This document shows positions 1-34,676 of a DNA stretch of 34,676 nt, piece after piece. Origin of the DNA: a virus; the IMG/VR virus record IMGVR_UViG_3300012988_000029, positions 1 to 34,676 of that record; one strand, given 5' to 3'. The stretch's first letter is position 1. Every line of letters starts with the position of its first letter. The notes below the pieces were generated by a model, which was not told where the DNA came from, searched no databases, and saw only the letters and a program-made list of their open reading frames with translations. A program made the translations under genes and the position numbers.

Positions 1-3000
1 AAGTTTTCTATCAAATACCTTACCATAGAATTCTTTAGTTTCTTCCTCATTTCCTTGTAATTTAACAAGTTTAATATTACCTTTTTCATCTATATATACA
101 GACTTTAGATACATATTAAGTTTATCTATATCAAAGTCAGAACCAGCTTTTGTAGTGATTTCTGAAGGAACTACCACTGTTCTTCCCATGAAGGATGGTA
201 GGAACCCTTTTACTTTGAAAACCTCAATTGAGCTAGAAGACTGTGTAGGAATACGGAAACCTACACCTGTAAGAATAGACTGTCCTTCTTTGGAATTATT
301 TAAATAATTAAGAATTTGCTCGTCTGTCTTAAATTTCCCTTTAGAAAGTTTATCTTTAAACCATGCAGGAAGTAATACTTCACAATATCTTTTTCCATCT
401 TCATCCTCGTAAAACTTAAGTTTAGGAGAAGTTGTACTTTTGTTAGAATTAATAGATTCCCAAAGAGTTACAGGTACTTGAACATGTGATCCTCCATTCA
501 TCTTAGGAGACACAATAGCCTTATCTACCATAGAGAAAAGAATATCCCTTATTTGGATATAATGAGTAGATGCTTCAAAAGGAATTCTAAATTCCCCTTT
601 TTCATCTAATTCTAATACATCTTTAGCATTTTCAGACATTTCTCTTTTTAGAAGCTCTCTTTTAAGAGTTTGAGAAATAGCTGTTTTGTCCACTAATTTG
701 AATAATCCATTCAAGTCTTCAATACCTAATTCTTCTAAAAGGTTATTATATGCATTTTTATGCATTCTATTGAGAATATCTCTATTTCTTTCATATTCCT
801 TTTTAGCAGTTTCACTAATAGCTACACCTCTATCAAACATATCCAAGCTAGAAAGCTTGGTAAGCTGAGATCCTCTAGTTTGTTCTTTAGGACCATCATA
901 AGAGTTTTCTACTTGTATACCATATATATTCCAAGGAATCTGTTTGGTATTATTGAATGGTTCTGTGTTAAATGAGCCATTTTCATTATATAAACTGTGA
1001 AGACCTTGAGTTCCTACTTTTTCACCACTTTCTGTTATCACATATCCCACATTTTGTCTCCACATTTTAATATAGAGTTTTTCAAGGTTAGTTCCTTGTA
1101 CAGCCTTGTAATAAACAGGCATCTGTGAGAATTTATGCAATACTATCTCAATTTTATTGTTATTCTGAATGCTACCAGAAACAATAGGTTTTAACACTTC
1201 TATAGTATAATTTGGCTCTAGTGTATCAACAAGTTTTTCATCCTTTTCTTTTAATCCTTTAGTTTGATAGATGTAATTAGGAAGATTTAGTCTTGTATAA
1301 GCTAATTGCCATTGATGCCATTTTTCAGCTTCTTCACTCCATTGACCATTCTTTATTTTAACCTCTCTATAAGTACTATCCATCATCCAAGAAGCAGCAT
1401 CTGCTTCATTAGTTTTACCCATTAAAGGACCATCTATCTCTACATCAGAAATAGTTACAGAGTTAGTGTAAGATTTAAAGTTATGATAACCAACTTCCTT
1501 TTCATCAATTCCTTCATTGAAGTTTTGATTCAAATAAGTGTTTAACTCATCTGTATCAAATGTTGTTCTTCTAGGAGATAAGAAAGATTTAATACGTTTT
1601 GTTTCATCTAATTGATTATTCTTTATTTTGAATTGATAAGGATCACCAAATAATATTTTGTGAAACTCTATATTATTGATAATATAGTTTGAATTAGCAA
1701 ATTTCAATACATCATATAATTGGGATGTAGATAGAGAATATTTGTTAATTTTTGAATCCTTTGCAAAATTGTCATCTAGAGATGAGAACGAATACTCCTC
1801 TTCTCCTAATTGTGTGATTTCGTTGTCTTTTAATAGTAATTGTTTTGTTTCCTCCACTGTACTATCAATCCATTCTTTTATAGAATCATTAATTTCTGTT
1901 ATATTTTCATCAATTACAGTAAAGATTTCTTCATCTGTAGCATCTTCTTTTAGAAGAGTATTAATCTTCTTTAATATACTAGGGGGAAGAATATCTTTGA
2001 ATATTCTAAGCTCTTTTCCTTTATTTCCTATATTCTTTAAATATTCTCTATTCTCTTTAGCAAGAGATACATCATCTTTTAGATACCCTTTGAATATATC
2101 ATAAATCCTTGAAAAATTACTTCCATCATCAAAAGGAATATTATTTCCCATATCCATCATCCATTCTGTGGAGCTATCTGCTGGTACAAGAATATAATAT
2201 CTACCATTTAGATTTTGATTGATTTCCTGTACAAGTCTATCTCCAAGAGACATCTTATTAGTAGGAATCTCTTTATTATTATCTAAATTGATGGTTCCTT
2301 GTACATATCCCACCTTAATTTTCTCTATTCTTCTACCTTCTTCATTAAAGAAGAGTCCTCCTTTTTTAAGGATTTGGCTATTTTGTGAGAAAACATCCTG
2401 TAATTCAGGTCTATCTTTCAATAAATCATCAAGAGTATTGGCAGAATTAAATGCATTTTCAAATACAGAAGCAGCATTATTATCTGCAAAAGATTGCATT
2501 CTCTTACCATCAATTCCTATAAATGAAGGATCTTGGTTAGGATTAGTCACTTTTACCAAAAGTTCAGCTAATGTATTTAAAGGAGTATTTATTTGTAGAG
2601 TTTTCCCTGTTACAGACATTACATCTTTATTACTATTAATATATGTGTATATAGAAGAAACTGCATTTCCGAAGCTTTTTACTTCTTCAGTTTTAAGTCT
2701 TAAATATACTTCTATAGGAAATTCAACACCTATTTTAGATAGGAATTCAATTTGTTGCTTAGGAGTTTTAATTGGAACAGTAGAAGATTTAGTATATGGT
2801 TTAATATCATATACATACAATTTACCCTTACCATTTATCCACTCTTTGGTCTGATTATAAGTAAACTCATTTTCTGAAGAAACTCCCTCAGACTTTAGTA
2901 TTCTTTCTTTTCCTCCAGCTTCAGAAATGGTTAGAATTCCTCTATTATTAACTAAAAATTTCTCATCTCCAAAATCAACTATTGCCGATTTTCCTATAGG

Positions 3001-6000
3001 AATTCCTATTTCTTTAAATTGGGCTTCACTTCTAACTGTAGATGTTTTCTTACCAGATTTTATTTTTTCAATATTCTTTTCCTGCATCTGTATAGATGCT
3101 TTTGGTAAACTTATAGATAAATCAACTTGGAAGGTTTTCGTAGATTTATTATACTTAACTATTCCCTCAGGAGATTTGGCTAATTGTCTAATATTAGCTA
3201 CCCATCCATCCTTAATACTCTTAATATTAGTGAATAAATTGGCAGAAGATGTGTATACTTCTCCATCTTTTACATATTGAATGAAAGCATCAGGTTTTTG
3301 CTTAGTGAAAGTTTGATAGAAATTAATGAAAAGCCTCCAATCCTGAGGTTCAAATTTAGAGAAATCAATCTCCATTATATTCCTATTTCCCTTTAATCGA
3401 GTAAAGAGCCTTACATAATTAGCATCATATTTAGCTAAATTAAGAAGCTTATCTGTCATTTCACTCACTTTGTTAGTATTAGCTAATTTGTCCAACACTG
3501 TAGCAAAGGCTCTGCTGAAGTTAAGAAGTTTATATCCAAATACAGAAGATTGTTTCAATTCTGGGAGTTCTATATTTGAAGAACCTTCCTGATTCTGAGC
3601 AACAGCTTCTGTTAAAGTTCCTAATAATAGCTTTACAGGGTATGGAGAAGATTTCTTCCAATTAGTAGAAAAAGGTTCAGGAGCATAACTTCTATTTTCC
3701 TTATCTTCATCATTTATTGTTAGAACATTATCTTCATCAAATTCTATTTTAAAAGTACGTAGGAAATCCTTGGTTCTTTTAACCAATCCTTCAAATTCTT
3801 CATTATTAAGCTTATCTGCTTCAGAAGGATTCAATTTACCTTCTTCAGTATACATATCCTTTATTTGTCCAAATATATCATCAGATGTGATTTTCTCTGG
3901 AGAGAATAATGAAATATTGTCTTTGAATATAATCTGGAAAGCTCTAGCAGTAATATCTTGTACAAAGTCATTAGTTTGTTGTTCTGATAAATCACCAATC
4001 TTTCTATATTCAGAGAATTCATTTTTAGCTTTCTCTGGAACTACATATTCCTTGAATTTCCCTGTATCAATAGCTTTAAATAGCTCTTGTTTCTTAGAAG
4101 GTTTATTAATGAATTGTTTGAAGAATTCAATTATATTCTTGAAGAATTGTAAGATCTTTTGTCCTAGTGATTTAGTAGAAATCTTACCAACTCTATAATC
4201 AGCAAAATCATCAGCTATTCTTTCTTTAGCTTGTAAGTCTGTAGCTTCATCATAGTTGATTTTCTTACCAGAAGCTCTATCTATGAATTGCCCTTTCTTA
4301 GATTTGAATTCATCTAAAATACCTTGTTTTTCATCTTCTCTTAAAAAGGCTTTCCATACACCCTCAAATGCTTCATGGTATTCTGTTCCCTTTATAGCCC
4401 ATCTATAGAACTTAGCTACACCATTTTCAAAAGCCCCCCATGCTCTTTCATTGTCATGAGTAATAAGAATGTTTTCTAATATCTCATAAGGAATACTTGG
4501 AACATTTTCCTTGTGCCATTCTTTAAATAACTGAAGTTCTTCTTCTGTTATTTTAGGAGAATTTTCTCCTATTCTTCTATATTCACTTTTTTCAGGAGAA
4601 TTAGCAGATGTAAATTTTTTAGGAGTAGATAATGCTGTATTTATAGGTTTTCTACTGTATTGAGTAAATAAACCTGATCCTTGTACTAGATTTAAATAAC
4701 CAGACTCTCTCATAGTCTGTATTTTTTCAATTAATCTTTTTGCAGGAGCAGTATTTGGATTATTTTTACCAATATCAGATAATGCCTTTTTTATATCCTT
4801 AGTAGGCATATTTAGATCTAGTCTTAACTCAGATACATCTCCAGTAGGATTAAAATGGCCCTCTTTATCTAACTGTAAAATAAAATCTTCTATAGATGAA
4901 GTAAGTACATCTATTTTAGCAGGAGCTTGTGGTTTGGGTTCTAGTTGTTTCTGTAAATCAAAAGAAATCCTTGTAGCAAAGAATTGTGTCACAAGCTTCT
5001 CTTTTTCAGCATTTTCATCAAATATCCCTGTTTGTCTCAAAATGGGAATAATTGTTCCATTTACCAACTCTTCATTTTCAGCCACCTTAGCTGTAGTTTC
5101 ATTTGGATAGACAGTTACATATATTTGATCTTTATCACCTTTTTTAGCTGTGAAGATAACAGGACCAGCTTTAGCTGTAAATGTGTTTTGTGTCTTATTA
5201 TCAATAATATAGTCCCCTAGTTTAGGAGCTTTTTCTTCTTCCTTCACCTCTATTTTAGCAGGTTGTTGTTTTACCTCTACAATAGGAAGATCTATTCCTT
5301 GTACAGTAGCGTATTTCTGTTTAAAGTTATATGGAACTGCTTCTGTTGGTTTATTTACAGCAGTGGATAAAGGAATATCATTAATACTTCTATTAGAGCC
5401 ATCTGGATATTTAGTCGATAATAGGTAGGATTGATAGTTTTTCCAGGTACGAGAAGAGAATCCTTTATCTGTAGAAAAAGGTTCCAAGAAAGGTTCATCA
5501 AACTCCTTCTTCAATGTAGTATCATTTATCTGGTGATATACTTCTTGAAGTTGATTAACAATTTCTTCTTCATGGGCAGCCAGATTGGTTAAGTCATATT
5601 TCTTACCACTAAAGAAAAACTCCATATTATCAGTATCTATGAATATTTGATTACCTGAGGTATCTTTAGTTTTTCTCCAATAAAGAACATTTTGCAGGAA
5701 TTTAGCTCCTAGTTTATCTAACTTAATAGATTCTCCTTTATTAGCTTGTTTTTTAACATATTCAGAAAGACTTTTCATCACTCCAAATATAGAGACAGCT
5801 TGTTGTTTATTAAACTTATTGTTGTTAATAAATTGAAGAGTATCATCATATTGTAATACAGCTACACCTTTAGGAAACTTTAAATTTTGTCCTTGATGTG
5901 TGATTGTATCTGTAGTGGCTGTTATAATAAGTCCTTTCTGTGTAGCTATTTTATCTTCAGGAATTAGATTATTTCCTATAGCGAATCTATCATTATTGTC

Positions 6001-9000
6001 TGTTATAATAGGAATACCTCTAGAAATAGAGAATTTATAGATTTCGTATTTGTTAGCAGGAAGAGAGAACAATTGCTCCCTTTTAGCTTTCCATCTTTTA
6101 GATTGTTCTATAGCTTCATCTTTTTCATCATTTCTATATCTCTCTTTACCATTACTCCATATAAGAGAGGGGGTGGGCATTGTAGAAAACACTACGTTAT
6201 TCAAGTCTATTTTATCTCCTAGCTTTCCTGTTCTCTTACCGTTTTCATCAATAAAGTGTAGGTTTTTACCATCTTGTTCTACATAAATAGCAGCTACCAA
6301 CCCATTATCTATATTAGTATATTCTGAAGGATTTACACCACTATTTTCAAAAGAAAGAGAAGTAAGACCTTCTACACCTAGAGATTTCTCCTGATTAGGA
6401 GTAATAAGAATAACTCGTATTTTCTCCTTATTTGGGAAATTTTTAACATTATTAAGAAGAGTGTTCTGTCTAATAGTTTGAGGTTTTATCACCTCTTTTT
6501 CTTGGGACTCTGAAGTTGTAGAAATAAATAGTTCACTAGCAGATTTCTTCTTATCTTCAGGTTCAATATCTTTAAACTCTCCTGGTGTAGGGGTAGTTCC
6601 TGATTTCTTTTGAAGTTCTTCTTGTTGTTTATCTAATTCTTCTTTATGTTTTTGAAGTCTTTCTTGATCTGTTAATACTTTCTCATATCCTTTTAATTGT
6701 GATAGGGGGATATTTTGAATATTTTCAGAAAGATCTTCCACTTTCACTGTACCATCAGGATTAATAGCTAGTACCTTAACAGATGTTAAATCTGTAAAAT
6801 CAGAATTTAAATCTTTAGCAGCCTGTATAGCTTCTTCTTTAGTAGGGTAGAAAGTAGTGTTTCCAGCACCATCTATCACCTTCCATCTATCTTCAGCTAC
6901 TTTTCTATACTTAGCCTTTTTAAGCGAAGGAATTTGATATTCTCTACCAACTTCTATTTTTTCCTTTTCTCCAGCTTTATTTTCAAATTCATCAGAAATA
7001 TCCTTATTTTCCTTTACTTCTTGTATAGGAGCAATAATAGGTTTTTCTTTTAATTTCTCCTGTTGATCGAAATACTTTACAAATCCTTCTTTAGAAGATA
7101 GAGCATCAAATAGATTTCTAGTCTTTTCTTTAAGATGAGAAAGTCTATCAGCATCATGACCTAATTTCAATAAATCTATAGCTTGTTCTGGAGAAGTGAT
7201 TCTATCTCTAGTGTCATCTTGTCCATTAAGTTCAAAATTCAATAATTTATCAAATAATTTACTGTCGTATTGTCCACTATTCAAAGAAAGGTTAATTCTT
7301 TCAGAAAGAGTTCTTAGACTCTTTACTTGATTTTTTAAATCTCTCTTATCCTTAGTAGGAGCAGATTCTATGATAGACTCACTGATTTGTTTAGCTCTTT
7401 CTTCATAAGATTCACTTAATCTCCTCAACCCTTCTTTACTACTAACTTCTTCTAATACACCTAATGTAACTGAAGGATTTAGTTTAAATACAGATTGTTG
7501 GATAGATTCAAGTCTATCATTAATAATAGGAGATTTAGAAGCTAAATAAGTTAACTCTACTTTATAATTATTGAATGTTTTGTAATTCTCAGACTCTTTT
7601 GATTGCTCTTCTGTTTCTGGGTTAGTAATGAGGTTGAATGGATTTTTGAAAGTTCCATCTATGCTATCATAGCTTTTCTTTATTTTATTAGATTGGTCTA
7701 CAAGACTATCAATATAAGAAGCCACTGTAGACTTATTAGAAGAATTGAAATCCATTCCAAAGGTTTTTTCAAAGTCTTCTTTTGATAATCCTTTTAACAT
7801 ATTCAACTGTTCCAATGTAACATCATGCATTTCAGAAGGAATTCTTGACATTACAAAGTTAAAGAACATATCATCCTTTAAATTCTTATATCTAAATATA
7901 TCATTTTTAGCTACTGCTTCTTTCATCTCGTTAGCAATACCTACAGAATTTAATGTATCTGTATATTGCTTTTCAAGAGTAGAAGTAAGTGCATGTTCAT
8001 TAAGAATATTGATAGAGGATTGAAGTCTAACATCTTTTCCTTCACCTCTTATATTATCAATTTTTCCCATTACTCCTCCAGAAATAAGAGCGGAGATAGC
8101 TCCTACCACCATGTTTTCTATACCTTCCGTAGTACCAAATTGATCTTTAAGTCCTTTTACTGTGGAATCTATTGTTTCATTTAAACTATCCCAAGTAGCA
8201 GGATTTTTATATTTTCTTGTATAATAATCATATACTCCTTTTTCGGCAGCATATTGTCCACCTTCTTCGTATACACCTTCTGATAGGATATTAGGAACAG
8301 AAGGTCTAACTGAAGACCATACTCTATCAGCTATATTACTAGGAGCTTTTCTTTCAAAAACATCCAATGATCCTTTTTGTAACCCTATTTTACCAGCATC
8401 TTCTATTTCTTTAGTGAGAGAACCTTGAATAGCTTTTTCAGAAGAAGTGAAAGATTTAAATAAGTTACCAAATTGTACAGCATTACTAACAGTTAAAAGA
8501 GCCATATTAATACCAAATCTGGTATTCATAGCATCTTCAGCATAATTATCTATTTGTTTTTGATCCTCTCCTGTAGGATTATCTCCTCCATGTTCTAATT
8601 GATACTGCTTTACAAGAGTATCTTTTACTTGTTTATATCCATCTCTAGCTTCAATGGCTGCTTCAGTTCTAGCAGATCCATATATAGATGTTGCCCATCT
8701 AAATCCATCAGAAATATTTGTAGCTGCTGACATCTGTGCCAGTTTCTCGATATTCAGTAAGCTTTTCTCAGATTTTCCTAAAGATTTAGCTAGAGTTAAT
8801 GTTTCTTCTAGTTTATTAGTACCACTAAATATCTTATTTAAATAGAGAGAAGCTTTACCAATTTGGTTAGCTACTAGTGGAATTTCTCCCAATCCCTCTG
8901 TGGCAGCTCCAACAACAGCATCTTGAGCTAACGCACTTCCTATAGCACCTGCTGTAAATCCAAGGTTTTTAATAATCTTATCTCCCCAGAAATTAGCACT

Positions 9001-9573
9001 TCCTGTAAATCCAGGTATAATGGATGTGAAGGGGTGTTCTTTTTCATACCTAGAATAATAGTTAGGAAGAACATCTTCTATATTCTTTAACCAATTATCA
9101 ATAGATGCTTCATAACCATCAGGTTCTCCTGATAATTTAGAAACCTCACCATTCTTAATAGCTGATATTGTATTTGGAATTGTAGCAAAACCTTGAGCAA
9201 ATGTACCTACAGCTGTAGCCCCCATTTTAATAGTGCCATTAGCAAGTCTATTGTACCAAGGTTGTTGAAGAGCATTAATATTCTCAAGATCTACACCTCT
9301 TTGATAGGTTGTATAGCGTTGATTTTCAAGAAGTTCTTTTTGAGGAATAGAAGAAGGGGAAATACCAAATCCTGTAGATTTAGCACTCTTGGCACTATCT
9401 GCAAGTTCTTTCAGAGACAATCCTCTTTTCAAACTACTACTAACTCCTAATGCAGGAGATATTATATTTGGGTTAAGTTGAGAAAGAGAAGGGCTACCTA
9501 AAGCAGGAGCAGGTGACTCTAAATCAGTGTTACCAATAGTATTATCTACAAGCTCATTATCGAAAATTGCCAT
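1..9573 (-). CDS. Giant virion RNA polymerase polyprotein, crAss-like (C-terminus beyond window)
   Basis: The frame is open for 3191 codons from the ATG at 9573 to the left edge, so the gene is partial at its 3' end. The ATG overlaps the stop of the preceding gene (TAATG). The active-site motif DFDID is at residues 3146-3150 (bases 124-138), preceded by GFRIPTQ (3105-3111) and KAGS. This matches the crAss-like virion RNA polymerase (phi14:2 gp66 type), which is packaged and transcribes early genes after infection. Upstream in order: a conserved N-terminal part with FWGDKIIKNLGF (from residue 195), a charged coiled-coil-like stretch (about 965-992), a zincin-like HEAFE (1733-1737), an ASCH-like segment (about 2158-2260) and a polymerase part with NIEFHKILFGDP (from 2634). 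About 3100 residues before the active site suggests that the polymerase is fused to cargo domains that can be separate proteins in relatives. The polymerase call is secure; domain limits are approximate. Confidence 0.93.
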   Translation of the reverse strand, partial: MAIFDNELVDNTIGNTDLESPAPALGSPSLSQLNPNIISPALGVSSSLKRGLSLKELADSAKSAKSTGFGISPSSIPQKELLENQRYTTYQRGVDLENINALQQPWYNRLANGTIKMGATAVGTFAQGFATIPNTISAIKNGEVSKLSGEPDGYEASIDNWLKNIEDVLPNYYSRYEKEHPFTSIIPGFTGSANFWGDKIIKNLGFTAGAIGSALAQDAVVGAATEGLGEIPLVANQIGKASLYLNKIFSGTNKLEETLTLAKSLGKSEKSLLNIEKLAQMSAATNISDGFRWATSIYGSARTEAAIEARDGYKQVKDTLVKQYQLEHGGDNPTGEDQKQIDNYAEDAMNTRFGINMALLTVSNAVQFGNLFKSFTSSEKAIQGSLTKEIEDAGKIGLQKGSLDVFERKAPSNIADRVWSSVRPSVPNILSEGVYEEGGQYAAEKGVYDYYTRKYKNPATWDSLNETIDSTVKGLKDQFGTTEGIENMVVGAISALISGGVMGKIDNIRGEGKDVRLQSSINILNEHALTSTLEKQYTDTLNSVGIANEMKEAVAKNDIFRYKNLKDDMFFNFVMSRIPSEMHDVTLEQLNMLKGLSKEDFEKTFGMDFNSSNKSTVASYIDSLVDQSNKIKKSYDSIDGTFKNPFNLITNPETEEQSKESENYKTFNNYKVELTYLASKSPIINDRLESIQQSVFKLNPSVTLGVLEEVSSKEGLRRLSESYEERAKQISESIIESAPTKDKRDLKNQVKSLRTLSERINLSLNSGQYDSKLFDKLLNFELNGQDDTRDRITSPEQAIDLLKLGHDADRLSHLKEKTRNLFDALSSKEGFVKYFDQQEKLKEKPIIAPIQEVKENKDISDEFENKAGEKEKIEVGREYQIPSLKKAKYRKVAEDRWKVIDGAGNTTFYPTKEEAIQAAKDLNSDFTDLTSVKVLAINPDGTVKVEDLSENIQNIPLSQLKGYEKVLTDQERLQKHKEELDKQQEELQKKSGTTPTPGEFKDIEPEDKKKSASELFISTTSESQEKEVIKPQTIRQNTLLNNVKNFPNKEKIRVILITPNQEKSLGVEGLTSLSFENSGVNPSEYTNIDNGLVAAIYVEQDGKNLHFIDENGKRTGKLGDKIDLNNVVFSTMPTPSLIWSNGKERYRNDEKDEAIEQSKRWKAKREQLFSLPANKYEIYKFSISRGIPIITDNNDRFAIGNNLIPEDKIATQKGLIITATTDTITHQGQNLKFPKGVAVLQYDDTLQFINNNKFNKQQAVSIFGVMKSLSEYVKKQANKGESIKLDKLGAKFLQNVLYWRKTKDTSGNQIFIDTDNMEFFFSGKKYDLTNLAAHEEEIVNQLQEVYHQINDTTLKKEFDEPFLEPFSTDKGFSSRTWKNYQSYLLSTKYPDGSNRSINDIPLSTAVNKPTEAVPYNFKQKYATVQGIDLPIVEVKQQPAKIEVKEEEKAPKLGDYIIDNKTQNTFTAKAGPVIFTAKKGDKDQIYVTVYPNETTAKVAENEELVNGTIIPILRQTGIFDENAEKEKLVTQFFATRISFDLQKQLEPKPQAPAKIDVLTSSIEDFILQLDKEGHFNPTGDVSELRLDLNMPTKDIKKALSDIGKNNPNTAPAKRLIEKIQTMRESGYLNLVQGSGLFTQYSRKPINTALSTPKKFTSANSPEKSEYRRIGENSPKITEEELQLFKEWHKENVPSIPYEILENILITHDNERAWGAFENGVAKFYRWAIKGTEYHEAFEGVWKAFLREDEKQGILDEFKSKKGQFIDRASGKKINYDEATDLQAKERIADDFADYRVGKISTKSLGQKILQFFKNIIEFFKQFINKPSKKQELFKAIDTGKFKEYVVPEKAKNEFSEYRKIGDLSEQQTNDFVQDITARAFQIIFKDNISLFSPEKITSDDIFGQIKDMYTEEGKLNPSEADKLNNEEFEGLVKRTKDFLRTFKIEFDEDNVLTINDEDKENRSYAPEPFSTNWKKSSPYPVKLLLGTLTEAVAQNQEGSSNIELPELKQSSVFGYKLLNFSRAFATVLDKLANTNKVSEMTDKLLNLAKYDANYVRLFTRLKGNRNIMEIDFSKFEPQDWRLFINFYQTFTKQKPDAFIQYVKDGEVYTSSANLFTNIKSIKDGWVANIRQLAKSPEGIVKYNKSTKTFQVDLSISLPKASIQMQEKNIEKIKSGKKTSTVRSEAQFKEIGIPIGKSAIVDFGDEKFLVNNRGILTISEAGGKERILKSEGVSSENEFTYNQTKEWINGKGKLYVYDIKPYTKSSTVPIKTPKQQIEFLSKIGVEFPIEVYLRLKTEEVKSFGNAVSSIYTYINSNKDVMSVTGKTLQINTPLNTLAELLVKVTNPNQDPSFIGIDGKRMQSFADNNAASVFENAFNSANTLDDLLKDRPELQDVFSQNSQILKKGGLFFNEEGRRIEKIKVGYVQGTINLDNNKEIPTNKMSLGDRLVQEINQNLNGRYYILVPADSSTEWMMDMGNNIPFDDGSNFSRIYDIFKGYLKDDVSLAKENREYLKNIGNKGKELRIFKDILPPSILKKINTLLKEDATDEEIFTVIDENITEINDSIKEWIDSTVEETKQLLLKDNEITQLGEEEYSFSSLDDNFAKDSKINKYSLSTSQLYDVLKFANSNYIINNIEFHKILFGDPYQFKIKNNQLDETKRIKSFLSPRRTTFDTDELNTYLNQNFNEGIDEKEVGYHNFKSYTNSVTISDVEIDGPLMGKTNEADAASWMMDSTYREVKIKNGQWSEEAEKWHQWQLAYTRLNLPNYIYQTKGLKEKDEKLVDTLEPNYTIEVLKPIVSGSIQNNNKIEIVLHKFSQMPVYYKAVQGTNLEKLYIKMWRQNVGYVITESGEKVGTQGLHSLYNENGSFNTEPFNNTKQIPWNIYGIQVENSYDGPKEQTRGSQLTKLSSLDMFDRGVAISETAKKEYERNRDILNRMHKNAYNNLLEELGIEDLNGLFKLVDKTAISQTLKRELLKREMSENAKDVLELDEKGEFRIPFEASTHYIQIRDILFSMVDKAIVSPKMNGGSHVQVPVTLWESINSNKSTTSPKLKFYEDEDGKRYCEVLLPAWFKDKLSKGKFKTDEQILNYLNNSKEGQSILTGVGFRIPTQSSSSIEVFKVKGFLPSFMGRTVVVPSEITTKAGSDFDIDKLNMYLKSVYIDEKGNIKLVKLQGNEEETKEFYGKVFDRKL

Positions 9574-12215
9574 TATTTAAAGGTTTTTATTGCTTCCTCA
9601 ACTGCTTGAGGATTTATATTAGTTAGAATATTTGCTACACCAGCTTCACTTGTATAGCCTCCTTCATTAATTATACCAGCTTTCCAGCTATTAGAAGAAG
9701 GATCTTTTACATATAATATTACATCATATTTATCCGTGTCAGAGTTACCTGTATTTCTAGGACTTCCTTGTATATCTATTCTAGTAGTAGATGCATAGGG
9801 ACTATCTTTTAACCCCCCTAACATATATCCACTAAAATAAGCATTTACAGCAGCAGAGGGATTATTGGCTCCATCCACTCTTATATTTGCAGAATTAGTT
9901 GTAAATCCAGGGGAATGTCTTATCATATCTACAATCCCTGATACAGGACTAGATTTACCTGCATCTGGGAAAAACTTTCTAAGTTCATCAGAACTAACAG
10001 GTATTAATTGTTTATCACCTTTCTGTCCAAATAGAACTACTTGCCCACTACCATCTTGTTTCTTTTCTATAACAGCTTGTGTACCTTTAGCATATTTTCC
10101 ATTGATAATATCAGCTACAGTGGCAGGATCATAGTTACCTTTCTTTTCTGTATCTAATGCACCAAGTTCTGCAAATTGAGATTGTTTAGTAGTTAAAAGA
10201 GCATTAATTCTCTCTTTATCCACATCATTCTCAAGATTAATAGGTGCTCTTTGTACCTGATATTTAGGACTAAATTTAGATATATAATCAGATTCAAATT
10301 TACTTTGTCCTTCCCTTATATTCCCAGATACTTGTTCTGCATTAATTAAACTATTCCCAACTTCTTTATTTCCGTTCAAATAAGATTGAATTAGAGGAAA
10401 ATATTTACCCCCTTCGTATTTGGAAATATGGTCTACTAAAGCTTCTCTATTTAAAACAGGACCTTGAGTACCTCCGCCAGCACCTCCAAAATACTTAATT
10501 TCATAAAACTTTTGTATCTCTTTATTTGCATTATATATGTCTTCTGGAGAGTAAGAAACTCCTCCTAAATTAATACCTTTAATTTTAGAATTAATTTCAT
10601 TTTTTCCATGTTCCTGTAAGAATTCTTCAGATTTCTTCTTCGTAGAATTTATAAGATTAAGATGTGAAGTGAGATCATTTTCTAGCACTCTATAATGCTC
10701 AAGATATTCTATTTGATCACTAGTTAGGTTTTTCTTAGGATTTTCTCTATATTCAGAAACAAGTTTTCCCATTGCTTTCAATTTATCTTCTCCTGTCATG
10801 GAAGGATTAGATTCTTTAGGGAATAGAATATTAGCATATTCTGCACCAAGGGCATTAAAATTATCTATGGACGAATTAAAGTCTTTCTGTAAAGTGTTGA
10901 TTGTTGGAGCTGATTCTCCTGTAGCTAATGCTCCAGAAGTAACATAATCTTGACCTCCTTTATATTTCTTAGCAAACTCTTGTTGCTTTAATCCTAATTC
11001 TTGATACTTTAACTGTTGTTCCTGAGCAAACCTAATATTACGATTGTTTTCTTCTAAGTATTTAAATTGTAGATCTTTTCTCTTCATATCAGCTTGGAAA
11101 TAAGGGTTTTCCTTATAAGCTTGTTCATAACTTTGATATGCCAAATCTTTTGCTAAATTAGTAAGATATTTTTGTGTATATAATTTGTATTTGAAATCAT
11201 CTATCCTTTTTCCTGAGGATAGTTGATCTAGTTGTCCCTGCATAGCTCTATCTAAAGAACCATCTTTAAGAGTTGTATTTACAACAGATAATTGAGCTTG
11301 AATAACCGATTTCTCTGTACTAGAAAGATTAGGGTTTTTAAGAGATACAGAAAGATTTACCATCTTATCTGAAAGAGTCTTTTTAGTATCATTATATCCA
11401 TTAATAATATCTCTTTTAAATAACTCTGGACCAGCATTTCTATAATGATACCATGAATCTATTCCTAGTTGTCTTTGATCATTTTCATTAAGGCTGTCAT
11501 AGAAATTAGCTAATATTTTCTCAGCGGGTTTACCTTTTGTTTTAATAGACAACATAGCACCATCTATTTGCTTTTCCCCCTTAGTAGGATTTAAAGAAGA
11601 ATTTCCACTATTATCAAAATATAGAACATTCCCTTGATCATCTCTTATAAATGGAACTTCTATAGATTTATCAATTTCATGTACTTTGTCAGCAACTTCT
11701 CTTAACTTCTTGTCAATATCTGTATATTCTACATATTCTCCATTAAATGAGGTTTCAGGGTTTTTATCATTAATCCATTCTCCTACTTGTTTATTAAAGA
11801 AAGCTTCATTTTGCACAGAAGATTTTCCTGAACGTTTAGCTGATTCTAGATTAGCTTGTTGATTCTTTACTCTTTGTGTAGAAATTACAGCATTCTGTAT
11901 AATAGGATCTTTAACTATTTGATTAGCCATTCCCCCTACAGAATTGACTAGTTGGAAATTAGAGAAATCTCCTGCTGCCACTTTCTTTAAATTACTACCT
12001 AATTCATTGAGTTTAGATTGTAAATATTCCTTATGAATGGGCTTAATTACATCCATTCCAGCAATATTGTCAATTTGTGATTGAATTTTCTGTACCCCTT
12101 GATCGTACTGTTGCTGTTTTATTCTACCAACTTCCACCATTGCCTCAACAGGTAATTGTTGCCTATAAGGAGTATAAGAGGTTAGTTGTGGGTTAATGTC
12201 TGTAAAGCTTGCCAT
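9573..12215 (-). CDS. Virion cargo/ejection protein of crAss-like phage (880 aa)
   Basis: This 880-residue protein starts with a segment I recognise from large virion proteins of crAss-like and related Bacteroidota podoviruses: YTPYRQQLPVEAMVEVG, a helical run, then NIAGMDVIKP, KLNELGSNLKKVAAGDFSNF and QLVNSVGGMA, all within the first 115 residues. The middle (about 370-420) is rich in Gln, Lys and Glu and probably coiled coil. No enzyme motif, signal peptide or membrane segment is seen. It lies directly upstream of the giant polymerase gene and overlaps it by one base, so the two are probably translated together. A Bacteroidota-type promoter lies just before its start. The likely role is a protein packaged in the capsid or tail barrel and ejected with the polymerase. 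The family match is from memory of conserved motifs; the function is inferred. Confidence 0.8.
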   Translation of the reverse strand: MASFTDINPQLTSYTPYRQQLPVEAMVEVGRIKQQQYDQGVQKIQSQIDNIAGMDVIKPIHKEYLQSKLNELGSNLKKVAAGDFSNFQLVNSVGGMANQIVKDPIIQNAVISTQRVKNQQANLESAKRSGKSSVQNEAFFNKQVGEWINDKNPETSFNGEYVEYTDIDKKLREVADKVHEIDKSIEVPFIRDDQGNVLYFDNSGNSSLNPTKGEKQIDGAMLSIKTKGKPAEKILANFYDSLNENDQRQLGIDSWYHYRNAGPELFKRDIINGYNDTKKTLSDKMVNLSVSLKNPNLSSTEKSVIQAQLSVVNTTLKDGSLDRAMQGQLDQLSSGKRIDDFKYKLYTQKYLTNLAKDLAYQSYEQAYKENPYFQADMKRKDLQFKYLEENNRNIRFAQEQQLKYQELGLKQQEFAKKYKGGQDYVTSGALATGESAPTINTLQKDFNSSIDNFNALGAEYANILFPKESNPSMTGEDKLKAMGKLVSEYRENPKKNLTSDQIEYLEHYRVLENDLTSHLNLINSTKKKSEEFLQEHGKNEINSKIKGINLGGVSYSPEDIYNANKEIQKFYEIKYFGGAGGGTQGPVLNREALVDHISKYEGGKYFPLIQSYLNGNKEVGNSLINAEQVSGNIREGQSKFESDYISKFSPKYQVQRAPINLENDVDKERINALLTTKQSQFAELGALDTEKKGNYDPATVADIINGKYAKGTQAVIEKKQDGSGQVVLFGQKGDKQLIPVSSDELRKFFPDAGKSSPVSGIVDMIRHSPGFTTNSANIRVDGANNPSAAVNAYFSGYMLGGLKDSPYASTTRIDIQGSPRNTGNSDTDKYDVILYVKDPSSNSWKAGIINEGGYTSEAGVANILTNINPQAVEEAIKTFK

Positions 12216-12230
12216 TTATAAAAGAATTAA

Positions 12231-12262
12231 CAAATTTAATGTAAGTGATTATATTTACCAAA
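12231..12262 (-). promoter_or_regulatory. Bacteroidota-type promoter for the cargo-polymerase cassette
   Basis: On the minus strand TTTG (12262-12259) is followed after exactly 20 bases by TAAATTTG (12238-12231). This fits the Bacteroides primary-sigma consensus, -33 TTTG and -7 TAnnTTTG spaced 19-21 bp. The implied start would be about 12 bases before the ATG at 12215, a very short leader. It lies in one of the few intergenic gaps of this block. AT-rich DNA raises the chance of a random match, but here it sits directly in front of a gene. A host-type promoter would let the 880-residue protein and the virion polymerase be transcribed by host polymerase independently of the upstream genes. Confidence 0.55.
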
Positions 12263-12290
12263 TATTCTAATTAAAATTAGTAATTTGGTA
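12256..12290. repeat. AT-rich inverted repeat overlapping the -33 box
   Basis: TACCAAAT (12256-12263) pairs with ATTTGGTA (12283-12290), and inside it CTAATT (12267-12272) pairs with AATTAG (12275-12280). The result is an 8 bp plus 6 bp stem with a two-base loop. It falls in the 87-base gap after the 1332-residue gene. No T-run follows it on the minus strand, so a classical terminator is unlikely. Its left arm contains the TTTG of the promoter candidate. It may be an operator-like dyad or a hairpin protecting the upstream mRNA end; the sequence does not decide. Confidence 0.55.
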
Positions 12291-12302
12291 TAATTGTTTA
12301 AG

Positions 12303-15300
12303 TTAGAAAGATTTGAGAGCTTTCACAATAGTTCCATTTAAAGCCTTCTTTTTAGCATCTTTCACCTTATATCCAGTGGTATTTCCGTCTTTGTCATATA
12401 TGGGAAGAAGCTCATTTCCTTTATTATCTTGAGGGATGTAATTTGAATTACCTTGTCCTGGGATATTAAATTGAGCAGGAGCATTTAAATTATATGCTCT
12501 TCCTTGATTATCATATCTGTAATTGTAAAGATTCTCATATACACCTAATGTTCTATTTTCAAGCTTATTTTGTTGTATTTTATCTGCAATTGAGCTAAGA
12601 GCGGATTGAGCAATAGCTTTAGTATTAGATTTAGCTGTAGCCTGTCTAACATATTGTTGATCCAAAATAGCAAGATTCTTTAATTGAGCATCATTTAGAA
12701 TATCTCTATTTTTAGAGTAAACTTGTGCTTTTTCAGCTTGATTAGCCCTAAATTGATTACCTAATACACCAGAATTGGCAGCATATTTCTGTGCTGCTAA
12801 AGAAGCCTGAGCTGCTGGACTATAACCTGTTTGTCTCTGAATAGCATTAAAATCAGATTGATTAGCATTCAATTGATCTTGAAGAGATATATCATAAGGT
12901 TGATCTAACTGAGGGTGGTATAACTGTGCTTGTACAGGATCTAATTGATTTGAAGAAATAGCAAACATTTCACCTGCTAATTGATTAGGATCTAGCCCAA
13001 TTTGATTAGTAGATCTAAAATAAGGCCATAGTTGACCAATTGTATTTAGTACATTAGGATTGTATCCTTTCCCTCTGGACACAAATGACTCCTCAGGAGG
13101 GAATGATTGAATATTTGGGCCACCTGATATTCCTGGTATAGGAGCTAATTGTGGGCCTGGAATATCTAAATTTGGTTCATTTCTTATGCCAACATATTCT
13201 CTATCTGAAGATTGTGTAGGTTTACCTATCTCCAATCTTATTGGTTTTCCTTTATAATTAGCTACTCCTCCTGGGTTTTTCTTATATTCCTTACCGAACC
13301 ACTTATTGAAATCTTCACTACCTGAAGAAGAATTGACTTCTTTAGTGCTAGGGGTATCCTTAAATAATACTTTCTTAGAAGCATTGAGAGGTTTGTACCC
13401 TTTAGATATTAAACTGTCTACGTCTTCTGGACTGAAGAAATTTTTAATCTTTCCATACAAGTCTAAATCAGCACCTGCTTGAGCATAGTTTCCTCCCATT
13501 TTAGCTTTCTTTATCTTTCCTTTAGAAAGAGCTTCTGAATCGATATTATGTTCTTTAGCTGATTCTAGAATAGCATTTTGTACTATAGATGCTGTTTGTT
13601 TCTTTTGAGCAATATCTTTAAGTTTCATATTTCCTCCTTCTATAAGAGCTTTTCCTGAGTTCATTTTAAGCAAATCAAAAGCATTATTATCATCTGTACT
13701 ATTTACTAATTTTGTTCCTTTGCTAACAATTTTATTTTGCTTAGCTTCTAGTTCACTTAAATCTGAAATATAGTTTTTGAACTTCTTGTTTTTAGCATTC
13801 TTATCTCCAATTTCCTTAACTCCATAAGGAGGAATTGTCATATTTCCAAATACAACAAGGTTATCTTGACCTGTTCCCCCATCTTGTAGTTTTACAGCAG
13901 GTTCTCCTCTCTCTACTTCTACAGGATTATTACCATAAGTTACACCTATTCCAGAGTTTCCTTTTCCATCTGATTCAGCATGAGATTGTCCTTTGAACAT
14001 AACAGTTTCTCCTTGATCTGGAAGATAAGGATTATGTGACATTGTTTCAGCTTTTCCTCCCCAATGAGTTTTTAATTCTCCACCTAGAGCATAAGTTTCT
14101 AATGCTTCCCTACTAGGAGCAATATAATTTAAATCACTAATATGACCACCTGCTCTAAGAGTATTCATCATAGGATCAGGCTTTAATAGGTCTTTTACAG
14201 AATATTCTCCAAATTTAGTGATTACTTGAGGTTGCCAATTATGACTAACCCATCCCCCTTCTTCCATAAAAGAAGAATTCTGAGTTTGTACATTCTGTAC
14301 TCCTTCTTGTAAAGCGGCTCTTTGTAAATTAGCTTGTCCTTGTTGATTATATTTCTTTATCTTCTTAGCTTTAGTATCAAGAAGTTCTCCAGCAAAAGAT
14401 CCTATACCTTTCCCTATAATTCCTCCAATTCCGGGGAGTAATAAATTACCCGCTGTTTCTCCTATAGTTCCTCCTATTTGTCCACCAGCATTAGGATAAC
14501 CACCAGTTCCTTGTATAAATGAACCTAATGAACTACCTATATTACCAGCTTGATAAGCCATTAAATCACCCCCTACTTGAAATTGCTTTACTTTATTACT
14601 ATCATCCAATGGCTCATACCCCATATCTGTATATATTGTATTAGGAGCATATGTATTTTGTATCTCTCCTCCATTAGCTAAATAATTAGTACCAACTCCT
14701 TGTGAAGGAAACATTTGGTTTGGTTGGATAGCTATATCCTCAGGTCTGGTATATTTACGTTTAACTTTCTCAGGTCTTGTACTGGCAGCATTAGCTACGA
14801 CATTACTTAATTCTGCGAATTGATGAGCTTGTTGTTCTTGTTTTTTCTCCTGTCCTAACATTTTGAAACCTGAAATTAAACCTCCAGCTATATTCAATCC
14901 TCCTTGTAATCCTCCTATTTTGTCACCTATTCCTCCAAGAAAAGATTGACTACCTTGTGATTGTCCACTTAAATCTAATTGAGGAGGAGCATAATTTCCA
15001 TAACCTTGAAGCTTAGGAGATTGTCCTAGATTTAAAGATTGATAACCTCCCCCCTGCGAAGGAGAGTTAAAAGGTTGTGTATTATATTGATCAAGATTTA
15101 AACCATCTTGAGCATGATGAAAACCATGATGTTTTTTAAAAGTTTTAGCAAGAGCCCTTCTTTTTGGAGTACATGTAGATTTTGTCATAGGAGTACAATA
15201 TCCTTTATGTTTTGGATTTATTGCTTTTTGTATCCATTTACCATCTTTAGCTTTCTCCATATTATAATTTGTAAAATTGGTTAATTCATCAAGATTAGTT

Positions 15301-16301
15301 AATTGTCCTTGATTTTGTACATCTCCTCCAGATGCCATTATAGGGTATTCTGTTACAGAACTACCATTGTATGCATATTCTCCTCCTGGTTGCATTAATT
15401 GCTGATGACCAGTATCACTTATTCCTAATACAGGATAATTTACACCCTGCATTGTTATTCTATTTGAATCTATTTTAGTCACCTTTCCTGGGTGATTATA
15501 TTGTCCTTTATTATCGTTAATAGGCTTTTCTTGTTGGAAATAATCCAACATTCCATTATTTACCTTTTGATAATCATGAGGATATTTTTCTAATAATAAA
15601 CTTCTTACACTATCTCTTTTTGCATTTCTAGCTTTTAAAGCTTTCGTATCAAATAAATTACCCCCAGATTGTAATTCCATTCCATCCATATGTCTGGTCT
15701 TTTTTATACCAGAAAAGGACTCTGAAATACTTGTATTTGGCGTTGCAAATTTTCTATTATATAAAATATTAGGATCTTCCTGTCCTGGTCCAGTAGTTAT
15801 ATAACCAATATCATTAGGTTGAGAACCTTTAGGTATAGGAGTTCCGTATAATTTCTTTTGTGCATCAAAAGGCATTCTATACATAGTTCCCCTAGAAAGA
15901 GTATCAGAAGAGGTTAATCCTTGTTTTTTCCAACTTTCTACAGGAAATAAATTAGTTCCCATTTGAGCAGAAGCTTTTGTTTTCTTAGCATACTTTCCAT
16001 TAGAAGGTGCTCCTTGTCTAGCATACATAAATCCTGTAGCTCCTGGAAGACTTCCTCCTATTTGCATTGTTCCTCCCCATGCTCCATTATATGCTCTTCC
16101 TCCTTTATCATATCCCTGTCCTACAAAATTAGGAGGCAAGGATACATTACTATCATTATAATTAGGAAGACTCATTCCTATATGAGCATTTGATAAATAT
16201 CCAAAATATTTACGTTGTTTATCTGTAAGAGGTTTTCCATGAGGAGGATTATGTAGCATTTCTCTTGCTTTTTCTGGAGATATTTTATTTTTCTTTGCCA
16301 T
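12303..16301 (-). CDS. Large virion cargo protein of crAss-like phage (1332 aa)
   Basis: The N-terminus (KISPEKAREMLHNPPHGKPL, then TDKQRKYFGYLSNA) is the start I know from crAss-like cargo proteins encoded just after the muzzle. Around residues 755-815 is GQSHAESDGKGNSGIGVTYG followed by VEVERGEP, a version of the 'SHExGGI...VEVEGGE' motif recurring in these phage proteins. Two glycine-zipper stretches (about 453-480 and 587-635) are hydrophobic enough to touch membranes. The C-terminal part (about 1120-1260) with LDPNQLAGEMFAISSNQLDP and LNANQSDFNAIQRQTGYSP is Gln/Asn/Ala-rich, probably helical, and conserved in this family. No catalytic residues are evident. The start is one base past the end of the upstream muzzle-tail gene (TAA T ATG). 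It is probably packaged and released on infection; this role is inferred from family and position. Confidence 0.8.
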   Translation of the reverse strand: MAKKNKISPEKAREMLHNPPHGKPLTDKQRKYFGYLSNAHIGMSLPNYNDSNVSLPPNFVGQGYDKGGRAYNGAWGGTMQIGGSLPGATGFMYARQGAPSNGKYAKKTKASAQMGTNLFPVESWKKQGLTSSDTLSRGTMYRMPFDAQKKLYGTPIPKGSQPNDIGYITTGPGQEDPNILYNRKFATPNTSISESFSGIKKTRHMDGMELQSGGNLFDTKALKARNAKRDSVRSLLLEKYPHDYQKVNNGMLDYFQQEKPINDNKGQYNHPGKVTKIDSNRITMQGVNYPVLGISDTGHQQLMQPGGEYAYNGSSVTEYPIMASGGDVQNQGQLTNLDELTNFTNYNMEKAKDGKWIQKAINPKHKGYCTPMTKSTCTPKRRALAKTFKKHHGFHHAQDGLNLDQYNTQPFNSPSQGGGYQSLNLGQSPKLQGYGNYAPPQLDLSGQSQGSQSFLGGIGDKIGGLQGGLNIAGGLISGFKMLGQEKKQEQQAHQFAELSNVVANAASTRPEKVKRKYTRPEDIAIQPNQMFPSQGVGTNYLANGGEIQNTYAPNTIYTDMGYEPLDDSNKVKQFQVGGDLMAYQAGNIGSSLGSFIQGTGGYPNAGGQIGGTIGETAGNLLLPGIGGIIGKGIGSFAGELLDTKAKKIKKYNQQGQANLQRAALQEGVQNVQTQNSSFMEEGGWVSHNWQPQVITKFGEYSVKDLLKPDPMMNTLRAGGHISDLNYIAPSREALETYALGGELKTHWGGKAETMSHNPYLPDQGETVMFKGQSHAESDGKGNSGIGVTYGNNPVEVERGEPAVKLQDGGTGQDNLVVFGNMTIPPYGVKEIGDKNAKNKKFKNYISDLSELEAKQNKIVSKGTKLVNSTDDNNAFDLLKMNSGKALIEGGNMKLKDIAQKKQTASIVQNAILESAKEHNIDSEALSKGKIKKAKMGGNYAQAGADLDLYGKIKNFFSPEDVDSLISKGYKPLNASKKVLFKDTPSTKEVNSSSGSEDFNKWFGKEYKKNPGGVANYKGKPIRLEIGKPTQSSDREYVGIRNEPNLDIPGPQLAPIPGISGGPNIQSFPPEESFVSRGKGYNPNVLNTIGQLWPYFRSTNQIGLDPNQLAGEMFAISSNQLDPVQAQLYHPQLDQPYDISLQDQLNANQSDFNAIQRQTGYSPAAQASLAAQKYAANSGVLGNQFRANQAEKAQVYSKNRDILNDAQLKNLAILDQQYVRQATAKSNTKAIAQSALSSIADKIQQNKLENRTLGVYENLYNYRYDNQGRAYNLNAPAQFNIPGQGNSNYIPQDNKGNELLPIYDKDGNTTGYKVKDAKKKALNGTIVKALKSF

Positions 16302-16302
16302 A

Positions 16303-17175
16303 TTATAAATAGCTTATTTGTGATGGAGATATTAAGAATTGACTAACTAAATGTATATCTGATCTTGAGTCTAATACATGTCTGACTTTCAAGTCCTTGG
16401 CTCTTATTGTATCTTTTTTAAATGACCTCGTACTGTAGTCCATATTATCCTGATTTACTTCTTTATCAATAGATAGAGAACTACAAGAAGTTATAAATAA
16501 AGGAGTTGTTTTATCTTTAACTAAAGACCAGAAAGTGTTATATTGATAGAAATTGTCCCTTTTTGAGAATAATATAGTTTTACTATCAATATTGTATTTA
16601 GGATAGGAAACGTATTTAAATAAATTATTAACAGGTTTAGGTACTAAATTTAATATTCCTGAAGACTGTTGATCATTATAAAGAATTGCCTTGTTAAAAT
16701 AATCATTGTCTGTTTCTATCCTTCTGTTAGAGTTAAATATTCCATCATCTGTAGGGAGATATTTATACACCTTTGTATAATCTTTTATATTTTGTACAAT
16801 TTCGTCATAATATTGATAAGCAAAAGGATACTCTATTATATAAGGAGATATACATCCATAAAAACTATTATATACAGTGGGGTTTGTAAGATGTCTCCAT
16901 AAAGATCCAGTATTCTTAAGTTGAGGAGTAATACTAGCTATCTCAACTGCATTCAGTTGACCAATAGGTATAGTTACAGACTTATTACAACAGTTTATAC
17001 CATTATAATCTATAACTATACTTAGAACAGAATCATTTATAGTAAATGATAATCCTGATATTAAAGATTGTAAAGATACATCTGATGCCAATATGTCTCC
17101 TCTATCATCTTTTATAGTAAAGTTTAATAATTTACTTCCAAACTTCTTTATCTTTATAGTTATAACTTTAGACAT
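16303..17175 (-). CDS. Separately encoded C-terminal part of the tail muzzle (290 aa)
   Basis: From about residue 100 to the end, this protein carries sequence I associate with the C-terminal end of intact crAss-like muzzle proteins: ISPYIIEYPFAYQYYDEIVQ, YLPTDDGIF, NKAILYNDQQSSGILNLVPK, DNFYQYNTFWSLVKD, NMDYSTRSFKKDTIRAKDLK and HLVSQFLISPSQISYL. The first 85 or so residues look like a small beta-rich domain (IKIKKFGSKLLNFTIKDD onward). The ATG lies two bases after the muzzle stop (TAATTATG), so translational coupling is likely. I infer that the ancestral muzzle reading frame is divided here into two chains that assemble together. The alternative is an independent tail protein that merely resembles the muzzle end. 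No frameshift signal is needed, because both genes have proper starts and stops. Confidence 0.7.
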   Translation of the reverse strand: MSKVITIKIKKFGSKLLNFTIKDDRGDILASDVSLQSLISGLSFTINDSVLSIVIDYNGINCCNKSVTIPIGQLNAVEIASITPQLKNTGSLWRHLTNPTVYNSFYGCISPYIIEYPFAYQYYDEIVQNIKDYTKVYKYLPTDDGIFNSNRRIETDNDYFNKAILYNDQQSSGILNLVPKPVNNLFKYVSYPKYNIDSKTILFSKRDNFYQYNTFWSLVKDKTTPLFITSCSSLSIDKEVNQDNMDYSTRSFKKDTIRAKDLKVRHVLDSRSDIHLVSQFLISPSQISYL

Positions 17176-17177
17176 AA

Positions 17178-20100
17178 TTACCCACCGTTAATATTTATTG
17201 ATCCAGATATTGAAAAATGATGTGCTGCCACAGTTGGAATGGTTATTGTTATAACAAGATTAAATCCTCCAGCCCCTGCTACCGTTGCAGGGTATACAAT
17301 TGATGTAGTAGTATCAAGAAACTGAGCACTATTGCTTCCAACTGTTAAAGGTACTCCTGACATATTTCCATCAAAATGGAAACTAAAGTTTGTAATTCCT
17401 GATGCTTGTGATGAACTAGAGGAAGTAACGGTTACAGGAGTTGGTGATATTCCTGGAATAGTTGAAGCTGATAAATTAACATGATTGGTTGAGCCTAAGT
17501 TTATAGTAAATGCATTTCCTCCACTTGTTCCAATTGTAAAAGATCCTGTAAACGTATTGTCAGAAGAAGTAGTAGTAGTAGAACTTGTTGGTGGAGATGT
17601 AGTAGTAGTGGAAGTAGTTGAGGTAGTGGTAGAAGTTGTAGATGTTGTGCTTGTACTAGTTGATGTTGTGCTTGTAGTAGAAGTTGTGCTTGTAGTCGTA
17701 GTAGTAGGAAGAGGCATTTCTTCAAATGCTATGATTTCCAAGTCACATCCATCGTTTATTCCAGAATAGAAGAAATTATTTTCTGCTATATAATAATTAG
17801 GAATATAACTATGAAAACTTATCCAACTTTGTGTATTAATATTATAAGATAGTGTCCAAGATTTATTACAAAAATAGTTACTATCTGTTAAGTCAATTAG
17901 TTGAATTGTAGTTAAAGGATTTCCTTCGGATTGAGGATAAGTATGAATTATATAAAATTCTTTAGTATCAGAATTATATTTAATATCCTTACTTAATGGA
18001 ATATAATCCAATTTAGATATAATAATTCTATCAAATTTACTATCATATACTCCATGTAACCCTGTCCCTGCAAAATTATTATCAATATCTACAGTTGGAA
18101 AATATCTAAGAATTTCAAAGGCTAAGTGATCTGTGAAGAATCTATTTAATCCACTCCCAAATTGGGAAAGATCTTTAACAGAATTTCCTGATATGAGAAA
18201 GACTTGTCCTCTTTTTGCATCCACTGTTATTTGTCCTTGAGGTATTTTTAATAGGAATTTATGTTGACTTCCTACAAATCCCAAATCTGTTTCAGCAAAA
18301 TCAATAGGAGGACTACTTCTAAATAATGTATCATTTCCTAACCATGCAGCTTTAGGATTGGAAGTATCTACTGTCAACAATGTATTATATAATAAACTCT
18401 TATTTTCAAATCTAGCTAATATTGCTTTATTTTCAATTCCATCTAAAGAGGTGAGTTTTCCATAATTTTGAGGGAAATCAAAATAAGAAATTGGTTTGTA
18501 TATTAACCAACTATTTATCTTATTATCTGTAAAACTCTGTTGCGCTTCAGAATATATAGTTCTGAAAGGAAAATGAGTGAAACACAATTGTTCCTCCCAA
18601 TTAATAGGGAGGTGGGAGAAGAAATTTTCTTTATTTTGTTTGGAATATCCTACATTATAATAGTATGTATTATCTTGAGCGATAGGAACAAATGATTCTT
18701 GTACCCAATCATCAGGAATAGATTTAGTTACATGAGGATAAAAATCCCCTTCTCTATTATTAAACGCTTGTCTCAAATCTACATTTATAGAAGATTCGCA
18801 ATAAAATGTAGGAATTCCATATGCAAACATATACATTTTTCCATCATAATATGTTCTAGATGGATTTATTATAGGAGGAGTTGCTGTTGGATCAGGAGCA
18901 GGTAACTGATTATTAGGACAATCTAAATAATGAGCCTTAACTGAAATAAGATTTTTACCATAAGCTGTTCCTAATCCACCTGTATTATAATCATACAATA
19001 CAGACCTTGCAGAATGCCAATATTGAGGATAGGCGACATTACCTATTTCATCATAAAATACATCACTATCATCAGGAGCACCCACTCTATTATCTATAAA
19101 AAAGGGAAGTTTGGTTTTGAAAGAGAACTTACTTATAAATGTATCTCCTCCAAAAATAGTAACTGTTGATAAATTATCACCTAAGAATGATTGGAAGCCT
19201 GTATCAATGGTTTCATAGGAATACATTTGACCCCATTGATTTAAAATAACATCTTTAATAGACCCATAATAAGAAACTACACTAATATCAAATTGATTCT
19301 GAGGAATAGAGCAGTCTTTTTGTGAATTAACAAATCTGGATTTATCTGTTATAGCACTGATGTTTCCAGGTAATATTAATGAAGGAGTTTGACTATCAAA
19401 TGGTAATGGGGACTTTATCTCATTCGTCTTTAAATAAATAGAAGACTCCCTTTGATAGTTATTTACAACTATATTATTATTTTCATTTACACTTTGAACA
19501 GCAGGAATCAAATATTGTACTATATCTAATTCTCTTTGTTTTATACCCAATCCATTATCTACATTTGCCCAATAATTGTAACTTGCTATAGAATTATAAC
19601 TCCATCCATAGTTCTTTCTAGTAATTCCATTTATGTATATAGTAAGATATGCTTGATATGCGGTAAACATTGCTGTAGCATTGAAGGGTGCTGTTATACT
19701 AGCAATATTATAAGATGAGGATAAAGCATCCTCTTGTGCTTCTTTACTTAAAAGTTTATATAAAGCATTTTTCTTAACTTCTACAAAATGTGCTTTTCCT
19801 GCTCCAAATACAACATTTTCTAATTTAAGAATCGTTCCTAAAAATGGTTGTCCGAAAGATGTTTCCGGTGAATTGAATACATATCTATATTTACTATCGT
19901 CTGTATTAAAAGCCGATAGATTATTAGGGTAACATAGAGGATTTTTGAATGTATTTATCTGTGCATAAGTTCCACTATAGGGGAAAGGTACAGTAGGATG
20001 AGTACCTACTTTAACATTTATTGTTTGAGGATTATTCTTATAAACTACTATAGATTGTCCTATATCATTAATATCTGTATATGCAAATACAGTTGCATTA

Positions 20101-22148
20101 TTATTTGCGTTTAATTGATAAGTATCATAATTTAACTGAGCAATAACTCCTGTAATAGTGGCGGTTATCATAACAGGAACCGTTAAAGAGCATATTTGTA
20201 CCACTTCTCCTGCTGCCACAGTATTAACAGAAACTACATTTGTGAAACAGTTTGTATATTGATATGTTCCACTTGTTGCCACTGTAAATGAATATGTATT
20301 ACATATTGAATTTAAAGCATTTGGTTTTTCAAGAAGAAAAGGATCGGTATTTAAATCATTATAAGGATAATTAGCAAAATAATAATCATTTCCTTCTCTA
20401 GTGTATTTTCCAACATTTCTTAGTATTCCTTTAGCAACAATTGACTTATTTGTACTTCTATCTCCTCTTAATATCTTAAAGCCTACAATTGCTGATTTTT
20501 GATCAGTAGTCAAATTAGAAGAAGCAATTAATTGAGATATTTGATCAGCATCTAATCTAACCCCCATAGGAAATATAGCCCTATTCTCCATAATAGGGAC
20601 TATTGGATTCCCTGGAGTATACGAAGATGTTTCAAATATTGGACTTATCGAAACATCTGGAAATTTATGATGTCTTATAGGTTGACCTGCTAAATCTCCC
20701 CATACATCAGTATTGCATGGATATGTCTCTGTAGATTCCCAATATGAGAAATTTCCATATTGATATGGTCCCTTATATGAAGGATCTGTAGTATATGAAG
20801 GACTTGTAGCTATTACATTTCCAGTATTATATATCTTCCAAGTAGGGAGGTTTCCTGTAATTGGGTCTGGAACTCCTATAAAATCATCATTTGTAGGAAA
20901 AATATCTTGTAAATCCTGAGGAAGAGCAATTCTCCCAGGTATATGAAAACTGTCGGTTTGCTTACCGTTAGTCAATAAAAAACATCCTTCAAAAGGATAC
21001 ACTTCATCTCTTAGATATCCTCTTAAATTAGTGGCATTCAACTCATCAGAATAATCTTCCGTAGATGGTATTCTATATGTTTCCCAATATAGTTTAACTT
21101 TACTCCATATTTGTTGATAATTAATTCTATCTATAGAAGTAAGTTGATCCCATACTAATATATCTTGGACAGTTGTTACATCTTGAGCAATATCATAATA
21201 TGGAAATTTCTCAAATATATCATCTATTGTGAGTTTTATTTGAGTTTGATTTTGTCCACTATAAATTATTTGTTTAGTTTTATTGTCTATAAAATAAGTA
21301 CCTATAAGTTCAACGGAAGTAATGTTATTGATTGTCTTAATTACAGATACATTATAATATTGAAAGTATCCTGTTACATCAATATTATCAATATTTAATA
21401 CTATTGATTTATTTACATTGTAATTAAAGTTTAATGTATCTATTTGTGTGTTAGCAAGAGGAGTGGGATTAGTAACACTATAATAGGAAGTGTATTGGTC
21501 TCCTGCTACATCAGTATAGGCTATTGCAAATTGATATGTACCAGCTATATTATCTCCTCCATTAATTACATCTACAACATTTAGTTCAGGAATACTGAAA
21601 TTTGGTTGAATTTTTAGTTTATTACAATCAATATCTGTGAATGTATGTACATCACAAATAGTATCGCCTATAGTTGTTCTATAAGGAATTTTATTTAAAT
21701 CTAAAAATCTTCTTGGATTGAATCCATCTGTCCAATAAATTTCAGTGGTACAATTTGTTATTTTATGTACAACCTTTTGAATGGGATGATGAATATTAAA
21801 ATTTAGACATGGAGCGTTAATATATACTCTATATACGCAATCATTGTTATCCATATAACCGATCTGACTATCTCCTGTATTAGGATTTACTAGAAAATAA
21901 ATATGCTTGTTTTGCTCTTGAATAAAATGATTTCCTATATTTTTGAAATTTTCAGGAAATTGTAAACATAGTTCATTTCCTTGTTCATTTTGATAAGAGA
22001 CTCCATTAGCATCAAAATTTTCAACTGCTCCATTTAAAGCATAAGTAGTTTGTCCTTTAGGTATTTGGTTTACCGAAAGGTCCATATTCATCCCTGCTCT
22101 TAAAGCAGTACTTTCTTGTCTTATATTTGATTCTTGTTGATCAGCCAT
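17178..22148 (-). CDS. Tail muzzle / stabilization protein (1656 aa)
   Basis: The start is the ATG at 22148, overlapping the adaptor stop as TAATG; a GTG eight codons upstream is less likely. The N-terminus (ALRAGMNMDLSVNQIPKGQT, then TYALNGAVEN and GNELCLQFPEN) is typical of the crAss-like stabilization protein, which forms the large tail barrel ('muzzle') below the neck. Long beta-rich regions follow, and near residue 1455 comes SWISFHSYIPNYYIAENNFF, a conserved stretch of the family. Residues 1482-1529 are almost pure Thr/Ser, then a beta-rich domain of about 127 residues with no recognised match ends the chain. The usual C-terminal muzzle sequence is absent here but present in the next gene. 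The adaptor-muzzle-cargo gene order matches the crAss-like virion block. The family call is firm; the split is inferred. Confidence 0.88.
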   Translation of the reverse strand: MADQQESNIRQESTALRAGMNMDLSVNQIPKGQTTYALNGAVENFDANGVSYQNEQGNELCLQFPENFKNIGNHFIQEQNKHIYFLVNPNTGDSQIGYMDNNDCVYRVYINAPCLNFNIHHPIQKVVHKITNCTTEIYWTDGFNPRRFLDLNKIPYRTTIGDTICDVHTFTDIDCNKLKIQPNFSIPELNVVDVINGGDNIAGTYQFAIAYTDVAGDQYTSYYSVTNPTPLANTQIDTLNFNYNVNKSIVLNIDNIDVTGYFQYYNVSVIKTINNITSVELIGTYFIDNKTKQIIYSGQNQTQIKLTIDDIFEKFPYYDIAQDVTTVQDILVWDQLTSIDRINYQQIWSKVKLYWETYRIPSTEDYSDELNATNLRGYLRDEVYPFEGCFLLTNGKQTDSFHIPGRIALPQDLQDIFPTNDDFIGVPDPITGNLPTWKIYNTGNVIATSPSYTTDPSYKGPYQYGNFSYWESTETYPCNTDVWGDLAGQPIRHHKFPDVSISPIFETSSYTPGNPIVPIMENRAIFPMGVRLDADQISQLIASSNLTTDQKSAIVGFKILRGDRSTNKSIVAKGILRNVGKYTREGNDYYFANYPYNDLNTDPFLLEKPNALNSICNTYSFTVATSGTYQYTNCFTNVVSVNTVAAGEVVQICSLTVPVMITATITGVIAQLNYDTYQLNANNNATVFAYTDINDIGQSIVVYKNNPQTINVKVGTHPTVPFPYSGTYAQINTFKNPLCYPNNLSAFNTDDSKYRYVFNSPETSFGQPFLGTILKLENVVFGAGKAHFVEVKKNALYKLLSKEAQEDALSSSYNIASITAPFNATAMFTAYQAYLTIYINGITRKNYGWSYNSIASYNYWANVDNGLGIKQRELDIVQYLIPAVQSVNENNNIVVNNYQRESSIYLKTNEIKSPLPFDSQTPSLILPGNISAITDKSRFVNSQKDCSIPQNQFDISVVSYYGSIKDVILNQWGQMYSYETIDTGFQSFLGDNLSTVTIFGGDTFISKFSFKTKLPFFIDNRVGAPDDSDVFYDEIGNVAYPQYWHSARSVLYDYNTGGLGTAYGKNLISVKAHYLDCPNNQLPAPDPTATPPIINPSRTYYDGKMYMFAYGIPTFYCESSINVDLRQAFNNREGDFYPHVTKSIPDDWVQESFVPIAQDNTYYYNVGYSKQNKENFFSHLPINWEEQLCFTHFPFRTIYSEAQQSFTDNKINSWLIYKPISYFDFPQNYGKLTSLDGIENKAILARFENKSLLYNTLLTVDTSNPKAAWLGNDTLFRSSPPIDFAETDLGFVGSQHKFLLKIPQGQITVDAKRGQVFLISGNSVKDLSQFGSGLNRFFTDHLAFEILRYFPTVDIDNNFAGTGLHGVYDSKFDRIIISKLDYIPLSKDIKYNSDTKEFYIIHTYPQSEGNPLTTIQLIDLTDSNYFCNKSWTLSYNINTQSWISFHSYIPNYYIAENNFFYSGINDGCDLEIIAFEEMPLPTTTTTSTTSTTSTTSTSTSTTSTTSTTTSTTSTTTTSPPTSSTTTTSSDNTFTGSFTIGTSGGNAFTINLGSTNHVNLSASTIPGISPTPVTVTSSSSSQASGITNFSFHFDGNMSGVPLTVGSNSAQFLDTTTSIVYPATVAGAGGFNLVITITIPTVAAHHFSISGSININGG
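17562..17707 (-). repeat. Thr/Ser-coding triplet repeat in the muzzle gene
   Basis: About 146 bases of imperfect triplet repeats (on the plus strand mostly gta, gtt and gtg units) encode a 48-residue Thr/Ser tract interrupted only by two prolines. It links the muzzle body to its C-terminal extra domain. The low-complexity DNA could change length by slippage; a change that is not a multiple of three would truncate or alter the end domain. A shorter tract of the same kind ends the 386-residue virion protein. Confidence 0.9.
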
Positions 22149-23086
22149 TATACAGTACCATTTCTTCTCCACCTACCTCCATACACTCTTGTAGGAAGTT
22201 CGTATTTACGAAAACTATTTAGTTGTCCCTTAATAGCAGTTATTTTTTCATTAGCAGTTTGCTTTTGAATCTCTGTTTTAGCTATAATATATGCTTCATC
22301 ATATAGAGATTTATAATATCCTAATTTTTGCTGAAGCTGATTGAATGTTTCATCATTAACTTGATTAGTAAGGGTTTCTATTACTTTATACTTCAAGAAA
22401 GCTTCTATATATTCTATAATTCTGTAATTAGAAGGAATCATCTGATTACCCTCATTATCATAATCTGTGGAATAGAATATTAGATAGACGTGTCCATTTC
22501 TGAAATTGGTAACAAACTTATTATCCCTAATATCAAAACTATCAGGAGCACTTGCTCCAAAATTAGCACAATCTAAAGAACAATGTTTATGACTAGATAT
22601 GTTTCCTGGTCTTAGGAGATATTGTTTATGAAATGTCTGGTTTACTTGATTATTTGTCTTATATACAGCTTGTATAAATTCAGGAAGACACTGAGTTCCA
22701 TCACATCCTTCTGTATTACAATTTATATTTGTACAAGCTTTTCCTCCAGATATGACAGGAGATACTTGAATGGTATTTAAAGAAGCTGCCTGAGAATAGA
22801 AAGAATTAGCCGTTTGTACAGGAAATCCGTTCACTGCTGTACATAACCAAGCTTCCCTAACTGCATAGAAGTTATCTGGAAGTCTTGCCTCAAAATTGCA
22901 TATTTCTAATATTTCTGGAACAATAGCATAAGAACTTCTACCAAGTTTATCCAATGCTTTGTTTAAATAAGTTGGCCATAGTAAATTATCAACCGCTCCA
23001 GTATCCATATAACTCTTAAATTCTTCAGTAACTAATGCGTACACGCTTTCTGGAGAAACAAAATTGTATTTGTAGTAGTAACTCAT
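22148..23086 (-). CDS. Neck adaptor ring protein, P22 gp4 / T7 gp11-like (312 aa)
   Basis: The N-terminus (NFVSPESVYALVTEEFKSYM, DTGAVDNLLWPTYLNKALDK, LGRSSYAI) matches the crAss-like 'tail tubular' family. This is an adaptor that forms a dodecameric ring between portal and tail and contacts the muzzle. The protein is largely helical at the ends, with LPDNFYAVREAWLC (from about residue 74) leading into a beta region and a C-terminal helical stretch from about 220. A cysteine cluster (CTNINCNTEGCDGTQC, about 117-132, and HKHCSLDC, about 166-173) could bind metal or form disulfides. It overlaps the muzzle start by one base and lies just after the HNH gene. Length is in the usual range for the family. 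Identification by motif and synteny is strong. Confidence 0.87.
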   Translation of the reverse strand: MSYYYKYNFVSPESVYALVTEEFKSYMDTGAVDNLLWPTYLNKALDKLGRSSYAIVPEILEICNFEARLPDNFYAVREAWLCTAVNGFPVQTANSFYSQAASLNTIQVSPVISGGKACTNINCNTEGCDGTQCLPEFIQAVYKTNNQVNQTFHKQYLLRPGNISSHKHCSLDCANFGASAPDSFDIRDNKFVTNFRNGHVYLIFYSTDYDNEGNQMIPSNYRIIEYIEAFLKYKVIETLTNQVNDETFNQLQQKLGYYKSLYDEAYIIAKTEIQKQTANEKITAIKGQLNSFRKYELPTRVYGGRWRRNGTV

Positions 23087-23087
23087 T

Positions 23088-23726
23088 TTATTTTTTATTA
23101 TATTTTATAGGAGTATAAATAGCTTCTTCTGGACTCATTCCTCTATCTATTCTACTTTTCAATGTCTGTTGATGTATATTGAACTTCTTAGCTAAATCTA
23201 CAAGAATCCATTTTTCTTTATTGAAAGAAAGAAATATAGTATTTCTTTTGTTTCTATCTTGTTCTTTTCTAGTAGCCCACTTACAATTTTCTAGATAATA
23301 ATCTCCATTTACATCAATTCTCTCTAAAGAATAGGATTTATCTGGTTTCTTTCCCATGTCTTTGTAGAAATTTTTAAAATTATTCCACCTTTCACATGTT
23401 TTTATACCTCTACCTCCATAATTATAATAGAATATATTATTAGGATTCTGACATCTAGATTTCATGGATTCCCAAGATGAATATTCTGAAGAATTACTCA
23501 TATTATGTCGAGTGATTCTTTTTAGCAACCCGTCTCTTCTAGTGCATCCACAAGATTTAGTTCTGCCGTTTTTTAATCCTGATATTCTAGTTATGAATTT
23601 TCTACCACAAAAACACTCTATTACAGCCATTCTATATTTTTGAAATCCTGTAACTTCTTTTTCATGAAAGTCTTCATTTATAAAAGTTAAATTTCCAAAC
23701 TTATATCCTTTTTCGTATTTTGTCAT
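23088..23726 (-). CDS. HNH-type homing endonuclease inserted in the structural operon (212 aa)
   Basis: Residues 38-61 hold two cysteine pairs (CFCG and SCGC), a zinc-finger-like start common in phage endonucleases of this lineage. Residues 85-142 carry the conserved core: W, MKSRCQN, YGGRGIKTCERW, DMGKKP, SLERIDVNGDY and NCKWAT, followed by EQDRNKRN. The C-terminal part (about 170-205, DLAKKFNIHQQTLKSRIDRG) looks like a helix-turn-helix for DNA recognition. Such free-standing enzymes cut cognate genomes lacking the gene and spread by repair. It is wedged between the IHF-like gene and the adaptor gene with one-base gaps on both sides and appears intact. It has no obvious virion role. The class is confident; the cleavage site is unknown. 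Confidence 0.9.
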   Translation of the reverse strand: MTKYEKGYKFGNLTFINEDFHEKEVTGFQKYRMAVIECFCGRKFITRISGLKNGRTKSCGCTRRDGLLKRITRHNMSNSSEYSSWESMKSRCQNPNNIFYYNYGGRGIKTCERWNNFKNFYKDMGKKPDKSYSLERIDVNGDYYLENCKWATRKEQDRNKRNTIFLSFNKEKWILVDLAKKFNIHQQTLKSRIDRGMSPEEAIYTPIKYNKK

Positions 23727-23727
23727 G

Positions 23728-24210
23728 TTATTTAGTGCCCCATTGTTGATAAAGGTGTTGATATTTAGGATCTATTTTTATATAATGAGAGAGTAGTCTA
23801 GAAGTTACTCTTGAAGGTTTAAACCACCACAAATCTACAAATTTTAACCTTGTAGATTTCTTAAACCACTTCCACCCAAAGAAATATCCCTCCGTATGGA
23901 AGTTGAAGTTATATATATACTTACCTTTTTCTTTGGTTTTCTTCCAATCCACCGGAAGATTAATTCTTTCTTTCCCATCAGGACCAAGTTTCATTTTCTT
24001 CCTTTTCTTCTTAGTTATTGTAAATTCTCCAAATCCTGAAGGTATTCTGGCTTTTTCACCAGTTTCTAATATATAAGTTTTGAAGGATTCATTGAAATCA
24101 TATATAATTCTTCTCCATTGATCATAACTAACTTTAATTGTAGGATATTTCTTACAAAAGCTTGTATAATTCTCTCTACTACCGCTTGACCAATCGACCT
24201 TCACTCTCAT
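23728..24210 (-). CDS. IHF-like virion structural protein of crAss-like phage (160 aa)
   Basis: The protein contains ARIPSGFGEFTITKKKRKK (about 48-66), resembling the GFG-beta-arm core of HU/IHF proteins, and ends with WWFKPSRVTSRLLSHYIK and YQHLYQQWG, a signature I associate with the crAss-like 'IHF subunit' family. It is basic and Trp-rich. In crAss-like genomes these genes lie in the neck/tail block, so a role as a neck ring component fits its position between a 240-residue neck-type protein and the adaptor. A DNA-bending role cannot be excluded from sequence. The HNH gene starts one base after its stop. The family is fairly secure; the exact role is inferred. Confidence 0.72.
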   Translation of the reverse strand: MRVKVDWSSGSRENYTSFCKKYPTIKVSYDQWRRIIYDFNESFKTYILETGEKARIPSGFGEFTITKKKRKKMKLGPDGKERINLPVDWKKTKEKGKYIYNFNFHTEGYFFGWKWFKKSTRLKFVDLWWFKPSRVTSRLLSHYIKIDPKYQHLYQQWGTK

Positions 24211-24212
24211 AA

Positions 24213-24935
24213 TTAACTAGTTGGAGGAGTGTTGGGAGCCTGACCATCTACACCTTCTTGAGTTTGATCACTCTTGAGTCTGTAATATGTATTAAGAAGT
24301 TTTTGTGATGTTAGTTCTAATACTTGTTTCTGCAAGTATCCCGGACAAGGAAATTCCCTATCTAAGGGATTTTTACATATTTCATCTAATGAATATTCCT
24401 TACCACAATCACAATCAGGAAACATTATTTCATTAGGAACATCTTCTTCAAAGAATGCTGCCATTCTAATAGATTGCAATAATGGATTATTTGTATAAAG
24501 ATAATCATCTACTATCCAATAATACACTTGATTTTTAACTATCTTTAATTTAAGAAGATTCAAGTAACGATTTATAGTAATCTCTTTTATTCTCTTTCCT
24601 TTACCTCCCATCGCATTAATACTCCACACTCCCTGTATAAGATATTGATAGTTTCCCTCTCCTATTCTTGGGAGTTTGTGTACACTTCTACTAACAGTGC
24701 AAGGATCAACATAATCACAGCATTCAGAAATGGGAACTTCTTTCATTTGAAAACAAGGAAGGCTTTCGAAAATAGTATCTGTAGCCCATAGTTTTCTAAG
24801 ATTAGTTTCTCTCTTTACTAGGAGAATAGTATTATTTCTAATCTCTGACAGTATAGCACGATCAGTTATTGTATTGTCAATTGACAATAATTTATGTGTA
24901 CTTCTTACATCTGAAACTAATTTTCTTCCTGTCAT
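24213..24935 (-). CDS. Conserved neck/tail structural protein (240 aa), probable ring protein
   Basis: The start (MTGRKLVSDVRSTHKLLSID, then ITDRAILSEIRNNTILLVKR) and the following PCFQMKEVPISECCDY and VSRSVHKLPRI form a pattern I know from small structural proteins in many Bacteroidota podoviruses, encoded beside the IHF-like gene. The central part is a mixed alpha/beta region (VYYWIVDDYLYTNNPLLQSI). The C-terminal quarter has cysteines (DCDCGKEY, EICKN, FPCPG) and ends in a disordered Thr/Pro-rich tail. No catalytic motif is seen. It lies two bases from the IHF-like gene and six from the phosphoesterase. A neck-ring or head-completion role is likely from context but not shown by motif. Confidence 0.6.
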   Translation of the reverse strand: MTGRKLVSDVRSTHKLLSIDNTITDRAILSEIRNNTILLVKRETNLRKLWATDTIFESLPCFQMKEVPISECCDYVDPCTVSRSVHKLPRIGEGNYQYLIQGVWSINAMGGKGKRIKEITINRYLNLLKLKIVKNQVYYWIVDDYLYTNNPLLQSIRMAAFFEEDVPNEIMFPDCDCGKEYSLDEICKNPLDREFPCPGYLQKQVLELTSQKLLNTYYRLKSDQTQEGVDGQAPNTPPTS

Positions 24936-24941
24936 AATATT

Positions 24942-26153
24942 TTATACTCTAGATTCGAACTCTGCTATTTTACCGTATATTGGGTGATATACCAAAGCTA
25001 ATGCTGCATGTACTTTATTTTCGAAATTGTTATCCCTATGCCACCTATCAGTTTTTGATAAAGAAGGCATTTGTTGAATTCTAACTCCTTGTATTTCTTT
25101 AGCTAGATAATGATGTTTATCTCCTGTATGGATTTCTCTATATTTAGAATTACCAAAATCACTAGCTTCTTTTCCAGTTTTGAATACTAAAGGAAGATTT
25201 TCTAACTTGACTGAATTACCATGATGGTAACCTATGAAAGTGTTTCCTAATACTACATGTTTTGTAACCGAATGATGTCTCTGGAATTTCACTTTCTTAT
25301 ATCCTTTAAAAAATACTTCTAAAGCATGAGCTACATAAAATCCCTTAGTTCTATCATGATTTCCTTGCACAAGAATTACTTCTATTTCACTAACTTGTGT
25401 AATTAGATAATTAATAGTATTTGCTAATATATCAAACCCTTTCTCATATTCTTCATCATACCAAGCAGTTACATCTTGAGGAGTACCATTTGTAGTGGTA
25501 TTTTGAATATTGTCCGTATGAAAGAAATCATTACTTATAGGGAACACCAGTTTGTTAATATTGTAATTTTTGCTGATTTTAGTGACTAAATCATTAACTA
25601 CTTTGTAATAATCAAATTCTTTTGATTCCAAACTATCTCCTTCAAATGTTTTCTTAGCTAAGTGAAAATCTGCTATATTTAGCTCTACATCTACTTTTTC
25701 CTTATTTTCGTCCTTCCAGGTAATGGGTTGTTTAAAGGTGGAATGTACATCAATAGGGTCCCAATTCTTTAGGAATTTGGAAAAATCCTCTAACGTATAA
25801 TCTTGTGGTTTTTTAAGAGTCGCAAATATAGAAGATGTGAATTTACCATTAGATTTAAGCTTTGACCAATATGAGCTTATTTTATACCTTTCTTTATCTA
25901 CTTTATGGAGTTTGTATAGGTCTTCTACACTTTTAGGCTCAAAATCAATCTCTATTGAGCTTTCTAATGTACCTTTGTCTTCATTTACCTTTTTAGTTGA
26001 TTCCTCTACTTCTACTTCCTTTTTCCTTAGTTCTTTTAACAATTCATCTACTTCTGATTCTGTAATCCCCAATTTTGAGGCATAGTAAGCTTTTGACTTC
26101 TTTTGTGTCAGTAACTGCTGAAGTTCTGACAATAATCCTTGATTTTCAATCAT
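24942..26153 (-). CDS. Calcineurin-like metallophosphoesterase (403 aa)
   Basis: The metallophosphoesterase signature is present in order: ADFH (D162, H164), SNDFFH (D209) in place of the usual GD segment, QGNHD (264-267 for GNHD), GYHHG (308-312) and HTGDKHH (342-348). These residues would hold two metal ions and hydrolyse phosphoesters; the substrate is unknown (nucleotide, DNA end or protein). Residues 1-50 form a helical segment with a possible helix-turn-helix (YYASKLGITESEVDELLKEL), followed by a charged linker. It follows a terminator and a promoter candidate, making it first in the neck/tail transcription unit. A DNA repair nuclease of the SbcD/Mre11 type is a possible alternative reading. 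The superfamily call is strong. Confidence 0.87.
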   Translation of the reverse strand: MIENQGLLSELQQLLTQKKSKAYYASKLGITESEVDELLKELRKKEVEVEESTKKVNEDKGTLESSIEIDFEPKSVEDLYKLHKVDKERYKISSYWSKLKSNGKFTSSIFATLKKPQDYTLEDFSKFLKNWDPIDVHSTFKQPITWKDENKEKVDVELNIADFHLAKKTFEGDSLESKEFDYYKVVNDLVTKISKNYNINKLVFPISNDFFHTDNIQNTTTNGTPQDVTAWYDEEYEKGFDILANTINYLITQVSEIEVILVQGNHDRTKGFYVAHALEVFFKGYKKVKFQRHHSVTKHVVLGNTFIGYHHGNSVKLENLPLVFKTGKEASDFGNSKYREIHTGDKHHYLAKEIQGVRIQQMPSLSKTDRWHRDNNFENKVHAALALVYHPIYGKIAEFESRV

Positions 26154-26180
26154 TTTGTGATATTTTGGTTAAAACAGCAG

Positions 26181-26212
26181 TAAAGATAGTGATAAAGTAT
26201 TGGAAATACAAA
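26181..26212 (-). promoter_or_regulatory. Bacteroidota-type promoter for the neck/tail unit
   Basis: On the minus strand TTTG (26212-26209) and TATCTTTA (26188-26181) are separated by 20 bases. This fits TTTG-N19-21-TAnnTTTG with one mismatch in the last base. It lies in the gap between the terminator at 26262-26295 and the phosphoesterase ATG at 26153, giving a leader of about 20 bases. The 20 bp spacing equals that of the promoter candidate at 12231-12262. The surrounding DNA is very AT-rich, so confidence is moderate. Confidence 0.5.
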
Positions 26213-26261
26213 ATTTATTTAACTAATTTAATTATAACAATTAACTAAAAATGTTAGAAAT

Positions 26262-26295
26262 AAAAAACCCCTTTTGATATTTCTACCAAAAGGGG
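26262..26295 (-). terminator. Intrinsic terminator after the long fibre gene
   Basis: Read on the minus strand, CCCCTTTT (26295-26288) and AAAAGGGG (26275-26268) form a perfect 8 bp stem around a 12-base loop, followed directly by six T (26267-26262). A second hairpin, ACTCCAT/ATGGAGT (26296-26302 with 26317-26323), lies just upstream and abuts it. The position 40 bases after the stop of the 515-residue fibre gene and before a promoter candidate marks a boundary between transcription units. Confidence 0.85.
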
Positions 26296-26334
26296 ACTCC
26301 ATCGAAACCAATAACAATGGAGTTTTTGAATAAC

Positions 26335-27882
26335 TTATGTTAATGTTACCTTTTTCCAAGCTCCATTATATATATAAAAATTGTTGTTTGTTTTATCATA
26401 ATACATTGGAACAACATTAGATAATGCTGCTGGTGTCCCTGAAGGAGGACCTAACGCTGCTGGTATAAATATAAAGCCATTATTCATGGATGTAGTTCCT
26501 GCTCCAGGGGAAATGTTTAAATTAGGATCTACACTCAAAGCTGTTATATTATTAATTTGTAATGCTACTATACCAGGAGTACCACTTCCTGAACCTGCTC
26601 CAGAAGTTATAAAAGTATTTCCCCCATTAGCATTTCCAGTTCCTGCTGTACCTCCTGTAACTATAACATCTCCTCCAGGAACTCCAGATATACTACTTAC
26701 TCCTCCTGTAAGAACAGCTCTTCCTGCTGCAATTGCAGTACCTGTAGCATTGTTACCTTTAAAATTGTTGTCTAATGGGGAACCTGAGCTTACATTTACT
26801 CCTCCTATATTAGTCTGAATTACCCCAGAAAAACTAGCTGAACCATTTGTTGCAAAATTTAATGTTCCTGTACCCTTTGCAAATATATTTATTCCTATAT
26901 TACTTCCACTTCCAACTGCTAGTAATGTTCTAGTTACTCCTCCAAGAGAACTTCCTCCTAAATTTATATCTCCTGTAGATAATGCTCTAAATGATTCTGT
27001 GACAGCAGCTCCTCCATTCATCAAACTAATAATGAAATCAAAACTTTCAGTACCAATACCACTATTACTACATGATACTCCTACTTGTCCTCCAATTTTT
27101 TCATGTCCTGAGGCGGCTGTGCTTCCATATTCTATAGAAACCCCTGTTCCAATGCCACCATTGGAGCTATAATGAGAAACCCTTAAGGGTGTATCCATCG
27201 AACTACTATTATTACTTATTTGAAAATCAGCATGTCTTGCTGAAAATCCTTGATTAATAAATGGTATTCCCCCTAATATCTTATTAATATTTAATGCTCC
27301 GTTTGCTATATCCCATACAAGATTAGCATCTTCGCCATATACACCAGCATTATTAAACGGTATTCTACCACTTGTTCCTGATGAAATAGTGGTTGATCCG
27401 ACAACTATACCTGAAGCTCCTCCACTTGATGCTATCGTGAAATTAGGATATGTTCCTGTAATAGTTATATTTGCTCCCTGAGTTAATGTAACTGTTTGAT
27501 CAGGAGCAGAATTAGTAATTACTCCTGTCGAATTATTATAAGATATTCCTGAACCTGATGAAAAACTATTAAGAGTTATTGTATTCCAAGTTCTATCTGC
27601 TGATAAATCTTGAGTTAGTCCATTAATAGTAATTGTTCTTGTTAAAGGAACCCCTCCTCCTATTCCTACAATAGCACTATCTATCTTAGCTAAAGCTAAA
27701 GTTAAATTATCATTAGTGTTTATTAATGAGTTAGGAAGATTGTCTCCTGTATATATAACATTTGTACTATTTACTGTAAAAGGGACACACCCACAAGGAA
27801 ACCATGTGAATACAGGAGGATTACATCCATTATTATTGGATGTGTTTTCCCAACAGTTCATTCCTGGTATACAATTGCTCAT
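26335..27882 (-). CDS. Phage fibre/appendage protein (515 aa)
   Basis: The N-terminus is Cys-rich (MSNCIPGMNCWEN, later FPCGC) and leads to NVIYTGDNLPNSLINTNDNL (41-60), an anchor motif seen at the start of Bacteroidota phage fibre proteins and shared with the next gene. Then comes SFSSGSGISYNNSTGVITNS followed by DQTVTLTQGANITITG, beta-structured repeat-like sequence typical of such fibres. The middle is rich in Gly, Ser, Thr and Asn and probably forms a trimeric beta shaft. The end, MYYDKTNNNFYIYNGAWKKV, is a common closing motif. No enzymatic domain or intramolecular chaperone is recognised. A terminator follows. It probably contacts the cell surface, though a head fibre is also possible. 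Class confident, location uncertain. Confidence 0.75.
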   Translation of the reverse strand: MSNCIPGMNCWENTSNNNGCNPPVFTWFPCGCVPFTVNSTNVIYTGDNLPNSLINTNDNLTLALAKIDSAIVGIGGGVPLTRTITINGLTQDLSADRTWNTITLNSFSSGSGISYNNSTGVITNSAPDQTVTLTQGANITITGTYPNFTIASSGGASGIVVGSTTISSGTSGRIPFNNAGVYGEDANLVWDIANGALNINKILGGIPFINQGFSARHADFQISNNSSSMDTPLRVSHYSSNGGIGTGVSIEYGSTAASGHEKIGGQVGVSCSNSGIGTESFDFIISLMNGGAAVTESFRALSTGDINLGGSSLGGVTRTLLAVGSGSNIGINIFAKGTGTLNFATNGSASFSGVIQTNIGGVNVSSGSPLDNNFKGNNATGTAIAAGRAVLTGGVSSISGVPGGDVIVTGGTAGTGNANGGNTFITSGAGSGSGTPGIVALQINNITALSVDPNLNISPGAGTTSMNNGFIFIPAALGPPSGTPAALSNVVPMYYDKTNNNFYIYNGAWKKVTLT

Positions 27883-27893
27883 TATTTAATTTT

Positions 27894-29003
27894 TTATGGA
27901 ATGTACATGACATACAAGCAAGCTAAAGAAGGTTGTTTATTATCGTGTGCTAGTCCTCCTCCAACAGCGTTTGCTTGTGTGATTCCTGTTAATTTAGTAT
28001 CTGTAGGGGATAACGTAGCTGCTGCTGTACCTGTCATTAATTGGTAATCACCATTTAAATTATTCAAAAATGCCTTAGCCATAGGTAAAGCTGATGTAAC
28101 TGGAACTATAGATGGGTTCTGATAATCATCAACTGTAAAATGAAAATGACCAGGATCTGTAATAGGGTGAGTATGAGATGGTATTTGTGTAGTATCTAAA
28201 ACTACACTATTAGTACCGTATATAGTATCCCCCACTGAATAATTAGGATTAAATGTAGAAGAGGCAGGATTAACAGCTGCATCTAAGGCTCCTCCAGGAA
28301 CACCTGCTATTGCTCCTACAGGGATTCTCCCTCTTTTATCAGGTGTTCCGTTATTGCCATTACACAAATATATATTTTCATATAGTCCTATACCAGCACC
28401 CGAAAGATCGAAATTACCAAGCGATCCATAATATTCAACCGCTGTATAAGGAATCATCCTATTAGAATAGTTATTAGAAGGAGCAATACTTGCTAAATAA
28501 GCTGCAATTAATGCATTTAAGTCTGCTAAGGCTACATAATTAGTAGAAATATTTAAAGCTAAAGCTGCTAAATCTGTACTAACAGAACAAAGTTTAACAA
28601 TAACAGCTTGTAAAACTGCATGAGTACCATCTCCAGCGCTCACACCAGTAACACAATCCAGTGTATAATTTGCCTCAATTACATCTATTCTATCTTTCTG
28701 TGTAGTTATCTGAGTTTGCAAACTACATGTTGCTTGAATTAATGCTTTAAATAAGTCTACTTCTGTTATATCTTCACAAGTAGGAAGGAAAGATTGAACT
28801 AATGTACATATGATTTCAGAAGGAATTGTAGGCTTAATACCTGTTCCATCTAAAGTAGAAACTAAAAAAGTTACTATAGCTTGTTCTACATAAGACAAAC
28901 TATCTCCATTTTTTATTCCCAATATAGGAACATCTATGCCTGTATATCTAACACATTGATCCGAAGTCACTTGAGTACATCCGTTATAGCAATTACTGCA
29001 CAT
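27894..29003 (-). CDS. Tail-collar-domain fibre protein (369 aa)
   Basis: Residues 17-36 (CVRYTGIDVPILGIKNGDSL) repeat the anchor theme of the 515-residue fibre. A helical middle with regular hydrophobic spacing (about 85-172) probably trimerises. The C-terminal 170 residues match the phage tail-collar (PF07484-like) domain: an initial pocket with YLCNGNNGTPDKRGRIPVG (212-230), the metal-site histidine patterns SHTH (276-279) and HFH (286-288), and an end with HDNKQPSLACLYVMYIP. In T4 gp12 and relatives such histidines bind metal in the receptor-binding tip. The start MCSNCYNGC is Cys-rich like its neighbours. It lies 11 bases before the 515-residue gene and is probably cotranscribed with it. 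It is likely a receptor-binding or short fibre protein. Confidence 0.8.
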   Translation of the reverse strand: MCSNCYNGCTQVTSDQCVRYTGIDVPILGIKNGDSLSYVEQAIVTFLVSTLDGTGIKPTIPSEIICTLVQSFLPTCEDITEVDLFKALIQATCSLQTQITTQKDRIDVIEANYTLDCVTGVSAGDGTHAVLQAVIVKLCSVSTDLAALALNISTNYVALADLNALIAAYLASIAPSNNYSNRMIPYTAVEYYGSLGNFDLSGAGIGLYENIYLCNGNNGTPDKRGRIPVGAIAGVPGGALDAAVNPASSTFNPNYSVGDTIYGTNSVVLDTTQIPSHTHPITDPGHFHFTVDDYQNPSIVPVTSALPMAKAFLNNLNGDYQLMTGTAAATLSPTDTKLTGITQANAVGGGLAHDNKQPSLACLYVMYIP

Positions 29004-29012
29004 ATTGATTTT

Positions 29013-29279
29013 TTATTTATGAATTAATAGTTTTACTTTGGAAGCTATTTGCTCCACTGTATACTTACAGGCATAGTTTTCATTAACCATCTTATAAGTT
29101 AATATTCTTTTATAATTTAGCAGATCAAAGAAAACATTTCCTGGTACAGGGAAGTTTAGCATGAATACTATATTATTATATTCGTTTTTTGCTAATTCTG
29201 TTAATTTACAATCAATATCACTCAACAATACAGGTATCGTAGTACAGTTAACACAATTATTTAGTCTGGGTTGTAGCAT
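29013..29279 (-). CDS. Small conserved virion-block protein (88 aa), function unknown
   Basis: This 88-residue protein starts inside the end of the zinc-ribbon gene (23-base overlap in another frame). It opens with MLQPRLNNCVNCTTIPVLLS, carrying a CxxC, followed by helical and aromatic segments (FMLNFPVPGNVFFDLLNYKR) and a Lys-rich end (EQIASKVKLLIHK). No known motif was recognised and no signal or membrane segment is clear. Its size, tight packing and Cys-bearing N-terminus resemble its neighbours, which suggests a minor structural or assembly role. That is context only. Confidence 0.6.
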   Translation of the reverse strand: MLQPRLNNCVNCTTIPVLLSDIDCKLTELAKNEYNNIVFMLNFPVPGNVFFDLLNYKRILTYKMVNENYACKYTVEQIASKVKLLIHK

Positions 29280-29400
29280 TCTGAGGTTGTGTATTAGAGT
29301 TATTAGCTTGTAAAGAAGCAGAATAACAAGAAGGACAAAGTCCGTTAGTTAGTTGACAGGAGCATCCTTGGTTTGCTCCACATTTGGAACATGCTGCCAT
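29257..29400 (-). CDS. Small zinc-ribbon-like protein (47 aa)
   Basis: From the ATG at 29400 I read 47 codons to a TAA at 29257-29259. The protein starts MAACSKCGANQGCSCQLTNG and continues LCPSCY, giving Cys at positions 4, 7, 13, 15, 22 and 25, a compact zinc-ribbon-like pattern. Its tail is Asn, Gln and Thr rich and disordered. Similar short 'CSKCG...CxC..TNGLC' proteins occur beside fibre genes in crAss-like and other Bacteroidota phages, to my knowledge with no known function. It starts 7 bases after the stop of the 188-residue gene and overlaps the 88-residue gene. Coding is supported by the motif and packing. Confidence 0.78.
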   Translation of the reverse strand: MAACSKCGANQGCSCQLTNGLCPSCYSASLQANNSNTQPQNATTQTK

Positions 29401-29407
29401 ATTTGGT

Positions 29408-29974
29408 TTATTTAAAGTTTATTAAGAAATTATTACCTGAACATCCACAATTGTTTTTAATGAATCTATCTAGCATTCTATTTGCTTGAATATATAATGT
29501 GTTAGAAACATCCACTGCACAATTGTTAGATGCTGCTATAGAACCTTGTATCATAAAATAAATGGAGCTTAAATCTACCTTGGATTGGGTTTTTATGGCA
29601 CTATCACATTCCATCATATCAAGCTTCATGAAAGCATTATCAAATTTCTCTTGTAGTTTCTCTACTCTCACTATTGTTTTTGTAACAAAGTTTAAATAAG
29701 AAGGATCTACAGAATAAGTTAGAGTATATTGTCCGTCAGGAAGAGAGGTTAAATCATCTCCTGGAGAACTCAGTCCTAGAATTAAGGAATTAAATACATT
29801 AAAACTATTAGGAGTAAAAGGAACGGAGACAATACCAAACCCATTAGGGATAGTAATTGTTATAGTAGGAGAAGTAATGGGAGGGCTTGTTGGATAAGTA
29901 GAAATATCAGCTATCCCTAAAGTGAGAGAGTTATATGTAGGAATTACTAATATGTCTAGTTTTAAATCTACCAT
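29408..29974 (-). CDS. Conserved virion-block structural protein (188 aa)
   Basis: The ATG at 29974 is chosen (MVDLKLDILVIPTYNSLTLG). A TTG six codons upstream would begin right beside the terminator T-run and is less likely. The first 110 residues look like an Ig-like beta sandwich rich in Pro, Thr and Ser (TITIPNGFGIVSVPFTPNSF). The rest is helical (VEKLQEKFDNAFMKLDMMEC) and ends in NNCGCSGNNF, a CxC motif. It follows the terminator after the 386-residue gene and precedes the zinc-ribbon gene by 7 bases. It resembles unnamed structural proteins of Bacteroidota phages. Its place in the particle, perhaps an appendage base, is not shown. Confidence 0.65.
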   Translation of the reverse strand: MVDLKLDILVIPTYNSLTLGIADISTYPTSPPITSPTITITIPNGFGIVSVPFTPNSFNVFNSLILGLSSPGDDLTSLPDGQYTLTYSVDPSYLNFVTKTIVRVEKLQEKFDNAFMKLDMMECDSAIKTQSKVDLSSIYFMIQGSIAASNNCAVDVSNTLYIQANRMLDRFIKNNCGCSGNNFLINFK

Positions 29975-29990
29975 TGGAATAGGTTTTAAC

Positions 29991-30030
29991 AAAAAAAGGA
30001 GAGAAGCTTTTTAACTTCTTCTCCTTTTTT
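29991..30030 (-). terminator. Terminator or attenuator after the 386-aa virion gene
   Basis: On the minus strand GGAGAAGAAG (30024-30015) pairs, with one bulge, with CTTCTCTCC (30006-29998) across an 8-base loop, followed by seven T (29997-29991) and preceded by six A. It lies 22 bases after the stop of the 386-residue gene and only 16 bases before the next ATG. Complete termination would leave no room for a promoter in the gap, so partial read-through that lowers downstream expression is likely. Confidence 0.8.
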
Positions 30031-30052
30031 CTAGGTTATTTTGTATCTACTA

Positions 30053-31213
30053 TTAAGGTTCTAATGTAGTAGTTGTACTAGTTGTAGGCCATACTGTTGT
30101 TGTAGTAGACGTTGTAGTTACACAAGCACTATCATCAGATACAGTACCTAAAGCAGCATTAAGAACAGTGGTGATACCAGATGTTAAAGTTGAAGGAATT
30201 GCAATAGTTACAGCTTCATCTTGTTGAACGAAAGCTCCCCATTGATAGGCTCCCTTGCTATATGCTCTGAATTTGATATAAAGAGTGTCATAATTTGTAC
30301 CATCAGTTACCCATGATTCAAAATTCTCATTATAACCATTCATTCTATATAAACTCTTAAGATATGCAGCTTGATAGCTATAGAGATTCTTTTCAAGTTG
30401 TTTAATCTCATCAGAAGTACCTTTAGGATAGTCTGCACGTTGAGTCACAAGAGCTGTTGCTACAAGATTACAATTATCAACTACAATGAAATCAGCAGTT
30501 GTTGCAGGACCTGAATATACGAAAGTACGGAAATACATTCTATCATATTCATAAGGGAATGCTGCAATATCGCAAGGTTGTCCATATTTAGTAAGAGGCT
30601 TACCAGAAATACGAAGAATTGCATTAGCATCATTTCCTATACGTTGGAATTGATAAAATTGACTAAGTTTAATGTTATCAGAGTTAATACCAGGAGCAGC
30701 TTGATTCAATTTAGCAATAAAGCTATCAATCAAAGTAGGTACATCTACATTTGAGCAAGGATCTCCCCCACAATTACAGCAAGGAGCTTGAACAGTTACA
30801 CTACGAGTGAAACCATTAAAATATAGAGTATCTAAGTAAGAAGAATGTGCTCTTAATGTTAAAGTGACAATGTCACCACATTTTACAGTCCATCCTGATA
30901 CATCAGTTACTTGTGTTACCGCTGTGGAACATCCACTAACTTTATACCACTCGATAACATTTGATCCTTGACCAGATGTATTATTTACACCTGCAATCCT
31001 ATTCGATCTTTTAGATCCCTGAAGATAGGTGTTTGTTCTACCTTGTGCAAGATAGAAATAAGGTGCTGCTGCAATGTTACCTGCGTTGGCAACAGTGTAG
31101 TCATTTCTGAAAATCCCAAATTGTCCAGCTGTTAAATCCTGGGTAGAACCAGAGCTAGGCAGAGTATTACCTACTGGAACCACAAAAAGGGTGTGTAATG
31201 AAAAATCACTCAT
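30053..31213 (-). CDS. Abundant virion structural protein, candidate capsid auxiliary (386 aa)
   Basis: The N-terminal half is beta-rich (LFVVPVGNTLPSSGSTQDLT, GQFGIFRNDYTVANAG) with a Cys group CCNCGGDPC (145-153). The second half starts with a helical LIDSFIAKLNQAAPG (from about 161), then beta strands (DAMY-like YEYDRMYFRTFVYSG) and a helix EIKQLEKNLYSYQAAYLKSL (from about 269). The chain ends in CVTTTSTTTTVWPTTSTTTT, a Thr-rich tail like the linker in the muzzle. Several Arg codons are CGT, as in the capsid gene, and a strong hairpin follows the stop, both hinting at high expression. The third gene after the capsid gene could be a head auxiliary or decoration protein. The family is conserved in crAss-like phages as I remember it; the exact role is unproven. 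Confidence 0.65.
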   Translation of the reverse strand: MSDFSLHTLFVVPVGNTLPSSGSTQDLTAGQFGIFRNDYTVANAGNIAAAPYFYLAQGRTNTYLQGSKRSNRIAGVNNTSGQGSNVIEWYKVSGCSTAVTQVTDVSGWTVKCGDIVTLTLRAHSSYLDTLYFNGFTRSVTVQAPCCNCGGDPCSNVDVPTLIDSFIAKLNQAAPGINSDNIKLSQFYQFQRIGNDANAILRISGKPLTKYGQPCDIAAFPYEYDRMYFRTFVYSGPATTADFIVVDNCNLVATALVTQRADYPKGTSDEIKQLEKNLYSYQAAYLKSLYRMNGYNENFESWVTDGTNYDTLYIKFRAYSKGAYQWGAFVQQDEAVTIAIPSTLTSGITTVLNAALGTVSDDSACVTTTSTTTTVWPTTSTTTTLEP

Positions 31214-31241
31214 TGTTTATTAAATTTAAATTGTTTAAGTT

Positions 31242-31973
31242 CTATTCGTCTGTTTTTATTCTAAACTGTGCATTTTGAGCAGCAGTTGCGTTTTCTGTGT
31301 ACATTGCTAAATTCTGTACAGTTAAATCTACTAATTCATCCTCAAGATAGTTTTTAAGTTCACAGTCTTGATTTGAAGAATCACTACCGTCTAGTTTTAT
31401 ATATCCTTCTTTATCTATATACTTAGGATAGCGTACATAAGAGAGATATAGTTTTTTTGGTGTAAAGCTACCATCTGTAAATACAGATAATTCATCAGAT
31501 GATATAATATTGAAGGTTTCTTGATATTCAAAAGAAGGAGAATAATGTGTGTTTTTTAATAATGTTGGAACATCTGCATGTTTAGCCAAATCATTATTTA
31601 TATAAACTGGTCTATCTTTACACTTTCCTTTATCTGCTGTAATGTAACTATCTACATAGAACATATAAGCAGGATCTATTCCAGATAGATCACACACCCA
31701 TCTATTTAGCGGACCTTCCACTTGGTTTAAATCAAGAGGATGGTCTTCATACATTTCAATGAGTTTCTCTAAATCCTCATATCGCTTTTTAAAAGCATCA
31801 AATCCTAGTCCAGAAACTGTATTTTGACCATCAAGTTTCTGTTTAATCAGCTTTATTTGAGCTTCGTTTAAAGCTAATATTTTATCTTCTAATTGTATTT
31901 GCTGATGTTCGTTACTTGATAGTTTATTTAGTTTTTGATCTATTTTATATAATAAACTATCTACGGGTATCAT
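31242..31973 (-). CDS. Conserved head/neck structural protein (243 aa)
   Basis: A coiled-coil-like N-terminus (IDQKLNKLSSNEHQQIQLED) is followed by KKRYEDLEKLIEMYEDHPLD and NRWVCDLSGIDPAYMFYVDS. The C-terminal half has KKLYLSYVRYPKYIDKEGYI and CELKNYLEDELVDLTVQNLA, a pattern shared by phage adaptor or head-completion proteins. It overlaps the stop of the 322-residue gene by four bases (ATGA), the tightest coupling in this part of the block. It ends in TAG, the only gene here that does. A ring or adaptor role fits but is inferred from resemblance and position. No enzymatic motif was seen. Confidence 0.65.
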   Translation of the reverse strand: MIPVDSLLYKIDQKLNKLSSNEHQQIQLEDKILALNEAQIKLIKQKLDGQNTVSGLGFDAFKKRYEDLEKLIEMYEDHPLDLNQVEGPLNRWVCDLSGIDPAYMFYVDSYITADKGKCKDRPVYINNDLAKHADVPTLLKNTHYSPSFEYQETFNIISSDELSVFTDGSFTPKKLYLSYVRYPKYIDKEGYIKLDGSDSSNQDCELKNYLEDELVDLTVQNLAMYTENATAAQNAQFRIKTDE

Positions 31974-32938
31974 ACATTAGCTAATTTCTTACTTTTTAGT
32001 TTTTGTTCAAGAATAATCAAATCTTCTTGATGATCTTCATCTGCAAGATATTTAACTAACTCTTCTTCATCTTTTGCCACTTCATTTTCACCTTCATAGA
32101 TTTTACCAGTAGGTTTAATTCTATAAATAGAATGTGTAGTTGCTTGTTTTACTAAATCTTTTATGTGTAGAAGATTCTCCTTCATATCAGCAAATCTGGT
32201 GAAAACCTCTACAGGATTTAATCCTTGATATTTTCCAACTTTGAATTCCGTTTGTTTTAGAAGATTATCTACTAAGTTATATACAGCATCTTCTCTTGTA
32301 TCTTCTGTAACAGGAAGCCCCATCACCCTAGCCACTTTCTTCTTCTTATCAGGAGACATTTGATCAAACTTAACAATAGCACTATTTATAAGTTTCTTTT
32401 TCTTGTAAGCTGTTTTGTTCTCCACTTCATCATCAACAACATAGAATTGTGTATCTGCTGGATAATCGCCTCTTTCCCATGCTTGTAAAGAAAAAGCAAT
32501 TGTAGGATGTACTCTAAGCCATGAATATGTTAATTCTTGTTGTACATTTGATAAATCATATAAATTATCTACATCCATTAATTTTGCAGGTTGAACATGT
32601 AAATCACTAGGATCATTAGGATTGGATAGAGCATTATTCCAAAATTTACTCTTGGGACCTAAATCTACTCCTAGTTCTGCTTCTAATTTCTTTCTTAGAT
32701 TGGTTACTCTTTCAATTTCCAATTCCTTTTCTGTAGGATCTTCAATTCTTTTGATATAACCTGCATCAGGATCTAATCCTGTTCTATAGTATCCATTGCT
32801 TTCCTTGTAAGGATATTTGAATACTCCAGTACCTGGAATACGTGTTAGTCCTTTTTGTGCTAGTCCACTTTGCATTGTTTGTGTTTGTGAACTTGTAAAT
32901 TCCCTTTTAATAGGGGAGATTTTGCCGACTTTACCCAT
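31970..32938 (-). CDS. Conserved protein encoded after the capsid gene (322 aa)
   Basis: The protein is charged and mostly helical. The N-terminal 60 residues look disordered with basic patches (MGKVGKISPIKREF, RIPGTGVFKYPYK). A middle part (VQQELTYSWLRVHPTIAFSL) is followed by DQMSPDKKKKVARVMGLPVT and VYNLVDNLLK (about 193-230), which resembles a small helix-extension-helix domain. The C-terminus (GKIYEGENEVAKDEEELVKY) is of a type common in phage head-associated proteins. It ends in TGA overlapping the next ATG. It lies 192 bases after the capsid gene, beyond the hairpins. I recognise it as a conserved neighbour of crAss-like capsid genes; its function is not known to me. Confidence 0.65.
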   Translation of the reverse strand: MGKVGKISPIKREFTSSQTQTMQSGLAQKGLTRIPGTGVFKYPYKESNGYYRTGLDPDAGYIKRIEDPTEKELEIERVTNLRKKLEAELGVDLGPKSKFWNNALSNPNDPSDLHVQPAKLMDVDNLYDLSNVQQELTYSWLRVHPTIAFSLQAWERGDYPADTQFYVVDDEVENKTAYKKKKLINSAIVKFDQMSPDKKKKVARVMGLPVTEDTREDAVYNLVDNLLKQTEFKVGKYQGLNPVEVFTRFADMKENLLHIKDLVKQATTHSIYRIKPTGKIYEGENEVAKDEEELVKYLADEDHQEDLIILEQKLKSKKLANV

Positions 32939-33062
32939 AAAATGTAGTTAGTTAATTTGGTTTATTTATTGAGCTACTTAAGGGAACGATCCTCTTATTT
33001 TTAAACTCCCACCCAATGGTAGATATTTATAAATAATGCCAACAGTGTAGCTTTTTAGAAAC

Positions 33063-33123
33063 CCCTCCACACTCAGCATTGTGGAGGGAAGTCTCTTTAG
33101 AAAGAGGGAGGTTTTTAACTCCC
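33063..33123 (-). terminator. Tandem hairpins after the major capsid gene
   Basis: On the minus strand three stems follow the capsid stop in order: GGGAG/CTCCC (33123-33119 with 33110-33106), CTCTTT/AAAGAG (33106-33101 with 33098-33093), and the strongest, a 9 bp CCCTCCACA/TGTGGAGGG (33088-33080 with 33071-33063). Only a weak T-rich stretch (GGTTTCT) follows, so this may be a leaky terminator or a 3' end stabiliser. It would let capsid mRNA exceed the downstream message. The rest of the 192-base gap holds no gene or clear promoter. Confidence 0.6.
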
Positions 33124-33130
33124 TATATTA

Positions 33131-34676
33131 TTAGAACTGAGGTATTTCTTCAATTAATACTGTACGAGATAAATCTTCGATGAATACATCACAACGATCT
33201 TTCATCCAAATTTCATATCCAGGGAATTTGTTAGCAGAACTCATTCCTTGAGATTTTGCAAATCCTAAGTGGTGACGAGTTCCATCAATATATCCCCAAG
33301 TCATAGAAGGAGCACCTTTCATACGTACTTCACGAATGTTATTCACCATAGAACCATCACTCATAGGAGATACATCAAATACCATGAATACAGGTGTTGA
33401 TTTCTTATTCTGACCAAATTCAAGGTTAGATTGTGGTAAATCCAATTCTTTTAAGTGGATAAGTTCAACTCTACCAGTTTCACGAGTAACCATTGCATCG
33501 AATGCAAAGTTATATGTAATGTGTTGGCCTTCACCTTGCATATAACGATTACCGCTATCTGCCATCAGTGTTAATCCTGAGTTAAGAGCATCCGTCTTTA
33601 AAGCTTGTTGGAATACATCGAATCCAGCTTCATTAGTGTACATCTTAACCTTACGATCTTTAACATCCACCCTACGATAGAACAAATCTCCAAATACACT
33701 ACGAACTAAGTTTGCAGAGAATTCTCCACGATTGTATTGTACAAGATTACCGTTATTACGCATTCTGTGGTATACACCAGCAGATACACGCTTAAGTTCT
33801 TGCTTACCACCACCTGTTTTTACAGTTCCAGGCTTAGACCAAATCATACGCTTAACTTTTAGTTCAAGCATAGATTTACGCATCCAGAACTCAATGAAAG
33901 GTTCCCACTTAACATCATTACGTGTAATAGGAAGTTGATTTCTACGTTGAGGAGCATATACAAGAATATCCAAAGGTTTTCCTGAACTATCTCTCAACAT
34001 CTTATCATCAGCCCATTCTGTAATAGTGTGCTCATAACCATATGCTGAACCTAAAGATTCAAACATTGTGATTTGTTCTCCTAAACGAGGAAGACCTAGT
34101 AAATCTTGGTCAAATTCACCAATTACACCATCGATAAGTTCTAATTCAACTCCTACTTGTAGGAATACAGAACTTACGAAATCTACAGTGGGGTTGTCTG
34201 TTACTAAAGTGAAGCTATACAAATATCCATACATCCAAGGAGTGGGATCTTTTACAACATAGAAACGAGGACCATATTGACGTGAGCCAACAGATACTAC
34301 AGAATTAAGAGAGAATTCGTTAGTATCCAATACTAAAGAAAATTCCTGTCCATCAATTCCAGGTTTAGTTAGAGCTGCTGTAGAAGCAGGAACATCTATA
34401 ATCTTAGGGAATTTGTAAGGAACAGCTACTTGCCATTTCCAAGCATCACTATTATTATCGATGTAATAAGGAGTGCTCTTGTTAATCATGTCAAGGAAGT
34501 CATTGCTATACAATGAACTTTGTGTGTACAAGCTGATGATTTTTTTATCATAGTCAGCTGGCTCAGTAGAGTGAAAACTCTCCAAGTGATTAGAGTCTGT
34601 AAGTTTACCTACAGCACGTTTGTCCATGCTAGCTATCCTAGCGTAGGTAAAACCAGTTAGTCCTGGGATTGTTTGA
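33131..34676 (-). CDS. Major capsid protein, crAss-like HK97 fold (N-terminus beyond window)
   Basis: The frame stays open from the stop at 33131 to the right edge, 515 codons less the stop. The ATG at 34627 is internal: the upstream codons read QTIPGLTGFTYARIAS, a typical N-terminal sequence of crAss-like capsid proteins, so the true start lies just outside. Family marks include SSLYSNDFLDMINKSTPYY, AYGYEHTITEWADD, IEFWMRKSMLELKVKRMIWS, RMRNNGNLVQYNRGEF and, near the end, GTRHHLGFAKSQGMSSANKF and FIEDLSRTVLIEEIPQF. It builds the icosahedral shell. Arg codons are mostly CGT, unlike the AGA seen in most other genes here, as expected for a very highly expressed protein. It is followed by tandem hairpins. 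Identification is firm. Confidence 0.92.
   Translation of the reverse strand, partial: QTIPGLTGFTYARIASMDKRAVGKLTDSNHLESFHSTEPADYDKKIISLYTQSSLYSNDFLDMINKSTPYYIDNNSDAWKWQVAVPYKFPKIIDVPASTAALTKPGIDGQEFSLVLDTNEFSLNSVVSVGSRQYGPRFYVVKDPTPWMYGYLYSFTLVTDNPTVDFVSSVFLQVGVELELIDGVIGEFDQDLLGLPRLGEQITMFESLGSAYGYEHTITEWADDKMLRDSSGKPLDILVYAPQRRNQLPITRNDVKWEPFIEFWMRKSMLELKVKRMIWSKPGTVKTGGGKQELKRVSAGVYHRMRNNGNLVQYNRGEFSANLVRSVFGDLFYRRVDVKDRKVKMYTNEAGFDVFQQALKTDALNSGLTLMADSGNRYMQGEGQHITYNFAFDAMVTRETGRVELIHLKELDLPQSNLEFGQNKKSTPVFMVFDVSPMSDGSMVNNIREVRMKGAPSMTWGYIDGTRHHLGFAKSQGMSSANKFPGYEIWMKDRCDVFIEDLSRTVLIEEIPQF

Follow-up and report, generated by a model that had tools for sequence, protein, structure and literature searches.

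A giant open reading frame that runs off one end of a viral contig encodes DFDID close to that end, with RIPTQ a short distance ahead. This raises the question of whether the motif marks an RNA polymerase active site, and whether the R-x-P-T element corresponds to the one that precedes NADFDGD in cellular beta-prime, in which an Arg senses the ribose of the incoming nucleotide. The window (the whole stretch of DNA analysed, a 34.7-kb fragment) carries a crAss-type structural gene block. The reading frame occupies 1..9573 on the minus strand, with 3191 amino acids readable, and is open at the contig end. Its features are as follows.

1..9573, minus strand: giant open reading frame, polymerase core in the C-terminal part; the bridge helix and trigger loop would lie beyond the contig edge.
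7474..9573, minus strand: N-terminal part (residues 1-700), homologous to the crAss001 virion protein gp47 (hmmsearch E 2.3e-55).
844..1194, minus strand: predicted beta-like double-psi barrel DPBB-B, about residues 2794-2910 (AlphaFold2 model and Foldseek match; approximate boundaries).
1018..1020, minus strand: Lys2852 (in GEKVG), which may be the first of two catalytic Lys in the beta-like barrel; K186 of alignment A1 and K307 of A4, both invariant.
856..858, minus strand: Lys2906 (in GSQLTK), which may be the second catalytic Lys in that barrel; K240 of A1, invariant, and conserved at >=90% in A4.
67..492, minus strand: predicted beta-prime-like double-psi barrel DPBB-A, about residues 3028-3169 (AlphaFold2 model, pLDDT 80, matching 6vr4; approximate boundaries from predicted strands).
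241..255, minus strand: RIPTQ, the R-x-P-T element, residues 3107-3111; R3107 is the putative counterpart of beta-prime Arg425 (hhalign register with NRAPT).
142..144, minus strand: Gly3144, at the site that Asn458 takes in beta-prime, with the Asp triad starting two residues later; column G155 of alignment A2, invariant.
124..138, minus strand: DFDID, the Asp triad, residues 3146-3150; invariant in 27 sequences, aligned with DFDID of 6vr4 and expected to hold Mg2+.

The two motifs lie exactly where the earlier note had placed them, at residues 3107-3111 and 3146-3150 with a spacing of 39, and each is the sole instance of its pattern (R.PT and D.D.D) in the 3191-aa protein. The contig edge falls 41 residues past the Asp triad; uncut relatives continue for 721-1379 aa beyond it and are mostly 3772-4977 aa long. 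In the AlphaFold2 model, a strand ends just before R3107 and is followed by a long strand (3116-3125), a further strand (3132-3135), a short helix (3138-3143), the DFDID loop and a strand at 3152-3156. This predicted order of elements agrees with that of beta-prime.

The giant protein is, as judged from sequence homology and the predicted fold, a crAss-like single-chain two-barrel RNA polymerase. A phmmer search of the whole 3191-aa protein against the PDB gave no match, and the polymerase was not recognised in it by Pfam or PHROGs; profiles were therefore needed. By tblastn, the last 1000 aa matched phi14:2 gp66, annotated as 'Catalytic RNA polymerase subunit' (E 9e-22), crAss001 gp50 (E 4e-20) and further Crassvirales. 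Profile A5, built from 34 environmental relatives and containing no phi14:2 sequence, matched the crystal structure 6vr4 of the phi14:2 enzyme with E 1.4e-58 and no other structure convincingly; in this alignment the two Arg coincide, and so do the two DFDID motifs. The corresponding match of profile A1 was dropped as evidence because A1 includes phi14:2, which makes it circular. Neither A1 nor A5 matched QDE-1 at E<=10.

The model of residues 2546-3191 (pLDDT 80) matched 6vr4 in Foldseek with E 3.9e-27, prob 1.00 and TMq 0.59. The model of a 1200-aa core from one relative (pLDDT 83) matched the same structure with E 1.6e-30 over 1226 columns, and this match takes in the part with the bridge helix and trigger loop. 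Phi14:2 gp66 is known to have both double-psi barrels. Neither outcome that the earlier note had named as refuting, RIPTQ placed far from the DFDID loop or no double-psi barrel around DFDID, arose with the predicted fold, which matches that of gp66; the assignment of both barrels to one chain rests on the fold match of residues 2546-3191 and not on a strand-by-strand tracing. The window protein thus shares with gp66 (PDB 6VR4) the homologous core and fold, both barrels in one chain, DFDID, the invariant Lys pair and an R-x-P element 39 residues upstream, which reads RIPN (RIPNQ) in phi14:2 and RIPT here. In the native numbering of gp66, this Arg is R1322 and the first Asp is D1361. The two differ in that gp66 has 2180 aa, whereas the window chain exceeds 3191 aa and carries its polymerase behind a gp47-like domain. 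The DxDxD catalytic motif has already been marked for crAss-like polymerases (PMC7886860). With the motif known and 6VR4 solved, the observation is correct but largely expected. The protein is ordinary within its known family, and the remaining interest lies in the retention of the Arg and the loss of the Asn.

The N-terminal half of the chain is homologous to crAss001 gp47, so that, going by these sequence matches, a virion cargo protein and a polymerase are fused in one chain. In addition to residues 1-700, part of residues 1300-1900 also matches gp47 (E 4e-15). In crAss001, gp47, gp49 and gp50 are virion cargo (PMC10172136). The polymerase core of crAss001 gp50 is homologous to that of the window protein, with RVPTE 39 residues ahead of DFDVD; however, gp47 is a separate gene on the opposite strand in crAss001, whereas the window lineage carries it in the polymerase chain. 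Other contigs share this fusion, since the N-terminal profile drew on fused relatives as well as on the window. In cr108_1, the middle part is likewise fused to the polymerase. Large virion genes adjoin the polymerase, as in phi14:2, and the structural block includes a major head protein (PHROG 11589, E 4e-32) together with tail and virion proteins.

The same block contains an HNH endonuclease gene (23088-23726, minus strand; PHROG 374, E 1e-52), possibly a homing endonuclease. Among annotated proteins, the major head protein of the window had its best match in Leptolyngbya phage Lbo-JY46 (PP438436; E 1e-34). This phage is syntenic with the window, with large genes in a similar order, and has a gp47-like protein (E 3e-58). 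No polymerase core was detectable in the giant ORFs of this cyanobacterial phage.

The R-x-P-T element was then compared across relatives. All 79 distinct motif segments have R-x-P exactly 39 residues ahead of the first Asp; they were drawn from 13 IMG/VR relatives, 80 further ones (overlapping the first set) and named Crassvirales, part of the loci having been gathered by the RxPTQ pattern, with either RxPTQ or GSDFDID sufficing. The fourth residue is Thr in 72 segments and Ala, Asn or His in the other seven, all of which keep R and P. The same spacing of 39 was present in crAss002, p-crAss LMMB and ctbg_1. Among 27 diverse aligned sequences only eight columns are invariant, namely G, R, P, S, G and three D; R and P are thus as invariant as the three catalytic Asp.

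The earlier note had described an R-x-P-T element about 35 residues ahead of NADFDGD in beta-prime, and this was confirmed: RAPT is present at -35 in 80 of 80 bacterial loci (mostly Proteobacteria), and also in the beta-prime of Bacillus, Phocaeicola, Nonomuraea and Mesomycoplasma. An hhalign comparison paired RIPT with RAPT and DFDID with DFDGD, across a four-residue gap. The score was weak (E 0.062, probability 0.9%), and this register alone would not be sufficient to prove homology. It suggests, at that weak score, that R3107 corresponds to Arg425 of beta-prime, which does most of the 2'-OH sensing in E. coli RNA polymerase. There, discrimination against 2'-deoxy substrates depends mainly on Arg425 and to a minor extent on Asn458: with R425K, selectivity against 2'dGTP falls 17-fold in binding and 25-fold in incorporation, whereas with N458S it falls only 4-fold, in binding (PMC7862312).

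Bacterial beta-prime therefore shares with the window protein an R-x-P-T element followed by DFDxD, in the same hhalign register. The two differ in spacing (35 and 39 residues), in subunit arrangement (a separate beta-prime subunit as opposed to both barrels in one chain) and in the catalytic motif, as NADFDGD with its Asn458 is absent from the window protein and GSDFDID is found instead. The Pfam beta-prime profile PF00623 gave no match to the window protein at E<=10. The position of Asn458, two before the first Asp, is occupied by Gly in 27 of 27 family sequences and by Asn in beta-prime. The proposal that the same active-site wall is kept in the phage enzyme was thus upheld for the order, the spacing, the profile register and the two-barrel site, but not for the Asn458 contact. 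Because the counterpart of Asn458 is an invariant Gly, the ribose contacts would be only half kept.

The loss of this partner, the substitution of Thr in seven of the 79 segments, and the presence of Lys where the window protein has Arg in at least one plant RNA-dependent polymerase (TKNP in RDR2) would all be compatible with a purely structural role, in which R-x-P-T is conserved as a turn into a barrel strand or as a template contact, without R3107 reaching the NTP ribose. We consider this unlikely. The Arg is as strictly invariant as the catalytic Asp, whereas an Arg kept for structure would be expected to be replaced, by Lys for example, in some family members, and it stands in the same register as Arg425. 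A role for R3107 in sensing the ribose remains the preferred reading.

That the likeness is specific to beta-prime, as the earlier note had implied, was not supported, and this specificity was rejected because other two-barrel enzymes carry R-x-P: RSP at -43 in YonO, RNP at -38 in P23-45 gp96, RSP at -45 in QDE-1 (spacing counted by hand), and RNPT or RNPS at -39 in jumbo-phage beta-prime. The last were read from the segments, as in one jumbo-phage locus the automatic search had picked a later, unrelated R-x-P. Given its presence in YonO, gp96 and QDE-1, R-x-P is, on these motif comparisons, a general feature of two-barrel RNA polymerases.

The eukaryotic RNAi polymerases QDE-1 and RDR2 resemble the window protein in having two barrels in one chain, and they give the next-best fold match. 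QDE-1 also has R-S-P ahead of the triad and, like P23-45 gp96, Gly at -2. QDE-1 and RDR2 differ in that no sequence similarity to the window protein is detectable, the triad reads DYDGD or DLDGD, the spacing is 45 and the enzymes are RNA-templated. P23-45 gp96 and SPbeta YonO are likewise single-chain two-barrel phage RNA polymerases with R-x-P ahead of the triad (RNPV at -38 and RSPH at -43, respectively), and outside the motif no likeness in sequence to the window protein was seen. Like the polymerase of the window lineage, gp96 shares its chain with a large virion protein, in its case a tape measure protein.

The full R-x-P-T tetrad is common to beta-prime, whereas QDE-1 has RSPA and gp96 has RNPV, as might be expected if the phage enzyme were a captured and fused cellular beta/beta-prime pair with an active site derived from beta-prime. 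This origin is very improbable. After phi14:2, QDE-1 (E 1e-4, prob 1.00) and RDR2 fit the window model better than beta-prime chains do (3e-3 or weaker), and the residue at -2 is Gly, as in QDE-1 and gp96, and not Asn. In addition, a published structure-based tree groups crAss-like RNA polymerases with the single-chain phage and RNAi enzymes and sets the multisubunit polymerases apart from that clade (PMC10770324).

Finally, composition predicts about 0.6 occurrences of D.D.D by itself in a chain of 3191 aa, but chance or convergence in an unrelated virion protein has a negligible probability, given the sequence and fold homology to a solved RNA polymerase, the family-wide invariance with fixed spacing, which places the motif beyond chance, and the probability of only about 0.001 by composition for R.PT at a suitable distance within a 16-position stretch.

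The preferred reading, in which R3107 senses the ribose, is considered very probable as a whole. By homology, the three Asp of DFDID would hold the catalytic Mg2+. Going by other two-barrel RNA polymerases, K2852 and K2906, the invariant Lys pair in the beta-like barrel upstream, would be catalytic, binding the 3' end of the RNA and the phosphates of the substrate. R3107 would take the place of Arg425 within the active-site cavity, where, on the basis of homology and the E. coli mutagenesis, it would contact the 2'-OH of the incoming NTP and so favour NTPs over dNTPs. Cellular enzymes have an Asn that assists this Arg; the phage enzyme has Gly in its place. As the polymerase is fused behind a gp47-like virion protein, it is probably a packaged enzyme that is ejected together with the DNA and would then transcribe the early genes.

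The sugar-sensing Arg of cellular transcription would thus persist, at a constant distance from the Asp triad, in phage polymerases of extreme divergence and, since it is retained, the choice between RNA and DNA substrates probably works alike in them. The invariant Gly at the Asn458 position allows a clean mutational test. We also entertain, with somewhat less than even confidence, the idea that in the whole crAss-like branch, QDE-1 and gp96 the Arg of R-x-P alone reads the sugar of the NTP, this Arg being the ancestral sensor of all two-barrel enzymes and the Asn a later addition in the multisubunit polymerases.

Several further observations were made on inserts and relatives. In cr108_1 (NC_055878), a group I intron (17518-17813; Rfam RF00028, 80 bits, E 1e-20) lies within the codons of the catalytic motif; this intron and the gp47-like fusion are more unusual than the motif itself. 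Removal of the intron between 17517 and 17814, the putative splice sites, would yield D-YDID in frame, and the record annotates the interrupted polymerase as two separate hypothetical proteins. In the window protein, a segment at about 2787-3090 (minus strand; residues ~2162-2262) includes residues ~2190-2262, which have no counterpart in 14 aligned relatives. The start of this segment, near residue 2162, resembles an ASCH domain, but too weakly (E 0.088) for an inserted domain of that kind to be accepted. In two loci (L106 and L108; Bohxovirus, cr125_1), stops under table 11 break the frames around the motif, possibly reflecting stop-codon reassignment, which is known in crAss-like phages; the window ORF needs no recoding. 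A Bacteroides uniformis plasmid (CP054203, 57 kb) was found to carry, at 301-1011, a divergent beta-prime-like segment with 37% identity to E. coli over 234 aa.
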